From Halorubrum hochsteinianum (lineage in GTDB: Archaea > Halobacteriota > Halobacteria > Halobacteriales > Haloferacaceae), in the NCBI RefSeq assembly GCF_023702125.1, contig NZ_CP098415.1, positions 2,898,045 through 2,962,044 on the forward strand: a DNA stretch of 64,000 nucleotides, read 5' to 3'. The notes beneath the pieces were generated by a model. That model worked only from the letters and a program-made list of their open reading frames with translations, was not told the DNA's origin and did not search any database. Below, one piece after another: positions 1 to 64,000 of the stretch (positions are counted from its first letter, which is position 1; each line of letters opens with the position of its first letter). The position numbers were made by a program, and so were the translations under genes.

Positions 1-2521
1 ACGCCTTCGCGTTCTCCGTCGCGACCGGGTCGTAGGCGGTCACGGCCGCACCGTGCTCCTGGAGCTGTTCGACGACGGGGATCGCCCGAGAGTTACGCAC
101 GTCGTCGGTCCCGGGTTTGAACGCGAGCCCGAGGACGGCGACGCGAGCGCCGACGAGGTCGAGGTGGTTCGCAAGGAGGTCAACCAACCGGCCCGGCTGG
201 CCGTCGTTGACCTCGACGGCCGCGTTGAGGACCGGCGGTTCGTATCCCTGTTCTTCCGCGGCTGCGATGATCGCGGCGACGTCTTTCGGGAAGCAGTTGT
301 GGACAACTAAGCCGTCAGTCGTCACGAACGTGTGATTGTCAGCGACTTCTAGTGAGTACACGTCTGCGGTGGTTTCTTCAACACTGACGTCACGGACGGG
401 AACGGAGGTGAAGCCACCATCTGCGGTGTGACCTGTCGGTGCGATATCCCGATCGTACTCAGCGAGCCGATTTTCGATCCGATGCCGCTCTTCAGACAAG
501 AACATCTCTTTGAGTGCCGCAATCTGTCGTTTTGAACTCACACGCAAGAAATGGGCTGGCTGCGTCGATTTCGCTGACTGGGATTTCTTATAACTCGGGA
601 CAATTTCAAGACTGTGTAAAAGCAGCGTCATGCCGTCAATAAGGTCCTCGCTTACCGACCCGTAATCGTAAACGACAGCGTTTGAGTGGTTGGTGTACTC
701 AACGTGGCCATCACCTCGGAACAGCCCCGACAGGAGTGCCTTTCGCTCGTCTTCCGTCGCTTGGAACGCTTCGTCGGGGAGCGCCGCGGAGTAAGAGCCG
801 GTTCCACAGCCGAGCCACTCCAAGAACTCGGCGAAGACACGGCTGGAAACAGAGACGGCCGTCGCGGTCTCCTGTTGTCTCGTCTGATACCGGACCCCGA
901 GCGTCTCGTAGTATGATTCGACATCGCTGACGTACTCCGGCTCGTCGGTCGGATGAAAGCTCAGCTGGACTCGCCGTCGCGTCGTTGAGCCGTGGCCGGA
1001 GGTGTCGTCGTTGATGTGTCCCTCACTGAGGTAGTAGCCGATGAATCGCCAGAACTGCTCGTCGACAGGAATGATCGCCGGGATATACGTCTGTCCCCTG
1101 CCTCGCGTCGTGTACAGCGAGAGATCCGCCCTGTCGACGGGCAGCTCATCCTCGTATTTGAGGAACACATCAAGGGGGAGATAATTATCCCGAACGAGGT
1201 CGTGGACCTTGTGATAACTGAACTGTCGGTTGTACTCCCGGAGCGTCTCATAAAGCTCCTCTTTGACCGTCTCAAACGATGTCGACGGTTTCAGATAGAC
1301 GCGATCGTTCTCGAAGGCGGACGACGCATCGACGATGTCGATGAGATCAAACGTTGAGACGGGGTCGCTCGGGATATCAGCCACTACGGGCAGTGAATCA
1401 CCTGCTTCGAGCGCATCGGCTGGCTTGACGGTGGTTTCGTCGCCGTCAAGCGTAAGCATGGGGTGATCGTGGGTGACGGTGACGCGCTTGTTCATTTTTG
1501 TCTGAATCGTGTGGAGCGGGCCCTCGTACTCCCGACGTGTCGCCGCATCGACCGGGTTGAACGCGAACGTTCCATCCGCGGACCGACTGAGAACGGAGAC
1601 ATCCTCAAGCGTTCCTTCGGAGACGTATCGCTCGAAGAACTCGGCGAGCGTGAGATGCTTCGTCCCTGTGTCATCTTTTGCGACAACGTGTTGGTCGCCC
1701 GTGAGACAACTCCCGCCCCACCCCACGCCGCTCCGGAGGAACTGTTCGCCGATGCGGTCGTCGAGACCGATCGCGTCCGCGACCTCGTAGGAGTCGATGC
1801 CGAACTCCTTACAGATGTTTCCGATGTCGTTTATGAGGCTGATCTTCGCCGCGAGGAACCCGTTGTTGGCGTACTTGATCATCTCGGCGGTCCGGGTGTC
1901 GGTCTCGACGACCGGGGCGTCGGCTCGGTCGACGAGCGGGTCGAACACCTCGCGCACGTCGGCGAGCGCCCGCTCGTCGTCGGCACCGAGAACGACCTTG
2001 TCGGGGTTCCGGAAGTCGTCGACGGCGGTTCCCTCGCGGAGGAACTCCGGGTTCATCCCGACCCCGAACGCCTCGCCCGCGGTCTTGCCGCTCGCGTCTT
2101 CGAGGATCGGCGTGATTACGTCTTCCGTGGAGCCGGGGACGACCGTGCTCTTGACGACGACGGTGTGCCAGTCCGGCTTTTCGGCGAGCGCCTCGCCGAG
2201 TTGGGTCGCGCCCGCCTCCATGACCGAGAGGTCGATGCTGCCGTCGTCGTTCTGCGGCGTCGGCAGACAGAGGAAGGTCACGTCGGTGTCGCGGACGGCC
2301 GCGTAGTCGGTGGTCGCGCGGAGGCGACCGGTTCCGTCTGGACCGGCGTGGGAAGCGATGAGGTCGTCGAGGCCCGCCTCATGGATGGGCGCGTCGCCGG
2401 CGTTGATAGTCTCGACAATTTCCTCGTCGATGTCGACGTTGACGACGTCATGGCCGAGATCTGCGAAGCACGCCGCGACGGTCGTGCCGACGTAGCCGCT
2501 CCCGATAATTGAGAGACGCAT
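1..2521 (-). CDS. aglM: UDP-glucose 6-dehydrogenase AglM, intein-containing, 3' end outside window
   Basis: NAD-dependent oxidation of UDP-glucose to UDP-glucuronate, the hexuronic-acid donor for haloarchaeal N-glycans. The start (ATG, 2521-2519) is followed by a Rossmann dinucleotide-binding segment (IIGSGYVGTTVAA, residues 5-17). The first extein half is 271 residues and ends GVGWGGS. The frame then runs without a stop through a 471-residue intein (296-1708) and resumes at 295 with the catalytic-Cys motif CFPKD and the C-terminal UDP-binding domain (LGLAFKPGTDDVRNSR). The family is about 430 residues, so roughly 60 C-terminal residues lie beyond position 1. Neighbouring aglF and the distant aglB support assignment to Haloferax-type AglM. 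The reading frame was checked codon by codon through the intein. Confidence 0.9.
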   Translation of the reverse strand, partial: MRLSIIGSGYVGTTVAACFADLGHDVVNVDIDEEIVETINAGDAPIHEAGLDDLIASHAGPDGTGRLRATTDYAAVRDTDVTFLCLPTPQNDDGSIDLSVMEAGATQLGEALAEKPDWHTVVVKSTVVPGSTEDVITPILEDASGKTAGEAFGVGMNPEFLREGTAVDDFRNPDKVVLGADDERALADVREVFDPLVDRADAPVVETDTRTAEMIKYANNGFLAAKISLINDIGNICKEFGIDSYEVADAIGLDDRIGEQFLRSGVGWGGSCLTGDQHVVAKDDTGTKHLTLAEFFERYVSEGTLEDVSVLSRSADGTFAFNPVDAATRREYEGPLHTIQTKMNKRVTVTHDHPMLTLDGDETTVKPADALEAGDSLPVVADIPSDPVSTFDLIDIVDASSAFENDRVYLKPSTSFETVKEELYETLREYNRQFSYHKVHDLVRDNYLPLDVFLKYEDELPVDRADLSLYTTRGRGQTYIPAIIPVDEQFWRFIGYYLSEGHINDDTSGHGSTTRRRVQLSFHPTDEPEYVSDVESYYETLGVRYQTRQQETATAVSVSSRVFAEFLEWLGCGTGSYSAALPDEAFQATEDERKALLSGLFRGDGHVEYTNHSNAVVYDYGSVSEDLIDGMTLLLHSLEIVPSYKKSQSAKSTQPAHFLRVSSKRQIAALKEMFLSEERHRIENRLAEYDRDIAPTGHTADGGFTSVPVRDVSVEETTADVYSLEVADNHTFVTTDGLVVHNCFPKDVAAIIAAAEEQGYEPPVLNAAVEVNDGQPGRLVDLLANHLDLVGARVAVLGLAFKPGTDDVRNSRAIPVVEQLQEHGAAVTAYDPVATENAKA
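296..1708 (-). other. Intein with LAGLIDADG homing endonuclease inside aglM
   Basis: A 471-residue in-frame insertion (precursor residues 272-742). It begins with Cys (CLTGDQHVVAKDD, splicing block A), has a block B TxxH motif (VTVTHDHPML), and ends with block F/G (VYSLEVADNHTF ... LVVHN) directly before Cys+1. Two LAGLIDADG helices are present: FWRFIGYYLSEGHI (block C) and ALLSGLFRGDGH (block E). The acidic residues needed for DNA cleavage (E and D) are retained, so both splicing and homing look intact. The +1 nucleophile is the catalytic Cys of the dehydrogenase (GGS/CFPKD), so only an exact splice restores the enzyme. By eye the intein is less GC-rich than its flanks, consistent with recent horizontal acquisition. 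Confidence 0.93.
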
Positions 2522-2620
2522 TCTGGATGGCCGTTCGCGGGACCGGCACAAGAAACGTCTGGTCGGGGTGCTCTGTTCGGAGAAGAGAAGAATCGGGTCC
2601 GTCGTCTTCCGGGATCTCGC

Positions 2621-3391
2621 CTATGAGTCGGCGACCGCCTGATCTGCGTCGTCTTCCTCCCCTTCGGTCTCGGTTCCTTCCGTCTCATTGAGCCGTTCCT
2701 CTGCGCGGTCGCGGTCCTCGGGGTAGCCCACGTCGATCCGCCAGCCGTCGAGGCGGATCGCGTCGATAGTACGGCCGGATTGGATGAGCAGATCGATCGC
2801 GTCCGGGAGTTCGTATTCGCCGCGGTCGGAGGGCTGTACGAGGTGGCAGGCGTGGAAGATAGCGGGGGTAAACGTGTAGAAGCCGGTCATCACGAGGTTG
2901 CTCGGCGGGTCGTCTGGCTTCTCGACGACCTCGACGACCTCGCCGTACTCGTTGGTGTCCAAGACGCCGTAGCGGGAGGCCTCCTCGTAGGGGACTTCTT
3001 CGACGAGGAACGCGGCGTCGGCGCGCTCCTCCTGCTGGCGGCTCGCGACATCGCCGAGGTTCCCGCGGAACACGTTGTCGCCGAGCATCAGCATGAACGG
3101 GCCGTCGATGTGCGGCTCCGCTTGGAGGATGGCATGGGCGAGGCCGAGCTGTTCGCGCTGGTGCGTGTACGTGATCGGGACGCCCTCGTACTCGTCGCCG
3201 TAGCGGTCGATGATCTGTTCGGCCTTGTAGCCGACGACGACGACGAGTTCAGTCGCGCCCGCCTCGATCAGGTTGTCGAAGACATCCTCGATGAGCGGCG
3301 TCCCGTTCACCTCGACGAGCACTTTGGGCTTGTCGTCGGTGAGCGGGCGGAGTCGCGTTCCCTTCCCGGCGGCGAGTACGACTGCTTGCAT
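2621..3391 (-). CDS. aglF: Glucose-1-phosphate uridylyl/thymidylyltransferase AglF
   Basis: Sugar nucleotidyltransferase making UDP-glucose (or a related NDP-sugar) for the N-glycan pathway; its product would feed AglM. The 256-residue protein opens with the NTP-binding signature LAAGKGTRLRP (about residues 6-16). It then has the metal/substrate segment MLMLGDNVF, the base-binding stretch QREQLGLAHA and the C-terminal DGWRIDVGYPEDR. This matches the RmlA/GlmU-N fold and, in my recollection, closely matches Haloferax AglF. The C-terminal tail (after about residue 235) is acidic and low in complexity. It lies 99 bp from the aglM start, on the same strand. Confidence 0.88.
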   Translation of the reverse strand: MQAVVLAAGKGTRLRPLTDDKPKVLVEVNGTPLIEDVFDNLIEAGATELVVVVGYKAEQIIDRYGDEYEGVPITYTHQREQLGLAHAILQAEPHIDGPFMLMLGDNVFRGNLGDVASRQQEERADAAFLVEEVPYEEASRYGVLDTNEYGEVVEVVEKPDDPPSNLVMTGFYTFTPAIFHACHLVQPSDRGEYELPDAIDLLIQSGRTIDAIRLDGWRIDVGYPEDRDRAEERLNETEGTETEGEEDDADQAVADS

Positions 3392-3477
3392 ACCTTCTGT
3401 ATTTCCTGATGGTGGGAAATACTTTGTGAGCGCCGTATCACGTCACGTAAGCGAACTCGCTTATTCGATCGGTATTG

Positions 3478-4929
3478 TTACCGTGAGACGAATGGAAGCC
3501 CCAAGGGAAGGTTCCGGAAGACTGTCTCGCGAAATGTTCGAGAGAGACCGAGTAGGACCGCAAAGTAGGTCATAGCACCAATTCCGACGAGCAAGATGAC
3601 AACCGCGAAGTTGTGACCGACCAGCCGATACGTGCTCTCGGCTCTGAGGCCAGTGTACACGGCCGCCGTCATCACGCCCGCGGCAGCGAACTGACGCACG
3701 ATCTCGCCAATAGGTAGCCTGAAGTCGATGATCGCATCGACGTGCCAGTACGCAAGGACAAGACTCACAGCGACTGACGTTGCCGTCGCCACAGCGGCTC
3801 CGATCCACCCGTAAAGAGACACGAGGATAACGTTCAGCGAGACGTTAACCACGACGAAGACGAAATTCACCCGGAACGCAAGGTCGGGTCGATCAATCGC
3901 GTTTAGCGTGTTTAATAACTGGTTCTGATAGCCCATGAATAGGTTTGCCAGGATGAGAATATTCAGAATGACAGCACCCTCGGGGAACTCTGGGCCGTAG
4001 ATCTGGAGAATCCGCTCACCGAGGAGGATTCCGCCAAACAGTCCGGGAATGAGAAATAGTCCGCCGAACGTCAGAGACTGTTCGACGATTTTGGAGACCG
4101 CCTGTGGGTCTTCATTCGCCGCAATCGAACTCATCTCGGGGAACAACGTCGACTGGAGCGTCCCGCTGAATAAAATGAGAAACTGGCCAACGTTCCACGC
4201 CGCCGTGTAGATGCCGATGAGTCCCGACGACACGAAGTACCCGAGTACCAGCACGTCAGTGTAGCTGAACATTCGCGACTGCAGGCTTCCGAGCCACGAG
4301 AACTTCGCAAAGTCGAAGAGTCGTTCGAAGTGCCGCCGCTCCGGCGCGCCAAGCGACGGCAGGTTCCTGAGCACGTAGTAGCCCCCGGTCGCGATAACGG
4401 CGATGAATCCCAAAATATGGCCGATGAACAAGGCCGCAGTACTAGCTCCAGCAACGATGAGGAGAATCTGTGAAACGGCCCGTCCGCCGGTCTTGATTGG
4501 CGAGAGAAGTCCGCTCACGTGAACGAGTTTGAGTCCGACAAGTAGCGCGTTCACGAGTCCACTCAGTAAGACGACAAGGAGAATTACGACGATGTAGCCG
4601 GCCGCCGGATACTCGACGTATCCGGCGACCTGCTCGCGAAAGACGACCACGCCGACGGCAACGAGGACGAACAGTCCGAGTATGATCACGGCACCAGCAA
4701 CGGTGTACTCGCCCGGTTCATTCCCTTCGGAGACGCGTTTCGTTATGGCTCGTGAGGTTCCGACCTTTCCGAGAATCGCTAGCCACGAGACGAGACCGAT
4801 GGCCACCTGATAGATGCCGAGCGGCTCTGGCCCGAGTATTCTCGCGATATAGACTGTCGCGACAAACCCCAGAACTGAGGAGACGAAACTGGAGGTAAAG
4901 TGAACGATAGAAGTCTGTCCGAGTTTCAT
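3478..4929 (-). CDS. aglR: Polysaccharide/lipid-linked glycan flippase (Wzx/AglR type)
   Basis: Integral membrane protein of 483 residues with about 12-14 hydrophobic segments, of the MOP/Wzx superfamily. It would move lipid-linked saccharide across the cytoplasmic membrane. The N-terminus (VLGFVATVYIARILGP) is the classic Polysacc_synt motif of Wzx proteins. The gene sits between aglF and the sulfatase-like block, so the substrate is probably the dolichyl-phosphate-linked N-glycan or a related surface glycan. The symbol aglR is given by analogy with the Haloferax cluster, where AglR has been linked to Dol-P-mannose flipping; orthology is not proven. It is divergent from the sulfatase-like gene at 5043 with 113 bp between them. 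Confidence 0.8.
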   Translation of the reverse strand: MKLGQTSIVHFTSSFVSSVLGFVATVYIARILGPEPLGIYQVAIGLVSWLAILGKVGTSRAITKRVSEGNEPGEYTVAGAVIILGLFVLVAVGVVVFREQVAGYVEYPAAGYIVVILLVVLLSGLVNALLVGLKLVHVSGLLSPIKTGGRAVSQILLIVAGASTAALFIGHILGFIAVIATGGYYVLRNLPSLGAPERRHFERLFDFAKFSWLGSLQSRMFSYTDVLVLGYFVSSGLIGIYTAAWNVGQFLILFSGTLQSTLFPEMSSIAANEDPQAVSKIVEQSLTFGGLFLIPGLFGGILLGERILQIYGPEFPEGAVILNILILANLFMGYQNQLLNTLNAIDRPDLAFRVNFVFVVVNVSLNVILVSLYGWIGAAVATATSVAVSLVLAYWHVDAIIDFRLPIGEIVRQFAAAGVMTAAVYTGLRAESTYRLVGHNFAVVILLVGIGAMTYFAVLLGLSRTFRETVFRNLPLGLPFVSR

Positions 4930-5042
4930 CGAAATACCCCGAGGGATTGAGTAGTTGGCTGTCTTCAGAGAAATTCCTTTACTCCATCGGTTCGCGGACG
5001 GAATCCACGAGATTCTTACCCTACCCCCGGTTCGATCCTACT

Positions 5043-5963
5043 ATGAGACATCACTTCGACCGGGCCAAGCGTGTTTATGAAGACCGTGGTCTTCTCGATC
5101 TCGCGAAGGCGGCGGTTGGATACGCTCCCATCGAAGTGAATAACGCGATCTTCCGGATGCGACACGGTACCGGTACGCATGTGATGGACGAGGACTGGGA
5201 CACGCTGATCCTGCTCGACGCGTGTCGGTACGACATGTTCGAACAACGGGTGCCGTTCGACGGACGACTCGAATCCCGTATCTCACTCGGCTCGACTAGC
5301 GAGGAATTTCTCCGCCGGAATTTCGAGGATAGCCAATTTCACGACACGGTTTACGTGAACGCGAACGCGTTTCTCCCGCGAGTTGGTCTCGACCAAGATG
5401 GTACCTTCCACGCGGTTGTCGATCTCTTGGATGAGTGGGACGATGAACTCGATGTTTCACATCCCGAAACGGTTACTCAGGCTGCTATAAAGGCCCACGA
5501 GCAGTATCCAGATAAACGGGTCATCGTTCACTATATGCAGCCACATCTTCCCTTCATCGGCGAAGAGGGACTCAAATTTCGGGAGCAACTCTCACGACGT
5601 AACGTTTGGGCACCCTTCCGAGAAAGTAACGCCCCGTTCTCGGTCGATGACCTCTGGACGGGATATTACGAGAATCTGGAGATCGTGTTCGAATATACTG
5701 AAAGGCTACTTGATAATATCGACGGCAAAGTTGTTATATCCGCAGACCACGGAAATATGGTTAATGAACGCCAAGGTCCGTTGCCGACAAAACGAATGTT
5801 CGGTCATCCATGGGGCGTATACACTGAACAATTAGTAAAAGTGCCGTGGTTTGTGATAGAGACAGAGACGCGTCGAACGATAGTTGAGGATACGCCGGTT
5901 TCCAACCAACAACAGACTGAGGAGTTCATCGATGAGCGGCTTGAGGCGCTCGGCTACAGGTAG
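5043..5963 (+). CDS. Alkaline-phosphatase/sulfatase-superfamily protein, paralog 1
   Basis: A 306-residue predicted cytoplasmic hydrolase or transferase of the alkaline phosphatase superfamily. The metal-binding strand is LILLDACRYD (Asp59). A conserved Ser in GSTSEEFL (Ser86) sits where sulfatases have formylglycine and NPP enzymes have Thr. HYMQPHLPF, ISADHGN and FGHPWG supply the remaining metal ligands, and the C-terminus LEALGYR resembles the LGY end of many sulfatases. ATG 5043 is preferred over 4947 because the upstream residues share nothing with the paralogs and lie in the divergent promoter region. Substrate unknown; location in the glycan island suggests sulfate or phosphate groups on surface glycans. 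It converges with paralog 2 with 13 bp between them. Confidence 0.75.
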   Translation: MRHHFDRAKRVYEDRGLLDLAKAAVGYAPIEVNNAIFRMRHGTGTHVMDEDWDTLILLDACRYDMFEQRVPFDGRLESRISLGSTSEEFLRRNFEDSQFHDTVYVNANAFLPRVGLDQDGTFHAVVDLLDEWDDELDVSHPETVTQAAIKAHEQYPDKRVIVHYMQPHLPFIGEEGLKFREQLSRRNVWAPFRESNAPFSVDDLWTGYYENLEIVFEYTERLLDNIDGKVVISADHGNMVNERQGPLPTKRMFGHPWGVYTEQLVKVPWFVIETETRRTIVEDTPVSNQQQTEEFIDERLEALGYR

Positions 5964-5976
5964 GAATTAATCCAAC

Positions 5977-6927
5977 TTAGTCCGTATATCCAAGCGCCTC
6001 TAATCGATCCGTAATCTCGGTATCGTTCAGATCAGTCTCAGACTCAACCGGCTCCTCGCTCAACACCTCTCGGCGTTCCTCTGCATCCACGACTAGCCAC
6101 GGAACTTCCCGCAGTTTCGGTGTATCGAATCCCTCCATGTGGCCCCAGACTCGCGTCGTGAAGGGAAACACGCGCTCGCCGAGCATCTCCCTGTGATCCG
6201 AACTCACAACGGACTTTCCGGGGAGCTCCGTTAGGAGTTCGTCGATGTGTTGAAGCGCTATTTCAGTACTCTCGCTGTATGCCTGACGGATTTCCTCAAT
6301 CGAAACGTCTCCCTGCTTGACGGCCCCCCAAATTTGGATACCTTCGTCGTGGTCGCCGTATCCCTGTAAATCGAGCCGCCCCCGAAGTTTCTCCGCTGTC
6401 TCACCGATATACGGTCGGTGTGGCTGCATGAAATGGACAATGAGTCGCTTGTCCGGGTAGCGTTCGTGTGCCTCTATAGCGGCTGTCACAACTTCATCTG
6501 GTTGTACGGTCCCGATCCGGTCGTCCCACCGGGTCGCGTGGGGGTGTTCGACATCGAAGAAGGTCCTCTCTGGGATATCCGTTGAAAACGGGTTCGCAGT
6601 TACGTAGACGGTGTCGTGGAGTTCTCGGCCGACGAAGTTCTCCTCGATGAACTCCCAACTCTTCTTGCCTCGCGAAGCCTTCGTTCGAAGTTCTCCATCG
6701 GCATCACTCAACTCCTCGAAATAGTCGTACCGACACGCGTCAAGCAAAATCAGATTATCCCAGTCCTCGTCCATTACGTCGATGCTTTTGTCGTCGTATC
6801 GCAAATTAGTGTACTTCCCGTACGCTTGGTGAATCGGCCAGCTCGCTAGGCGAAACGCTTCTCGAGCAATGAGCACTGGGTTGTTAACAGCCCGCTTAAA
6901 ATTATCGAGCGTGTAGTGGTTCTTCAT
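5977..6927 (-). CDS. Alkaline-phosphatase/sulfatase-superfamily protein, paralog 2
   Basis: A 316-residue paralog of the gene at 5043. It shows LILLDACRYD (Asp63), Ser90 in GKKSWEFI, HFMQPHRPY, then VSSDHREM and WGHMEG, ending LEALGYTD. The DHG motif of the other copies is DHR here, so metal-site geometry or activity may differ. The N-terminus MKNHYTLDNFKRAV resembles that of the copy at 13540 and the fossil at 9325-9359, which supports this start. The copies are too diverged at DNA level to be a recent tandem duplication. The catalytic reaction (phosphatase, sulfatase or phosphotransferase) cannot be decided from sequence. Confidence 0.75.
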   Translation of the reverse strand: MKNHYTLDNFKRAVNNPVLIAREAFRLASWPIHQAYGKYTNLRYDDKSIDVMDEDWDNLILLDACRYDYFEELSDADGELRTKASRGKKSWEFIEENFVGRELHDTVYVTANPFSTDIPERTFFDVEHPHATRWDDRIGTVQPDEVVTAAIEAHERYPDKRLIVHFMQPHRPYIGETAEKLRGRLDLQGYGDHDEGIQIWGAVKQGDVSIEEIRQAYSESTEIALQHIDELLTELPGKSVVSSDHREMLGERVFPFTTRVWGHMEGFDTPKLREVPWLVVDAEERREVLSEEPVESETDLNDTEITDRLEALGYTD

Positions 6928-6985
6928 TTACTACTCACCTTGAGTGGTGAAAGAGAAAAAATCTACTTGTTCTTGTAGTTGATAA

Positions 6986-7864
6986 CTATGTTCGATAACC
7001 AAGGTTTTTGAGCTTTTGTTCAGTAGATCGACTTACTTGGCCCGATTCTTCATTAATATCGACGCGGTATTCCGGTGAATATTCCTCGGTGTCTTTTCCC
7101 GTTGTGACACTCCAAGGTACCCTACGCAGACAATCTAATCTAGACGCACCTGGGTGTCCCCATTTTCCTCGTTCCCCAAGTGCTTGGCCATGGTCAGATG
7201 AAATGATGACACGTTCTGCCTCAAGATTTGATAGCAGCGTTTTGAGATTGTCCAGAACGTACCTAAGGTTACTCAGGTGTAGTTCCCAAAGTTCTTTTTG
7301 ACTGTATCCCTCGCTGGCTAGGTCCTCTACAGATTTATCTATCCCGACATCATCAGGAATGAATGGCGGGTGAGGCTGCATATAGTGTAAAATGGTACGT
7401 TCAGGGTCGAGTTCACGATGAAGTGCTATTGCTCGGTCGGTGATCTCGGATGGTAAAACAGTAGCGTGTTCATTGCTCCATCCGTCCCGCCAGACTTCAT
7501 TTAGATGTAAAAAGTCATCTTCATCAACCCATTGTTCTGTGTTTGGGTTTCCCGTTATATGTAAAGTAGAATTCATTTCTTCAGCATACTCCGGCTTAAA
7601 TGTCTGCCGCATCCAGGCTGCCGAACTAGTTCCCGGAGTCATATGTTCTCCAACTCTACTTAAGTATTCGTATTCGGATAAGACAGAACGAAGCATGTCT
7701 CTACGGGTACAGTCCAGTAAAATTAGTACATCCCATTTTTTTTCGTAGATATTTTGCGCATTACGCCGAGCGATGGGACCGTAGTACTTCTCGTAGAGAT
7801 ATTGTCCAACTCCGCGGATTCCGAACTCTTTGAAATTTTGAACTATGGAGTTAGTTGTTCTCAT
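6986..7864 (-). CDS. Alkaline-phosphatase/sulfatase-superfamily protein, paralog 3
   Basis: A 292-residue paralog with LILLDCTRRDM (Asp51), candidate nucleophile Ser81 (GTSSAAWM), HYMQPHPPF, ISSDHGQ, WGHPGA and C-terminus LKNLGYRT. The residue after the metal Asp is C-T instead of A-C, so the Cys of the other copies is not position-conserved and cannot be the catalytic residue. An in-frame ATG at 7972 would add 36 residues; ATG 7864 (MRTTNSIVQNF) is chosen because it lines up with the paralog N-termini. It lies 58 bp from paralog 2 on the same strand, possibly an operon. Codon use is more AT-rich than the chromosome around it. Confidence 0.72.
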   Translation of the reverse strand: MRTTNSIVQNFKEFGIRGVGQYLYEKYYGPIARRNAQNIYEKKWDVLILLDCTRRDMLRSVLSEYEYLSRVGEHMTPGTSSAAWMRQTFKPEYAEEMNSTLHITGNPNTEQWVDEDDFLHLNEVWRDGWSNEHATVLPSEITDRAIALHRELDPERTILHYMQPHPPFIPDDVGIDKSVEDLASEGYSQKELWELHLSNLRYVLDNLKTLLSNLEAERVIISSDHGQALGERGKWGHPGASRLDCLRRVPWSVTTGKDTEEYSPEYRVDINEESGQVSRSTEQKLKNLGYRT

Positions 7865-8373
7865 AGAGCTATAGATCAGAGTGACAGAGCCAAGTACAAA
7901 GCGATTTCTACCCACGAAATGGTAGTATTCGAATAAACAGGTTCCATCCAAAGGCGGAGGAATTGAAGCCAACTTTTGATGGTGTCTGCTTTGTCATGAT
8001 TAAAATTTGTGAACTGATTAGTTTGCCTTTTACTTCATGAAGCCACGTTCAACGCTATTCCGATTCTCATGTGTGAAGAGTTAAAATAGGGGACGTGACG
8101 ATGGCAGATTGCCTGTAACCACGGCTCATCACCAATGAGAAGGATCGCATTGTCGATCTGATGTTTATATCATAGTTCTGATATAAACATTAAGAAATCG
8201 TATTTGTCCCGTTGGATACAGCCAAACGTGGAGCAGGCGGTTCGTGTTGAGATCGGAAACAGTGTACAGCCGATATCACTCAGTACCGAGCTGAACCTCT
8301 ATCTTATTGACTGTAACGTGACTCCGATCGGCACCGTTTGTTAGCTGTAGATCGGACTTCTGTACCTAACGAT
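7865..8373. other. AT-rich intergenic stretch without a recognisable gene
   Basis: About 510 bp between the sulfatase-like gene and the first IS6-type element. No open frame here looks like a real gene. An in-frame stretch at about 8223-8343 (EQAVRVEIGNSVQPIS) may be a gene fragment but was not recognised. It contains the perfect inverted repeat at 8161-8190 and the promoter region of the gene starting at 7864. Confidence 0.5.
8161..8190. repeat. Perfect 12-bp inverted repeat (hairpin or operator)
   Basis: Arms 8161-8172 (ATGTTTATATCA) and 8179-8190 (TGATATAAACAT) are exact reverse complements around the 6-base loop TAGTTC. The arms are AT-rich. There is no T-run that would make it an obvious terminator, and no intact gene immediately downstream for which it would be an operator. 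Confidence 0.7.
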
Positions 8374-9070
8374 GACGGTGTTCAGATAAGGTTTGAAAGT
8401 GAGGCGGTGCGTTTTCAAAGTGTTCTATGCCAGAAAACGACCGCCTCAGCGGCTGTTTAGACGAGATCAACTTAGAGTTTGTGGAGCGAGAAGCAACACC
8501 GAAGCTGTTGATGAAGCTCAGTATTCAGCTCCATTTGTCTGGACTATCGCTTTCGAATACTGTTTCGTTTCTTGAGGTATTCGGTGTTGATCGAGTTCGA
8601 TCGACCGTTCATAACTGGGTTCATAAAGCCGACCTACAGCCGGAATCGGATCGGAACCCGAATCACGTCGCGGTTGATGAGACCGTGATTCAACTCGATA
8701 CTGAGCAATATTGGCTGTACGCTGCTGTCGATCCCGAATCAAATGATCTGCTACACACACGGCTTGAACCGACGAGAAATAACGCGATCGCAGATCGGTT
8801 TTTCGCGGAACTCCGCGAAAAACACGACGTAGATGACGCGATCTTTCTCGTTGATGGTGCGGCTCCACTTCAGCGAGCCTGTCGTAAACACGGCCTCGAT
8901 TTCAGATACGAACGACATGGAAATCGGAACAGCGTCGAACGTGTCTTTCGTGAGGTAAAACGCAGAACTACCAGTTTCTCAAACTGTTTCAGCAACGCCG
9001 AAGCAGAAACAGCAAACGAGTGGCTCAGATCCTTTGCCTTCGCATGGAATCAGCTTATCTGAACACTACC
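8374..9070 (+). mobile_element. IS6-family insertion sequence, copy 1 (697 bp)
   Basis: Bounded by 17-bp imperfect terminal inverted repeats (8374-8390 and 9054-9070; 14 of 17 match, core GTGTTCAGATAAG). An 8-bp target duplication CTAACGAT flanks it (8366-8373 and 9071-9078), the length expected for the IS6 family. It carries one transposase gene and appears complete. Confidence 0.85.
8427..9062 (+). CDS. IS6-family DDE transposase (copy 1)
   Basis: A 211-residue transposase with an N-terminal helix-turn-helix-like region (STVHNWVHKADL) and the DDE catalytic triad: VAVDETVI, YAAVDPESN and ERVFREVKRRT. The His-Gly-Asn stretch before the Glu (RHGNRNSVERVF) is typical of haloarchaeal IS6 (ISH14/ISH15-like) enzymes. 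The stop codon lies inside the right terminal repeat, as is usual for such compact elements. No frameshift or internal stop is seen, so the enzyme could be active. Confidence 0.88.
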   Translation: MPENDRLSGCLDEINLEFVEREATPKLLMKLSIQLHLSGLSLSNTVSFLEVFGVDRVRSTVHNWVHKADLQPESDRNPNHVAVDETVIQLDTEQYWLYAAVDPESNDLLHTRLEPTRNNAIADRFFAELREKHDVDDAIFLVDGAAPLQRACRKHGLDFRYERHGNRNSVERVFREVKRRTTSFSNCFSNAEAETANEWLRSFAFAWNQLI

Positions 9071-9494
9071 CTAACGATGGACGGTAGTCTAATTGCGGTC
9101 AACACCTCATTTCTCAAGAATTAGAACGTGTCCGAAAGATGTAATCTAACCAGCTGGACTCGGGTACCAAGCTTCATTCCCGGCTTATGTGTCTCTTTTC
9201 GCTCCAAGAAATTTAACTTGATACGACCGCTATCACCGCTGAGACGCTCGAACAATAGCATAGACAACTCAATCTTTTCACCGCCTCGTCCCTCGATCTT
9301 TGCGCAACACCGACTGTATAGCTCGCCTTAACGCTTTTGAGTGTGTAGTGGTTTCTCATCCCGATGATGAGGCAGGTTAGGCCATTTCAAAAGAAAAATT
9401 CCCCTAATTAACGTAGTGGTGATGTATTTCTGGGAGAATAGTACTGCGAGATAGAGGAACACTCTTTTGTTAGAGTTAGCTTCATACGAGTGGT
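9071..9494. other. AT-rich intergenic stretch with gene fossil
   Basis: About 420 bp between IS copy 1 and the GT61 gene. It contains the target-site duplicate at 9071-9078 and the fossil N-terminus of a sulfatase-like gene at 9325-9359. Open frames here are short and match nothing recognised. The GT61 promoter must lie in the last ~100 bp. Confidence 0.5.
9325..9359 (-). pseudogene. Fossil N-terminus of a fifth sulfatase-like paralog
   Basis: Read from 9359 on the minus strand the sequence gives MRNHYTL followed by KSVKAS. This compares with MKNHYTLDNFKRAV of the intact gene at 6927 and MRDRYNWNNLKKAV of the gene at 14502. DNA similarity continues for about 45 bases but falls out of frame after about codon 8, and no further paralog motifs (LLDACR, QPH, DHG) follow. 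It is best explained as the remnant of a deleted copy. Confidence 0.55.
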
Positions 9495-10634
9495 ATGGCT
9501 CCGACACATTTTTCATTTAGAAAACTCAGACGAAAACTACATCAAGACGGCATTAAAAAAACAGTTTGGGACTCCGCTGAGGCTTTCTACCGTCGTTCTC
9601 TATATCCGCATATATTTCAGATTCTATCCAAAACGAACAGACTTCAGGTTCTAGATGGAGAGTGTATCCGGAAAGTAGCAAATAATACTGTTGATATAGG
9701 TTTGGAAAGTCATGGACCAATGCATGAACTTGATGAGGGGTATATATTTTCGGCTACTGGATTGATCATGACTAAAGATAATAAAGTAGTTTCTCAGAGT
9801 GTAGGGTCTCCCGAGTTATCTGAGAAATTTACGATTGAATCTTTGGCTCACCAAGATTTCAGTAAAACTCCGGTTACCCCTAAACTACTCCGTTCTAATA
9901 GAGGACAAATATCTTATTCATATATCGATAAAAACGTATGTCCACTTATTCCTCGATACGATAACTACTATCACTGGATGATCGGGACCGTCCCAAAGAT
10001 TCGATATATAGAAAGATACGAAGAAGCAGCAGATGAACCTGTGACCTATCTTTTACCTAATAACTCCCCTTCCTGGGTTCAAGAAACACTCTCACTTCTG
10101 GGTTATCCTATGGATAAGTTTCGGTTGGCACAATCACCCATCTACAAACCAAGACGGTTGATAGTTCCACCACATCCATTTCCTGGCCAAAAAGAGGATT
10201 ACAGATGGATAAAACAGAATATATTCAATAACATAGATGGTACTAATGAGAGATCAACTGAGAGAGTATTTATATCACGAAACAAAGCTATTGGACGGCG
10301 GGTTTCGAATGAGAGTGAACTTATGGATGTACTATCGGATTATGGGTTTGAGAAATACTACTTAGAGGATCAAAATATTTCAGAGAATATCCGGCTGTTC
10401 TCCAATGCGGATGTGGTGGTTTCCCCACACGGAGCAGGGTTAACAGACATCATATTTTGTCAAGACACAACAATAATAGAGCTATTCGGGTCACAAAAAA
10501 CCAATTCCTATGAAACGGTGGCAAATACTTTAGAAATTCCTTACCGTAAAGTCGATTGTGAGCCAGATTCAACCGATATTCTAGTCGATCTTAATGTAAT
10601 TAAAGATACTCTTGAAGATGTTTTAGGTTCGTAG
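9495..10634 (+). CDS. Glycosyltransferase family 61 (DUF563-type)
   Basis: A 379-residue protein with the GT61 signatures YHWMIGTVPKI (about residues 157-167) and VVSPHGAGLTDIIF (about 309-322), the latter the nucleotide-sugar binding region. The family transfers sugars such as xylose or N-acetylglucosamine onto glycans; the substrate here is unknown. The gene is strikingly AT-rich against the window's GC-rich background and lies between two IS elements, which points to lateral transfer. Its 3' end overlaps the convergent pyruvyl-transferase gene by 12 bp. Confidence 0.8.
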   Translation: MAPTHFSFRKLRRKLHQDGIKKTVWDSAEAFYRRSLYPHIFQILSKTNRLQVLDGECIRKVANNTVDIGLESHGPMHELDEGYIFSATGLIMTKDNKVVSQSVGSPELSEKFTIESLAHQDFSKTPVTPKLLRSNRGQISYSYIDKNVCPLIPRYDNYYHWMIGTVPKIRYIERYEEAADEPVTYLLPNNSPSWVQETLSLLGYPMDKFRLAQSPIYKPRRLIVPPHPFPGQKEDYRWIKQNIFNNIDGTNERSTERVFISRNKAIGRRVSNESELMDVLSDYGFEKYYLEDQNISENIRLFSNADVVVSPHGAGLTDIIFCQDTTIIELFGSQKTNSYETVANTLEIPYRKVDCEPDSTDILVDLNVIKDTLEDVLGS

Positions 10635-11678
10635 TTCGGAATGGGATAGCTGATCATTCATTAATCTAAAATTCTGCTCCGAATCAGATAATATCGTGTC
10701 TCGATTAGATGGCTGCTTGAATTTTAACTTAATTTCCTCATAAGGTTTGAAGCAAGGTATGTCTGCTCTATTCGCTAGCTTTGCCACCTTGGGGGAATAT
10801 GCGATAGCAAGAGAGGGTTTATTATTTAGAATTGAAAACACAAGCGAATGATACCGCATACATATCATTCTGCTAGCATTTGATACTTGACGCAATGTGT
10901 CGTTAACGTCATATGCGTATGGGAAGGATTCAACATCATAATCTTCTACGAAATCCGAGTCAAAATGGTGGAAGGGAATATGTTTAACATTCCTGATTTT
11001 GGTTAATATATTTTTTATATTCTCTTGGTACTTTTCTTTAACCTCGTTTATTGACAATGAATTATTGTATTTGAGTTGGTGTCGAAATATCCTGTTCTTC
11101 TCCTCTTCAGACGAGATTCCTTTAACGGGTAGTGGTCTTAATGAAATCCCTGTATAATCTTGTGTTGTCGTGTTTGGTGTATCCAATTGAAAAGCTGGGC
11201 AGGCAAGCGAATGTACCTCTTTATCTGTTATATCCTCCAGAAGTTGCTTTGAACGCTGATCTCGAACGGTGACAAGTGAAACTTCTTTTATTTTGTTTCT
11301 GATTAGCTCTCTTAACTCTGGATCAAATACTGGGGAAACCCCAACGCCAACTATCATCGAGTTTTCATTCAAAAGATCGAAGTCTCGTTCAATTTTTTTT
11401 CTACGATACTGGTGGATAACCCCACCACCACCCAAAATCCGAACTGGAGAATTTATACCTCTGACATACCGAGAGAAATATGTCGCATCAAACCCGGAAT
11501 TAGTTAACTTATCAACAATACTCTTGCCTATCGCTTTGTCACCCACGTTCCCACTTGCGTAAGATCCAATTACGGATATACCACTTTTTTTAAATAAGCA
11601 GCGAAATTGCATTTGAGATAGAATAGCCCCTTTCTGGAATTTTTTAAATGCCATATGGGCTTGATCTGGGACATCCAT
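10623..11678 (-). CDS. Polysaccharide pyruvyl transferase family protein
   Basis: A 351-residue member of the PS_pyruv_trans (CsaB/WcaK-like) family, which adds ketal-linked pyruvate to glycans. Evidence: N-terminal SYASGNVGDKAIGKSIVDKL (about residues 38-57), the glycine-rich LGGGGVIHQYRR, a central TVRDQRSKQLL, and the C-terminal MRYHSLVFSILNNKPSLAIAY carrying the conserved Arg-x-His. The start may instead be the internal Met at residue 9 (MAFKKFQKG). AT-rich like the GT61 gene it overlaps tail to tail, so the pair probably arrived together. Pyruvylation would add negative charge to the surface glycan. Confidence 0.8.
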   Translation of the reverse strand: MDVPDQAHMAFKKFQKGAILSQMQFRCLFKKSGISVIGSYASGNVGDKAIGKSIVDKLTNSGFDATYFSRYVRGINSPVRILGGGGVIHQYRRKKIERDFDLLNENSMIVGVGVSPVFDPELRELIRNKIKEVSLVTVRDQRSKQLLEDITDKEVHSLACPAFQLDTPNTTTQDYTGISLRPLPVKGISSEEEKNRIFRHQLKYNNSLSINEVKEKYQENIKNILTKIRNVKHIPFHHFDSDFVEDYDVESFPYAYDVNDTLRQVSNASRMICMRYHSLVFSILNNKPSLAIAYSPKVAKLANRADIPCFKPYEEIKLKFKQPSNRDTILSDSEQNFRLMNDQLSHSELRT

Positions 11679-11724
11679 ACGACCTGTGGAAGGTTTGGGA
11701 ATAAATATTCTAGGGGTTGGATAC

Positions 11725-12416
11725 GGCGGTGTTAAGTTAAGAACGAGGCGGCCGGTGTTTCGAATGCTCTATGTCCGAATCCAACCGCCTCGACGGCTGT
11801 ACAGGATGGATCGACTTGGAGTTTGTGGAGCGTGAGCGGACACCCCACGAGATCATTGAAACCGGTATTCGACTCCATCTTGCCGGACTATCACTCTCGA
11901 ATACCAAACAGTATCTTGAAAGGTTGGGTGTCGAGCGGAGTCGAACAGCAATTCACAACTGGATTCAAAAGGCCGACCTACAGCCAGTTGACGGTGCGAG
12001 CCCGAATCGCGTTGCGGTTGATGAGACTGCGATTCAGATCGATTCGGACAGATACTGGCTGTATGCTGCTGTAGATCCTCGCACAAACGAATTCCTCCAT
12101 GTTGACGTATTTCCCGTCCAAAGCAAACAATTCACGCTGGTATTTCTCCGCGATCTTAGAGAGAAACACCACGTTGAGGATGCGCTATTTCTCGTTGATG
12201 CTGGCGGACACCTCACAGCAGCACTCTCACGAACCTCACTTCGATTTCAAATCACTCGTCATGGAAATCGGAATGCCATCGAACGTGTCTTTCGAGAAGT
12301 AAAACGACGGACCTCTTCGTTTTCAAATACGTTTAGAAATGCGGAGCCGACGGCAGCAGAATCGTGGCTCCGAGCCTTCGCCGTCTGCTGGAACCGATGC
12401 TTAAGTTAACACGACC
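11725..12416 (+). mobile_element. IS6-family insertion sequence, copy 2 (~692 bp)
   Basis: Terminal inverted repeats are 11725-11741 and 12400-12416 (14 of 17 match, core GTGTTAA-TTAAG). A 9-bp direct repeat GTTGGATAC flanks it (11716-11724 and 12417-12425); IS6 elements normally make 8 bp, so one base is probably chance and each end is uncertain by 1 bp. Related to copy 1 but clearly a different element. Confidence 0.82.
11771..12409 (+). CDS. IS6-family DDE transposase (copy 2)
   Basis: A 212-residue transposase with TAIHNWIQKADL (helix-turn-helix region) and catalytic motifs VAVDETAIQ, YAAVDPRTN and IERVFREVKRRT. The layout is the same as in the copy at 8427, but substitutions run throughout, so the two are separate IS types rather than duplicates. 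The frame is intact and the stop lies in the right terminal repeat. Confidence 0.88.
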   Translation: MSESNRLDGCTGWIDLEFVERERTPHEIIETGIRLHLAGLSLSNTKQYLERLGVERSRTAIHNWIQKADLQPVDGASPNRVAVDETAIQIDSDRYWLYAAVDPRTNEFLHVDVFPVQSKQFTLVFLRDLREKHHVEDALFLVDAGGHLTAALSRTSLRFQITRHGNRNAIERVFREVKRRTSSFSNTFRNAEPTAAESWLRAFAVCWNRCLS

Positions 12417-12464
12417 GTTGGATACAGCTATTGTGTAAAAGAAGGGGTATCTGTGACGGTCAGT

Positions 12465-12473
12465 TATTTATAA
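12465..12473 (+). promoter_or_regulatory. TATA box of the GT4 gene at 12496
   Basis: TATTTATAA lies about 25 bp before the ATG at 12496, the spacing expected for a leaderless haloarchaeal transcript starting at or near the ATG. It lies outside IS copy 2 (ends about 12416). Confidence 0.55.
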
Positions 12474-12495
12474 CCGTGCCTCACACTGCCTCATA

Positions 12496-13512
12496 ATGGA
12501 TATTTATCAATGGAACGTCGCACAGATTGGTAGTGAGCCAACAGGAACGGCCAAATATGAACACGCTCTATCGCAGAATCACTCGGATATCGACGGGATT
12601 GAGGTTCATCAAATAAGGCGGCACGCTGAGGGATTTATGAGTACGATGCCCATTTCGTGGCTACTCCAATACAGATGTCACAACGCTGACCTCGTACACG
12701 CTACGTTCCAGACGGTTGCGCCTGCGGCTTTCGTTCATCGCCCAGAAAACTTTGTCGTGACTATTCACGATCTCGCGCCACTAGTGTACCCGAGTGAGGT
12801 TCGTGATATATCTCTTCGCCTCCAGTGGCAGTTGACGCCGCGGGCACTCAAATTGTCCGACAAGATAATCGCGATTTCAAACTACACCAAACAAGAGATT
12901 CAGCGCTTAACGGACATCTCTGGGTCAAAAATAGAAGTCATTCATCAGGGCATCGACCACAGTCATTACAGACCGTTAGAGCAACAAAAGGCCCGAGATA
13001 GGTTGGGACTCAGCCATCAAGACACCTTCGTGTTAGTCGTATCTTCCAGTTTGGAACACAAACGAATGGAGGAGGCAAAGCCAATTCTGGAAGCAGTAAG
13101 AGAGAAGCATCCTGACGTGAAGCTGCTGAAAGCCGGATACGGAGAGGAGCTGACGGGGGAACACGTGGTCAACACAGGGTGGATCGATGAAGATGATATG
13201 CCAGCCTTGTACAGCGCCGCAGACGTATATCTTCACCCGTCAGAGTATGAGGGGTTCGGGCTGCCCGTGCTTGAGGCAATGGCATGTGGTACGCCGGTCG
13301 TCGCCAGAGACGTGGCCAGCATCCCGGAGATCGTCGGTGATTGTTTCGACCTCGTTTCGCCGGATGCGCACCCTGAGGAGTTTGCCGATGCGATTTTCTC
13401 TAACTTGGATGTGGACTTACCGTATAGAGATGCCGTTGAGCGAAGCAGACACTTCTCGTGGGACAAGACGGCACGAGAAACTGCTGATGTGTATCGTAGT
13501 CTTCTGGACTAA
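12496..13512 (+). CDS. Glycosyltransferase family 4
   Basis: A 338-residue retaining GT-B glycosyltransferase. The C-terminal nucleotide-sugar domain has SSSLEHKRMEEA, then YLHPSEYEGFGLPVLEAMACGTPVVA (about residues 244-269) with the EGFGLPVLE signature in which Glu contacts the donor. The N-terminal half (TIHDLAPLVYP, IAISNYTKQEIQRL) is typical of mannosyl/glucosyl GT4 enzymes. Donor and acceptor cannot be told from sequence. The gene has its own TATA box and converges on the sulfatase-like gene at 13540 with a 27-bp gap. Confidence 0.85.
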   Translation: MDIYQWNVAQIGSEPTGTAKYEHALSQNHSDIDGIEVHQIRRHAEGFMSTMPISWLLQYRCHNADLVHATFQTVAPAAFVHRPENFVVTIHDLAPLVYPSEVRDISLRLQWQLTPRALKLSDKIIAISNYTKQEIQRLTDISGSKIEVIHQGIDHSHYRPLEQQKARDRLGLSHQDTFVLVVSSSLEHKRMEEAKPILEAVREKHPDVKLLKAGYGEELTGEHVVNTGWIDEDDMPALYSAADVYLHPSEYEGFGLPVLEAMACGTPVVARDVASIPEIVGDCFDLVSPDAHPEEFADAIFSNLDVDLPYRDAVERSRHFSWDKTARETADVYRSLLD

Positions 13513-13539
13513 GCATCTGCCCGTAGAAGTGAATGCCTG

Positions 13540-14502
13540 TTATCGATATCCCAAGCGCTTCAACCTCTTCTCAACCTCTTCCGGGTCGTAATCTCTCTGC
13601 TGATACTCGTTAGGAGTGATTGTAGCGTTATCTGTCGCTGTCGTTTCAACCCAGGGGACGCGACGCATTGAGGGGTGATGAACACCTCGACTGTGATCCC
13701 AGAGAAAACGTTCGCCCAGTGAGTTACCGTGGTCGCTGGTAATGGCCACCTTCGGAGCGTCGACATTGTTCAGAAGATTCTCAACCTCTTCTAGAACGTA
13801 TCTCAGGTTTTCGACAAATCCGTCTTCTATATCTTCTTTTGTTAGTTCTCCAGCGAAGTGTTTCCGGTACATTTCATAGCCAAGTGACCACTCCTCTGCC
13901 AGTTCTACTTCTGTTCTATCGCCGGTGTGCTTAAGAAACGGCTTATGTGGTTGCATATAATGAACGATACACTTCTTCCAGTTATTGTCTCGAGTAGCCT
14001 GTATCGCTCTGTCGGTCACCACATGCGCTGGGGGTGCCGGAAGTTCGTCAGAATATCCCTTATAGTCGTTCACATTGTCAAAATACTTAAAATTCTGTTT
14101 GTCCATCCACTTGGCGTGATGGTTTCCAGTAATATAGACTGTATCTGAAAGTATGTCGCCATACGATTTGTCGAAGGTGTTGTCGATCCATTCGTCAGAG
14201 TGCCCACCCACCGAATAGATACTACCAACCGATTCGATAAACTCGAAATCGTCGGCAACACGCTCTACCCATTCTGCCCGACATGCGTCGAGGACGATAA
14301 GTAGATCCCAGTCTCGCTCCCAGACAACAGTCGGAGACTCACCGGAGACAATATGACGATAAATCAGCTCAGACGCTAATAGTGGAACTCCGTGCCACCC
14401 ATAATTTTGTATAGGTCGAATCGGACGAGCAGCCTCCTCTAGTATTAGACTTGGATCCCTAACAGCTTTTTTTAGATTATTCCAATTATATCTGTCCCTC
14501 AT
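13540..14502 (-). CDS. Alkaline-phosphatase/sulfatase-superfamily protein, paralog 4
   Basis: A 320-residue paralog of the genes at 5043-7864. It shows LIVLDACRAEW (Asp72), candidate nucleophile Ser102 in GGHSDEWI, HYMQPHKPF, ITSDHGN, WDHSRG and C-terminus LKRLGYR. The first of these His-containing turns is WDHSRG instead of GHP/GHM. ATG 14502 (MRDRYNWNNLKKAV) is preferred over 14514 because it aligns with MKNHYTLDNFKRAV of paralog 2. It is about 6 kb from the other three, beyond both IS elements, so the family has spread within the island rather than being a simple tandem array. Confidence 0.75.
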   Translation of the reverse strand: MRDRYNWNNLKKAVRDPSLILEEAARPIRPIQNYGWHGVPLLASELIYRHIVSGESPTVVWERDWDLLIVLDACRAEWVERVADDFEFIESVGSIYSVGGHSDEWIDNTFDKSYGDILSDTVYITGNHHAKWMDKQNFKYFDNVNDYKGYSDELPAPPAHVVTDRAIQATRDNNWKKCIVHYMQPHKPFLKHTGDRTEVELAEEWSLGYEMYRKHFAGELTKEDIEDGFVENLRYVLEEVENLLNNVDAPKVAITSDHGNSLGERFLWDHSRGVHHPSMRRVPWVETTATDNATITPNEYQQRDYDPEEVEKRLKRLGYR

Positions 14503-14636
14503 CTGACTCCACACGAGCGCATGTCACACATTCGTACTTCAAAATCCCTGCGACGGCGTAAAACCGTTACGGGAATCTAATTGATGTCACGTTCTACTGT
14601 TTGAGTGGCGATTACGCTGTCGCCCTTACCGGAAGT

Positions 14637-14646
14637 TGTATATTTA
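14637..14646 (+). promoter_or_regulatory. TATA box of the FkbM gene
   Basis: TGTATATTTA lies 21-31 bp before ATG 14668, consistent with a leaderless or very short-leader transcript for the FkbM-GT4 gene pair. Confidence 0.5.
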
Positions 14647-14667
14647 CTGGTTTAATTTGTAAGCATA

Positions 14668-15423
14668 ATGGGGTTGCTGAAGCGGACCATATCTGCTGTT
14701 CGTGATCAGGGACTTATATACGTAGTACGCGAAGCGCTACCTCACATCCACAATCATTACATACGGGAACGCCTGTGGAGGAAAGAAAAAGTTTTGAACG
14801 GAATCAAAACCCGCTCCCACCGCATTGGGGACAACATTGTGCCTTGGCAAGCAGGACACCCTGACCCAGATCTCTACGAAGCAGCAATTATTGATAGTTT
14901 ACGAGACCATGTACGGAATGGAGATAGCGTACTGATTGTCGGCGGCGGATGGGGCGTTTCAACGGTAGTAGCAGCCAAAGAAACAGGTGAAGCAGGAAAC
15001 GTCCATACATACGAAGCTTCACCAAAATACTCTGGATATGTTCGCGAAACTGCGGCATTGAATGATGTCCAAGATACAGTGACAGTTACGAACAAGGCAG
15101 TATCTCACACAGTGTCTACCTTCGGAGATGACAATTCGGCTAACCCGCTACATCCGTCAGAGCTAACAGAATGTGACGTACTCGAACTAGATTGTGAGGG
15201 TGCTGAATTATCGATTATTTCGAAGATGGATATCCGGCCACGGACTATTATCGTCGAAACACATGGTGTCTACGATTCCTCAACTGAGGAAATAACGGAA
15301 ATTCTCAATGAGATAGGTTACATAGTACAGTCGGTGGAGTTGGCGGAACGCGGTAATCTGGAGTCAATGTGCCGCAATCAGGACGTCCGAGTGGTCGTTG
15401 CTATTAGGGGAGAAATATGTTAA
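14668..15423 (+). CDS. FkbM-family SAM-dependent methyltransferase
   Basis: A 251-residue methyltransferase. VLIVGGGWGVST (about residues 88-99) is the SAM-binding motif I, NVHTYEASP is motif II with the acidic ribose contact, and CDVLELDCEGAELSII (about 170-185) is the FkbM-type motif with the catalytic-site DxEG. In glycan clusters this family O-methylates sugars, for example a terminal hexuronic acid. The next gene starts 7 bp inside this one, so the two are translationally coupled. The first ~75 residues are a basic, less conserved region. Confidence 0.78.
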   Translation: MGLLKRTISAVRDQGLIYVVREALPHIHNHYIRERLWRKEKVLNGIKTRSHRIGDNIVPWQAGHPDPDLYEAAIIDSLRDHVRNGDSVLIVGGGWGVSTVVAAKETGEAGNVHTYEASPKYSGYVRETAALNDVQDTVTVTNKAVSHTVSTFGDDNSANPLHPSELTECDVLELDCEGAELSIISKMDIRPRTIIVETHGVYDSSTEEITEILNEIGYIVQSVELAERGNLESMCRNQDVRVVVAIRGEIC

Positions 15424-16601
15424 AATTTCTGAAAAACACACGAAGTAATTCTAACACCCAAGTTATTGATAAACGAATCGCCGTCGCGCACTGGGGCGAA
15501 CACGCCAACGGCGGCGGCGACCGACTCGCATGGGAATTGTCTCGGGTGTTCTCCGACGCGCCGTTTTACGTGGGATACCGCGATGCCAATATTGAACCCG
15601 ATGACATCGAATCGACGCAGCTCATTACGGGTCGGTTTCTGGAGCGGGCGCTGGAACGCGGCGGGATAGCTCGACAGTTCGCACACCTCTTAGGGTGGCA
15701 GTTGGCCGAGCCACTTCGCGAGTACGACGTGCTGGTCACGTCGGGAAACGAACCGTTGTTCTACGTCCCGCCGGACGACCAGGTCTGGGTGGCGTATATC
15801 CACCACACGAATCGGCGACAGTCCGATCAGATCGCGGAAGTGGCATCGTCACGCGTCCGCCCGCTGAAGCTCCTGTTGTACTACGCGATGCGGGTCGCGT
15901 ACGATCACAACACACACAAACCGGACCGATTCGTCGTGAACTCGGAGATCGTAAAGCGCCGTGTGGTCAGATACTGGGGAGTCCCCGAAGAGAAGGTGGC
16001 TGTCGTGTATCCGCCGGTAGCGACAGACGAGTATTCACCGACCGAGGAGCCGACCGGCGACTACTACCTAACGCTCTCACGCCTCGACTGGCACAAGGAC
16101 ATTGACGGGATAGTCCGAGCATTCAACGAGTCGGGCCACCGACTGGTCGTGGCCGGTGACGGGCCTGAACGCGACCGACTCGAATCGATCGCCGACGAAA
16201 ACGTCGAATTTGCCGGATTCGTGTCGGAAGCACAAAAACGAGAGTTACTCGCGGGAGCGAAAGCGTTCGTGTTCAACGGTCGCGACGAAGACTTCGGGAT
16301 CGCGCCGGTGGAAGCACTCGCTTCGGGAACGCCGCTACTCGGTGTTAAGGAAGGAATGACGCAGTATCATGTTGTCCCCGGAAAGAACGGCTATCATCAC
16401 TCACGATCGGGAGTTCCTCAGTCGATCGTCGATTCCGTGGAGAGGTTCGAATCGCAGGGAGTGTCGTGGGCTCCAGATCGGATCGCGGAGTTCGCCGATC
16501 GATTCTCCGTGTCGGCGTTCCACGATCGAGTTCACGAGGTCGTCGAACAGACCATCGACGAAACGGATGTTGAACCAGACTGGTACGCGGACCTCGCGTG
16601 A
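15417..16601 (+). CDS. Glycosyltransferase family 4
   Basis: A 394-residue GT-B glycosyltransferase. The N-terminal acceptor domain begins IAVAHWGEHANGGGDRLAWE (about residues 22-41). The donor domain has YYLTLSRLDWHKDIDGIVRA and FNGRDEDFGIAPVEALASG (about 285-303), equivalent to the EGFGLPVLEA signature. ATG 15417 overlaps the FkbM gene by 7 bp. Base composition returns here to the GC-rich chromosomal type, so this gene marks the right edge of the AT-rich core. Sugar specificity unknown. Confidence 0.85.
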   Translation: MLKFLKNTRSNSNTQVIDKRIAVAHWGEHANGGGDRLAWELSRVFSDAPFYVGYRDANIEPDDIESTQLITGRFLERALERGGIARQFAHLLGWQLAEPLREYDVLVTSGNEPLFYVPPDDQVWVAYIHHTNRRQSDQIAEVASSRVRPLKLLLYYAMRVAYDHNTHKPDRFVVNSEIVKRRVVRYWGVPEEKVAVVYPPVATDEYSPTEEPTGDYYLTLSRLDWHKDIDGIVRAFNESGHRLVVAGDGPERDRLESIADENVEFAGFVSEAQKRELLAGAKAFVFNGRDEDFGIAPVEALASGTPLLGVKEGMTQYHVVPGKNGYHHSRSGVPQSIVDSVERFESQGVSWAPDRIAEFADRFSVSAFHDRVHEVVEQTIDETDVEPDWYADLA

Positions 16602-16608
16602 GGATGAA

Positions 16609-17547
16609 TCAGGCGTTCGCCTTCTCCACTAATTCAGGAGTCACCATCGCGTACAGATACCCCAGCCCGACAGCCATAGTGAACGCTCCGATCGCCCCGA
16701 GTTGTGTCACCGCCGCCGTCGACGGCGACCGAACTAATCCCTCTATCCGCCGCGGCACTCGGTCTGTCAGCAACCACTTCAGGTAGTCTCCCTTCGCGTC
16801 GGGCGCGTCCGGATACAGGAGGTCCATCACACGTTTGGAATACCCTTGCCAGAACGACCGGTACAGGAGCCACCGGAACTCCCCACGGTACTCGAATAGC
16901 GTGTGATGAACGACCGCATCCTCGGTGTACACCATTCCCTGTCCAAGCTCTTCCAATAGGCGGATTCCCACCGGAGCCTCGTGCGCCTGAAGGTGTTTGT
17001 CGCCCTTTCGACCCGTTTTCGGGTCGTATCCGCCGACTTTCAGAAATGCCTCTCGCCGATACGAGATGTTCGACCCGTACGTGTTCCGGACTTCCTCGCC
17101 GTCCTCAGCGAACCCCGGTTCAACGCAGCCGACGAGCCAGTAGAACTCTTCAGGGAAGAAATCGGGGCGTTCGCCCTGCCAGTTCGGCCGTACATCACCA
17201 CCAGCAGCAATCGCATCAGTTTCCTCGTACACCGCAACGAGGTTCGCAATCCAGTCCTCCTCGGCCACACCGTCGTCGTCGATGAACGCGACGATTTCGC
17301 CCGAAGCCAACTCCGCGCCCTCCGTCCGACTGTACGAGATTCCGCGGTTCTCGTCGTTGTCGTGAATCACGACGTTTTCACGATTCCCAAAGTCGTCGAC
17401 TGCGTGCTCGTACACCTCGGGATTTCCGTCGATCACCAACACGACCTCGATCGGGTCGTACGTCTGCGCGAGGGCGCTCTCGACGGCTTCGGTGAACACG
17501 TCGTAGCGCTCCATCGTGTACGTACAGACGACGACGGAGACCTTCAT
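16609..17547 (-). CDS. aglG: Glycosyltransferase family 2, AglG-like
   Basis: A 312-residue GT-A glycosyltransferase beginning MKVSVVVCTYTMERYDVF. It has the donor-binding VAFIDDDGVAEEDW (DxD-type motif), the acceptor-region stretch RNTYGSNISYRREAF and a C-terminal hydrophobic anchor (about residues 285-305). A longer in-frame extension to 17784 is rejected because it crosses the divergent aglB promoter and has non-protein-like composition. In Haloferax the gene beside aglB is aglG, which adds the second sugar (GlcA) of the N-glycan to dolichyl phosphate; position and sequence suggest the same role here. It converges with the GT4 gene, 7 bp apart. Confidence 0.8.
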   Translation of the reverse strand: MKVSVVVCTYTMERYDVFTEAVESALAQTYDPIEVVLVIDGNPEVYEHAVDDFGNRENVVIHDNDENRGISYSRTEGAELASGEIVAFIDDDGVAEEDWIANLVAVYEETDAIAAGGDVRPNWQGERPDFFPEEFYWLVGCVEPGFAEDGEEVRNTYGSNISYRREAFLKVGGYDPKTGRKGDKHLQAHEAPVGIRLLEELGQGMVYTEDAVVHHTLFEYRGEFRWLLYRSFWQGYSKRVMDLLYPDAPDAKGDYLKWLLTDRVPRRIEGLVRSPSTAAVTQLGAIGAFTMAVGLGYLYAMVTPELVEKANA

Positions 17548-17600
17548 TGGACTCAAATTTCCGCCCGGATCAATAAGGATTCTGAACGCGTCGTCGGGCG

Positions 17601-17608
17601 GTATATAA
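17601..17608 (+). promoter_or_regulatory. TATA box of aglB
   Basis: GTATATAA lies about 38-44 bp before ATG 17645, in the 97-bp intergenic space shared with the divergent aglG gene. Confidence 0.55.
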
Positions 17609-17644
17609 CAAGCCTTATGGAGGTTTTGGTGTTCACCACGTACA

Positions 17645-20600
17645 ATGAGCGCGCAAACAGACACCGACGAGGACGGAGAGCGGTCTGCTCTCGACGTCCT
17701 CCAACGGTGGTACCACGTCCCGCTCCTCCTCGGGGCCGTGGCCTTCATGCTGTGGACTCGCCTCCGGTCGTACGGCAACTTCACTCAAAACGGCGAAGTG
17801 TACTTCCGCGGCAACGACCCGTGGTACCACCTCCGCGAGACGACGTATCTCATGGAGAACTATCCGAACACGCTCCCGTTCGACCCGTGGACCGGGTTCC
17901 CAGTCGGCCGAAGTGCCGGCCAGTTCGGGACGCTCTGGGACCACATCATGGCGGTGGGCGTCTGGATTGCCCGTCCGATCATGGGCAGCACCGAGGAAGT
18001 CATGCTCGTCATGGCTCCGATCGCGGGCGCACTCGTCGCGATCCCGACGTACTTCATCGCGCGCCGGTTCACCGGTCGCGTCGCCGCGCTCGGCGGGGCC
18101 ATTACTCTCGCGCTCCTCCCCGGAACCTTCTTCAGCTACTCGCTTGTCGGCTTCCCCGACCACAGCGCAGCCGAAGTCCTCTTCCAGAGCATCGCCGTCC
18201 TCGCGTTCCTCGTCGCCTTCGCCGTCGCAGAGTGCGAGAAACCCGTCTGGGAACTCGTCGTCGACCGCGACTTCGAGGCCCTGAAACGCCCCGTCTCGTA
18301 CGCGGCCGCCGCCGGCGTCGCGCTCGGGCTGTACATCTGGACGTGGCAGCCCGGCGTTCTCCTCGTCGGGATTACCGGCATCTACCTCGCGGTGAAACTC
18401 ACGAGCGACGTCTACCACGGCCGGAGCCCCGAACCGGTCGCGTTCGCCGGTGCGGTCGCGATGACCGTCACGGCTGTGATGCAACTGATCGCGCTCGACA
18501 CGTTCGGATTCAATACGACCGCCTACTCGCTCCTCCAAGTCATTCTCCCGCTCGGCGTCGCGATCGGCGCGGTCTTCCTTGCGTGGCTCGCCCGCGAGTG
18601 GGAGGCGCGCAACCTCGACGTCTCGACGTACCCGCCGGCTGTCGGCGGACTTATCGTCGCGTCGGCGGGCGTCGTCTGGCTCGCCATCCCCTCGCTGTGG
18701 TCGACGCTCACCGGGAACCTCCTCAACTTCGTCGGGTTCAGCTCCAGCGCCACCTTCCGGACTATCGGTGAAGGAGGCCCGCCGCTCCAGGACGCCACGT
18801 TCACGAACTTCGTCCTCTCGCAGTACGGGCTCGCCTTCTTCCTCGCGCTCGCCGCAATTCTCTATATCCTCGCGCGCCCGCTGTATCGCTCCGACGACAC
18901 CAACCACACGCTGTACATCCCGGCCGCGCTCGCCGTGGTCGGCTCCGTCTACGCGGTCCCGCAGGCCTACGACGCGATCGGCGGCGTCGTCGGCGTGAGC
19001 TGGCAGGTGGTCGGGCTCGTCGTCGCCGCGGCGTTCCTCGTCGGGGCGACGTTCCTCGTCGAGTACGACGCCGAGGAGCTGTACTTCGTCGTGTGGGCCG
19101 CGTTCATCGGGAGCGCCGCGTTCACCCAGTCCCGGTTCAACTACTACCTCGCCGTCGTGGTCGCGGTCGGGACGGCGTACTTCCTCCAGGTCGCGCTCGA
19201 CGCCTTAGATCTCACGTCGCTCGACGCCGTCCGCGACATCGAGGGCTGGCAGGTGCTGACCGTCGTCGCGGTGCTCGCCGTCCTCCTCGTTCCGCTCGTC
19301 GGCGTCGCCACGCCGGTCTGGACCGCCGGCAACTCCAGTAACCCCGGCAGCGTCGTCCAGTGGGACGAGAGCCTCCAGTGGATGAACGACGAGACGCCCC
19401 AGCCGGGCGAACTCGAGGGCGCGGACAACGCGATGGACCCGTACGACACCTACGAGCGACCCGCAGACGGCGACTTCGACTACCCCGAGGGAGCGTACGG
19501 CGTCCAGTCATGGTGGGACTACGGCCACTGGATCACCACCCGCGCTGAGCGCATCCCGAACGCGAACCCGTTCCAGCAGAACGCCGGCGAAGCGGCCGAC
19601 TACCTGCTCGCGCCGAGCGAAGAGCAGGCGGCCGACGTGCTCGCGAGCCAGAGCACCGAGGGGAACCAGACCCGCTACGTGATGGTCGACTGGCAGATGG
19701 CGTCGCCGAACTCCAAGTTCAACGCGCCGGTTACCTTCTACAGCGGCAACGAGACGGTCCGCGACTTCAACGAGCTGCTCTACCAGCGCGTCCAAGGCCA
19801 GAACGGCCAGCAGGGCGGGCTTCGGGCCGCGATCCAGACCCGCACCCAACGCTATCACGAGAGCCAGATGATCCGGCTCTACCAGCACCACGGGAGCGCG
19901 GTCGAACCCGATCCGGTGGTGTTGGACTGGGAGCCGCAGACGGCCGAAACGCAGTCCGGCGAACAGGTCGACATCAAGGTCCTCCCGAGCGAGGGACAGC
20001 CGGTCCAGCGGTTCGACAACCTCTCGGCCGCCCGGTCGTACGTCGAGGAGGACGGCTCGGCGCAGATCGGCGGCGTGATGGGCGTGCCCACCGAGCGCGT
20101 CGATGCGCTCGAACACTACCGGCTGGTTCACGCCACGCAGGCTCCCGGCCGGTCGCCGTACGCGCAGCAGGCGCACATCCTCGCCCAGCGGTTCGGCGTC
20201 GACCTCCAAGCGACGTTCGGCGAGTCGCTGTTCGGCGCGTTCAGCGACGATTTCGTCAAGACGTTCGAACGCGTGCCGGGCGCGACCGTCGAGGGCTCGG
20301 GCGCAGAGCCCGGTCAGGAGGTCGAGGCGACCGTCGAGATGCGGAAGCCGAACGGGCAGACGTTCGAGTACACGCAGTACGCGACCGCGGACGAGAACGG
20401 CGAGTTCGAACTCACGCTCCCGTACTCGACGACGGGCTACGACGAGTTCGGCCCCGAGAACGGGTACACGAACACGAGCGTCCGCGCGACCGGTCCGTAC
20501 AACGTCACCACCGCGCAGACGACGGGTGAGGACCTGTACACCACCGAGCAGTTCGGGCAGGTCGAGGTGACCGAAGGGCAGGTCGTCGGCGAGGACGACG

Positions 20601-20806
20601 CGACGGCGACCGTCGAACTCGAAGAGCGGATCGTCGACTGCCCGAGCGGCGACCCCGCGTGTCCCGTCGACGACGGGGGCGACGAGGGCAGCGACGGCGG
20701 CGACACGACGAATTCGACCGACTCCGCGAGCGTGTTCGGCGCGGCCGAGCCGGTGACGGCGGTCGACGCCGCGAGCGCGACGGCGACCGGCGACGCCTCC
20801 GCCTGA
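17645..20806 (+). CDS. aglB: Dolichyl-phosphooligosaccharide-protein glycotransferase AglB
   Basis: Archaeal STT3-type oligosaccharyltransferase (1053 residues) that transfers the lipid-linked glycan to Asn-X-Ser/Thr of S-layer proteins, archaellins and pilins on the outer face of the membrane. The N-terminal half has about 13 membrane segments with the first catalytic loop GNDPWYHLRET (metal/acceptor Asp near residue 58) and PDHSAAEVLF. The soluble half has the invariant WWDYG (residues 623-627) in SWWDYGHWIT. The C-terminal extracellular part is acidic and ends in a Gly/Asp/Thr-rich low-complexity tail. Length and layout match haloarchaeal AglB. A DUF368 gene follows after 38 bp, probably co-transcribed. 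Confidence 0.96.
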   Translation: MSAQTDTDEDGERSALDVLQRWYHVPLLLGAVAFMLWTRLRSYGNFTQNGEVYFRGNDPWYHLRETTYLMENYPNTLPFDPWTGFPVGRSAGQFGTLWDHIMAVGVWIARPIMGSTEEVMLVMAPIAGALVAIPTYFIARRFTGRVAALGGAITLALLPGTFFSYSLVGFPDHSAAEVLFQSIAVLAFLVAFAVAECEKPVWELVVDRDFEALKRPVSYAAAAGVALGLYIWTWQPGVLLVGITGIYLAVKLTSDVYHGRSPEPVAFAGAVAMTVTAVMQLIALDTFGFNTTAYSLLQVILPLGVAIGAVFLAWLAREWEARNLDVSTYPPAVGGLIVASAGVVWLAIPSLWSTLTGNLLNFVGFSSSATFRTIGEGGPPLQDATFTNFVLSQYGLAFFLALAAILYILARPLYRSDDTNHTLYIPAALAVVGSVYAVPQAYDAIGGVVGVSWQVVGLVVAAAFLVGATFLVEYDAEELYFVVWAAFIGSAAFTQSRFNYYLAVVVAVGTAYFLQVALDALDLTSLDAVRDIEGWQVLTVVAVLAVLLVPLVGVATPVWTAGNSSNPGSVVQWDESLQWMNDETPQPGELEGADNAMDPYDTYERPADGDFDYPEGAYGVQSWWDYGHWITTRAERIPNANPFQQNAGEAADYLLAPSEEQAADVLASQSTEGNQTRYVMVDWQMASPNSKFNAPVTFYSGNETVRDFNELLYQRVQGQNGQQGGLRAAIQTRTQRYHESQMIRLYQHHGSAVEPDPVVLDWEPQTAETQSGEQVDIKVLPSEGQPVQRFDNLSAARSYVEEDGSAQIGGVMGVPTERVDALEHYRLVHATQAPGRSPYAQQAHILAQRFGVDLQATFGESLFGAFSDDFVKTFERVPGATVEGSGAEPGQEVEATVEMRKPNGQTFEYTQYATADENGEFELTLPYSTTGYDEFGPENGYTNTSVRATGPYNVTTAQTTGEDLYTTEQFGQVEVTEGQVVGEDDATATVELEERIVDCPSGDPACPVDDGGDEGSDGGDTTNSTDSASVFGAAEPVTAVDAASATATGDASA

Positions 20807-20844
20807 GTCCGGGCCGTTAACTACCGCCGCACTGTTTTCGACGC

Positions 20845-21789
20845 ATGGACGACCCCCGCGACTGGCTGGCGCTGTACCTGAAAGGCGTCGCCATGGGGAG
20901 CGCGGACGCGGTTCCCGGCGTCTCGGGCGGCACCATCGCGCTCATCGTCGGCATCTACGAGCGACTGATCGCGGCCGTCACGGCGATCGACCCCGGCAGA
21001 GTCCGCCGCGTGCTGGCGGGGGTCCGGCCGGGGAACCTCGCGGACGCGCGGGCCGCGTTCTGCGAGGTCGACGGCGCGTTCCTGCTCGTGTTAGGGGCGG
21101 GCATCGGCACCGCAGTCGTCGCCGTGTTGAGCGCGGTGAACTACCTGCTCGCGACGCGGCCCGTCGCGACGTACGGCTTCTTCTTCGGGCTGATCGCCGC
21201 CAGCGCCGCGGCCCTGCTGGGCGACGTCGACCTCGGCACGCCGCGCCGGAAGGCCGCCGCGCTCGCCGGGTTCGCGCTGGCGTTCCTCGCCTCCGGGGTC
21301 GCCTCGACGGGCCTCGGTAGCCCGTTGCCGCTCGTGTTCCTCGCGGGCGGGGTCGCGGTCAGCGCGATGGTGCTGCCGGGGGTCTCCGGCTCGCTGCTGC
21401 TCGTCGTCCTCGGTCAGTACGAGTACATGTCCGGCGTCGTGAGCCGGTTCGTCGACGGGGTGGGCGCGCTCGCGGTCGGGAACGGTTCCGACGCGCTCGT
21501 CGAGACGCTCCCGCCGGTCGCGGCGTTTCTCGCCGGCGGCGTCTGCGGGCTGTTCACGGTCGCGCACGCGGTCCGCTACGCGCTCGCGAGGGCGCGCGCC
21601 GCGACGCTCGCGTTCCTCGTGAGCCTCGTCGTCGGGGCGCTCCGCGCGCCGCTGGTGGAGGTGTCCGCGCGACTGGCCGAAAGCGGCGAGTCGTGGCGCG
21701 CGGCCGCGCCGCGGTTCGCGCTGGCCGCGCTCGTCGGTGCCGGGCTCGTGGCCGTTCTGAATCGGTACTCCGCGACCATCGAGTACTGA
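20845..21789 (+). CDS. DUF368 (PopT-like) polyprenyl-phosphate translocase candidate
   Basis: A 314-residue membrane protein with about 8-9 hydrophobic segments and the DUF368 signature GVAMGSADAVPGVSGGTIAL (about residues 13-32), echoed by VLPGVSGSLLLVVLGQYEY (about 176-194). Bacterial DUF368 proteins (PopT) have been shown genetically to act as undecaprenyl-phosphate translocases that return the lipid carrier after glycan transfer. The archaeal equivalent would act on dolichyl phosphate. The position 38 bp after aglB fits that role, but function here is inference. An internally repeated PGVSGG/PGVSGS pattern suggests a two-fold repeat. Confidence 0.8.
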   Translation: MDDPRDWLALYLKGVAMGSADAVPGVSGGTIALIVGIYERLIAAVTAIDPGRVRRVLAGVRPGNLADARAAFCEVDGAFLLVLGAGIGTAVVAVLSAVNYLLATRPVATYGFFFGLIAASAAALLGDVDLGTPRRKAAALAGFALAFLASGVASTGLGSPLPLVFLAGGVAVSAMVLPGVSGSLLLVVLGQYEYMSGVVSRFVDGVGALAVGNGSDALVETLPPVAAFLAGGVCGLFTVAHAVRYALARARAATLAFLVSLVVGALRAPLVEVSARLAESGESWRAAAPRFALAALVGAGLVAVLNRYSATIEY

Positions 21790-21847
21790 GCAGTGGGTCC
21801 GGTCGCGGTTACGAAGGGAAAGCAGGTCACAGTCCGTCTGTCGTCAG

Positions 21848-21937
21848 CACCCACCGCTAAATGGGTGGCATTGTCGGTGGACCCGGTTCTGGCCAACCCT
21901 ACAGTGAACAGAAGAGAGAGCCCACGACAGTCGTGGG
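21848..21937. mobile_element. Hairpin-bounded relic resembling IS200/IS605-type ends
   Basis: Two short hairpins, 21848-21867 (CACCCA...TGGGTG) and 21921-21937 (CCCACGA-CAG-TCGTGGG), lie about 50 bp apart in the gap after the DUF368 gene. The second resembles the subterminal hairpin typical of haloarchaeal IS200/IS605 (IS1341) right ends and of their non-coding derivatives. No tnpA or tnpB remnant is visible, so this is a relic or a small palindrome-associated element. Confidence 0.4.
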
Positions 21938-21943
21938 ACGAAG

Positions 21944-22372
21944 TCAAGCTGGTTCGGTCCGGAACCGAGTGATCGCGACATCGGTGACGTCGTCGTAGTC
22001 GTCGTCGGCACCGACCAAGAGCACCCCGTCGACGTGCGCTGCTGTCCCGAGTGCAAAGGCATCACCGAGTGCTGGCGAGTAGCGGAATTTGAAGTCGGCT
22101 GCCAACGCCCATGTCTGTTCGGTGTCGACGCGACGGATGCCACTTTCCTCGAGGACGTCGACGACGGCATCAGCGCGCTCCTCGCCGTCGATCGCCCGCA
22201 CGATGTAGTGGATCTCGGCAAGGTTGGCCGCCGAGATGTAGCCGTCTGCTGCGCCTTCGATGGCGTCAACGTACGTTTCGACGGTGTCGCTCCCTGGTTC
22301 GTTACAAAAATAGGCGATGAGTGGTTCGGCGTCGAAGACGATCGCTTCGGGAGTCCTAGCCCCGTCCGTCAT
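21944..22372 (-). CDS. vapC: VapC-type PIN-domain toxin
   Basis: A 142-residue PIN-domain ribonuclease. The acidic active-site residues are the Asp of IVFDAEPLIAYF, the Glu in NLAEIHYIV, and the Asp residues of GDAFALGTAAH and GADDDYDDV near the end. It overlaps the upstream AbrB-type gene by 4 bp (22369-22372), the usual antitoxin-toxin order. It would be a toxin that cleaves RNA (often initiator tRNA or rRNA in this family) when released from its partner. The stop lies next to the hairpin relic. Confidence 0.85.
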   Translation of the reverse strand: MTDGARTPEAIVFDAEPLIAYFCNEPGSDTVETYVDAIEGAADGYISAANLAEIHYIVRAIDGEERADAVVDVLEESGIRRVDTEQTWALAADFKFRYSPALGDAFALGTAAHVDGVLLVGADDDYDDVTDVAITRFRTEPA

Positions 22373-22677
22373 GCGTCAGCCTCGTCGTCACCGGCGTAGC
22401 GCTGCCGCAACTCTTCTTCACTGGCTTTGTCCGCTGTACGTTCCTCTTGGAGGCGCTCGGTTGCTGAGCGCCCCTGCTCGTCGGTTTTCCCTTCCAGAAC
22501 CCCGCGCAGGTCTGTAACCGAGTGGATGGGGCGAACAACGATGTCGCCCTCTTCAGTCCGAATGAACTTCACACGGCCGGGCGTGTCGATACCCAACTCC
22601 TCACGGAACTCCTTCGGGATTGTGGCTTGCCCGCGCGACGATACGGACACCACTTTTTCAGACTCTGCCTCACTCAT
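22369..22677 (-). CDS. vapB: VapB-type AbrB/SpoVT antitoxin
   Basis: A 102-residue antitoxin and transcription regulator. The N-terminal AbrB/MazE swapped-hairpin domain is clear: VVSVSSRGQATIPKEFREELG (about residues 9-29). The C-terminal half is charged and helical and would wrap the PIN toxin. It likely autorepresses the operon; a TATA-like TTTATA lies at about 22709-22714 upstream. Confidence 0.85.
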   Translation of the reverse strand: MSEAESEKVVSVSSRGQATIPKEFREELGIDTPGRVKFIRTEEGDIVVRPIHSVTDLRGVLEGKTDEQGRSATERLQEERTADKASEEELRQRYAGDDEADA

Positions 22678-22859
22678 ACTATTTTCTATTATTACTTTTG
22701 TTCAGGCCTATAAAACACCAGCGTTGAATTAGGTAGTTAATATGTAAGATCAGTCATTGATTCGCCGGTCTCGAGTGTACGGCTCGTCGTGGATCTCTGA
22801 CTCGACACCTGAAGTGGCTCGCAACGCCTTTTCGGCTCCCAGTCGTACGCCCGACCGAC

Positions 22860-23420
22860 ATGGTCCAGACCGAATCCGAGTCCGAACTCGACCGCGGCGA
22901 CACCGCCCCCGACTTCGAACTGCCCGGCGCGGACGGGGAGACGCACGCGCTCGACGAGTTCGAGACGGACGCGCTGCTCGTCGTGTTCACCTGTAACCAC
23001 TGCCCGTACGCGAAGGCGAAGATCGACCTGCTGAACGAGCTGGCGGCCGAGTACGACGACCTCGCGGTCGTCGGGATCAACCCTAACGACGCCGACGAGT
23101 ATCCCGAGGACTCCTTCGAGGCGATGCGTGAGGCCGTCGCCGACGGCACGGTCGCGTACGACGCGTACCTCCGGGACGAGACCGCCGAGGTCGCGGCCGC
23201 GTACGACGCCGTCTGTACGCCCGACCCGTTCCTGTTCGGTCGCGCGGACGGCGCGTGGAGACTTCGCTACCACGGCCGCCTCGACGACGCGCTCAACCCC
23301 GACGACGAGGCGACCGAGTTCTACGTCCGCGACGCGGTCGACGCCGTCCTCGCGGGCGAAGAGGTCGACATCCCCGACCGCCCCTCTCGGGGCTGTTCGA
23401 TCAAGTGGCCGGACGCGTAG
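22860..23420 (+). CDS. Thioredoxin-fold redoxin (AhpC/TSA or TlpA-like)
   Basis: A 186-residue thioredoxin-superfamily protein. It opens GDTAPDFELPGADGETHAL, as in peroxiredoxin-like proteins, followed by the redox site FTCNHCPYAKAK with Cys45 and Cys48 (CxxC). CNHCPYAK is typical of the TlpA/AhpC-like group that includes putative thiol oxidoreductases. No signal peptide is visible, so it is probably cytoplasmic. The C-terminus RGCSIKW carries another Cys, a conserved feature of this group. Substrate unknown. Confidence 0.8.
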   Translation: MVQTESESELDRGDTAPDFELPGADGETHALDEFETDALLVVFTCNHCPYAKAKIDLLNELAAEYDDLAVVGINPNDADEYPEDSFEAMREAVADGTVAYDAYLRDETAEVAAAYDAVCTPDPFLFGRADGAWRLRYHGRLDDALNPDDEATEFYVRDAVDAVLAGEEVDIPDRPSRGCSIKWPDA

Positions 23421-23499
23421 GGGACCGGCCGCCAGGCCCGAACCGGATCCGCGTTCCGACGGAGACGGGTTAACAAGGGACCGGCCCGAACGGCTTCGC

Positions 23500-24201
23500 A
23501 TGAGCATGAAAGGCGACGACCCGGACCTCCACGAGATCGATCGGTACGACGGCGGCGTCGGTTGGATCGCGTACCCCGACGAGACGATGGAGCGCGCGAG
23601 CCACGCGTTCGCGGTACACAACGAGGAGAGCGACGAGGACGACGTGTGGGTCGTCGACCCGGTCGACGCGCCCGGCGTCGACGACCTGCTCGCCGAACTG
23701 GGCACCGTCGCCGGCGTCGTGATCGGGCTCGACCGCCACGTGCGCGACAGCGACACCCTCGCCGCGCGCCACGACGTACCGGTGTACGTCCCCGACTGGA
23801 TGACCGGCGTCGTCGGCGACCTCGACCCGGAGGTCGAAGTCGAGCGGTTCGGCTCGCGGCTCGCCGACACCGGCTTCGAGGCGGTCCGGATCCGCGACTC
23901 GTCGGTCCCGCCGTGGCAGGAGGTCGGGCTGTTCGACGGCGAGACGCTGATCGTCCCCGAGTCGGTCGGCACGGGATCGTACTTCCGGGGGGACCGAGAG
24001 CGACTCGGCGTCCACCCAATGCTCCGGCTCACGCCGCCGACGAGCGCGCTCTCGGGGCTGAACCCGGAGCGCGTCCTCGTCGGCCACGGCGTCGGCGTCC
24101 ACGAGCGCGCCGCGGTCGCCCTCGAAGACGCGCTCTCGAACTCTCGGAGCAAGGCCCCCGGGCTGTACGCGAGCACGCTCCGGTCCGCGCTGCCGTTCTG
24201 A
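23500..24201 (+). CDS. Degenerate metallo-beta-lactamase-fold protein
   Basis: A 233-residue protein with the outline of an MBL-fold protein: an N-terminal strand region, GVVIGLDRHVRD where HxHxDH would stand, ETLIVPESVGT, and a C-terminal HPMLRLTPPTSALSGLNP...VLVGHGVGVHE. The HxHxDH zinc motif is missing, so it is probably catalytically inactive or altered. ATG 23500 is chosen because the upstream frame overlaps the redoxin gene in a non-homologous way. It is a stand-alone gene; role unknown. Confidence 0.6.
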   Translation: MSMKGDDPDLHEIDRYDGGVGWIAYPDETMERASHAFAVHNEESDEDDVWVVDPVDAPGVDDLLAELGTVAGVVIGLDRHVRDSDTLAARHDVPVYVPDWMTGVVGDLDPEVEVERFGSRLADTGFEAVRIRDSSVPPWQEVGLFDGETLIVPESVGTGSYFRGDRERLGVHPMLRLTPPTSALSGLNPERVLVGHGVGVHERAAVALEDALSNSRSKAPGLYASTLRSALPF

Positions 24202-24276
24202 CGCGACTCGGCGGCGACCGAACCGGTCGGGCCGTGCGTGCCCTTTTGTCACCCCGAACCGTAGGAGGGCCGACTA

Positions 24277-24693
24277 GTGATCTACGTCACCCGCGACCTG
24301 TTGACCGTGCTGCGGGAGCGCGCCGCGAGCGAGGACCCCGACGAGGTGAACCTCCGGCTCTCGGCGACGCCCGCCGGCGAGTTCGAGACCGACCTCGGGC
24401 TCGACCCGGAGACGCCGGTGGTGACCCACTTCACCCTGCCGTCCGTGGGGGGCTCGGTCAGCTCCGTGTTCGGCGTCGACCTCGGCACGCCGGCCGGCGA
24501 GGGGGGCGCGCGGTTCGTCTCGCACCCGGACGGCTTCCTCGGGGTGTCGCGGACCGACGACCTCGCGGGCGTGGTGTTCGTCGCTGTTCCCCCGTACGAC
24601 GAGGACTCGGTCGCCGCCTTCGACCGGTCCGGGGACGGCGTCGAACTCGCCGTCGTCGACGCGGTCCCGCCGACCGAGTCCGTCCCGGAGTGA
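24277..24693 (+). CDS. Uncharacterised haloarchaeal protein
   Basis: A 138-residue protein not recognised. It begins MIYVTRDLLTVLRERA from a GTG codon preceded by a strong Shine-Dalgarno (GGAGG, about 9-13 bp upstream), which supports this start. The middle has an alternating hydrophobic/charged beta-like pattern with no catalytic motif, and there is no membrane segment. It lies between the MBL-like gene and another small haloarchaeal gene, all on the plus strand. Confidence 0.6.
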   Translation: MIYVTRDLLTVLRERAASEDPDEVNLRLSATPAGEFETDLGLDPETPVVTHFTLPSVGGSVSSVFGVDLGTPAGEGGARFVSHPDGFLGVSRTDDLAGVVFVAVPPYDEDSVAAFDRSGDGVELAVVDAVPPTESVPE

Positions 24694-24736
24694 GAGAACA
24701 GGGGTTTCAAGCCGCCGGAGGAAGTAGGCCGCGGCG

Positions 24737-25063
24737 ATGGCAGCACGGCCACCCGGCGGCGGCGATACCGACGAGCCCGAGGCGATCGAGTTCGGCATCG
24801 CGGCCCTCGACGCCCGGATCGACGAGGCGGAGGTGTCGTTTCCCGCGACGGCCGCGGAGCTACGCGACGCGCTCGGCGACCAGTCGATCCCCTACGACGC
24901 GCACGGACGGTCGCTCACCGTCTCGGACGCGCTCGACCGCGTGCCGCAACGGGAGTTCGAAAACGAGACGGCGCTTCTCAACGCGCTCTATCCGGTGTTC
25001 GACGAGGCGCGCCGCGAGGAGCGCGGCGTGATCGCCAGCCTGCGCGACGCGCTCCCGTTCTGA
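24737..25063 (+). CDS. Small haloarchaeal protein, DUF5789/DUF2795-like
   Basis: A 108-residue acidic protein. The central part, VSFPATAAELRDALGDQSIPY ... ALDRVPQREFENETALLNAL, follows the pattern of DUF5789/DUF2795 small proteins (a PAT-x-x-EL turn, then a helix and an LP-x-x-xF/Y strand). Function unknown; these are often near stress genes. The family label is a memory-based guess, and the gene call rests on composition and open frame. Confidence 0.55.
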   Translation: MAARPPGGGDTDEPEAIEFGIAALDARIDEAEVSFPATAAELRDALGDQSIPYDAHGRSLTVSDALDRVPQREFENETALLNALYPVFDEARREERGVIASLRDALPF

Positions 25064-25098
25064 GACGGGGGACGAAAGGGCGGATCGATCGAAAGTAC

Positions 25099-25413
25099 CT
25101 ATCTGGGTTCCGAGCGGGCGACGTCCTCGGCCGCCTCCTCCTCCGGTTCGCCGGCGTCGTACCGCTCGATCACGTCGTTGACTAAGACGATGTCGCCGAC
25201 GGCGCGGACCCAGCGGTACGGGACGATGACGCCGGTCGAGCCGCCCACCTCCCCGGCGAACAGCTCGTGGTTGAGCTCGGCGAGCGCGAGGCCGGTCACG
25301 GCGCGGGCGTCCAGATCCAGCTGGATGTCTTCGATCTCACCGACGAAGACGCCGTTGCTGGAGTACACCTCGCGGCCGACGAGCGACGTGATCTCTTCGG
25401 GGGCTGCGTTCAT
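25099..25413 (-). CDS. PRC-barrel domain protein
   Basis: A 104-residue PRC-barrel protein. ITSLVGREVYSSNGVFVGEIEDIQLDLD starts the barrel and GVIVPYRWVRAVGDIVLVND forms its second half. Small archaeal PRC-barrel proteins include CdpB-type cell-division proteins and RimM-like factors; this one has no other domain to decide between them. ATG 25413 is preferred to the in-frame start at 25428. The last 20 residues are acidic. Confidence 0.75.
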   Translation of the reverse strand: MNAAPEEITSLVGREVYSSNGVFVGEIEDIQLDLDARAVTGLALAELNHELFAGEVGGSTGVIVPYRWVRAVGDIVLVNDVIERYDAGEPEEEAAEDVARSEPR

Positions 25414-25525
25414 ACTCGATACGGTCACGAGCGCGCCTAATAAGCGTTCGTTGTCGGACGACGCGCGTCGGACGCTCCGTCGATTCGCGGGTCGGACCTC
25501 GGGTGCTTCACCGGTCGCGTGACCG

Positions 25526-27817
25526 TCACTCTCGCGGGGCGATCACCTCGATGGGGTGCATCGGCGTCGACTCCAGCAGGGCGTCGAGCTGTTCGGTACA
25601 GGACGTGCCGGGCGCGACGACGGTGCGCTCGGTGTCGCCGAACTGCTCGCGGAGCGGCTCGCCGACGTCCATGCTCAGCTCGTAGTAGTCGGTCTTGTAG
25701 CCGAACGAGCCGGCCATCCCGCAACACTCCGTGTCCGAGACGCGCACGTCGTAGCCGAGCCGTTCGAACGTCGCGGTCGCGTACTCGCCCACCTCGACGG
25801 TGCGGGCCTGACAGTGCGGGTGGTACGCGAGCCGCCGGCCGGCCGCGACCGGCCCGGTCCCTTCGCTGGGCGCGCGCAGCGCCGCGGGGTCGCCGCCCGC
25901 CTCCAGCAGGCCGAACACGTACTCCATCGCGTCGTAGCTCGCCGCCGCGAGCCGCTCGTGGGAGTCGGCCGGGAGGAACCGCTCGTACTCGCGGCGGAAC
26001 GTCGCGAGGTCGCTCGGCTCGATCACGACCACGTCGCGCCCGGCGTCGAGGTGGGGTGCCAGCCCGGCGTACACGTCCTCGGCCGCCGACTCGGCGGTGG
26101 CGACCATCCCCTGCGAGAGCGGCGGCCGCCCGCTGCCGGGGAGGTCGGGGACCCGGACGTGGACCCCAAGCGCCTCCAGCGCGCGGACCGTCGCCTTCCC
26201 GCGCTCGACGTCGACGTAGTTCGTTGCCGTGTCGGGGTAGACGACGGCCTCGCGGTCGGCCTCGGCGGGCGCGACCGACGAGCCGCCCCGGGCGTCGAAC
26301 CACTCGACGAGCGACTCGCGGGCGAACTCGGGCAGGTCGCGGCGGCGATCGATCCCGACGACCCGCTCGGCGAGCGCGCGCGCCGGACCGAAGTTCGCGA
26401 GGCGGTTGGCGACCGGCGCGGTCCTGTGTCCCCACTCCGCGAGCGTCGCGTAGTTGCCGACCAGCCGGGTCGACAGGTCGAGGCCGCCCGGCTCCTCGTC
26501 GGGGACCAGCTCTTCGAACGCCCAGTCGAGCTGGCTCGGGTCGGCCTCGCCCCGGTTGATCCGGTCGCGGACCGCGGTGTTGATCCACGGGATGTCGATG
26601 CCGACCGGACACGCCGGTACACAGCGCGAGCAGCCGGTACAGAGGTCGTTGAACTCGGCGGCGGTGTCGAGCCCCTCGACGCCGGCCTCCCAGCCCGTGG
26701 CGATGCCGCCGGAGTACGTCTCGCCGCCGAACGCGTGGCCGCCGACGCTCTGGAAGTTGCCGCAGGCGTTCGAGCAGGCCGAACACCGGATGCAGTACAG
26801 CGTCTCCTTCAGCGTCTCGTCGTCGCGCATCGCCAGCCGCCCGTTGTCGATCAACACGAGGTGGAACTCGCGGTCGTCCGCGGAGCCGTCCGCGAGCGGC
26901 TCGCCGTCCGCCTCGAAGTTCGGCACCGGCGACGCGACGGGCGGTGTCAGCGTCGAGATGTAGGAGGTGACGTCCTGGCCGGTCCCCGAGCGCCCGATCA
27001 GCTCGACGAACGGCGCGAACTCCTCGACGGTCGGCACGAGCTTCTCGACGCCCGCGACCGCGACGTGGGTGTCCGTCGCGGTCACCGTCTTCCGGGCGTT
27101 GCCCTCGCTGGTGACTAGCAACATGGTCCCCGAGTCCGCCGCGACGAAGTTCGCGCCGGTCATCCCCAGCTCGGCGTCCTCGATCAGCTCGCCGAGCCGC
27201 TCGCGGGCGAACATCGTGAGCTCCTCGGCGGTCTCGGGCGGGTCGTCGAGGTCGAACCGCTCGGCGAACAACTCGGAGATCTCCTCGCGGGACTTGTGGA
27301 TCGCCGGCGCGACGATGTGCGAGGGCTCCTCGTCGGCCAGCTGGAGCACCCACTCGCCGAGGTCCGTCTCCAACACGTCGACCCCGTCGGCCTCCAGCGC
27401 CGCGTTCACCTCGATCTCCTCGGAGGTCATCGACTTCGACTTGATCGCGCGCTTGGCCCCGCGCTCGGCGGCGACCTCGCGGATGTACCGGTTCGCGTCC
27501 TCGGCGTCGTCGGCGAGGTACACCGTGCCGCCGTTCGCCTCGACCGACTCCCGCACCTCGTCGATGAGGTCGGGGAGCCGCTCGATCGCGTCCTCCTTTA
27601 TCGCCCGCGCCCGGTCTTTCAGCGCCTCGTAGTCGTCGAGGCGACCGGTCGACTCGTAGCGCCCCGCGTTGAACCCGCGGGTGTTCTCCGCGACCGCGTC
27701 CCCCTCGGTCGCCAGTAGCTCGCGGATGCGCCCGGCCTTCGTCTCGCGGTCGAGGCCGTCGGCCGGCTCGGTCGCGGCGTCTCCGGTCGAGTCGCCACCG
27801 GCGGTCTCGCTACTCAT
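25526..27817 (-). CDS. LUD/ferredoxin/CCG fusion protein (LutB-LutA type)
   Basis: A 763-residue fusion for L-lactate (or related 2-hydroxyacid) oxidation. The N-terminal LUD domain (LutB-like, about residues 60-330) has KSKSMTSEEIEVNAAL. Two 4Fe-4S motifs follow, CIRCSACSNACGN (about 345) and CTGCSRCVPACPVG (about 395), as in LutB. The C-terminus has CCG domains (LutA/GlpC-like) with HPHCQART and CCGMAGSFGYK. LutA and LutB are normally separate, so this is a fused form. It overlaps the LutC-like gene upstream by 8 bp, forming an operon divergent from the FAD-linked oxidase at 28467. Confidence 0.85.
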   Translation of the reverse strand: MSSETAGGDSTGDAATEPADGLDRETKAGRIRELLATEGDAVAENTRGFNAGRYESTGRLDDYEALKDRARAIKEDAIERLPDLIDEVRESVEANGGTVYLADDAEDANRYIREVAAERGAKRAIKSKSMTSEEIEVNAALEADGVDVLETDLGEWVLQLADEEPSHIVAPAIHKSREEISELFAERFDLDDPPETAEELTMFARERLGELIEDAELGMTGANFVAADSGTMLLVTSEGNARKTVTATDTHVAVAGVEKLVPTVEEFAPFVELIGRSGTGQDVTSYISTLTPPVASPVPNFEADGEPLADGSADDREFHLVLIDNGRLAMRDDETLKETLYCIRCSACSNACGNFQSVGGHAFGGETYSGGIATGWEAGVEGLDTAAEFNDLCTGCSRCVPACPVGIDIPWINTAVRDRINRGEADPSQLDWAFEELVPDEEPGGLDLSTRLVGNYATLAEWGHRTAPVANRLANFGPARALAERVVGIDRRRDLPEFARESLVEWFDARGGSSVAPAEADREAVVYPDTATNYVDVERGKATVRALEALGVHVRVPDLPGSGRPPLSQGMVATAESAAEDVYAGLAPHLDAGRDVVVIEPSDLATFRREYERFLPADSHERLAAASYDAMEYVFGLLEAGGDPAALRAPSEGTGPVAAGRRLAYHPHCQARTVEVGEYATATFERLGYDVRVSDTECCGMAGSFGYKTDYYELSMDVGEPLREQFGDTERTVVAPGTSCTEQLDALLESTPMHPIEVIAPRE

Positions 27818-28382
27818 CGGCCGCCACCTCCGCGTTCTCGACGGCGTCGCCGTCTTCCCCGCGTAACAGCACGACGTGGACCTCCTTCGGGCCGTGCGCG
27901 CCGTGGACGAGCCCCCCCATGTCCGCGGTCGCGCTCGGGCCGGTCGCGAACACCACGTCGGTCGACTCGTCGCGGGCCCGCGGACCGAGCCACGCGAAGG
28001 CGTCGGGCACGTCCGGCACGAGGTCGGCCTCCCGGAGGACGACGACGTGCCGGTCGACGAAGAGGCTCACCGGCTCCGTCCCGTCGGCGTCGGCCTCGAC
28101 CGCGACGCTTCCGTAGCTCGCGATCCCGAGCGACGCCGCGGTGACGCCCGTGTGCGCGGCGCGCAGGTCGGCGGTCGTCGGGTCGGTCTCGACGCGCTCC
28201 GGCAGCGACGCCGCCGAGTCCGCGAGCGCGTCCGGTCCGGACCGACCCAGCGGCACCCCGACCGCGGGCTCGCCGGCGGCGGCGTCGACCAGCGACGCGC
28301 ACGCCGCCGCCGGCCCCTCCGAGACGGTGACGCCGAAGTCGTCGAGTCTCCCCGTGAACGTCGACGTGTCAGCAGTTGCCAT
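27810..28382 (-). CDS. LUD-domain protein (LutC type)
   Basis: A 190-residue LUD-domain protein equivalent to LutC. ATG 28382 (MATADTSTFTGRL) is chosen; the long frame that continues upstream is antisense shadow of the divergent gene. Motifs: ASYGSVAVEAD (the GS-Gly turn), SLFVDRHVVVLREADLV and FATGPSATADMGGLVHGAHGP, the conserved C-terminal loop of the family. It acts with the neighbouring LutAB-like fusion in lactate use. The start lies 84 bp from the divergent oxidase gene, so both promoters sit in a short shared region. Confidence 0.82.
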   Translation of the reverse strand: MATADTSTFTGRLDDFGVTVSEGPAAACASLVDAAAGEPAVGVPLGRSGPDALADSAASLPERVETDPTTADLRAAHTGVTAASLGIASYGSVAVEADADGTEPVSLFVDRHVVVLREADLVPDVPDAFAWLGPRARDESTDVVFATGPSATADMGGLVHGAHGPKEVHVVLLRGEDGDAVENAEVAADE

Positions 28383-28466
28383 GGGAATCGGTTCGACGGC
28401 CTCCGTGTTGGGTGTTGCGGCGGGATCGGAGGTGGCTTTTTCATCGCTCGACCGTGAGAGAGTCAC

Positions 28467-31400
28467 ATGGCGACCAACCCGGAGCCGGACCCGACGGACG
28501 GCGGGGACTTCGACTACGCCGGCGGTGCCGTGGAGCGGCCGGACCTCGTCGACGCGCTCGACCGCCGCGTCGACGGGGACGTGCGGTTCGACGACTACTC
28601 CAAGCGGCTGTACGCGACCGACGCCTCGGCGTACGAGGTCACCCCGATCGGCGTCGTGATCCCGGAGTCGACCGCGGACGTGGCGGCCGTCCACGAGTAC
28701 TGCTTCGAGGAGGGGATCCCCGTCCTCCCCCGCGGCGGCGGCACGTCGCTCGCGGGCCAGAGCGTCAACGAGGCGGTCGTCCTCGATCTCACCGCCGAGA
28801 TGGACGCGGTGATCGAGACCGACCCGGACGCGGGGACCGCCCGCGCGCAGGCCGGCGCGTACGTCGGGGACCTCAACGCCGCGGTCGAGCCGCACGGGCT
28901 GAAGTTCGCCCCCGACCCGGCGTGGCGCGACAAGTCCGCGCTCGGCGGGGCGATCGGGAACAACTCCACCGGCTCCCACTCGCTGAAGTACGGCAAGACG
29001 GACCACTACGTCGAGGAGGCCGAGGTCGTCCTCGCTGACGGCACCGTGACGACGCTCGGCGAGGTCGCGGTCGATGACCTCCGGGTGTCCGCCGACCCCG
29101 ACGCCGACGACCTGTTCCCCCGAATCCACGCCGAGATCGTTCGGATCCTCGACGAGGGGGCGGCTGAGATCGACGAGCGGTACCCGGAACTGAAGCGGAA
29201 CGTCTCCGGCTACAACCTCGACCGCCTGCTCGCAGAATACCGGGGGGAGTACGGGGAGGAAGGCGTCGTCAACCTCGCTCGGCTCATGGCCGGCAGCGAG
29301 GGGACGCTCGCGACGGTGACGGAGGCGACCGTCTCGCTCGTCGAGATTCCGGAGACGAAGTCGGTTGCGCTGCTGACCTACGACGACCTCCTCGACGCGA
29401 TGGAGGACGTGGCGGCGTGTCTCGAACACGACCCCGCCGCGGTCGAGGTGATGGACGACGTCCTCCTCGGCCTCGCAGCCGACACGCCGGAGTTCGCCGA
29501 CGTGGTCGGCATGCTCCCCGACGGCACCGACTCGGTGCTGCTCGTCGAGTTCTACGCCGAGAGCGACGCGGAGGGGCGTCAGAAGGTCGCCGACCTCATC
29601 GCGGACCGCGTGGGCGTCCGAGATACGGCGGCCGAGCCGGGCGACGGCGCGGCCGAGACCACGAGCCAGCCGCGGCGCGCGGTCGACGCCTTGGAGGCGC
29701 ACGACCCCGACGAGCGCGACCGCTTCTGGAAGATGCGGAAGGCGGGCCTCCCGATCTTGCTCTCGCGGACCACCGACGAGAAGCACATCTCCTTCATCGA
29801 GGACTGCGCGATTCCGCCCGAACACCTCCCCGAGTACACGCGGGAGTTCCAGCAGATCCTCGAAGACAACGACACGTTCGCCACCTTCTACGCGCACGCC
29901 GGGCCGGGCGTGCTCCACATCCGCCCGCTGATCAACACGAAGGACGTCGACGACGTCGAGGCGATGGTCGACATCGCCGACCGCGTCACCGACGCCGTGG
30001 TCCGGCTCGGCGGCTCCGTCTCGGGCGAACACGGCGACGGTCGCGCCCGCACCCAGTGGAACCGGAAGCTGTACGGCGACGGCCTGTGGGAGGCGTTCCG
30101 CGACCTGAAGACGGCCTTCGACCCCGACTGGCTGCTCAACCCGGGTAACGTCTGCGGCGACGTCGACATGCGGGAGAACCTCCGGTTCGACGCGGAGTAC
30201 GAGTACGACGCGGGATTCGACCCCGCGATGGAGTGGGCGGTCGACAACGGGATGCAGGGGATGGTCGAACTCTGTCACGGCTGCGGCGGCTGCCGCGGCC
30301 CGCAGGAGACGACCGGCGGCACCATGTGTCCGACCTACCGCGCCGCCGAGGAGGAGATCCAGTCCACGCGCGGCCGGGCGAACATGCTCCGCGGGGCCAT
30401 CTCCGGCGAACTGCCCGACGACCCGACCGACGACGAGTTTGTCACCGAGGTGATGGACCTCTGTGTCGGCTGTAAGGGGTGTAAGGTGGACTGCCCGAGC
30501 GGCGTCGACATGGCGAAGCTGAAGGCGGAGGTGGAACACGCCCACCACGAGGAGCACGGGCTGGACCTCCGCACCCGACTGCTCGGTCGGTTCGAGTCGC
30601 TCGCGCCGCTCGCCTCGAAGTTCGCCCCGCTCTCGAACCTCCCGAACAAGCTCCCCGGGAGCGGCCTCATCGCGGAGAAGGCGCTCGGGATCGCGCGGGA
30701 GCGCGACCTCCCGACGTTCCGCTCGGAGACGCTCGTCGACTGGTTCGAGGCCCGCGGCGGGGCGAGCGTCCCGCGCGAGGCGGCGGACCGCGACGTGCTG
30801 CTGTTCCCCGACGTGTACACCACCTACACCAACCCCGGCGCGGGGAAGGCCGCGGTGCGCGTGCTGGAGGCCGCGAACTGCCACGTCGAGATCCCCGACG
30901 TGGACGGCAGCGGCCGCCCGCCCCACTCGAAGGGGATGCTCGACGTGTCGCGCGCGACGGCGAGAGACGCCGTGGAGGCGCTCGCGCCGCGGGTCCGGGA
31001 CGGCTGGGACGTGGTCGTCGTCGAGCCCTCGGACGCCGTCATGCTCCAGTCCGACTACCACGACCTGCTCGACGGCGACGCCAGCGACGTGCCCGACGCC
31101 GACGTGGCCGCCGTCTCCGAGAACGCCTACGGGGTCATGGAGTACGTCGACGCCTTCCGGCTCGACGAGTCGCTCGCGCTCGACGCGCCCACCGAGTCGC
31201 TCACCTACCACGGCCACTGCCACCAGAAGGCGACGAAGAAGGACCACCACGCGGTCGGCGTGTTGCGGCGCGCGGGCTACGGGGTCGACCCGCTCGACTC
31301 CTCGTGTTGCGGGATGGCCGGCTCGTTCGGCTACGAGGCCGAACACTACTCGATGAGCGTGGCGATCGGCGAGACCCTGTTCGAGCAGGTCTCGGCGAGC

Positions 31401-31517
31401 GACGGCGACGGCCTCGTCGCGCCGGGCACCTCCTGCCGGACGCAGTTGGAGGAGGGCCCAAGCGAGGTGCCGGAGCCGGACCACCCCGTCGAGAAGCTGG
31501 CGACCGCGCTGGCGTAG
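28467..31517 (+). CDS. FAD-linked 2-hydroxyacid oxidase with Fe-S and CCG domains (D-lactate/glycolate dehydrogenase)
   Basis: A 1016-residue flavoenzyme. A VAO/PCMH FAD domain (about residues 45-265; VIPESTADVAAVHEYC, LPRGGGTSLAGQSVNEAV, GGAIGNNSTGSHS) is followed by the FAD-oxidase C domain (to about 570, with SGEHGDGRARTQWN). Two Fe-S motifs come next, CHGCGGCRGPQETTGGTMCPT (part) and CVGCKGCKVDCPSG. C-terminal CCG domains carry HGHCHQKAT and CCGMAGSFGYE. It is a GlcD-GlcF/Dld-type fusion that would oxidise D-lactate or glycolate and pass electrons to the membrane chain. Together with the divergent Lut genes it forms a lactate locus for both isomers. It converges with the gene at 31521 with 3 bp between them. 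Confidence 0.85.
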   Translation: MATNPEPDPTDGGDFDYAGGAVERPDLVDALDRRVDGDVRFDDYSKRLYATDASAYEVTPIGVVIPESTADVAAVHEYCFEEGIPVLPRGGGTSLAGQSVNEAVVLDLTAEMDAVIETDPDAGTARAQAGAYVGDLNAAVEPHGLKFAPDPAWRDKSALGGAIGNNSTGSHSLKYGKTDHYVEEAEVVLADGTVTTLGEVAVDDLRVSADPDADDLFPRIHAEIVRILDEGAAEIDERYPELKRNVSGYNLDRLLAEYRGEYGEEGVVNLARLMAGSEGTLATVTEATVSLVEIPETKSVALLTYDDLLDAMEDVAACLEHDPAAVEVMDDVLLGLAADTPEFADVVGMLPDGTDSVLLVEFYAESDAEGRQKVADLIADRVGVRDTAAEPGDGAAETTSQPRRAVDALEAHDPDERDRFWKMRKAGLPILLSRTTDEKHISFIEDCAIPPEHLPEYTREFQQILEDNDTFATFYAHAGPGVLHIRPLINTKDVDDVEAMVDIADRVTDAVVRLGGSVSGEHGDGRARTQWNRKLYGDGLWEAFRDLKTAFDPDWLLNPGNVCGDVDMRENLRFDAEYEYDAGFDPAMEWAVDNGMQGMVELCHGCGGCRGPQETTGGTMCPTYRAAEEEIQSTRGRANMLRGAISGELPDDPTDDEFVTEVMDLCVGCKGCKVDCPSGVDMAKLKAEVEHAHHEEHGLDLRTRLLGRFESLAPLASKFAPLSNLPNKLPGSGLIAEKALGIARERDLPTFRSETLVDWFEARGGASVPREAADRDVLLFPDVYTTYTNPGAGKAAVRVLEAANCHVEIPDVDGSGRPPHSKGMLDVSRATARDAVEALAPRVRDGWDVVVVEPSDAVMLQSDYHDLLDGDASDVPDADVAAVSENAYGVMEYVDAFRLDESLALDAPTESLTYHGHCHQKATKKDHHAVGVLRRAGYGVDPLDSSCCGMAGSFGYEAEHYSMSVAIGETLFEQVSASDGDGLVAPGTSCRTQLEEGPSEVPEPDHPVEKLATALA

Positions 31518-31520
31518 AAG

Positions 31521-32549
31521 TCACTCGGTATCGCGTCGCTCCGCGCCCGCCACCGCGTCCCGCTCGCGCTCGCGCCGTCGCGCCAACAGCCGCTCGACCC
31601 CTTTCCCCGGCCCGCCCTCGATCGGCCACCCCTTCGTGCGCCACTGGGGCGGCTCCGGCGAGAACTCCCCGCAGGAGCCGGAACACTCCCGCGCGGTCGG
31701 GGTCTTGTCCTTCGCCGCGCAATGGGGGACGAGCGCCCGCCCGTCTCGGCGGAGCTCGAAGTGGCGGCAGTCCGGTCGCATCGTGTCGTGGAAGGAGCGC
31801 CACCCCTTCCCGTAGGCGCGCTCGGCGATCTCCAGCCGCAGCGTCTCCGTCTCGGCGTCGCGGCGGCTCGCCTCACCGTCGTCGCCGGGGCCCGCGGGCG
31901 AGAGGTCGCTCGGGTGCCACGCCACGTCGGCCGCGTCGGAGCCGACCCCCGCGGAGAAGTCCGTGGCGAGGATGCCCGCCTTGACCGGCATCTCGCGGAG
32001 GAGGGCGGGCTCGACGCGCTCGCCGGTCGTCTCGGTCGCCAGCCACGCCTCGTCGGCGAGCGCGGTCGTCACGTCGTGTTCGAGCTGGTCGGCGAGGCGG
32101 TCGGCCGCCGAGCGGTCGAGGTCCGGCTTGTTCTCGACCGCGACGATCCGCTCGACCCAGTCAGGGTACGGGCGCACCCGGCGGATCTCGATCCGATTCC
32201 CGTCGCGGCGCTTCTCGATCAGGTCCCGCCCCGCGGCGCGGTGGACCGCTTGCCGGACGTAGCGCCACGGGTAGCCGGGGTCGGGCAGCGCGTCGCGGTA
32301 CCACGCCCACTCGGCGGGCGCGTGACGGACGACGTGGAGGAGGTCGGAGTCGATCGGTCGGTCGCCGAACGCGCGCCGGACCGCGAACGCCTCGGGGTCG
32401 ACCTCGATGACGAGCGTGTCCCAGCGGCGCTCCTTGGTGCCGAGCTGTCGGGAGACGATCGCGGGGCGGGGACCCTCGCTCGGGTGCCACGCGAGCTCGG
32501 CGTACCGACAGACGAGCAGTTCGTAGCCGAACTCGGCGTCTGGCGTCAC
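31521..32549 (-). CDS. Haloarchaeal protein, DUF5787-like
   Basis: A 342-residue protein found in haloarchaea. The N-terminal half (FGYELLVCRYAELAWHP, AIVSRQLGTKERRWDTLVIEVDP, ERIVAVENKPDLD) resembles a restriction-enzyme-like core with a possible PD-(D/E)xK reading (the E-x-K of VAVENKPDLD). A C-terminal region has Cys/His clusters (DCRHFEL, HCAAKDKTPTARECSGSCGEF), possibly metal binding. The family name is from memory; a nuclease role is only an inference from the E-x-K pattern. Confidence 0.6.
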   Translation of the reverse strand: MTPDAEFGYELLVCRYAELAWHPSEGPRPAIVSRQLGTKERRWDTLVIEVDPEAFAVRRAFGDRPIDSDLLHVVRHAPAEWAWYRDALPDPGYPWRYVRQAVHRAAGRDLIEKRRDGNRIEIRRVRPYPDWVERIVAVENKPDLDRSAADRLADQLEHDVTTALADEAWLATETTGERVEPALLREMPVKAGILATDFSAGVGSDAADVAWHPSDLSPAGPGDDGEASRRDAETETLRLEIAERAYGKGWRSFHDTMRPDCRHFELRRDGRALVPHCAAKDKTPTARECSGSCGEFSPEPPQWRTKGWPIEGGPGKGVERLLARRRERERDAVAGAERRDTE

Positions 32550-32664
32550 TGCCCGAACGGTCGTCGGGGGCGGACAAAAGCGGACCGCTCGGCGGCGGCG
32601 CGACCGACCGGTCCGGTCGTCGCGGCCGAGGCGACACGCGCGGCCGAGATGGTGCGCGCGACCG

Positions 32665-33111
32665 TCAGACGTACTTCCCGCTCTCGTCGTCTTTCCGCTC
32701 GTCGAGGTACTCGTGAGCCTCCTCTAAGATCTCCCGGGGACCGTCCTGCGTGATCGTGTTGAGCGCCTGGTCGTAGTCGCGCCACTGGAGGTCGCGGTGT
32801 TCCTTCGAGAGTTCGGCGCTCGCCTCGAACGAGCGGGCGATGAACAGGTGGACCGTCTTGTGGATGGTCTTCCCGTTCGCCTCGAACACGTAGTCGTACT
32901 CCTCGCGGAACCCGTCGATCAGCCGGAAATCCTCGATCCCGGCCTCCTCGCCGACTTCTCGTATCGCCGTCTGCTGGAGCTCCTCGTCCCCCTCGACCCC
33001 GCCTTTGGGGAACTCCCAGTCCCCCGGTCGGCTCTTCAGGAGCAAGTACTCCCGTTCGCCGCGGGTATCGCGGAAGAGGATGGCTCCGGCACTGGTCGCT
33101 TCGACCGTCAT
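32665..33111 (-). CDS. Nudix hydrolase, Ap4A pyrophosphatase type
   Basis: A 148-residue Nudix protein. The Nudix box is complete: GGVEGDEELQQTAIREVGEEAGI (part; about residues 37-59) with the REVGEE metal ligands. Flanking residues SAGAILF, LLLKSRPGDWEFPKG and HLFIARSF fit bis(5'-nucleosyl)-tetraphosphatases, which remove dinucleotide polyphosphates. ATG 33111 is favoured over 33132 because MTVEATSAGAI is the common start of this family. Confidence 0.85.
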   Translation of the reverse strand: MTVEATSAGAILFRDTRGEREYLLLKSRPGDWEFPKGGVEGDEELQQTAIREVGEEAGIEDFRLIDGFREEYDYVFEANGKTIHKTVHLFIARSFEASAELSKEHRDLQWRDYDQALNTITQDGPREILEEAHEYLDERKDDESGKYV

Positions 33112-33284
33112 TGGCCGCAGGTAAGCGATCACCCCTAAAGAGCGTGTCGGACTCCCGAACAGATCCGAACGACGCGGCGGGATCGACCGGTCTCACGGCC
33201 GGACTCGCGACCCGAGCGCGCGCGTCGACCGCGGGTAGATGCGTTTTTACCGCTCGGGCGGCCATCCACGGACGACCCCCAGCC

Positions 33285-33617
33285 ATGACCTTCGTCACGA
33301 AACTCGACTTCGCGTCCGGCGACCGGGACGTGCTCGTCGAGACCGTCCAAGAGCTCAAGGAGACGCTCGAACGCAAGGGCGCGGAGTGTAAGGGACCGCA
33401 CGCGACCCCCTCCGAGACCGTCACCGTCCCGCTGTACAAGAACCTCGCGCCCGGCGACGAGTTCTCGCCGTGGCGCTACGACGTGTACCGGCGCTCGATG
33501 GAGATCCACGGGGCCGACGACATCGCGCGCGACGTCGTCGGCCGCGACTTCCCCGACTCGATCCACGTCGAGGTCGAGGTCGACCAGAAGAAGCCGCTCG
33601 GGCACCGCCGCGACTGA
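33285..33617 (+). CDS. uS10-like small protein
   Basis: A 110-residue protein resembling ribosomal protein uS10/mL48. It has MTFVTKLDFASGDRDVLVETV, KGPHATPSETVTVPLYKNL (compare the KGPIPLPT loop of uS10) and RYDVYRRSMEIHGAD (compare the REIH region). Haloarchaea carry a paralog of uS10 outside the ribosomal operons, and this is probably that protein; its job is not established. ATG 33285 follows a region with the promoter of this gene; the longer in-frame start overlaps the Nudix gene. Confidence 0.65.
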   Translation: MTFVTKLDFASGDRDVLVETVQELKETLERKGAECKGPHATPSETVTVPLYKNLAPGDEFSPWRYDVYRRSMEIHGADDIARDVVGRDFPDSIHVEVEVDQKKPLGHRRD

Positions 33618-33707
33618 CGCGCTCGATCCGGTCACGGCTGCGGTTTTCTCGCGGTTCGCGTCGACCCCACACCGCCCAGCGGCGCACCTGGGTCGGATTC
33701 TCGCCCG

Positions 33708-35198
33708 TCAGCCGAGCGTCCGCAGGTTCTCCGTCTGGACGCGGTCTGGCAGCCGGTCGAGCGCGCGGTCGCACCACGCGTCGTGGCCGAGCGTCAGGCC
33801 CGTCTCGGGGTTGGCCGCCGCGAGCGCGGCGACGCCCTCCGCGGCCGCGACCTGCGCCGCGTCGTCGGTCCGCTCCGGCACCTCGGCGGTGAGCGGGTAC
33901 GTCTCCGAGAGCGCGGGCGGGTACGGCCCGAACGGCGGTTTCACGCGCCACACCGCGTCGTAGTCGTGGTCCGAGGGGGGCTTCGACTCGGTGAGCAGGA
34001 GGCTGTCGGGCGTCGCCAGCCGTTCGAGGCGGTCGCGGTGTCGGCCGACCTCCGGCCGCCGGGTCGCCTCGTGAGAGGTGTGGAAGAACGCGTCCTTCGA
34101 GCCCGGGTCGGTGCGCTCCAACTCCTCGGCGTGGTCGAGCAGCGCGCGGTACCCGTCGAGCATCGCCGGGTGGCCGCGGGCGCGGCGGTCGACCAGTTCG
34201 AGCAGGTTTCCGGAGCGGATCGCCTCCTTCACGCGACGTAGCTCCTCGAAGGTGACGTGGAGGTTGTGCTCGGCGAGCAGCCGCTCGGCGGTCGGGCCGC
34301 CGTCGCCGTCGCCGAGTTCCCGCAGGTCCGCGGGCGTGTGTTCGGCACACACCGGACACGAGCAGGGGAAGTAGTCGAGGTCTTCGAGGTGTTCCGTCCC
34401 CGAAACGGTGAGGTAGCGGCCGTCGCGGGCCATCAGCGCGTAGGCGGCCGAGTCGAACAGGTCGCAGCCGGCCGCCACCGCGAGCGCCAGCATCATCGGG
34501 TGGCCGGCCCCGAACAGGTGGACCGGCGCGCCCGGCCCGAGCCCGCGCTTCGCCGCCCGCACGGCCTCGACGGTGTCGGCGTAGCGGTAGGAGTTGAGCA
34601 GCGGCACCATCGCGCCGACGGGGAACACGTCGAGGTCGGTCCCCGCCGCGTGCCGGCCGGCCTCCTCGCGCAGGTCGGCGTACGTCGACCCCTGTACCGG
34701 CGCGTTGACGAGCATCTCGCCGGTCTCGGCCGCCTCGGCGTCCGCGAGCGCCTGCTTCGTCGTCGCCAGTTCGCGCTCGGCGCGGTCGCGGTCCGCGTCC
34801 GGCGGGGTCGGCACGTCGACGGGCGTCGCCACGTCGCTACCGATCCGCCGCTGGAACTCGATGATCTCGGCGGTCGTCACGTCGATGTCGCCGTACTCGG
34901 CCAACTGGAAGGAGCCGGAGTCGGTCATGATCGCCCCGTCGAAGCCGAGGAGCTCGTGGAGCCCCTCGTCGACGACCCGGTCGCGGATGCGTTCGGTGCT
35001 GCGGATGATGTAGGAGTTCGTGATCAGCATCTCCGCGCCGAACTCCGATTCGAGCCGCGACGGCTCGATCGTGAGCACGTTCGGGTTGACCACGGGCAAA
35101 AGCGCCGGCGTCTCGACGGTGACGTCGGCGCGCGGGACCTCCAGCCGGCCGATCCGCCCGGCGGCGTCGTGGTCCCGGATCTCGAAGTGATCGCGCAT
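33708..35198 (-). CDS. tgtA: tRNA-guanine(15) transglycosylase TgtA (archaeosine)
   Basis: Exchanges guanine-15 of archaeal tRNAs for preQ0, the first step of archaeosine formation. The 496-residue protein has the nucleophile/substrate region [17 protein letters not shown] (about residues 88-104), [14 protein letters not shown], the second catalytic Asp in [16 protein letters not shown], and the zinc site CSCPVCAEH. The C-terminal part (from about 360) matches the ArcTGT C1 region; a PUA domain is not visible, so tRNA binding may need a separate partner. It is a single gene with its own start at 35198. Confidence 0.92.
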
Positions 35199-35267
35199 AC
35201 CCCGACTGCGCGGACGCGAGCGGTAAGAGTTGCGTTCGGCGGCGAGCGCTCGTCTCCCCGCGGGGGC

Positions 35268-36044
35268 TTACAGTCCCGTCGGGTGCGAGACGTACGCCGT
35301 CTCCAGCCCCCACTCGCTCGACAGCGACTCAAGCGATCGGACGCCGAACGTCTCGGTGGCGTAGTGGCCCGCGAGGAAGACGGTGAGGCCGGCCTCGCGC
35401 GCCTCGTGGTACAGCTTCCCCTTTCCCTCGCCGGTGATCAACGCGTCCGCGTCAGCCGCGACCGCCTCGTCGAGCCAGTCCGCGCCGGAGCCGGTGACGA
35501 CCGCGACGCGCTCGATCCGGTCCGGGCCGAAGTCGATCACGCGCGTCGGCGACGCCTCGCCGTCCGGCTGGCCCTCGAACCCGTCGAGCGTCTCGCGGAT
35601 CGCGCCCGCCGACAGCGGCTCCGCCGTCTCGCCGATCGTTCCGATCGTCACAGGGCCGATCTCGCCGAACGGCTCGCGGTCGCCCAGCCCGACCGCCTCG
35701 GCGACGCCCGCCGCGTTGCCGAGGTCCGGGTGGCCGTCGAGCGGGAGGTGCGAGACGTACAGCGCCAGGTCGTTCTCGATCAGGGCGGCGATCCGGTCGT
35801 GCGCCCGCCCGGTGACGCGCTCGATGCCGCCCCACGAGAGCCCGTGGTGGACGACGAGGAGGTCGGCTCCGGCGTCCGCGGCCGCCTCGATCGTCGCCCG
35901 GGCGGCGTCGACCGCGAACGCGACGCGCTCGATTTCGCCCTCGTCCGAGCCCACCTGAAGCCCGTTCGCGCTCGCGTCGACGTCGCCGTACGCGGCCGTG
36001 TCGAGTCGGTCGTCGAGTCGGTCGACGTACTCGGAAAGCTCCAT
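35268..36044 (-). CDS. NIF3-family dinuclear metal protein
   Basis: A 258-residue NIF3/YqfO protein, usually a toroidal hexamer with a dinuclear metal site. Metal ligands are in VVHHGLSWGG (two His, about residues 69-70), the Asp region of GHPDLGNA, and FLAGHYATETFG (His and Glu near the C-terminus). Proposed functions of the family include GTP cyclohydrolase I type 2; none is certain. ATG 36044 (MELSEYVDRLDDRL) is the only start that keeps the usual length; the frame upstream runs into the intergenic repeat. Confidence 0.88.
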   Translation of the reverse strand: MELSEYVDRLDDRLDTAAYGDVDASANGLQVGSDEGEIERVAFAVDAARATIEAAADAGADLLVVHHGLSWGGIERVTGRAHDRIAALIENDLALYVSHLPLDGHPDLGNAAGVAEAVGLGDREPFGEIGPVTIGTIGETAEPLSAGAIRETLDGFEGQPDGEASPTRVIDFGPDRIERVAVVTGSGADWLDEAVAADADALITGEGKGKLYHEAREAGLTVFLAGHYATETFGVRSLESLSSEWGLETAYVSHPTGL

Positions 36045-36137
36045 ACCGATCCGTGACTCGGGCGGGGAATAAAGCGCGGCGGTCCGCCGGAACCGGTCTC
36101 GGTCGGGGGGAGACGGCCGCTTATACGTGGTTGATGC

Positions 36138-36476
36138 GGTGGCGCGCGCCTCCGAGGCCGCATTGCGGCCGAGGAGCGCGCGCGAGGGAGTCGGTCGCCG
36201 AGCGGAGCGACGGCGACCGACGAGGCTGGGGAGGCGTGAGGTGCGGTCCCGCGAGCGACCGGAGGGAGCGAGCGGGAGCACGGAAGTCGTAGCCCGCGCA
36301 GCGAACGCAGTGAGCGAGCAGGACCGTCTTCCGGCGGTTGCTGTGGCGGGGGGACTCGAAGGGGCGGCCGCGAGGTGGGGGCAGGCGACGGCAGGACCGC
36401 AGGAGCGAGCAACGCGAGCGACGAGGACCGCACCGAGCGTGCGCCCACCTCGCGGCTGGGGCTTCGGCGGTCTCGG
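36138..36476. repeat. Structured intergenic repeat, copy A
   Basis: A GC-rich ~340-bp element in the 631-bp gap between the NIF3 and hemA genes. It shares with copy B (60884-61182) blocks such as GAGGCTGGGGAGG-GTGAGG, GGGACTCGAAGGGGC, GGAGCGAGCAACGCGAGCGA and GGCTGGGGCTT-GGCGGTC. Between them are hairpins: GGCCGC/GCGGCC, GTCGGTCGCCG/CGGCGACCGAC, and a long-range 13-bp stem 36367-36379 with 36444-36456. The long open frames across it are artefacts of base composition. Promoters of the NIF3 gene must lie to its left. Confidence 0.7.
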
Positions 36477-36529
36477 CGGTCTCGGCTGTCGTGTCGTTTG
36501 CGGCGGTCTCGGCGGTCGTGTCGTTTGCG
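36476..36529. repeat. Two tandem 27-bp units
   Basis: 36476-36502 and 36503-36529 are copies with one mismatch (unit GCGGTCTCGGCTGTCGTGTC plus TTTGCG). They lie at the right end of repeat copy A, downstream of hemA. Positions 36530-36675 show nothing else recognisable. Confidence 0.75.
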
Positions 36530-36675
36530 GCGAGAACAGCCACGTACAGCCGAGTGGCTGGGGACTCGGCGGTCTCAGTTACCGAGTTGTTCGATCCCCT
36601 GCCAGCCGCGATGTGTTCGGAGCCGGTGCTCCGCGACAGGATAGCCCAGAAAAGCCAGTTCGCACCGAAAACGGC

Positions 36676-38010
36676 CTAATCGTCGAGTTCCTCGGCGACG
36701 GAGTCCGGGACCGCGTCGGGACCGGCGTCCGCGCTCGCGTCGACCTCCTCGGAGCCGGCCGCTTGCGACGTGAACTCGGGGTCGAACAGGCGGAGCGCGG
36801 TGCGGATCGTCTCCCAGTCGTCCTCGCCGGCCGCGTCCCGCAGCGACCGGGTCGGTGCCGCGAGCAGCTGGCCGACGAGGGCGTCCGCGAGGTCCTCGAC
36901 CGTCTCGCGCTGCTCGTCGGTGAGACCGCCCTGCGCCTCCAGCCTCGACATCGCGCGGTCGAGCTCTCTGGCCTTCACCTGGTCCGCGCCCGCGTACATC
37001 GACGAGATGGCGTCGTCGGCGCGCTTGCGCTTGTACGCCTCCAGGATGCGGTCCAACTCCTCGTCGATGATCGCCTCGACGTCGCGGGCCTCCTGCGCCC
37101 GGCTCTCGCGCGTCCGGCGGGTGACGTCTTCGAGGTCGTCGATGTCGTAGACGGTCACGCCCTCGCGGGCCCCCGCCGCCGGGTCGACGTCGCGGGGCTG
37201 CGCGATGTCGATACAGACGAGGCGGCCGGCGCCGTCGACGTACGAGGGGTGGACGATCAGGTCCGGGCTGCCGGTCGCCGTGACGACGAGGTCGGCGTCC
37301 GGGATCATCGCGGGGAGGTCCGCGAGCGACACCGCCTCCGCGGGGGTGTCGACCTCCTCAGCGACGAACTCCGCGTTCGGGACGGTGCGGTTCGCGACGA
37401 GTATCTCCGAGACCGGCGTGTCGTCGAGCGTGCGGGCCGCCAGCGTCCCCATCTCGCCCGCGCCGACGACGACGGCCGTCCCGTCGGTCAGGTCGATCTC
37501 GCTCGCCGCCAGCCGGACCGCCGCCGAGCCGAGCGAGACGACGCCCTCGTTGATCTCGGTCTCCGTGCGGGCGCGCTCGCCGACGTGGAGCGCCTTCGTC
37601 ACCGCGTCCTTGAGGACCGGACCGATGCCGCCGGCGGACTTCGACTCCTCGTAGGCCTCCCGCAGCTGGCCGATGATCTGGTCTTCGCCGAGCACGAGCG
37701 ACTCCAGCCCGGACGCGACCCGCATCAGGTGCTCCAGACTCTCCTCGTGGTCGAGGCGGCGGACCGCGCCGCCGCGCACGTCCGGCGCGAACGTCGAGAG
37801 GGCGGTCGCGCCGTCGATCGTGCGGTCGGTGACGACGTACGCCTCCGAGCGGTTACACGTCTGCACCGCGAACGCCTCCTCGACCCCCTCGCGTGCGAGC
37901 AGGTCCGAGACGGTCGCGCGGACGCCGTCGCCGCCGGCGGCCTCGATCTCGTCGACGGTCGCGTCGGCGTGGGCGACGCTCACGCCGGCGATCGCACCCG
38001 TCTCTCTCAT
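36676..38010 (-). CDS. hemA: Glutamyl-tRNA reductase HemA
   Basis: Reduces glutamyl-tRNA(Glu) to glutamate-1-semialdehyde, the entry step of tetrapyrrole synthesis. The 444-residue protein has the catalytic Cys in AVQTCNRSEAYVV (about residue 51), the substrate-binding LVLGEDQIIGQL, an NADPH-binding VVVGAGEMGTLAARTL, and a C-terminal dimerisation helix region. It is the last gene of a three-gene operon and overlaps the precorrin-2 dehydrogenase gene by 4 bp (38007-38010). Its partners direct carbon to siroheme and, through it, heme. Confidence 0.95.
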   Translation of the reverse strand: MRETGAIAGVSVAHADATVDEIEAAGGDGVRATVSDLLAREGVEEAFAVQTCNRSEAYVVTDRTIDGATALSTFAPDVRGGAVRRLDHEESLEHLMRVASGLESLVLGEDQIIGQLREAYEESKSAGGIGPVLKDAVTKALHVGERARTETEINEGVVSLGSAAVRLAASEIDLTDGTAVVVGAGEMGTLAARTLDDTPVSEILVANRTVPNAEFVAEEVDTPAEAVSLADLPAMIPDADLVVTATGSPDLIVHPSYVDGAGRLVCIDIAQPRDVDPAAGAREGVTVYDIDDLEDVTRRTRESRAQEARDVEAIIDEELDRILEAYKRKRADDAISSMYAGADQVKARELDRAMSRLEAQGGLTDEQRETVEDLADALVGQLLAAPTRSLRDAAGEDDWETIRTALRLFDPEFTSQAAGSEEVDASADAGPDAVPDSVAEELDD

Positions 38011-38702
38011 CGGTCGAGTACCTCCTCGATCACGGTGTCAGCCTCTTGCCGTCCGTAAGATCTCCCCTTTTGTAAAGCCTTCCAAACCCCCCGCGATCTG
38101 ACGACGCGCCGGACCGCTTCGCGGCGCTTCTCGGGCGCGATCCCCTCCGCTTTCAGCTCCTCGCGGACCTCCCCGGAAAGCCGCGCCATCTCGCCCGCAC
38201 CGTCGATCTCGGCCTCGATCCGCTCGCGTAACGCCTTCGCCAGCGCGGGGCTGGTCCCGCCCGTCGAGAGCGCCACGGTCACCGGGTCGTCCTCGACCGT
38301 CGCGGGCACCACGACGCTCCCGGGGTCGCGCTCGCCCGAGACGTCGGTCCGGTTGACCAGCACGCCTCGGTCGAGCGCGGCCGACTCCACGGCGGCGTTG
38401 ACCGCCGCGTCGTCGGTCGCGGCGACCGCCAGCGCCGGGTCGAGCCGGTCGAGCCAGTCTCCGACCGCGTCGGCGTCCGGAGCGGCGCGGACCAGTTCGA
38501 CGGACGGGCCGTCCGCGGGTTCGGACCCCTCGTCCGACGCCGTCTCGTCGCCCGCGAGCGACCGCAGCCGCTCGTCGAACGCCGGGCTGACGACGACGAC
38601 GCGGGCGGCGTCGTCGAACCCGCGCGCCTTCCGCGCCCCGACGGAGCCGCCGCCGAAGACGACCACCGTCTCGCCGGCGAAATCGTGGTACAGCGGAGTC
38701 AC
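38007..38702 (-). CDS. Precorrin-2 dehydrogenase / siroheme synthase (CysG N-terminal, Met8-like)
   Basis: A 231-residue NAD-dependent dehydrogenase that turns precorrin-2 into sirohydrochlorin and possibly inserts iron. MTPLYHDFAGETVVVFGGGSVGARKA holds the Rossmann motif, with ATDDAAVN and VNRTDVSGERDPGSVVVPA as the family's conserved loops. DPVTVALSTGGTSPALAKALRERIE is the CysG/Met8 dimerisation region with the catalytic-site Ser. No methyltransferase domain is attached. It lies 31 bp after ahbAB and overlaps hemA. Confidence 0.9.
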   Translation of the reverse strand: MTPLYHDFAGETVVVFGGGSVGARKARGFDDAARVVVVSPAFDERLRSLAGDETASDEGSEPADGPSVELVRAAPDADAVGDWLDRLDPALAVAATDDAAVNAAVESAALDRGVLVNRTDVSGERDPGSVVVPATVEDDPVTVALSTGGTSPALAKALRERIEAEIDGAGEMARLSGEVREELKAEGIAPEKRREAVRRVVRSRGVWKALQKGRSYGRQEADTVIEEVLDR

Positions 38703-38733
38703 GACGCACCTCCGGGCGTCGGCGTTCGGCGGG

Positions 38734-39819
38734 TCACGCCGTGTTGCTGTCCGCCCGGTCCGCGATGCGGATGCCGGTCTTCTTCAGGATGCGCGTCGAG
38801 AACAGGGTGTCCCAGTCGTCGGCCCCGACGTCCCAGTGCTCGTCCATCAGCTCCCGCACCTCCGCGATCCGGCGCTCGCTTTCCGCCTCCGTCCGGCCGT
38901 GCGTCATCGCGAAGAAGTTGTACTCCCAGACGCCCGCGTGCCGGGGGCGCTCGTAGCAGTGCGTGACGAACTCCAACTCCGCCACGGCGGGACCGACCTC
39001 GTCTAACACGTCCTCCGGCACGTTCCAGACCGTCATCCCGTTCTCCGTGTACCCGAGCGCGTAGTGGTTCGGGATGACGCCGACGCGGCGCACCTTCCCC
39101 TCCCGCTCGAACCGCTTCACCGTCTCGATCACCCAGTCCACGTCGGCGTCGAGCGCGGCCGCCACGTCGGCGTACGGGGTCTCCGTGACCGGCAGCCCGC
39201 CCTGAATCTCGACGACGAGGTCGCGCTCGTCCGGGGTGAGCGTCCCGCGGTCGCTCGGCGCGACCTCGGGACCCAGCTCCGACAGGTCGACGTCGCCGTC
39301 GGGGACCGGCCCGTCGACGAGGAACTTCGCGCCGACGTGGAACTCCCGGAGCTTCGGGAGGTTGTACGTCTCCTGGCCCGTGGCGGACTCGATCTCCGCC
39401 AGCACCTCCTTGACGCGGTCGCTCCCGTCCTTGTCCGGGTCCGGGTGGTCCGCGACGCTCACCACGAACCACATGTTGAGGTGGGGGTGTTCGCGCTCGT
39501 AGTTGTGCGCGACCGCGGTGAACTCGTTGACCGTCTCCGCGATCTCCTCGTAGCGGTCCTCGGGCGCGTGCATCGCCACGAGCGACGCGGCTCCGCCGAT
39601 CTCCTCGGCGTTGACGAGCGCGCCGAACCGCGAGAGGATCCCCTCCTCGTCGAGTTCGCGGACGCGCTCGCAGAGCTCCGGTCCCGTCACGTCGACGCCG
39701 CGCTCGCGGAGCGCGGCCGCCGCCGCGTCGAAGGGCCGCTCCGCCACCGGGAAGCCGCCCTGGAACGCGTTGATGATCGCGCGGTCGAGCGCCGTCAGGT
39801 CCGCGTCGACCTCTTGCAT
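38734..39819 (-). CDS. ahbAB: Siroheme decarboxylase AhbA-AhbB fusion (Lrp/AsnC fold)
   Basis: A 361-residue protein with two Lrp/AsnC-type halves. The first is LDRAIINAFQGGFPVAERPF (about residues 10-29) with ERVRELDEEGILSRFGALVN. The second is ERDLVVEIQGGLPVTETPYA (about 195-214) with VIETVKRFEREGKVRRVGVIPN. Each is followed by a ligand-binding beta region (HPHLNMWFVV; YENGMT-VWNV-like). AhbA and AhbB are separate proteins in sulfate reducers and methanogens; together they decarboxylate siroheme to didecarboxysiroheme in the alternative heme pathway. The operon with precorrin-2 dehydrogenase and hemA supports this over a transcription-regulator role. ATG 39819 chosen. Confidence 0.88.
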   Translation of the reverse strand: MQEVDADLTALDRAIINAFQGGFPVAERPFDAAAAALRERGVDVTGPELCERVRELDEEGILSRFGALVNAEEIGGAASLVAMHAPEDRYEEIAETVNEFTAVAHNYEREHPHLNMWFVVSVADHPDPDKDGSDRVKEVLAEIESATGQETYNLPKLREFHVGAKFLVDGPVPDGDVDLSELGPEVAPSDRGTLTPDERDLVVEIQGGLPVTETPYADVAAALDADVDWVIETVKRFEREGKVRRVGVIPNHYALGYTENGMTVWNVPEDVLDEVGPAVAELEFVTHCYERPRHAGVWEYNFFAMTHGRTEAESERRIAEVRELMDEHWDVGADDWDTLFSTRILKKTGIRIADRADSNTA

Positions 39820-39929
39820 GGGGGGAGATCGGAGCCGAGCGAGAATAAGCGGTTCGACCTGTCTCGGCGGACCCGCGCCGCCTCCGGGTGGCGGCGTCCG
39901 GCGGGGGTGCCCGGCGGCGTCCGGCGGAG

Positions 39930-40397
39930 CTACCCGTCCACGTCGCGCGCGATGTCCGCGAGCGACGATCGGGGACCGCGGTTCGCGTCGTAGACGGTCC
40001 GCTCGCCGGGGATCCGGAGGCCGTACAGCTCGCCGGGCACCACCACGTCGAGGACGACGCCCTCGCCCGGCTCGCGGCCGTTCGCGTCGAGCCACTCGAC
40101 CAACCGGTTCGTCCCCTCGCCGGCGTCGCGCGCGAGCCGCCGGTTGTCGAACGCGCCGCGCAGGAGCCGCCCCTTCGAGTCGCTCGCAACCCGCGCGTGG
40201 TACTCCTCGCGGTCGATCGCGACCCGAACGAGGTCGCCCCCGCTCACGCCGAGCGCGTCGCAGGAGCCGGACTCGACGCGGCCTTCGAGCGAGTCGTCGT
40301 CCGGGAGCCTGACGCAGGGACGGCGAGTGCCGCCGCTCCGGGCGAGCGAGACGCGAACGGAGGCAACGTCCTCGCCGTCGGAGGGGACGCGAGGCAT
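39930..40397 (-). CDS. Uncharacterised haloarchaeal protein
   Basis: A 155-residue protein not recognised by name. The segment VSLARSGGTRRPCVRLPDDD and CDALGVSGGDLVRVAIDREEYHARVASDSKGR look like a small beta barrel of the AbrB/PUA or DNA-binding type. VLDVVVPGELYGLRIPGE follows near the end. It lies 9 bp after the eS6 gene on the same strand, so the two are probably co-transcribed. Confidence 0.65.
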   Translation of the reverse strand: MPRVPSDGEDVASVRVSLARSGGTRRPCVRLPDDDSLEGRVESGSCDALGVSGGDLVRVAIDREEYHARVASDSKGRLLRGAFDNRRLARDAGEGTNRLVEWLDANGREPGEGVVLDVVVPGELYGLRIPGERTVYDANRGPRSSLADIARDVDG

Positions 40398-40406
40398 CGG
40401 GAGTCC

Positions 40407-40814
40407 TTACTCGTCGGCTTCGTCGTCGTCCGCGTCGCCCTCACCGAGCGCGGCCGCCACGTCGCCGTCGCCGTCGACGACGGTCGCGTTGATCTGCGCG
40501 ACGTCGTCGTCGATCTCGCGGCCGCGGACGGTGATGCGCTTGCGCTCGCCCTCGCGGGACGGCTCGAAGCCCACGCCGCCTTCCAAGAGCAGTTCCTTCA
40601 GGCGCGTGCCGGAGACGTCCTCGCGCATCGGGCGGCCGGTCTCGTCGGAGCCGCCGGTGAGTTCGATCGTGTGCTCGGGGAGTCCGACGGCGTCGCCGCC
40701 GATCTCGTCGCCGAGTTCGCGGCCGAGGAATCGGTTGGCGTCCTGTCCGTCGACCTCTCGCTGGAACGTCTCGCCGGTCTCGGGGTCGGCGACGACGACT
40801 TTGAATTCAGCCAT
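40407..40814 (-). CDS. rps6e: Ribosomal protein eS6
   Basis: A 135-residue small-subunit ribosomal protein. MAEFKVVVADPETGETFQREV, GRELGDEIGGDAVGL and SGGSDETGRPMRED-type residues (TGGSDETGRPMREDVSG) are the strongly conserved core of archaeal/eukaryal S6e. The C-terminus is an acidic tail typical of halophiles. ATG 40814 gives the usual archaeal length; the frame upstream does not match the family. Confidence 0.94.
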   Translation of the reverse strand: MAEFKVVVADPETGETFQREVDGQDANRFLGRELGDEIGGDAVGLPEHTIELTGGSDETGRPMREDVSGTRLKELLLEGGVGFEPSREGERKRITVRGREIDDDVAQINATVVDGDGDVAAALGEGDADDDEADE

Positions 40815-40880
40815 GCGCGAACCCAGATGCCCGCGCATAAAAAGCACGTCGAAACGTCGGAACCGCGCGGCGCGCCGGGC

Positions 40881-41630
40881 TCAGCCGTCTCCCTCGTCAA
40901 CGCGGACGATCCGACGCTCGCCGTCGCCCCACGGCCCGTCGACGAACGCGTCCTCGACCGCGCGGGCCACCCGGTCCGGGTCGTCCGGGCCGCCGGCGTC
41001 GGCGACGCTCCCGACCGACCCAGGGTCGAACGGCACGCCGAGCGCCTCGTAGACCGGCTCCGTCACCCCGGCGATCGCCTCGGGGTCGGCCGCCGAGACG
41101 ACGAGGACGCCCGCGACGAGCGCCGCGTCGGCGCGGACGCGCTGGGCGAGTCCCGCGACCTTCCCGCCGCACTCTGCCTCCGCGTCGCTGCCTGCGGGGT
41201 CCCTGCCGCCGGCGACCCGCAGGGAGTGGTCCCCCGGACAGAAGGACTCCGGCGGCTCCCCGCGGACCACGTCCGCTCCGAGGTCACGGAGCGCGTCGCG
41301 GAGCGTCTCCGTCGCGGTCTCGTACCGCGCGTCGATCGACCCGCGCCCCTCGCCCGTCGGCACCGCGACCCCGAACGAGAGCGTCGACCCGGTGTACGCG
41401 ACCGCGCGGCCGCCCACGTCGCGCTCGACGACCGGGAACCCGGCGTCGCGGGCCGCGCGCTTCGCCCGATCGAACCCGGACTCCCGGGCGTCGCGGCGGC
41501 CGAACGCGACCTGCCGCGGCGGCGCGGTGACGCGGACGGCCGGGACGCCCTCGGCGGCCGACGCGAGCATCTCGGCCGTCGGGGCGCGGTCGGCGGCCGG
41601 CGTCGCGAACTCCCCCCTGTACACGCGCAT
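40881..41630 (-). CDS. Lipoate-protein ligase / octanoyltransferase family protein
   Basis: A 249-residue protein of the LplA/LipM fold, attaching lipoate or octanoate to lipoyl domains of 2-oxoacid dehydrogenase or glycine-cleavage proteins. Motifs: VAFGRRDARESGFDRAKRAA, GFPVVERDVGGRAVAYTGSTLSF (compare the RRxSGGGAVYHD motif), and the active-site Lys in CGGKVAGLAQRVR. ATG 41630 gives the typical family start MRVYRGEF. Whether it ligates free lipoate or transfers octanoate cannot be settled from sequence. It is divergent from the histidine kinase, 144 bp away. Confidence 0.8.
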   Translation of the reverse strand: MRVYRGEFATPAADRAPTAEMLASAAEGVPAVRVTAPPRQVAFGRRDARESGFDRAKRAARDAGFPVVERDVGGRAVAYTGSTLSFGVAVPTGEGRGSIDARYETATETLRDALRDLGADVVRGEPPESFCPGDHSLRVAGGRDPAGSDAEAECGGKVAGLAQRVRADAALVAGVLVVSAADPEAIAGVTEPVYEALGVPFDPGSVGSVADAGGPDDPDRVARAVEDAFVDGPWGDGERRIVRVDEGDG

Positions 41631-41774
41631 ACGAGGGCGGAGGGCCGCAGCGCCGAAGCCCTTTGCGCTCGCTTCGAATCTCCCTCCCGCGTCGTCCCCG
41701 AACCCCTTCGAGCGCCGCGAACGCCGTCCCGTGACACAACAGTTTTGTCGGGGCTGAGAGTGATACCGATATCG

Positions 41775-43451
41775 ATGAGCGACCTGAGCGCCCTGCCGGT
41801 CCAAGCGTACCTCATCGCCTGTCTGCTGGCGGGGGCGATCGGACTCTGGCTCGGTCGGGTCGCGTGGCACGAGCGCGACGAGCCGGGAGGGCTGGAGGTC
41901 GCGCTCTACCTGCTCTGTGGCGGGGGCGTCGCCCTCCTGTACGCCTTCCGGATCGCGCTCCCCGGCGAGGTCGGGATGACGGTGGCGCTCAACCTGGCGA
42001 CGCCGCTCGTCGGGGCGCTCCCCGTCCTCTGGATCTGCTTCGCGCTCGCGTTCACGGGCCACGAGCGCTGGCGGACGGAGCGCCGGATCGTCGGGATCGC
42101 GACGCCCGCGTTCGTCTGGGTGCTGCTCGCGTGGTCGAGCGAGACCCACGGGCTGGCCCGCGGGCCGGTGACGGCCGTCGTCGACGGCCCGTTCACGCTG
42201 CTCGGGTACGGGTTGGGACCGGTGGGGGGCGCGTACGTCCTCCTCGCGTACGGCCTGTGTGTCGCCGGCGCGCTGCTCGTCGTCGACCTCTACGAGCGGA
42301 CCGGGAACCGCTACCGGCTCCAGACGTTCGTCGTGCTGCTCGGCACGCTGTTCCCGTTCCTCGCGGGGGTGGCGACGTTCGTCGACGTGGGGAGCTACGC
42401 GCACCTCTCGTGGCTGCCGACCGCGTTCGTGATCCACGGCGTGTTCCTCTACGGCACCGTCTTCTGGCTCGGGACCCTCGACGCCGCGGTCGTCGCGCGC
42501 GACACCGCGGTCGAGGTGATGCAGGACCCCGTGATCGTCTCCGGCTCGGACGGCCGGATCCGCGACCTCAACCCGGCGGCCGAGGCGCTCCTCCCGCCCG
42601 ACGCGGTCGGCTCGTCGCTGTCGGCGGTGTTCCCGCGGCTGGAGGACGGCTCGGAGCACCCGATCGCGATCGGCGACCGCCAGTTCGACATCCAGGAGAA
42701 CCCCATCACCGACCCGCGCGGCACCGACCGCGGGCACGTCTTCCTGCTTCGCGACGTGACCGCGCGGGAGCAGCGACAGGCGGCGCTCGAACGCCGCGAG
42801 TCCGAACTCGAACGCCAGAACGAGCGGTTAGAGGAGTTCGCGGGCGTCGTCTCGCACGACCTCCGGAACCCACTCGCGGCCGCGTCCGCGGCCGTCGAAC
42901 TGGCCCGCCAGCGCGGCGACGACCCCGACGGCTCGCTGGAGCGGGCCGCGAACGCCCACGAGCGGATGGACGACATGATCGAGGGACTGCTCGCGCTGGC
43001 GACGGCGGGCGAGACGGTGGACGGGCTCGACCGCGTCTCGCTCGACGGGGCCGTCCGGCGCGTCTGGTCGCGCCTGGAGACCGCGGACGCGACGCTCACT
43101 GTCGAGGGCGACGCGACCGCCCTCGCCGACCGCGACCGGCTCGAACAGCTGCTCTCGAACCTGTTCCGTAACGCGATCGAACACGCGGGCGCGGACGCCG
43201 CGGTCACCGTCACCGTCTCGTCCGACGGCGACGGCGTCACGCTCGCCGTCGGCGACGACGGCCCCGGGATCCCGCCCGCGGAGCGCGAGAACGTCACCGA
43301 ACGCGGCGTGTCGCTCGGCGGCGGCACCGGGCTGGGGCTGGCCATCGTCGGCGACATCGCCGAGGCGCACGGCTGGACGCTCGCCGTCGGCGAGTCCGAC
43401 GACGGCGGCGCGCGGTTCGTCATCGAGGGACTGGAGGCGGCGGACCCGTGA
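41775..43451 (+). CDS. Sensor histidine kinase with 7TM N-terminus and PAS domain
   Basis: A 558-residue membrane sensor kinase. The N-terminal ~225 residues hold seven hydrophobic segments (HisKA_7TM type). A PAS-like domain follows (about 235-330; VMQDPVIVSGSDGRIRDLNP), then a short coiled coil and the HisKA H-box EEFAGVVSHDLRNPLAAAS. The ATPase domain has LFRNAIEHAG (N-box), GDDGPGIP (G1) and GGGTGLGLAIV (G2). ATG 41775 places the first membrane segment at residues 7-27; the long frame upstream is antisense shadow. Ligand and response regulator are unknown. The next gene overlaps it by 4 bp. Confidence 0.92.
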   Translation: MSDLSALPVQAYLIACLLAGAIGLWLGRVAWHERDEPGGLEVALYLLCGGGVALLYAFRIALPGEVGMTVALNLATPLVGALPVLWICFALAFTGHERWRTERRIVGIATPAFVWVLLAWSSETHGLARGPVTAVVDGPFTLLGYGLGPVGGAYVLLAYGLCVAGALLVVDLYERTGNRYRLQTFVVLLGTLFPFLAGVATFVDVGSYAHLSWLPTAFVIHGVFLYGTVFWLGTLDAAVVARDTAVEVMQDPVIVSGSDGRIRDLNPAAEALLPPDAVGSSLSAVFPRLEDGSEHPIAIGDRQFDIQENPITDPRGTDRGHVFLLRDVTAREQRQAALERRESELERQNERLEEFAGVVSHDLRNPLAAASAAVELARQRGDDPDGSLERAANAHERMDDMIEGLLALATAGETVDGLDRVSLDGAVRRVWSRLETADATLTVEGDATALADRDRLEQLLSNLFRNAIEHAGADAAVTVTVSSDGDGVTLAVGDDGPGIPPAERENVTERGVSLGGGTGLGLAIVGDIAEAHGWTLAVGESDDGGARFVIEGLEAADP

Positions 43452-44512
43452 CGGGAGCGTCGAGCGGACGCGACGACGAGAGCGACGGCGGTGTCGACGG
43501 CAGCGGCAACGACGCCGGCGACGACGACACCGATTCCCCGCCGAACGCGACAGTGTCGCTTCCGGCCGACGTCGTCGGGCGCTATCGGAAGTTCTCTCGG
43601 TTCAACTCCCCGTACCCCGCCCACCGGCGCGGCCGGGCGATCGACCTGTACCCGGGCGACGGGGTCGGCCGGTCCCCGGTGGCCGGGACCGTCCGCGAGG
43701 TCCGGAGCGTCGGCTGTCCGGACCGCCCGTACGCGGCCGACGAGGACCACCTGATCGTCGTCGACCTCGCCGAAGAGTGGTGCGCCCGCGCCGGCGCTCC
43801 GCCCGGCACCGTCGCGCGGATCCTCCACGTGATCCCCGAGGTGTCGCCGGGCGATCGGGTGGCCGTCGGCGACGCGCTCGGCCCGACGACGCGCTCCGGC
43901 TTCTTCGGGCAGTGGGTCGACGACCACGTCCACCTCGGCTTCCGTCCGCCGGACGCGAACCCCCTCAGGGCGAGCGGATCGCTCCCGGTCGCCGTCGACG
44001 TCCCCGTCGAGCCGGTCGCGTGGGACGGCACCGGGTCGGTCGTCGAGCGCGGTCCGACGCACGTCGTTCTCGACGGCCCGCGACGGGAGGATTCGCGCCG
44101 TGACGGTTCGAACCGGGACGAATACGACGCGGGCCCGGCGTTCGCGGCGCTCGCGAGCGACGAGGGGGTTCCCGTGGACGGCGGACTGGCGCATTACGCC
44201 GGCGGCGGGACGTTCGGCGTCGGGGAGGGAGCGGCCGCGACGGCCGGATCGGCGCTGTCGCTCCTCGGCACCCGGATCGGGACCGCGACCGAACACGATT
44301 CGGGGGCCGAGCCGGGAGCGCCGCGCGTCGAGTGGGCCCCGGTCGACGTCCTCGCGAACGGCGAGCGCGTCGTCGGCCTCTCGCTGTTCGCCGCGCGCGG
44401 CGACCGCTTCGGCGTCAAGGTCGTCTGCCCCGACGCGACATTCGAGGTCGGCGAGTCCGTGACGGTCGAGGTCGTCCACAGCGACGACCCGATCCGGCTC
44501 GGCGTCGGGTGA
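43448..44512 (+). CDS. M23 (LytM)-like zinc-metallopeptidase-fold protein
   Basis: A 354-residue protein beginning at GTG 43448, overlapping the kinase stop by 4 bp (GTGA). After an acidic ~40-residue N-terminus comes an M23-like core: PAHRRGRAIDLYPG (H...D zinc ligands, about residues 58-71), SPVAGTVREVRS, then VARILHVIPEVSPGDRVAVG and the HxH motif DDHVHLGF. This matches the duplicated-hybrid fold of LytM peptidases, yet haloarchaea have no murein. No signal peptide is visible. It may act on another peptide bond, or use the fold for binding. The overlap with a sensor kinase suggests a shared function. Confidence 0.6.
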   Translation: MTGASSGRDDESDGGVDGSGNDAGDDDTDSPPNATVSLPADVVGRYRKFSRFNSPYPAHRRGRAIDLYPGDGVGRSPVAGTVREVRSVGCPDRPYAADEDHLIVVDLAEEWCARAGAPPGTVARILHVIPEVSPGDRVAVGDALGPTTRSGFFGQWVDDHVHLGFRPPDANPLRASGSLPVAVDVPVEPVAWDGTGSVVERGPTHVVLDGPRREDSRRDGSNRDEYDAGPAFAALASDEGVPVDGGLAHYAGGGTFGVGEGAAATAGSALSLLGTRIGTATEHDSGAEPGAPRVEWAPVDVLANGERVVGLSLFAARGDRFGVKVVCPDATFEVGESVTVEVVHSDDPIRLGVG

Positions 44513-44535
44513 GCGACCGCTTGCGCGCCCGGACC

Positions 44536-44742
44536 GACCAATCCGCGAGCGGACGAGGCGACCAATCCGCGAGCGGACGAGGCGACCAATCCGCGAGCGG
44601 ACGAGGCGACCAATCCGCGAGCGGACGAGGCGACCAATCCGCGAGCGGACGAGGCGACCAATCCGCGAGCGGACGAGGCGACCAATCCGCGAGCGGACGA
44701 GGCGACCAATCCGCGAGCGGACGAGGCGACCAATCCGCGGCC
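44536..44742 (+). repeat. 24-bp tandem repeat (minisatellite), 8 full units plus a partial ninth
   Basis: The unit GACCAATCCGCGAGCGGACG+AGGC repeats exactly with 24-bp period from 44536; a partial ninth copy (about 15 bp) begins at 44728. It fills the gap between the M23-like gene stop (44512) and the thioesterase start (44796). Because 24 is a multiple of 3 it gives an artificial open frame (DQSASGRG repeats), but no start or homolog supports translation. No spacers are present, so it is not CRISPR. Confidence 0.95.
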
Positions 44743-44795
44743 CGTTGTCGGGCGTTTCCGGGGGCTACAAGCCGTCCGAGAGCGACGCCCGGGAC

Positions 44796-45305
44796 ATGGA
44801 CCGCACGGAGATCGCGGCGATGGACCCGCTGCCGTCGGAGGCGACGGCGTTCGTCGAGCGGAAGCTGGAGGACGAGCACGGCTACCTCTCGTGGCTGAAC
44901 ACGTCGGTCGAGGTCATCGAGCGCGGGCGCGTCGTCCTCTCTATCCCCTTCGACGACAAGCTCACGAACGCCGACGGGCGGACGATCCACGGCGGGGTCG
45001 CGGCGACGCTGATCGACACGGCGGGCGGCGTCGCCCAGCGCACCGCGTTCGAGGATCCCCTCGACGGCGGCGTGGCGACGGTGAACCTCAACGCGAACTA
45101 CCTCCGGCCCGCGACCGGCGACCTCCGCGCCGAGGCCGAGGTGGTCAGGGCCGGCGGCTCGATCGGCGTCAGCGACATGACCGTCACGACCGCCGCCGGG
45201 GGTGAGGGGGCGGACGGAGAGGGCGACGACGGTGGAGACGAGGCGGGGGCCGACCGCTCCGAGGTCGTCGTCGGTCAGGGGTCGTTCCGGCTGTTCCGCG
45301 AGTAG
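44796..45305 (+). CDS. PaaI-type hotdog thioesterase
   Basis: A 169-residue hotdog-fold acyl-CoA thioesterase of the PaaI group. LSIPFDDKLTNADGRTIHGGVAATLIDTAGGVAQ carries the conserved N...G-x-x-HGG motif (Asn and His-Gly-Gly near residues 55-65), the active site. TVNLNANYLRPATGDLRAEAEVVRAGGS is the second half of the fold. ATG 44796 is chosen; frames starting in the minisatellite are rejected. An acidic linker of about 25 residues near the C-terminus is an insertion relative to the family. Confidence 0.82.
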   Translation: MDRTEIAAMDPLPSEATAFVERKLEDEHGYLSWLNTSVEVIERGRVVLSIPFDDKLTNADGRTIHGGVAATLIDTAGGVAQRTAFEDPLDGGVATVNLNANYLRPATGDLRAEAEVVRAGGSIGVSDMTVTTAAGGEGADGEGDDGGDEAGADRSEVVVGQGSFRLFRE

Positions 45306-47344
45306 CCCGGGAGGCCGTCGAGGATCGCGTCGAGCGCGGGGTCGGCGTCGTCCGAACCGGCTTCTCGGCCGTCCGCGGACAGCTCCGCCGCCAGCGCCGC
45401 GACCGGCTCGCGGTCGACGCGGTCCGGCGCGGCGCGGACGACGACCGACTGCTCGCCGAGCGGGACGAACCCGCAGCCGAGTCTGGCCGCCGTCTCGCGG
45501 AGGCCGAGCCCGACGTCCGCGTCGCCGGCGACGACCGCGCGGACCGGGCTCTCGAACGCCTTCGCGGTCCGCTCGTGGCCGTCGATCCGCTCGGCGAGCT
45601 CGCGGCGGTCGGCGTCGCGCTCGTCAGCGAGCGAGTCGAGCGCCCCGTCGAGGCTGCGACGGAGCCCCGAGACCGTCGGCCGGTTCCGGAACCGGAGGTC
45701 GCGGTCGACGAGGTCCGCGAGTCCCTCAACGCCGTCGGGGTTCCCCTCAGGGACGACCAGCCCCCACTCGCGGGTCCACCCGCCCAGTTCCTCGGCGTCG
45801 ACGTCGCGGTCGGTCGGCCCCGCGGTCACGGCCACGTCGGGGACGCCGTCGCGGAGGCGACGCAGTCCCTCGCGGGAGCCGACGGCAAGGTAGCGCGGGT
45901 TCGCGAGCCGGTCGAGCAGGCGGTTGAGCGCGGGGTCGTCCTCGCCGACGCCGAGCAGCGTCGGGGGGCGCACGTCGGGCGAGAACAGGTCGACGGAGAC
46001 GGTCTCGCCGGCGTCGAGGTACTCCGTGTCCGGGTCGACCGCGACGACCCCGTCGGCCTCGACGAGGCTCGTCGTCGCGCCGGAGCCCTTGTCGACCGGG
46101 TAGACGAGCGGGCGGTCGTCCCCGTCGCCGTCGCCGTCGCTCGCGTCGAGCAGGCCGACCGGCATCAGGCGCATGCGGCCCTCGCCGTAGCGCTCGCCGA
46201 CGCCCATCCGGCCCTCGACGGTCGCGGTCGCCGGCTCCGGCTGGCCCGCGGCCTCGCGGATCGCGGGCGCGACGAACGTCCGGAAGATCGTGAGCGCGGA
46301 CACCGGGTAGCCGGGGAGTCCGATGTACGCGGACTCGTCGCCCCGCGAGCCGTCCGCCTCGTCGGTGCGATCGAGTCGGCCGACGAGCATCGGCTTGCCG
46401 GGCTTGACGGCGACCCCGTGGAGGAGGAGTTCGCCGCGCGCCTCGATGACGCGGTAGATCACGTCGACCGCGCTCGCCGAGGTCGACCCCGAGGAGAGCA
46501 CGAGGTCACACTCGTCTGCCGCCCGGCGGAGCAGCCGCTCCATCTCCTCGTAGTCGTCGCCGGCGTGCGGGTAGAGCACGGGCTCGCCGCCGGCCTCCTC
46601 GACGCCCGCGGCGATCGTCGTCGAGTTCACGTCGTAGATCTCGCCGCGGTCGGGGTTCAGCGCCTCGCCCGGCCGCACGAGCTCGTCGCCGGTCGAGACG
46701 ATCCCGACGCGCGGCCGCCCCGCGACCGGGACCTCGTCGACGCCGAGCGCCGACAGCAGCCCGATCTCCCGGGGCGTCAGTCGCGTTCCGGGACCGAGCG
46801 CGCGCGCGCCGGCGGCGATGTCCGTGCCGGCGGTCATCACGTGGTCGCCGGGCGCGACCGACGTGCGGACCGCGATCCGGGCGGACGCGTCGTCGTCCGC
46901 ACCGGTCGGAGCGTCGCCCTCCGCGTCGGTCGCGACCGAGTCGGCGTCGTTCCCGCCACCACCGATCTCGTCGGTCCGCTCGACCATCACGACCGCGTCC
47001 GCGCCGTCGGGCATCACCGCGCCCGTGGAGATCTCCGCGCACGTGCCCGGCTCGACGGTCACGTCGGGCTCCGAGCCCGCGTGGACCGCGCCGACGAGGT
47101 CGAGTTCGGCGGGGTCGGCCTCGTCCGCGCCGAAGGTGTCGCGCGCCCGGACGGCGTACCCGTCCATCGAGGCGCGGTCGAAGCCCGGCACGTCGATCGC
47201 GGCGTCGACCCGCTCGGCGAGGACGCGGCCGCGGGCCTCCCGCAGCGGAACCGTCTCCGGGGCGGGCGAGAGGTCGAGCGAGGCGATCGCGTCGCGGGCG
47301 GCCTCGGGGGACGCGAGGTCGCGGAACTCCTTGCGGTCGCTCAC
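45275..47344 (-). CDS. moeA: MoeA-type molybdopterin molybdenumtransferase with C-terminal substrate-binding-protein domain
   Basis: A 689-residue MoeA-like protein that would insert molybdenum (or tungsten) into adenylylated molybdopterin. The MoeA part (about 1-410) has GFDRASMDGYAVRARD, EISTGAVMPDGADAVVMVE, VGIVSTGDEL and SSGSTSASAVDVIY. The C-terminal ~250 residues resemble a solute-binding (PBP/LysR-substrate) domain: NPRYLAVGSREGLRRLRD, DVAVTAGPTDRDVDAEELGG, GLRETAARLGCGFVPLGEQS. Such fusions occur in archaea and may bind molybdate or tungstate. The start is GTG 47344, which overlaps the upstream moeA stop (GTGA) and follows GGAGGTGA. Its 3' end overlaps the thioesterase gene by 31 bp. 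Confidence 0.88.
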   Translation of the reverse strand: MSDRKEFRDLASPEAARDAIASLDLSPAPETVPLREARGRVLAERVDAAIDVPGFDRASMDGYAVRARDTFGADEADPAELDLVGAVHAGSEPDVTVEPGTCAEISTGAVMPDGADAVVMVERTDEIGGGGNDADSVATDAEGDAPTGADDDASARIAVRTSVAPGDHVMTAGTDIAAGARALGPGTRLTPREIGLLSALGVDEVPVAGRPRVGIVSTGDELVRPGEALNPDRGEIYDVNSTTIAAGVEEAGGEPVLYPHAGDDYEEMERLLRRAADECDLVLSSGSTSASAVDVIYRVIEARGELLLHGVAVKPGKPMLVGRLDRTDEADGSRGDESAYIGLPGYPVSALTIFRTFVAPAIREAAGQPEPATATVEGRMGVGERYGEGRMRLMPVGLLDASDGDGDGDDRPLVYPVDKGSGATTSLVEADGVVAVDPDTEYLDAGETVSVDLFSPDVRPPTLLGVGEDDPALNRLLDRLANPRYLAVGSREGLRRLRDGVPDVAVTAGPTDRDVDAEELGGWTREWGLVVPEGNPDGVEGLADLVDRDLRFRNRPTVSGLRRSLDGALDSLADERDADRRELAERIDGHERTAKAFESPVRAVVAGDADVGLGLRETAARLGCGFVPLGEQSVVVRAAPDRVDREPVAALAAELSADGREAGSDDADPALDAILDGLPGYSRNSRNDP

Positions 47345-48624
47345 GGCGTCACCTCCCACAGCTCCACGTCGACGGTCTCGCCGGCGTCGAGCCCCTCCCG
47401 CGGCTCCGGCACGACCACCCAGCCGTCCGCGAGCGCGACGCTGGACAGGATTCCGGAGCCGCTCGCGCGGGTCGGGGTCGCGGTCGGGAGATGGTCGCCG
47501 TCAGCGTCGTCGGCCACGTCGCCGTCGGCCGGCTCGTCGGCCCCCTCGTTGTCCCCGTCCGAGAGGCTCACCCGCGCGAACGTCCGGACGCCGGGCTCGC
47601 TGGCGACCTTCCGTCCCAGCGTCGCCCGCCGCGTCGGGAACGGGTCCGCGTCGGCCCCACCCGCTCGCTTCAGCGCGGGGCGGAGGAACTGCGCCGCGTT
47701 GACGATGCACGCGACCGGGTAGCCCGGCAGCGACACGATCGGCGTCTCCTCCGCCCGCCCGAGACACACCGGGTGGCCGGGCTTCAGCGCGACGCCGTGG
47801 ACCAGCACCTCGCCGAGGCCGTCGACGACCTCCGGGATCAGGTCCCGCTCGCCGACCGAGGAGCCGCCGGTGGTGACGACCACGTCGGCGTCGAGGTCGG
47901 CCGCGACCGCCTCGCGGAGCGCGTCCGGGTCGTCGGTGACCACGTCGCGGTAGCGCGCCTCCCCGCCCCACCGCTCGACGAGCCGCGAGACGGTGAGGCC
48001 GTTCGTCTCGATCACCTCGCCGGGGCCGGGGTCGGACTCGACCAGCTCCTCGCCGGTCGGGATCACGGCGACCTCGGGCGGCTCGCGGACCGCGACCTCG
48101 TCGAGGCCGACCGAGCGCAGGAGACCGAGGTCCGAGGGCCGCAGGACGTGGCCGGGCCCGTAGAGTCGCTGGCCGGCCGCGACGTCCTCGCCCGCCTCGC
48201 CGACGTTCTCGCCGGTCGCGACCGCGTCGAACACCTCCACGTCGTCGCCGACCGACTCGACTTGCTCGATCATCACGACCGCGTCCGCGCCCTCGGGCAC
48301 CGCGCTGCCGGTGTGGACGCGCGCGGCCTCGCCGGGCGCGATCGACTCGGTTTCGGCCGGCCTCGCCGAGAGGACCGCTGGCGAGCGGTCGCCGGCTCCG
48401 AACGTGTCGCTCGCGCGGACCGCGTAGCCGTCCATCGCGGCCCGGTCGTACCCCGGCACGGGCGACGGCGCGTCGATCGGCTCGGCGATCACCCGGCCGT
48501 CGGCCGCCCCGACCGGGACGGATTCGGTCCGGTCGTGGGGGGTGACGGCGTCGAGCAGGGTCGCCCTCGCGTCCGCGACCCGGGTCCGCCGCTTGAACCC
48601 GGACTCGCGTCTGTCGTGGCTCAT
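47341..48624 (-). CDS. moeA: Molybdopterin molybdenumtransferase MoeA
   Basis: A 427-residue MoeA for molybdenum cofactor maturation. Motifs: GYDRAAMDGYAVRASDTF (about residues 58-75), RVHTGSAVPEGADAVVMIEQ, VAVIPTGEELVE, VVTTGGSSVGERDLIPEVV (MPT-binding loop) and SLPGYPVACIVNAAQF. ATG 48624 chosen; two residues upstream are in frame but not conserved. It overlaps the second moeA by 4 bp, so the two are translated as a pair. Two coupled, unequal MoeA paralogs suggest separate Mo and W handling or separate steps. Confidence 0.92.
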   Translation of the reverse strand: MSHDRRESGFKRRTRVADARATLLDAVTPHDRTESVPVGAADGRVIAEPIDAPSPVPGYDRAAMDGYAVRASDTFGAGDRSPAVLSARPAETESIAPGEAARVHTGSAVPEGADAVVMIEQVESVGDDVEVFDAVATGENVGEAGEDVAAGQRLYGPGHVLRPSDLGLLRSVGLDEVAVREPPEVAVIPTGEELVESDPGPGEVIETNGLTVSRLVERWGGEARYRDVVTDDPDALREAVAADLDADVVVTTGGSSVGERDLIPEVVDGLGEVLVHGVALKPGHPVCLGRAEETPIVSLPGYPVACIVNAAQFLRPALKRAGGADADPFPTRRATLGRKVASEPGVRTFARVSLSDGDNEGADEPADGDVADDADGDHLPTATPTRASGSGILSSVALADGWVVVPEPREGLDAGETVDVELWEVTP

Positions 48625-48715
48625 ACACACCCATTCGCGGCCGCGGGCAAAAACCCGTTCTCCGCGGTCGCGGTCGGCCGACTTCGGGCCGCGGGGACCC
48701 GCCCGCCCCGGCGGC

Positions 48716-49627
48716 TCAAGCGAACCAGGAGAGGAACCGCCGCGTGCGGTGGACCGACTGGAAGGCGGCGACCTTCGCCGCCACCGCGCCGTCGATCGCG
48801 GTCCGCTTGGTAGCCTTAACGCCGCGGGCCGCGCCGGTGCGCGCGTAGTACGCCGACCGGCGGCTCGCAGCGCCGACGTAGTGTTTCGCCGCCATCCGGA
48901 TCGGCGCGCGCCGCCCCTCGACGGTGGTCGTGCCGCGGCGGATCGCAGCGAGCACGTCGTCCGCGGTGACCGCCGCCGTCGACGCCCTCCCCTCTATCGT
49001 CAGCTCGGTGAACGCCCGCCCGACGTACTGGAGGTGGTGCGCGTCGCTGGCGGCGACGCCGGGGTAGCCGTGTTCGGCCGCGAACCGGCGCGCGCGGCGG
49101 TTGCGGTTCCCCGTGAACAGCCACGCGTTGAACACCTCGATCGCGTCGACCTCGTCGACCGCGCCGGTCTCGCTTTCCTCGCCGACCGCGCCGTCCGCGC
49201 CGGCCCCGTCGACCGCGCCGTCCGCGTCGGAGTCGTCGTCCGGCCCCGGCGTCGGGATGTTGCGACGGCGGACGCCGTGCCGCGAGCGCTGGAACGGGTG
49301 CGGGACGACGGCGACGCCGCCCAGTTCGTGGACCGCTCGGACGGTCTCGTCGTACGGCCGCCCGCGCGGCGGCATCCGGTCGACGCCGATAGCCAGCAGG
49401 TGGCCGTGCGCGGTCGACACCTCGACGCCGGGGATCCCGATCAGCCCGTACTCCGGGGCGATCTCCGCGGCGCGTTTCGACTCCCGGATCACGTCGTGGT
49501 CGGTGATGACGACCGCGTCGAGTCCGATCTCGGCCGCGTGTTCGAGTATTAGCTCCACCGGCTCGTGCCCGTCGTAGCTCCCCTCGGAGTGGACGTGCGG
49601 GTCGATGCTGACGGTGACGCGGGACAC
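48716..49627 (-). CDS. PHP-domain phosphoesterase
   Basis: A 303-residue PHP-family metal-dependent phosphoesterase. The four motifs are visible: DPHVHSEGSYDGHE (HxH, about residues 9-22), VITDHDVIRESK, GIPGVEVSTAHGHLLAIG, and VVPHPFQRSRHG with SDAHHL near residue 200. The three-metal site is complete. Likely substrates are nucleotides or phosphate monoesters, as in YciV/TrpH-like 3',5'-nucleoside bisphosphatases, but this is not decided. A TATA box is visible at about 49649-49658. Confidence 0.85.
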   Translation of the reverse strand: MSRVTVSIDPHVHSEGSYDGHEPVELILEHAAEIGLDAVVITDHDVIRESKRAAEIAPEYGLIGIPGVEVSTAHGHLLAIGVDRMPPRGRPYDETVRAVHELGGVAVVPHPFQRSRHGVRRRNIPTPGPDDDSDADGAVDGAGADGAVGEESETGAVDEVDAIEVFNAWLFTGNRNRRARRFAAEHGYPGVAASDAHHLQYVGRAFTELTIEGRASTAAVTADDVLAAIRRGTTTVEGRRAPIRMAAKHYVGAASRRSAYYARTGAARGVKATKRTAIDGAVAAKVAAFQSVHRTRRFLSWFA

Positions 49628-49648
49628 GTCCGGACTACGCGTCGGGAT

Positions 49649-49658
49649 GTATATAAAG
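49649..49658 (-). promoter_or_regulatory. TATA box of the PHP gene
   Basis: On the minus strand TTTATATAC lies about 22-30 bp before ATG 49627, the spacing for a leaderless haloarchaeal transcript. Confidence 0.5.
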
Positions 49659-49737
49659 GGACGAGCGATCTCGGGAGCGCGGGCGGACGGCGCGTGACAC
49701 GGGTACGCTTAACAGGCAGTCCCGCACATGATCGTCC

Positions 49738-51363
49738 ATGACAGAGAGCGAGTACGACTACGTCGTCGTCGGTGCCGGGTCAGCGGGCTGCGTCCTCGCG
49801 AACCGCCTCACGCGGGACCCGGAGACGTCCGTGCTGCTGCTCGAAGCGGGCGAGCCGGACGACGAGCGGAACATCGAGATCCCGGCGGCGTTCCCGGAGC
49901 TGTTCAAGACCGGGGCGGACTGGGAGTACTACACCGAGCCGCAGGAGCACTGCGGCGGCCGAGAGCTGTACTGGCCGCGCGGCAAGACCCTCGGCGGCTG
50001 CTCGTCGAACAACGCGATGATCTACGTTCGCGGCCACCCGTCCGACTACGATCACTGGGCGGAGCTGGGCAACGACGGGTGGGGGTACGACTCGATGCTC
50101 GACTACTTCAAGCGCGCGGAGAACTTCGGCCCGGGGGGATCGTCGTATCACGGCGAGGACGGACCGCTGAGCGTCACCGAACAGACCTCGCCGCGGCCCG
50201 CCTCCGAGGCGTTCGTCCGGGCCGCCGCCGCGGCCGGCTACGACCGGAACGACGACTTCAACGGGGAAACACAGGAGGGCGTCGGGCTTTACCACGTGAC
50301 CCAGAAGAACGGGAAGCGCCACAGCGCGGCCGACGCGTACCTGAAGCCCGTCCTCGACCGTCCGAACCTCACCGCCGAGACCGGCGCGCAGGTGACCGAG
50401 GTGACCATCGAGGACGGCCGCGCGACCGGCGTGGAGTACCGACAGGACGGCGGGACCCGCGCCGTCGGCGCGGACGAAGAGGTGGTCCTCTGCGCCGGGG
50501 CCGTCAACTCCCCGCACCTGCTCATGCTCTCGGGCGTCGGGGACCCGGACCACCTCTCGGAGCACGGCGTCGACGTGGCGGTGGAGTCGCCGGGCGTCGG
50601 GCGGAACCTCCAGGACCACCTGTTCGTCTTCACCGTCTACGAGACGGCCGACGACGTGAGCACGCTCGACGACGCCGGCGGGCTGCTGGATATCCTCAAC
50701 TGGTTCGTGTTCAAGCGCGGGAAGCTCACCTCCAACGTCGGCGAGGCCGGCGGGTTCGTTCGCACGGACGGGGATGAGTCACGGCCCGACCTCCAGTTCC
50801 ACTTCGCCCCCTCGTACTTCATGGAACACGGGCTGGCGAACCCCGCGGAGGGGCGGGGGCTGTCGATCGGCGCGACGCAGCTCCGGCCGGAGAGCCGCGG
50901 TCGGGTCACGCTCGCGTCGGCCGACCCCCTCGACGCGCCGCGGATCGACCCGAACTACCTCGCCGAGAGCGAGGACGTGGAAACCCTCGTCGAGGGGGTG
51001 AAACGGGCCCGAGAGATCGCCGCACAGGGGCCGCTCTCGGAGTACGTCGGCCGAGAGGTGTGGCCGGGCGAGGACGCCCGGTCGGACGAGGAGATCGCGG
51101 AACACGTCCGCGAGAAGTGCCACACCGTGTACCACCCCGTCGGGACGTGTAAGATGGGCGACGGCGAGGCGGCGGTCGTGGACGACCGGCTCCGCGTCCG
51201 CGGCGTCGAGGGCCTCCGGGTCGCGGACGCGAGCGTGATGCCGACGCTCGTCGGCGGCAACACGAACGCCCCGACGATCGCGATCGCCGAGCGGGCGGCG
51301 GACCTGATTCGCGAGGACCGGACGGAGTCCGCTGACGGACCGATCGCGGCCGCGACCGACTGA
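49738..51363 (+). CDS. GMC-family FAD-dependent oxidoreductase (choline-dehydrogenase-like)
   Basis: A 541-residue flavoenzyme oxidising alcohols. It has the dinucleotide motif VVVGAGSAGCVLANRL (about residues 9-24), GGCSSNNAMIYVRGH (GMC signature 1), LCAGAVNSPHLLMLSGVG (signature 2) and the C-terminal active-site region HTVYHPVGTCKMG ... GGNTNAPTIAIAERAA with the catalytic His/Asn. Closest by reading is the choline/alcohol dehydrogenase group; in halophiles that would suggest glycine-betaine or other alcohol metabolism. No betaine-aldehyde dehydrogenase lies next to it, so substrate is open. Confidence 0.9.
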   Translation: MTESEYDYVVVGAGSAGCVLANRLTRDPETSVLLLEAGEPDDERNIEIPAAFPELFKTGADWEYYTEPQEHCGGRELYWPRGKTLGGCSSNNAMIYVRGHPSDYDHWAELGNDGWGYDSMLDYFKRAENFGPGGSSYHGEDGPLSVTEQTSPRPASEAFVRAAAAAGYDRNDDFNGETQEGVGLYHVTQKNGKRHSAADAYLKPVLDRPNLTAETGAQVTEVTIEDGRATGVEYRQDGGTRAVGADEEVVLCAGAVNSPHLLMLSGVGDPDHLSEHGVDVAVESPGVGRNLQDHLFVFTVYETADDVSTLDDAGGLLDILNWFVFKRGKLTSNVGEAGGFVRTDGDESRPDLQFHFAPSYFMEHGLANPAEGRGLSIGATQLRPESRGRVTLASADPLDAPRIDPNYLAESEDVETLVEGVKRAREIAAQGPLSEYVGREVWPGEDARSDEEIAEHVREKCHTVYHPVGTCKMGDGEAAVVDDRLRVRGVEGLRVADASVMPTLVGGNTNAPTIAIAERAADLIREDRTESADGPIAAATD

Positions 51364-51423
51364 CGCGGGTCCCCCGCGCGTGCCACCGCGCCGCGCGCGC
51401 CGCTCCCCGGGTCGCCGACGGGC

Positions 51424-52962
51424 TCACCCGTCCTGTGACGCCCACACCTCTCGGTCGGCGTCGCCGCGGTCCACGATCGCCACGTCGCACTGGACGTCCT
51501 GAATGCGTTCGAAGGTCGGCGGAGAGACGAGCCGCGAGGCCACGGAACGGTCCCCGCTCGACCCCATGAGGACGAGGTCGTACGCGTCGGCGTTCGCGCC
51601 GAGGAACGCCGTCACCTCCGACCGCGCGACCCGCGTCTCGATCGGCCCCGTCGCGGTCTCGACGAGGTTCGCCAGCTTCGTCTCGGCCCGCCTGCGGTCC
51701 GACTCGGCGTCGATACAGGTACAGACGCTCACCCCGCCGGTCTCGCCGGCCAGCCGCTCGGCGAAGTCGATCATCGCGTGCGCCGAGTCGCCGGGGCGGG
51801 CGACCAACACGAGGACGCGCCGCCAGGCGTCGACGCCCGTCGTCGACCGGAACGCGACGGCGTCGAGGGGGCCGGCGAAGACGCCCCGGGTGAACGGCGA
51901 GAGGAGGCCGTCCTCGGTCTCGAACGGCGTCACGAGCAGGTCCGAGTTCGTCGCGCGGGCGGTCTCGACGGCGACCCGCGTCGGATCGCCGTCGGCCGCG
52001 ACAACCACCTCGCAGGGCAGGTCGAACCGCGCTCGGAGCCGCGCGGCGTGGCGTTCGAGCCGCTCGGCCGCGGTCGCCGCCGCCCGGTCCGTGACCGCTG
52101 CCTCGAAGTCGCCGTCGAACGACGCCCGCGCCGACTCCGGGAGGTCCTCGGGCGTCGCGGCGTCGTGATCGTCGAGCATCGCCCGCTCAGCGGCCGCCAT
52201 CTCCGCGTCGTCGACGACGTCGAGGAGGACGACCTTGCCGGCGTCGTGGGCCGCCGCGAGCTGCGCGCCGAAGAACGCGGTCGTCTCGCTCGTCTCCCCG
52301 CGCATCGGCACCAGCACGTGGTCGTCGGCCTGCGTCGTCCCGTAGAGGTAGCGGGCGCGCTCCTCGTAGAACCACCTGCGCCAGACGGCGAACGCGCCCG
52401 CGACGAGGCCGCCGGAGACCGCGACGCCCGCGACGTATGCCGCCGCCGGGTCGACGGCGGTGCCGAACACGAGCACCGCGTCGCCGCGCGCGCTCACGAG
52501 GACCAGGAGCGCCGTCGAGAAGGCGGCCGGTTCCTCGACGCCGGCCAGCCACGTCAGCCCGCCGCAGAGCATGATCGACAGCCCGGCGCTGAGCGGACTG
52601 ATCGCGCCCGCCGAGACGCCGCCGATGCCCAGCAGCGAGAGCTCCAGCGCGACCCACCCCGCGAGCGCGCCCGCCACGAGGCCGCCGACGAACGTCCGCG
52701 GCGAGGAGTACTGCCCCTCGGGGTCGGCGAAGAGCGTGTAGGTCCCCGACGCCAGCGGCGGGAAGAGGAGGAAAGATAGGTCGGTCAGGTTCGTTATCTG
52801 GGTGACGAGCGCGATGAGCACCGGCACGAGCAGCAGCGTCGTCAGGTGGAGGAGGTTGGTCGTGTCCTCGGCCCACTGCCGGAGCTCCACCAGCTCCCGG
52901 CGCTCGATCCGGCGTGCCCGTTGACGGGCGGCGACGAGTTTCGCTCGCACCCTGTCCAGCAT
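51424..52962 (-). CDS. HPP-family membrane protein with USP domains
   Basis: A 512-residue membrane protein. The N-terminal ~180 residues form an HPP domain with about five hydrophobic segments (LLHLTTLLLVPVLIALVTQI, LLFPPLASGTYTLF with the conserved PP, and SPRTFVGGLVAGALAGW). It is followed by two universal-stress-protein-like domains (from about 215 and 365) with VLVPMRGETSETTAFFG and DLVLMGSSGDRS nucleotide-binding-type loops. HPP-USP fusions are common in haloarchaea; bacterial HPP proteins have been tied to nitrite transport. ATG 52962 is preferred to the TTG-type start 27 bp upstream. Confidence 0.82.
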   Translation of the reverse strand: MLDRVRAKLVAARQRARRIERRELVELRQWAEDTTNLLHLTTLLLVPVLIALVTQITNLTDLSFLLFPPLASGTYTLFADPEGQYSSPRTFVGGLVAGALAGWVALELSLLGIGGVSAGAISPLSAGLSIMLCGGLTWLAGVEEPAAFSTALLVLVSARGDAVLVFGTAVDPAAAYVAGVAVSGGLVAGAFAVWRRWFYEERARYLYGTTQADDHVLVPMRGETSETTAFFGAQLAAAHDAGKVVLLDVVDDAEMAAAERAMLDDHDAATPEDLPESARASFDGDFEAAVTDRAAATAAERLERHAARLRARFDLPCEVVVAADGDPTRVAVETARATNSDLLVTPFETEDGLLSPFTRGVFAGPLDAVAFRSTTGVDAWRRVLVLVARPGDSAHAMIDFAERLAGETGGVSVCTCIDAESDRRRAETKLANLVETATGPIETRVARSEVTAFLGANADAYDLVLMGSSGDRSVASRLVSPPTFERIQDVQCDVAIVDRGDADREVWASQDG

Positions 52963-53010
52963 TACACCCGCTTCGCCCGTGGCGGTCAAGAGCGTGGCGG
53001 CGCGCTCGGC

Positions 53011-53952
53011 TCAGCCGAACAGCCCCTTGATCCTGTCGACGACCGAGTCGCCGTCGTCCGCCTCCTCGGCCTCCCGACGCTGCTGTTCGCGCAGTTCGCG
53101 GAGCTTCGCGGCCTGATCGTCGGTCCCCTGTCCGCTGTCGGTCTTCGCCTCACCGCCCTGGAGGCCCTTCAGTTCGGAGACCGCGTCGTTGACCGTGCCG
53201 GAGGTCGTCCGGGTCTCGGTCGCCGACCCCGCGAGCTTCTCGGTGTCGACGTCGACATCGTCGACCGCGCTCGTGTTCAGTTCCAGCCGCCGCGTCTCGG
53301 AGCGCTCGACGCCGCCCCACGTCAGCTCCGCGTCCTCCAGTTCGCGCTCGATGTCGGCGCGGACCGACTCCTCGGTGACCGCCTCGCCGCCGGCGTCCGG
53401 GGCCGGTCCGCCGCCGGCCTCCCCGTCGGCGGCTCCGGATCCGGCCGCGCTCCCGGCGCTCGCGGCCGCGCCGCCCGTCGCGCGCTCGACGCGGTGCGCG
53501 ACCAGCGCGCCGCCCGTCGCGCCGATGACCGCCACCAGCCCGACGCTGTAGACGGCGACGACCTGCGCGCTGTAGTCGGGGTTCACCACGACGTTCCAGT
53601 TGTGCGGGTAGGCCCAGACGAACGCCCCGGTCCCGGCGAGCGTGACCGCGGTGCCCGCGCCCGCGAGGTACAGCATCCGGCGGTCGACCGGCAGGAGGAC
53701 GACGATGCCGAACAGCAGCGCGGGGAGTCCGACCGCGCCCGCGACGGCGGCGACCTCGCGGACCGCGTACGTCGAGAGCGCGGTCGGGTCGAGCGTCGCG
53801 CTGTAGAGGAACACGACGACCCCGATCACCCCGAGCGCGATGCCGGCGAAGAACAGCCCGAACCCGGCGTACACGTCGATCGTCCGGTCCGGGTCCCCGA
53901 CGTACCGTCGGTAGTACTCGATGAGGACGTTCTCGGCGTCCGCTTCGCTCAT
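53011..53952 (-). CDS. Haloarchaeal four-TM membrane protein of unknown function
   Basis: A 313-residue protein. After MSEADAENVLIEYYRRYVG there are about four hydrophobic segments (GFGLFFAGIALGVIGVVVFLY, AVAGAVGLPALLFGIVVLL, LYLAGAGTAVTLAGTGAFVW, VAVYSVGLVAVIGATGGALV). The C-terminal half is a long acidic, Ala/Gly-rich cytoplasmic tail ending DSVVDRIKGLFG, a short amphipathic helix that could bind membrane. ATG 53952 chosen; the longer frame is shadow. Function unknown. Confidence 0.7.
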   Translation of the reverse strand: MSEADAENVLIEYYRRYVGDPDRTIDVYAGFGLFFAGIALGVIGVVVFLYSATLDPTALSTYAVREVAAVAGAVGLPALLFGIVVLLPVDRRMLYLAGAGTAVTLAGTGAFVWAYPHNWNVVVNPDYSAQVVAVYSVGLVAVIGATGGALVAHRVERATGGAAASAGSAAGSGAADGEAGGGPAPDAGGEAVTEESVRADIERELEDAELTWGGVERSETRRLELNTSAVDDVDVDTEKLAGSATETRTTSGTVNDAVSELKGLQGGEAKTDSGQGTDDQAAKLRELREQQRREAEEADDGDSVVDRIKGLFG

Positions 53953-54107
53953 GTTCGAACGTTTCCGCCGAGTGTAATGACTGTTACCCCGACCGCGACG
54001 GTCGGGCCTCGGGTCGCGCGCGGTCCGAACGCGTTCCGACCGCCGCTCTCCCCCGCCCGACCCCCTGCGTTTTTCACGGCGGGCGACGACGTTGTACCCG
54101 AGAATCC

Positions 54108-54284
54108 GTGTCGTCCGAGTGCCCCCGCTGCGGCGGCGACCTGTCGACGCTCTCGCTCGGCGCTGCCACCGCCGTCGCCTGCGACGACTGCGGCTACGCC
54201 GACGTCGAGGCCGACCACTCCGGGGAGCCGGAGGCCGTCGAGAGCTGGGCGGACGCGCTCGCGCGCTTCGAGGAGAACCAGTAG
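54108..54284 (+). CDS. Small zinc-ribbon protein
   Basis: A 58-residue protein starting at GTG 54108. Two Cys pairs, CPRCGG and CDDCGY, spaced 20 residues apart, make a zinc ribbon; the rest (EAVESWADALARFEENQ) is an acidic helix. Small zinc fingers of this type are frequent in haloarchaea and usually uncharacterised. The gene is short but the motif and codon use support it. It is followed by a duplicated 17-bp unit at 54291-54324. Confidence 0.7.
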   Translation: MSSECPRCGGDLSTLSLGAATAVACDDCGYADVEADHSGEPEAVESWADALARFEENQ

Positions 54285-54290
54285 CTGCCC

Positions 54291-54324
54291 CGAACCAACG
54301 ACCCGTCCGAACCAACGACCCGTC
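54291..54324 (+). repeat. 17-bp tandem duplication
   Basis: CGAACCAACGACCCGTC occurs twice head to tail (54291-54307, 54308-54324) between the zinc-ribbon gene and the gene at 54341. It is within the leader/promoter region of the latter. Confidence 0.85.
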
Positions 54325-54340
54325 CGACCGGACCCACACC

Positions 54341-55123
54341 ATGCCCACGCTCGACATCACCGACGACCAGGCGGACCGGATCGAAGCGCTCCGCGAGGAG
54401 TTGGCCGCGGCCCACGCCGGCCCGTACGCCTCCGTGGACCGTGAGGACGCGGTCGCGTACCTGCTCGACCTCGCGGCCGCCGTCGACGACCCCGACCGCC
54501 TCGCGGAGCCGACGGCCGGCGGCGACGAGAGCCGGGGCGACGCCGCCGACGCCTCGGACGGACCGGAAGCCGACGAACCCTTCGACCGCGAGCGGGCCCG
54601 CGAGCTGCTGAGCGCGCGGAACAGGCGGCACACCGACCCCGACCCGGACGACCCGATGGACCTCTCGGACATCGCGTCCGCCTTCGACGTGACGGGGCGG
54701 AGCGGGATGACGAAGGCCGAACTCGTCGACGCGATCGTCGACGCGGCCGAGCGCCTCGCCGCCGACCCGTTCGCGCGCGTCGACATCGAACTCGATGACG
54801 AGACGGGAGACGGGACCGAGTCGGCGGAAAGCGAGACCGAGCCGGCCGAAACCAAATCGGACGAGGCCGACCCCGAGAATGCGAGCGACGACGCGGACGA
54901 CGGCGAGGGCGACGGCGAGGACGACGACGATGACGGCGAGGACGACGCCGGCGACGACGGCACCGGACAGCTGAACGCGATGATGAGCCTCCTCGACACC
55001 CACGCCGACAAGTGGCGAGAGGGGGACGGCGACGCGCGGTACGAGGTCGATCTGCCGGACGGGAGCGTGGAGACCGCTCGGACGAAAGACGACGTGCGCG
55101 CCCTGCTGTTCAGGAACTACTGA
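54341..55123 (+). CDS. Uncharacterised haloarchaeal acidic protein
   Basis: A 260-residue protein not recognised. An N-terminal helical part (ITDDQADRIEALREELAAAH) resembles a short helix-hook domain. The middle segment DLSDIASAFDVTGRSGMTKAELVDAIVDAA looks like a SAP/Rho-N-type helix-extended-loop-helix that binds nucleic acid. A ~45-residue run of Asp/Glu follows, then a C-terminal NAMMSLLDTHADKWREGDG domain. DNA or RNA binding is only an inference. Confidence 0.6.
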   Translation: MPTLDITDDQADRIEALREELAAAHAGPYASVDREDAVAYLLDLAAAVDDPDRLAEPTAGGDESRGDAADASDGPEADEPFDRERARELLSARNRRHTDPDPDDPMDLSDIASAFDVTGRSGMTKAELVDAIVDAAERLAADPFARVDIELDDETGDGTESAESETEPAETKSDEADPENASDDADDGEGDGEDDDDDGEDDAGDDGTGQLNAMMSLLDTHADKWREGDGDARYEVDLPDGSVETARTKDDVRALLFRNY

Positions 55124-55141
55124 CGACGACACCACCGACAA

Positions 55142-55474
55142 ATGGGATTCATCGACGCGGTCCGCGCGTGGCTCTTCGGCGCGGACGACGACCCGAGCGA
55201 ATCGAGCGGCGGAACCGACGCGGGCGACGATGGAGGCGCGGGCGACGGCGGCGACGGAGGCGCGGGCGACGGCGACGGCCTCGACCCCGCGGCGGCGACC
55301 GAGACGCGGACCGCGGCCGCCACCGACGACGCGGTCGACGCGCTCCGCGACGTGCGGGAGTCCGGTCCGCCGGGCGGGGGGTCGGACGGGGAGACCGAGT
55401 CGCCTCCGTCCGAGGAGACCCCACCCGGTGAGGGCCGCGAGCGCCCGCCGGACGACGACCGCAGGAAGCGTTAG
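55142..55474 (+). CDS. Acidic low-complexity haloarchaeal protein
   Basis: A 110-residue protein opening MGFIDAVRAWLFGADDD, an amphipathic hydrophobic start, followed by Gly/Asp-rich low complexity and TAAATDDAVDALRDVRE. It is 18 bp from the preceding gene and may be co-transcribed. Could be a real small protein or a marginal open frame; the N-terminal helix and spacing favour a gene. Confidence 0.5.
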   Translation: MGFIDAVRAWLFGADDDPSESSGGTDAGDDGGAGDGGDGGAGDGDGLDPAAATETRTAAATDDAVDALRDVRESGPPGGGSDGETESPPSEETPPGEGRERPPDDDRRKR

Positions 55475-55498
55475 GTGGGCGGAGGGGCACGTGAGGGT

Positions 55499-56008
55499 AT
55501 GCCCGACGAGAACGAACTCGGTGCCCCGGTCGCGGCCGACCTCCCGGCGGACGCGACCGACGGCGAGTACGTGGCGCGGACGATCGAACTGGCCGAGGAG
55601 GCGGTCGCGGCCGGGAACACCCCGTTCGGCGCGCTGCTCGTCGTCGACGGCGAGGCCGTCCGCGAGGCCAGAAACGAGACGCGGACCGACGACGACGTGG
55701 CCGCGCACCCGGAACTGACGCTCGCGCGGTGGGCCGCGAGCGAACTCGACGCCGCCGAGCGGGCGGCCTGTACGATGTACGCCAGCACGGAGCCGTGCCC
55801 CATGTGCGCGACCGCGGTCCACTACGCGGGGGTCGGGCGGGTCGTCTTCGGCGTCGACGGCGAGACCCTCGACGAACTCTCCGGGGGGGTGGTACCCATC
55901 CCCTGCGAGGAGGTGATCCGGCGCGCCGGCGGCGAGACGACGGTCGAGGGACCGATCGCCGTCGACGCGGCGATGACCGTCCACGAGTCCTTCTTCGGCG
56001 AGCCGTGA
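55499..56008 (+). CDS. Nucleoside/base deaminase (CMP/dCMP deaminase fold)
   Basis: A 169-residue zinc deaminase of the guanine/cytosine-deaminase (TadA-like) group. The zinc ligand and catalytic Glu are in HPELTLARWAA (HxE, about residue 76), and TEPCPMCATAVHYAGV supplies the PCxxC pair. NTPFGALLVVDGE is the usual N-terminal substrate-loop motif of guanine deaminase-type proteins. The sugar-kinase gene begins inside its stop (GTGA). Role probably in nucleoside or base salvage. Confidence 0.85.
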   Translation: MPDENELGAPVAADLPADATDGEYVARTIELAEEAVAAGNTPFGALLVVDGEAVREARNETRTDDDVAAHPELTLARWAASELDAAERAACTMYASTEPCPMCATAVHYAGVGRVVFGVDGETLDELSGGVVPIPCEEVIRRAGGETTVEGPIAVDAAMTVHESFFGEP

Positions 56009-57156
56009 CGGAGGGACCGGAGTCCGGCGACGCTGCGGACCGCGAAGCGCCCGCGATCCTCTCTATCGGAGCCGCGGCGATAGACGAGTGGTACGCGGTC
56101 AGCAACCTCCCGGAGCCGGACGGGGGCGCGTTCGCCCGCGAGGTCACGGCCGCGTTCGGCGGCGTGGGGGCGAACGTCGCGGTCGCGCTCGACCGCCTCG
56201 GCCGGAACGCCGGGCTCGTGAGCCGCGTCGGCGACGACGAGTACGGGCGGCGGGCGCGGGAACACCTCGCGGAGACCGGCGTCGACGCGACCCACGTCGC
56301 GGTCGGCGACGACGCCCACACCCGCTCGCTAATCTTGAGCGACCCGGACGGGGAGCGCGCCATCGTCACCGCGGGCGAGAGCTTCCGCGGCCTGCGCTTG
56401 GACGACGCCGCGCTCGCGGCGATGGCCGACGCCGACGCCGTCTTTCTCACCGCCTACGCGCCCGACCGCGTCTCGCGGCGGGTCCTCGACCGGATCGCCG
56501 CGCTCCGGGAGAGCGCCGCGGAGGCGGACGGCGACCCGCCCGCGCTCGTCTTCGACCTCTCGGGCTCGGTCGAGGAGCTGGTCGACCGGGGGACCGAGCC
56601 GGAGACGATCCACTGGTTCCTCCACGCGGCGGACCTGTTCGTCGCCGACGGGGTGGCCGCGCCCGCCTTCTTCGGATCGGCGGCGGCCGCGGTCGAGCAG
56701 ATCGCGGCCGCACAGACCGGGGCGTCCGACCGCGGTTCCGGGTCGGAGCCGCGGTCGCGAGGGGAACGCGACGGGGACCCGACGTGGCCTCGGGCCGTCC
56801 TCACGCACGGCGCGGACGGGATGACGGCGATCGCCGGCGGCGACGTCTCTCGGTTCGACGCGTTCGAGGTCGAGACCGTCGACGCGACCGGGGCCGGCGA
56901 CGCGTTCACCGCCGGCCTGATCGACCGCTGGATCGCCGACTCGTCACCGGGAACGCCCGGGGCCGAGGACGGGGTCGCGTCCGAGGACGACGACGGTGCC
57001 GCCGGAGACGCCGACGTCGACGCCGGCGTCCGGTTCGCGGGCGCGGTCGCCGCGATCAACTGTACCGCCCGGTTCACCCAACCGGGGCTCCCGACGCGGA
57101 GCGAGGTCGCGTCGTTCCTCGCCGAGCGGGGGTACGCCCCCGACGGGAGCCGGTGA
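56005..57156 (+). CDS. PfkB-family sugar/nucleoside kinase
   Basis: A 383-residue ribokinase-type kinase starting at GTG 56005 (overlap GTGA with the deaminase). AAFGGVGANVAVALDRLGRNAGLVSRVGDDEYGR is the PfkB signature 1 region (written in parts; about residues 53-86), and ETVDATGAGDAFTAGLIDRW is signature 2 with the catalytic Asp of GAGD. An acidic insertion near residues 318-340 is halophile-specific. Context with a deaminase suggests a nucleoside, ribose or ribose-1-phosphate kinase; the exact substrate is open. Confidence 0.85.
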   Translation: MTEGPESGDAADREAPAILSIGAAAIDEWYAVSNLPEPDGGAFAREVTAAFGGVGANVAVALDRLGRNAGLVSRVGDDEYGRRAREHLAETGVDATHVAVGDDAHTRSLILSDPDGERAIVTAGESFRGLRLDDAALAAMADADAVFLTAYAPDRVSRRVLDRIAALRESAAEADGDPPALVFDLSGSVEELVDRGTEPETIHWFLHAADLFVADGVAAPAFFGSAAAAVEQIAAAQTGASDRGSGSEPRSRGERDGDPTWPRAVLTHGADGMTAIAGGDVSRFDAFEVETVDATGAGDAFTAGLIDRWIADSSPGTPGAEDGVASEDDDGAAGDADVDAGVRFAGAVAAINCTARFTQPGLPTRSEVASFLAERGYAPDGSR

Positions 57157-57201
57157 CCGGCGGCAGGCAGGAGCGGTGAGGAGAGACGAGGTCAGGCGGG
57201 G

Positions 57202-58029
57202 TCACCGGACCGCGTCGGCGGCCCCGACGAGGTCGGCGACGCGGTCCGCGTCGACCGGCGCGGTCGTCTCGCCGCCCCGCTTGAGCGCGGTCCCGACGAT
57301 CGCGCCGTCGGCGACGCCGAGCAGGTCGGCGACCGTCTCCGGCGTGACGCCGCTGCCGACGAGCACCGGCGTGTCGAGGCCGTGGCGCTCGCGCTCGGCG
57401 ACGACCGCTTCGAGGGCCTCCGCGTCGACCGCCTCGCCGGTCCCGGAGCCGGAGGCGATCACGGCGTCGGCGAGGCCGCGCTCGGCGGTGTCGGCGAACG
57501 ACTCGGCGGTGTACCCCTCGGGCGTCAGCGGCGCGGAGTGTTTCACGTCGGTGTCGGCGAAGACGCCGACGTCGACGCCGAGGCGGTCGCGCAGACGGAG
57601 CGTCTCGTGGGCGCGGCCCTGAACGATCCCCTGGTCGGTGACGCGAGCGCCGGTGTGGACGTTCACGCGGACGAAGTCGGCGTCGACCGCGGCGGCGACC
57701 GAGAGGGCGGCCTCGGCGTCGTTCCGGAGGACGTTGATTCCGAGCGGGAGGTCCGTCTCCGCGGCGACGGCGGTCGCGGCGCGCGTCACGGCGGCGACGA
57801 CGTGGGGCGGGACGTCGTCGGGGTAGAACGGCGCGTCGCCGAAGTTCTCGATCACGATCCCGTCGACGCCGCCGCGGTCGAGGGCCCGGGCGTCGCTCGC
57901 GGCGCGGTCGACCGCGGCCGCCATCGCCCTGCGGCCGTCGTCGGGCGCGCGGGGAGCGCCCGGGAGCGGCGGGAGGTGGACCATGCCGAGCAGCGGGGCG
58001 GCCGTGCCGAAGGTGGATTCGAACTCCAT
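57202..58029 (-). CDS. BtpA/SgcQ-family TIM-barrel protein
   Basis: A 275-residue BtpA-family protein. [14 protein letters not shown] is the family's hallmark start (about residues 12-25), followed by [50 protein letters not shown] and [14 protein letters not shown], which read as successive strands of a TIM barrel. In cyanobacteria BtpA affects photosystem I, but archaeal and SgcQ relatives are likely enzymes acting on small (phosphorylated) sugars. It converges with the PfkB kinase, 45 bp apart. Confidence 0.85.
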
Positions 58030-58105
58030 CGTCGGAGTCGACGGCGCGGCCGGACAAAAGCCTCCCCACAGCGTTTAGGCCGCCCGCCGCGTGGCTCCGA
58101 TCGGG

Positions 58106-58573
58106 ATGGGAATCGACGCGACGACGCCCGGCGACGGCGACGTGACGCTCGTCTTCTCGCTCGGGGCCGCGCGCTCGCTCGCCGACCCGGCCGCGGCGTT
58201 CGCCGACGCCCGGGAGTGGAGCCGCCACGTCGGAATCATCGCGAACGAGGCCGACGAGGTGGCGGCGTTCGCCCGCGCCCACGGGATCGACAACGACTAC
58301 GCGCTCACGAGCTGGGACAAGTGGGGGACCCTCGCGGACGTCCGCGAAGAGAGCGCCGCCCCGCGCCGCGTGTTCGTCGGCACCACTCGCGCGGACGAGC
58401 GCGTCGCGACCGAGACCGGCTACGAGTTCCTGCCCGTCGACGAGGCGGCCGAGAAGGCCGGGTGGGAGCTGTCGGAGCCGGGGAAGGGAGCGGGCGACGG
58501 ACGCGGCGGCGACGCCGGCCGCCTCGCCCGCCTGCGACGGCGGGTCGGCGACCTGATCTCGCGGCTCCGGTGA
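58106..58573 (+). CDS. Uncharacterised haloarchaeal protein
   Basis: A 155-residue protein not recognised. [43 protein letters not shown] and [22 protein letters not shown] suggest an alpha/beta Rossmann-like fold, with a basic C-terminus ([17 protein letters not shown]) that may be an amphipathic helix. ATG 58106 is preferred over GTG 58091. Divergent from the BtpA gene with 76 bp between them. Confidence 0.6.
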
Positions 58574-58653
58574 CCGCCTCGCGCGCCGGCCGCCCGGGAC
58601 CGCGACCGCCTCGGCCGCGGAAGGTACAAACCGCTCGTCGCCCAACGTGGGGT

Positions 58654-59001
58654 ATGTCCTCACCGCTCGCGGACGAGCCGGTCGAGCCGGCCGGCGACGA
58701 CGCGGACCCGCTCGAAGGCGACGAGTACGCCGACCACTTCGCCGAGCTCGGCGACGCGTGGGAGGTCGTCGACGACCACCACTTGGAGGCCAGCTACGAG
58801 TTCCCCGACTTCGAGACCGCGCTGGCGTTCACGAACGAGATCGGCGAGCTCGCCGAACGGGAGTGGCACCACCCCGACATCTCGCTGTCGTGGGGCGAGG
58901 TCGGGGTCGAGCTCTGGAGCCACGAGGTCGGCGGGCTCACCCGCGCCGACTTCGTGATGGCGGCGAAGATGGACCGACTGTACGCGGACGCCGAGGCGTG
59001 A
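58654..59001 (+). CDS. Pterin-4a-carbinolamine dehydratase (DCoH family)
   Basis: A 115-residue protein. After an acidic N-terminal extension, [21 protein letters not shown] and the active-site motif [16 protein letters not shown] (His-His-Pro) are followed by [23 protein letters not shown]. This is the PCD fold, which dehydrates 4a-hydroxy-tetrahydrobiopterin; in archaea it is also linked to molybdopterin or other pterin metabolism. Complete length. Confidence 0.9.
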
Positions 59002-59052
59002 CCTGACACATCAACGAACGAGTTTAAACCCCTCCCGGCGAAACGGAGGGTA

Positions 59053-59535
59053 ATGAGCGAGAACGTCTTCCTGGTCCCGATCGACCCGGAGAACTTCGAC
59101 CGAACGGTCCGGTCCGCGGTGGATCTCACCGAGTACCCGGACCGACCGGCCCCCCTCGCGGACCTCGACGAGGCCCGCCTGTGGGCGGTCGACGACGACA
59201 GCGGCAACGGATCGACGTTCGAGAAGATGTCCGAGGGCGACCTCCTCCTGTTCTACACCGACGACGAGTACATCGGTACGGGCCGGATCGGCACGACCTT
59301 CGAGGACGACGACCGCTGGACCAGCGGCGCGTTCTGGACCGCCTTCCCGACCACGCGGGTGTACACCGTGACCGACTACGAAGAGGTCTCGGCCCCCAAG
59401 CGCGCGGTCAACCGCATCTTCGACTACTCGTCGTCGTACACGCCCGGCTTCATGCGCGTCGCCGACAGCCGGGTGACCGCCGACCTCTCGTCGATCGAGT
59501 CCGCGCTGGACCACTACACGAAGCGGAACGCCTGA
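59053..59535 (+). CDS. EVE/PUA-like domain protein
   Basis: A 160-residue single-domain protein. MSENVFLVPIDPENFDRTV, FEKMSEGDLLLFYTDDEYIGTGRIG and FPTTRVYTVTDYEEVSAPKRAVNRIF follow the strand pattern of EVE/PUA-superfamily domains, in which a small barrel reads modified bases in DNA or RNA. Relatives are often fused to or near restriction enzymes; this one stands alone with no nuclease beside it. A role as a modified-base reader is inference. Confidence 0.6.
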   Translation: MSENVFLVPIDPENFDRTVRSAVDLTEYPDRPAPLADLDEARLWAVDDDSGNGSTFEKMSEGDLLLFYTDDEYIGTGRIGTTFEDDDRWTSGAFWTAFPTTRVYTVTDYEEVSAPKRAVNRIFDYSSSYTPGFMRVADSRVTADLSSIESALDHYTKRNA

Positions 59536-59558
59536 GCGCGGGCCGAACCGCCGGCTTC

Positions 59559-60473
59559 TCAGTTCTCGACCGCACCGACGAGCGCCTCGTACGCCGACCC
59601 GTAGCGAGACGCGACGCGGCTCGGATCCCCCCGGACCTCGCCGGACAGCGCCGGCAGCGGGACGGTCGCGACCGGTTCGATCATCTCCGTCACCGCGTCG
59701 ACGTGCTCCTCGCGGGTCCCCTCGCGCGGGCTACCGGCGGCGACCGCGCGGGCCTTCGCGTACCGGTCGCCCGCGTAGACCCGGGCGCGGCCGGGGTCGA
59801 CGACGGCGACCGCGTCGGGCGCGACCGGTCCGTCGCGCGGCAGCGTCCCGGCCACGTCGGCGTACGACTCGACGACGACCGGGACGGGCGTCCGCGCGAC
59901 CCGAGCGGCGAGGCGTTCGATCGCCGGGAGGTGCGCCTCGGCCATCACGTCGTTGAACTCGGACACGTCCCGGACGCGCGCGGCGTCGTCGAGGGGGAGC
60001 CGCTCCGCGAGCGCGTCGGGGAGCAGGCCCGCATCCTCGGCGGCGGCGTTGACGACGAACCGCGTCCCGGAGTCGGTCGTCACGCGGTCACAGAGGAAGG
60101 TGCGGTCGGTATCGCTGAGCATCCCGGTCCGCCCCGGTGTCGGCCGCCAGAGCCGGTGGACGGGGTTGATCGACTCGGGCGCGACCGCCGAGGGCGATGG
60201 CGACGCGTCCCCGACCGTCGCGGGCGCTCGGGTGCTCGCTGCCGCCAGCTTCCGCGCGTCCTTCCCGTAGAGGCGGCCCGAGTCGGTCGCGATCCGGTAG
60301 TCGTCGTGATCGAACCAGAAGTCGTTGCCCGCGCGGGGCTTGACGCTGACCGCGTCGCCCGCGCGCTCGGCGAGGTGCGCGACCAGTCCCGTCGAGAAGG
60401 TGGTCTTCCCGGCGTCGACGCGCGCGCCGCCGGCGACGAGGTAGGTCGGCGGGTCGGACGGCTCCCCGCTCAC
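59559..60473 (-). CDS. P-loop ATPase, dethiobiotin-synthetase-like
   Basis: A 304-residue P-loop protein of the BioD/MinD class. YLVAGGARVDAGKTTFSTGL is a deviant Walker A (about residues 11-30), VSVKPRAGNDFWFDHDDYRI follows as switch/substrate loop, and PVPVVVESYADVAG plus VAVVDPGRARVY give later strands. It overlaps the DUF5827-like gene upstream by 4 bp (60470-60473). No biotin genes are nearby, and the protein is longer than BioD, so a biotin role is doubtful. Confidence 0.65.
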   Translation of the reverse strand: MSGEPSDPPTYLVAGGARVDAGKTTFSTGLVAHLAERAGDAVSVKPRAGNDFWFDHDDYRIATDSGRLYGKDARKLAAASTRAPATVGDASPSPSAVAPESINPVHRLWRPTPGRTGMLSDTDRTFLCDRVTTDSGTRFVVNAAAEDAGLLPDALAERLPLDDAARVRDVSEFNDVMAEAHLPAIERLAARVARTPVPVVVESYADVAGTLPRDGPVAPDAVAVVDPGRARVYAGDRYAKARAVAAGSPREGTREEHVDAVTEMIEPVATVPLPALSGEVRGDPSRVASRYGSAYEALVGAVEN

Positions 60474-60826
60474 GCGGACTCGTCGGCGTCGGCTTCCTCG
60501 GCCTCGGCCTCCTCGGCTTCGCCGGCCTCGGCCTCCTCGGCTTCGCTCTCCGGCGTCGCCTCGGGCGCGAGCCCGTAGTATCCCGGGCCGTCCTCATGGA
60601 GCGGCTCGGCGATCACCATGTCCTCGGCGTGGACCATCACCCACGGGACCGCCCAGTCGACCAGCACGGCCTCGGTGTCGGGGTCGACCTCGGCGTCCGG
60701 CTCCAACCCCTGAAGCAGGCGACCGATCTCGGGGACGGTGTACATCTGGTCCGGTTCGAACAGCTCCGCCGGTTCGTAGAAGTCGCACGGGTACGTGGCG
60801 TCGAACGCCGACTTCGGTTCGGGCAT
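60470..60826 (-). CDS. Haloarchaeal DUF5827-like protein
   Basis: A 118-residue protein. The N-terminal two-thirds (YPCDFYEPAELFEPDQMYTVPEI, LVDWAVPWVMVHAEDMVIAEP) look well ordered; the C-terminal third is a long Glu/Ala tail. ATG 60826 is the conserved-looking start. Overlaps the ATPase gene by 4 bp in an operon. The family name is from memory; function unknown. Confidence 0.65.
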   Translation of the reverse strand: MPEPKSAFDATYPCDFYEPAELFEPDQMYTVPEIGRLLQGLEPDAEVDPDTEAVLVDWAVPWVMVHAEDMVIAEPLHEDGPGYYGLAPEATPESEAEEAEAGEAEEAEAEEADADESA

Positions 60827-60883
60827 GCGCGGGGGTACGCGACCGCGTCCGTAAACGCTGCCGATAGCGACTCGATCCAATTC

Positions 60884-61182
60884 GGTGGCGCGTGCCTGCG
60901 AGCGCCCGAAGGGCGCGAGACAGCACGCGCGAGGGACGCGGCGACCGAAGCGAAGCGAAGGGAGCCGCGAGGCTGGGGAGGTGTGAGGCGCGGTTGCTGT
61001 GCCGGGCGGGACTCGAAGGGGCAGCCGGGAGGCGGGCACAGGCGAAGCAAGCAGCGTGGCGCGATGCGCCACGGGCAGTCGGCGGCTCCGCCGCCGGCGA
61101 CACCGCAGGAGCGAGCAACGCGAGCGACGAGGAGCACAGCGAGCGTCTGCCCGCCTCCCGGCTGGGGCTTTGGCGGTCTCGG
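60884..61182. repeat. Structured intergenic repeat, copy B
   Basis: A ~300-bp element in the 529-bp gap between the DUF5827-like and superoxide dismutase genes. It has the same shared blocks as copy A at 36138-36476 and a long-range 15-bp perfect stem, 61024-61038 with 61148-61162. Hairpins GCGCCC/GGGCGC and CGCGGC/GCCGCG stand where copy A has hairpins of different sequence. Copy B lacks the ~85-bp hairpin-rich insert of copy A between GTGAGG and the GGGACTCGAAGG block. Positions 61183-61355 hold nothing else recognised. Confidence 0.7.
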
Positions 61183-61355
61183 TCACGATGTCGGATTTGT
61201 CGCAGCGAGCGACTGGGAGCTCGGGAGGCTCTGTGTCGGTCAACGACTCGCACGCAGTACCGCATACTCAAAGCTCACACAGTACTCACTACCCGGTCGA
61301 CACGTCACGAAAAAATGCGGATCTCGACGCGCGTAACGCGTCCTCTCGAACGCGC

Positions 61356-61955
61356 TTACTCGAACAGCTCGACGGCCTGCTCGTAGCGGTCCGACGGCTC
61401 CTCCCAGTCGACGACCTCGAAGAAGTTGTCGACGAACTCGCCGCGGGCCGGGCCGTAGTCGTGGTAGTAGGAGTGCTCCCAGACGTCGAGCGCGAGGACG
61501 GGGTGACCGCCCCAGATAGCGCCCTGGTCGTGCTTGTCGACCACGACGTTGCGAAGCTGGTTCGAGAACGTGTCGTACACCAGAAGCGCCCAGCCGCTGG
61601 CCGCGGAGGCCGCCGCCTCGAACTCGCCCTTCCAGGCCTCGTACGAGCCGAAGTCCTCCTCGATGCGGTCGGCCAGCTCACCCTCGGGCTCGTCGCCGCC
61701 CTCCGGCGACATGTTCTGCCAGAACAGGTCGTGGAGGATGTGACCCGAGGAGTTGTGGGTCACGTTGCGGATGGCTCCGCCCGACGAAGAGAAGTCGTGG
61801 GACTCACGGTTCTCTTCGAGCGTTTCCTCGGCAGAGTTCCAGCCGTTTACGTACCCCTGGTGGTGGGTATCGTGGTGCCATTCGAGCACCTGCTCGGAGA
61901 TGTGCGGTTCCAGCGCGTCGTAATCGTACGGTAACGGATCGAGTTCGTAGCTCAT
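61356..61955 (-). CDS. sod: Superoxide dismutase (Mn/Fe)
   Basis: A 199-residue Mn/Fe superoxide dismutase, cytoplasmic. Metal ligands: the His of LEWHHDTHHQGYV (about residue 29), HNSSGHILHDLFW (second His), and DVWEHSYYHDY (Asp and His). SNQLRNVVVDKHDQGA and GHPVLALDVWEH are typical of the archaeal Mn form. ATG 61955 chosen; the frame upstream is not conserved. Protects against superoxide under high light and oxygen. Confidence 0.95.
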   Translation of the reverse strand: MSYELDPLPYDYDALEPHISEQVLEWHHDTHHQGYVNGWNSAEETLEENRESHDFSSSGGAIRNVTHNSSGHILHDLFWQNMSPEGGDEPEGELADRIEEDFGSYEAWKGEFEAAASAASGWALLVYDTFSNQLRNVVVDKHDQGAIWGGHPVLALDVWEHSYYHDYGPARGEFVDNFFEVVDWEEPSDRYEQAVELFE

Positions 61956-62347
61956 GCTTGTATCACCTACCGATAACATGTGTCGGAACGCTGTTAAAGA
62001 TAATGCGGCACGCGGTAGCATGCGACACCAGACGCGAGTGTTATCGTCCGTTTCCGCGGAGTAGCGGTGTTGTTGCGGTTCCGGGGCCTCGGGGGCGAGA
62101 CGCAGAATCGTCCGTGATCGACGGACGGGAGCGACGAGTAACTAAAAATAGTTTCACGTCAGATCGGTCGCTCTCTGATTCGAATCGCAGCAGCCGTTCT
62201 CTGCTCACTGTGTTCGCGGAGAAGCGGTGGGACTGGGATTCGAACCGATGCGAGACGTTCGCCCTCGCTCCGCTCGGGCGCTGCGACTCGCAGGCTTCGG
62301 ATCCGCGCACGAAGCGCGTCCGGCGCGAAAGTGCGCCGGACGCGTCA
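61956..62347. other. Intergenic stretch with sod promoter region and tRNA-Ser-like fragment
   Basis: About 390 bp without a convincing gene. The part nearest 61956 must hold the sod promoter. 62225-62246 repeats the 3' end of tRNA-Ser exactly; 62263-62345 is GC-rich with inverted repeats (for example GCGCGTCCGGCGC and GCGCCGGACGCGTC). Confidence 0.6.
62225..62246 (-). repeat. Exact 22-bp copy of the tRNA-Ser 3' end
   Basis: Identical to 62348-62369 (acceptor 3' strand plus most of the T arm) and in the same orientation, 123 bp apart. The base pairs needed to complete the T stem are absent, so this is a fragment, not a tRNA. tRNA 3' ends are classic integrase attachment sites, so the pair looks like remnant att sites. 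Confidence 0.75.
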
Positions 62348-62431
62348 CGGTGGGACTGGGATTCGAACCCAGGAAGCCGTGAGGCTACCTGCTTTCAAGG
62401 CAGGCGCAATGGGCCACTCTGCCATCCCACC
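62348..62431 (-). tRNA. tRNA-Ser (anticodon UGA)
   Basis: 84-nt class II tRNA. Acceptor GGTGGGA (62431-62425) pairs with TCCCACC (62355-62349), followed by discriminator G (62348), the Ser type. The anticodon stem CCTGC/GCAGG encloses the loop CTTGAAA with TGA at its centre. The T arm is CTGGG-TTCGAAT-CCCAG, and a long variable arm (TAGCCTCACGGCTTCC) fits serine. CCA is not encoded. Confidence 0.93.
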
Positions 62432-62502
62432 ACACGTGACCGGTCGGCGTCGGTCGACTAAGTGGTGTCGGATTCGACGGCCCCGACGACCCGTCCGACG
62501 GG

Positions 62503-63258
62503 TCAGTCCCGAACTAACCGCTGCTCGCCGTCCTCCGCGACGACATCGAGGCCGTGTTGGTGGACGAACGCCGCGGTGTAGTCCGGAACGACGCGCTCGG
62601 CGGCGAACCGCGCCCGGAGGATCGGCACCACGTCGAGGAGGTCCTCGCCGGTCTCCAGCGAGGGCGACGGCTCGATGAAGTCAACCGACCGGTCGGCGTC
62701 GCGGCCGCGCTCCGCGAGGGTCGGCAGCGCGGGGGCCTCGAACGCGCCGTCGAAGTGGATCGGTTCGGTGAAGCCGGCGAAGTACGCCCGGCCGTCCGTC
62801 GACGGACCGAGCACGACCTCGGTCGTCCGGAGCTTCATCGCGGCCGAGTCGACGAGCGTCCGCGAGAGCAGCGGCGCGGTCGGCGTGACGACCGCGACCG
62901 AGTCGGCCCCCTCCTCGCGGAGCAGGTGCGTGACGGTGTTGCCGGCGCGCGCGCCGAACGAGGAGCCGACCTGTCGCTCGAAGCGGACGCCCTCGGTGCC
63001 GCCGAGCGTGTCCGCGACGAGCGTCCGCAGCTCCGCCTCCGCGCTCGTCTCGGTCCGATGCTCGGCGGGGAGGTCCTCGTCGTCCGGGAAGTTGACGAGG
63101 AGCTCGCCGCCGGAGCGCTCGACCGCGAGGACGGCGTCGCGGAACTGTGCCTCGTAGAGGTCGGCCGCCTCGGCGGGCGACAGGGGCGTCGACTCGGCGA
63201 GCGCGGTTCCGACGAGCCCCTCGCGGGGCGGGTTCGCCAGCAGGGCGACGACGGTCAT
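62503..63258 (-). CDS. DUF2064 / nucleotide-sugar-transferase-like protein
   Basis: A 251-residue GT-A-fold protein of the DUF2064 type (relatives annotated as glycosyltransferases or CofC-like guanylyltransferases). MTVVALLANPPREGLVGTAL, RDAVLAVERSGGELLVNF, SVAVVTPTAPLLSRTLVDSAAMKL and EVVLGPSTDGRAYFAGF (the acidic donor loop) follow the family pattern. The last ~50 residues are a separate C-terminal segment. Reaction unknown. Confidence 0.7.
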   Translation of the reverse strand: MTVVALLANPPREGLVGTALAESTPLSPAEAADLYEAQFRDAVLAVERSGGELLVNFPDDEDLPAEHRTETSAEAELRTLVADTLGGTEGVRFERQVGSSFGARAGNTVTHLLREEGADSVAVVTPTAPLLSRTLVDSAAMKLRTTEVVLGPSTDGRAYFAGFTEPIHFDGAFEAPALPTLAERGRDADRSVDFIEPSPSLETGEDLLDVVPILRARFAAERVVPDYTAAFVHQHGLDVVAEDGEQRLVRD

Positions 63259-63313
63259 ACCGGACGGCGGCGCGGGAGCGCCTTCAAGCCGCCGTTTCGG
63301 TTCGGAACGGTGC

Positions 63314-63919
63314 TCAGGAGAAGTCGCGTCGCATCGCGATCTCGAACCACGGGCAGAGGCGGAGCTGGCGGTACAGCGCCGGGTTCTCGTGGAGGTGGTC
63401 GTAGTCGGCCCACAGCATGCCGCCGATCTCCTCCTCGTCGGGGTCGAGCGAGGTGTCGTCGAGGGTGACCTTCAGCACCGCGCACACCTCCCACTCGACG
63501 CCCTCGTTGGGATAGTAGCGCTTGTACTCGAACTTGTCCGTCACGCGGAGGTCGTCGTACTGGCCGGGCGAGATGCCGAGCTCCTCCTCGAGGCGCTGCT
63601 CGGTGGCGTCCTCCTGCGACTGCCCCTCGACCGGGTGAGAGGCGACCGTGCCGTCCCAGTGGCCGTCCCACAGGCGCTTGTTCGGCGCGCGCTGGGCCAG
63701 CAGGATCCGGCCCTCGGTGTCGAAGACAAGGCAGGTGAACGCGCGGTGACGGATCCCGTCGCCCGTGTGCGCGTCGAGGCGGTTCACCGTGCCCTGCGCG
63801 ACGTCGTCGGGGTCGACCGCGATGACGTCCTGAAGCGCGTTCTCGTGGTCCGTGGCCGCGGCGTCGCCTGCGCCGTCGCCGGCGGGATCGCTCGGCGCGG
63901 TCGCGTCTTCGGAACTCAT
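63314..63919 (-). CDS. Isopentenyl-diphosphate isomerase-like Nudix protein
   Basis: A 201-residue type-1 Idi-like Nudix protein with an acidic N-terminal extension. IRHRAFTCLVFDTEGRILLAQRAPNKRLW, GHWDGTVASHPVEGQSQEDATEQRLEEELGI and TDKFEYKRYYPNEGVEWEVCAVL match Idi, which interconverts IPP and DMAPP for archaeal ether lipids. The catalytic Cys of the (N/C)SxCxHP motif is Ala here (TVASHP), while the later Glu (EWEVC) is present. The protein may be inactive as an isomerase or act on another substrate. Confidence 0.7.
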   Translation of the reverse strand: MSSEDATAPSDPAGDGAGDAAATDHENALQDVIAVDPDDVAQGTVNRLDAHTGDGIRHRAFTCLVFDTEGRILLAQRAPNKRLWDGHWDGTVASHPVEGQSQEDATEQRLEEELGISPGQYDDLRVTDKFEYKRYYPNEGVEWEVCAVLKVTLDDTSLDPDEEEIGGMLWADYDHLHENPALYRQLRLCPWFEIAMRRDFS

Positions 63920-64000
63920 GCGCGTTACGTCGCGGACCAGGGCTAATAAGGGTTCGATACGACGGCCGGTCGGCGGGTCTCCCGCAGGACACGCGCGGGA

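Follow-up and report, generated by a model that had tools for sequence, protein, structure and literature searches.

The stretch of DNA analysed in this study (the window) comprises 64,000 nucleotides of the Halorubrum hochsteinianum genome (contig NZ_CP098415.1) and carries two intergenic copies of a structured repeat. Copy A (36138-36476) and copy B (60884-61182) were confirmed at the positions given in the original prediction. As that prediction also held, each copy resides between two minus-strand genes. The neighbours of copy A are the genes for glutamyl-tRNA reductase (the hemA site) and NIF3, and those of copy B are the genes for an Fe/Mn superoxide dismutase (the SOD site) and a DUF5827 protein. 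A second superoxide dismutase gene (G000:C1:93173-93768) is 96% identical in DNA sequence to the gene at 61356-61955 over 596 bases, and many relatives likewise carry two such genes, which suggests conversion between them. A tRNA gene of 84 nt (Rfam RF00005) occupies 62348-62431 on the minus strand.

The repeat unit is composed of three hairpins (H1, H2 and H3) linked by conserved G-rich blocks. In both copies the parts follow one another on the plus strand in the order GGTG, H1, GAGGGA, H2, GAGGCTGGGGAGGYGTGAGG, a G-rich linker, GGGACTCGAAGGGGCAG, H3, CTGGGGCTTCGG and a tail. In copy A, the 5' block GGTG and H1 span 36138-36183. The basal (left) stem of H1 pairs GCGCGCGC (36142-36149) with GCGCGCGC (36176-36183), and above it lie a bulged C, three variable pairs (TCC/GGA) and a tandem GA/GA mismatch. 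The block GAGGGA (36184-36189) is followed by H2 (GTCGGTCGCC...GGCGACCGAC; 36190-36221), which is one of many interchangeable cassettes, and by the block GAGGCTGGGGAGGCGTGAGG (36222-36241), which has 119 matches in the same genome with at most one mismatch. Whereas the left and right halves directly adjoin in most copies, those of copy A are separated by an extra hairpin-rich stretch (approximately 36246-36339) that most copies, including B, lack. The right half begins with the block GGGACTCGAAGGGGC (36351-36365), in which CGAAG (36357-36361) provides the 5' arm of the stem that closes H3. Hairpin H3 itself (36365-36458) contains the long stem, formed by CCGCGAGGTGGG (36368-36379) and CCCACCTCGCGG (36444-36455). 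Its 3' side and closing stem, GGCTGGGGCTTCGG (36454-36467), lead into a tail (36468-36569) with a degenerate second unit from 36554 (GTGGCTGGGGACTCGG). Copy A is predicted to fold more stably than its own shuffles on both strands (z of -4.5 on the plus strand and -3.0 on the minus strand).

Copy B comprises the 5' block with H1 (60884-60930; basal stem GCGCGTGC at 60888-60895 with GCACGCGC at 60923-60930), GAGGGA (60931-60936), an H2 cassette of the CGC type (CGCGGCGACC...GGAGCCGC; 60937-60968), the blocks GAGGCTGGGGAGGTGTGAGG (60969-60988) and GGGACTCGAAGGGGC (61008-61022), and H3 (61022-61165), whose long stem pairs CCGGGAGGCGGG (61025-61036) with CCCGCCTCCCGG (61150-61161). Its H3 includes a nested double-hairpin module (61054-61096) that is missing from copy A. 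The 3' side of H3, GGCTGGGGCTTTGG (61160-61173), makes a G-T wobble as its closing pair, and the tail (61174-61224) ends in a degenerate second unit (61209-61224). The two copies therefore share blocks while their stems differ in both arms, as originally described.

Elements are 240-300 nt in length, which is below the size needed to encode a transposase. The lengths of all element segments are uniform modulo 3, and this argues that the element is not coding. Tail units begin in the 3' arm of H3, are often arranged in tandem, and are sometimes exact repeats; longer forms contain TTTATAAA. Their lengths (51, 54, 57, 63, 66 or 69 nt) are all multiples of 3, yet they hold no open frame. A coding role for the tail or for the element was rejected, given that every frame contains stops and that the element obeys no modulo-3 rule. 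Nested double-hairpin modules are present in 53 of 195 copies, at varying places in H1, H2 or H3 (for example in L032, L047 and L058). Two examples are GTCGCCGGC..GCCAGA..CGCTGGA and GGCGTTCACGAGAGC..GAGCCAATCAGAACGC..GATGAC, and such modules possibly constitute a second family of small repeats.

Copies A and B are two of roughly a hundred in their genome. A BLAST comparison of copy A with this genome yields 75 pieces on the chromosome and none on the second contig, and the sequence GACTCGAAGGGGC occurs 57 times exactly and 120 times with at most one mismatch, compared with 3 occurrences for a backward-read control. Matches to the left block number 119 in this genome, 13-194 in each of 29 other Halorubrum genomes, and 97 in one related genus, with few in other genera of the family; the backward-read control of this block gives zero matches in the same genomes. 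Copy number thus differs more than 10-fold between species. Among the 84,980 species representatives searched, matches were confined to Halorubrum and a few haloarchaeal bins. Searches of viral contigs and phages gave no match, and a search of plasmids gave one partial match, on a Halorubrum plasmid. No description of the repeat was found in the open-access literature. The repeat is a real, genus-wide and apparently undescribed Halorubrum family. A left half devoid of H3 (H1, GAGGGAGTC, H2, GAGGCTGGGGAGGNCTGAGG) is found in 1-4 exact copies in another genus of the family (L064, L065, L066 and L292-L295), and its occurrence in other genera implies that this module predates the element of Halorubrum.

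Among copies with enough flanking sequence, 175 of 176 are intergenic according to a simple gene caller trained on the window. The gene on the tail side ends toward the element in 127 of 174 cases, and the other side exhibits no preference. At the SOD site, the insertion is common to approximately 18 species, whereas outgroup species have a short spacer that lacks the element; the hemA site shows the same pattern in fewer species. These findings indicate that the element inserted and was then long kept, although the empty sites at both loci are too diverged to fix the element ends or the insertion boundaries. The two most similar copies in the H. hochsteinianum genome share only 91% identity, which gives no indication of recent movement.

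The proposal that folding is under constraint was evaluated with a larger set of copies. Across 72 distinct copies, standard pairs fill 94.9% of the cells at 32 stem pairs, compared with 86.5% after the 3' arms were reassigned among the copies and 27-45% after sliding of the arms; some stem positions fall within the motifs used for the search, and conservation there is partly by construction, whereas the variable stems lie outside these motifs. In a subset of 35 sequences, cut manually for length, changes on both sides affect 15 of the 32 pairs (92 cells). Shuffles give 7.9 pairs and 23.3 cells, and slid arms at most 5 and 9. The original prediction had staked its case on covariation in a larger alignment, and covariation above both the shuffled and the slid controls is what we observe. 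We firmly conclude that the folding of the repeat matters.

However, the paired differences between A and B that first drew attention to folding should not be taken simply for compensatory point mutations, because to a large extent whole hairpins are exchanged between copies and the remainder is homogenised. H. tebenquichense shares five sites at which the flanks are 91-98% identical, and at these sites the blocks are kept and whole hairpins differ. Within the H. hochsteinianum genome, the similarities of H1, H2 and H3 are uncorrelated (Mantel r of 0.03, -0.03 and -0.02). Where two copies carry the same H2 (13 pairs), their H1 and H3 hairpins are no more alike than average. This lack of linkage shows that the hairpins are exchanged as cassettes. 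Thus, the constraint on folding stands, and the A/B changes themselves largely reflect exchange of whole hairpins and homogenisation.

Homogenisation is evident at the closing pair of H3, which is A-T in 1415 copies (52 genomes) and G-C in 262 copies (22 members of the genus, counted with a slightly different pattern); G-T and A-C are found in 25 and 14 copies, respectively. Each species is nearly uniform. For example, G-C and A-T copies number 65 versus 3 in H. hochsteinianum, and 73 versus 2 in H. tebenquichense, whereas A-T prevails in two other species (22 versus 117 in G132 and 14 versus 87 in G089). At the hemA and SOD sites, most copies have the closing pair typical of the genome in which they reside, with copy B as a G-T intermediate. 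The closing pair has therefore changed in place and species-wide. That an insertion inherited from a common ancestor changes in concert with about a hundred others suggests homogenisation by gene conversion, a process known to be efficient in the polyploid haloarchaeon Haloferax volcanii (PMC8223754). Replacement of the shared sites by transfer between species is a possible alternative.

Several asymmetries reveal which strand folds. Among 2x2 mismatch loops, tandem GA/GA occurs 85 times and its complement TC/TC never. G-T pairs exceed A-C pairs by 49 to 21 over distinct arm pairs (p=0.001), and GNA triloops exceed TNC triloops by 57 to 29; at the species-wide closing pair the excess of G-T over A-C is only 25 to 14. 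These data show that the plus strand is the strand that folds. The original prediction had allowed for a cruciform, and the presence of the GA loops on one strand only makes it unlikely that a cruciform is the sole functional form. Predicted fold energy was discarded as evidence on this point: all 90 copies examined are more stable on the plus strand, but this is also true of the shuffles (90 and 88 of 90), and the bias therefore reflects composition only. A kink-turn was likewise rejected, as the GA/GA pairs are not accompanied by a 3-nt bulge.

A folding strand could act as DNA or as RNA. Of 261 hairpins with stems of at least 5 pairs, 166 end in a triloop, and 155 of these 166 are closed by C-G, so that most tips are C-NNN-G triloops; shuffled and coding-gene controls exhibit neither a triloop excess nor a closing preference. 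Only one of 58 tetraloops is a GNRA tetraloop. Loops of the GNA and GNNA types are known to give extraordinarily stable DNA mini-hairpins when they sit on G-C stems (PMC4686876). These tips suggest a preference for DNA rather than RNA and tilt the balance toward single-stranded DNA, although the triloop preference could instead reflect how palindromes arise.

These tips weigh against the best of the alternative explanations, in which the repeat is a structured non-coding RNA whose plus strand is transcribed at many loci, from its own promoters or by read-through from the left neighbour, to give a three-hairpin RNA with a role either in trans or as part of a 3' UTR. Covariation above controls and long retention at the SOD site are consistent with this idea, as are blocks that appear unpaired yet are strongly conserved. 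The plus-strand signature (85:0 and 49:21) also fits, since tandem G-A pairs and G-T wobbles are equally expected for RNA, which argues against a reading in terms of DNA only. Of 195 copies, 53 are preceded at a distance of 10-45 nt by a TATA-like sequence that might be taken as a promoter. However, most such sequences lie approximately 15-17 nt from the element, which is too close for transcription to start at its 5' end, and they are missing from most copies and not consistently placed; the element's own promoter was rejected on these grounds. Read-through from the 127 of 174 tail-side genes that run into the element would give the minus strand, and no Rfam family was matched (the best weak match was a chance match to a microRNA). 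We consider an RNA function possible but less likely. Of the two options in the original prediction, an undescribed structured RNA family or a structured repeat element, the structured repeat is supported, and the RNA is the less well supported of the two, given the lack of a consistently placed promoter and the DNA-type tips.

The reading that we prefer, with about even confidence, is that the family is a non-autonomous repeat of the single-stranded DNA type, similar to PATE or REP elements, that is now largely fixed. The plus strand as DNA would fold into three hairpins held by the conserved G-rich blocks, a form of the kind recognised by the enzymes of IS200/IS605, REP and PATE-like elements. 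The family may once have spread through enzymatic recognition of this folded single strand, probably via a single-stranded DNA intermediate and an enzyme that recognises the blocks, and most copies today would be old and fixed in place. Recombination via the common blocks would swap whole hairpins and homogenise the remainder, which would make copies within a species alike and yet leave closely related species with different hairpins at a given site. Mobility alone does not explain why the stems of old copies have remained paired, and this suggests that the element has a function at present.

Bacterial REP/BIME repeats associated with TnpA-REP (RAYT) are intergenic hairpins, often at gene ends, that fold on one strand and occur in tens to hundreds of copies. 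The Halorubrum repeat resembles them in its intergenic hairpins at gene ends, its single folding strand and its copy number, but it is a larger, three-hairpin unit in an archaeal genome with no detectable Y1 (HUH) transposase (PF01797), a search for which Haloferax volcanii served as a positive control. None of the four TnpB genes of this genome is flanked by element ends, and no copy contains a gene-sized insert. An IS605/TnpB partner was therefore rejected. Like MITEs, the elements are small, non-coding and dispersed, but inspection of their ends revealed no terminal inverted repeats or target duplications, with the 3' boundary blurred by tail units.

The PATEs of Haloquadratum walsbyi are likewise haloarchaeal, of non-coding length, high in copy number and palindromic, lack obvious terminal inverted repeats, and are heterogeneous apart from short conserved parts (PMC3119063). 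In contrast to PATEs, whose palindromes are similar to IS605 ends in their own genome and which include members more than 90% identical (PMC3119063), the Halorubrum repeat has three hairpins, no IS605 link that we could find and no recent copies, and it is genus-wide and kept at common sites. PATEs also host smaller nested repeats; among these repeats of Haloquadratum, SMR-A resembles the double-hairpin modules in placing short palindromic modules within the palindromes of a larger repeat, but is ~110 bp with terminal inverted repeats (PMC3119063), whereas the Halorubrum modules are double hairpins of ~45-60 nt. Because there is no Y1 transposase, no TnpB gene with such ends and no pair of copies more than 91% identical, we do not claim membership in PATE or REP/RAYT systems; at best, the element may work like them.

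The position of the copies brings to mind BIME-like repeats that serve DNA binding or chromosome structure, in which immobile hairpins at gene ends would serve a host protein such as gyrase or a nucleoid or SMC-like protein. About a hundred copies located at gene ends, nearly all intergenic and mostly faced by the tail-side gene, would suit such a role, as would the retention of old copies at the same sites and the homogeneity of the blocks within a species. We know of no partner protein, and the more than tenfold difference in copy number between species and a one-stranded signature, which is unexpected for a double-stranded binding site, make this explanation improbable. Less credible still is an absence of function, with perfect stems arising from mutational template switching inside the hairpins and recombination homogenising the copies, for although hairpins are replaced as units and recombination between copies is evident, this leaves unexplained the conserved unpaired blocks common to other genera, the tandem GA on one strand and the tolerance of G-T over A-C.

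Beyond the preferred reading of an old single-stranded DNA-type repeat, we tentatively put forward a broader proposal that we rate as unlikely: about a hundred single-strand-folding elements per genome across the genus, each built of interchangeable hairpin cassettes set between fixed recognition blocks and maintained by ectopic gene conversion, might be served by an undescribed enzyme or binding protein of archaea. In this scheme, the genome-wide switch of a paired base in each species would imply co-evolution with a trans-acting partner. The family offers a natural data set of more than a thousand copies from about fifty species, in which hairpin swapping and genome-wide switching of a pair can be read directly. 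It also serves as a warning that paired differences between copies of a repeat should not be taken as compensatory RNA evolution, and it opens ectopic gene conversion in Halorubrum to testing. Should the repeat prove to have a partner protein or a transcript, it would represent a new archaeal system of structured elements.
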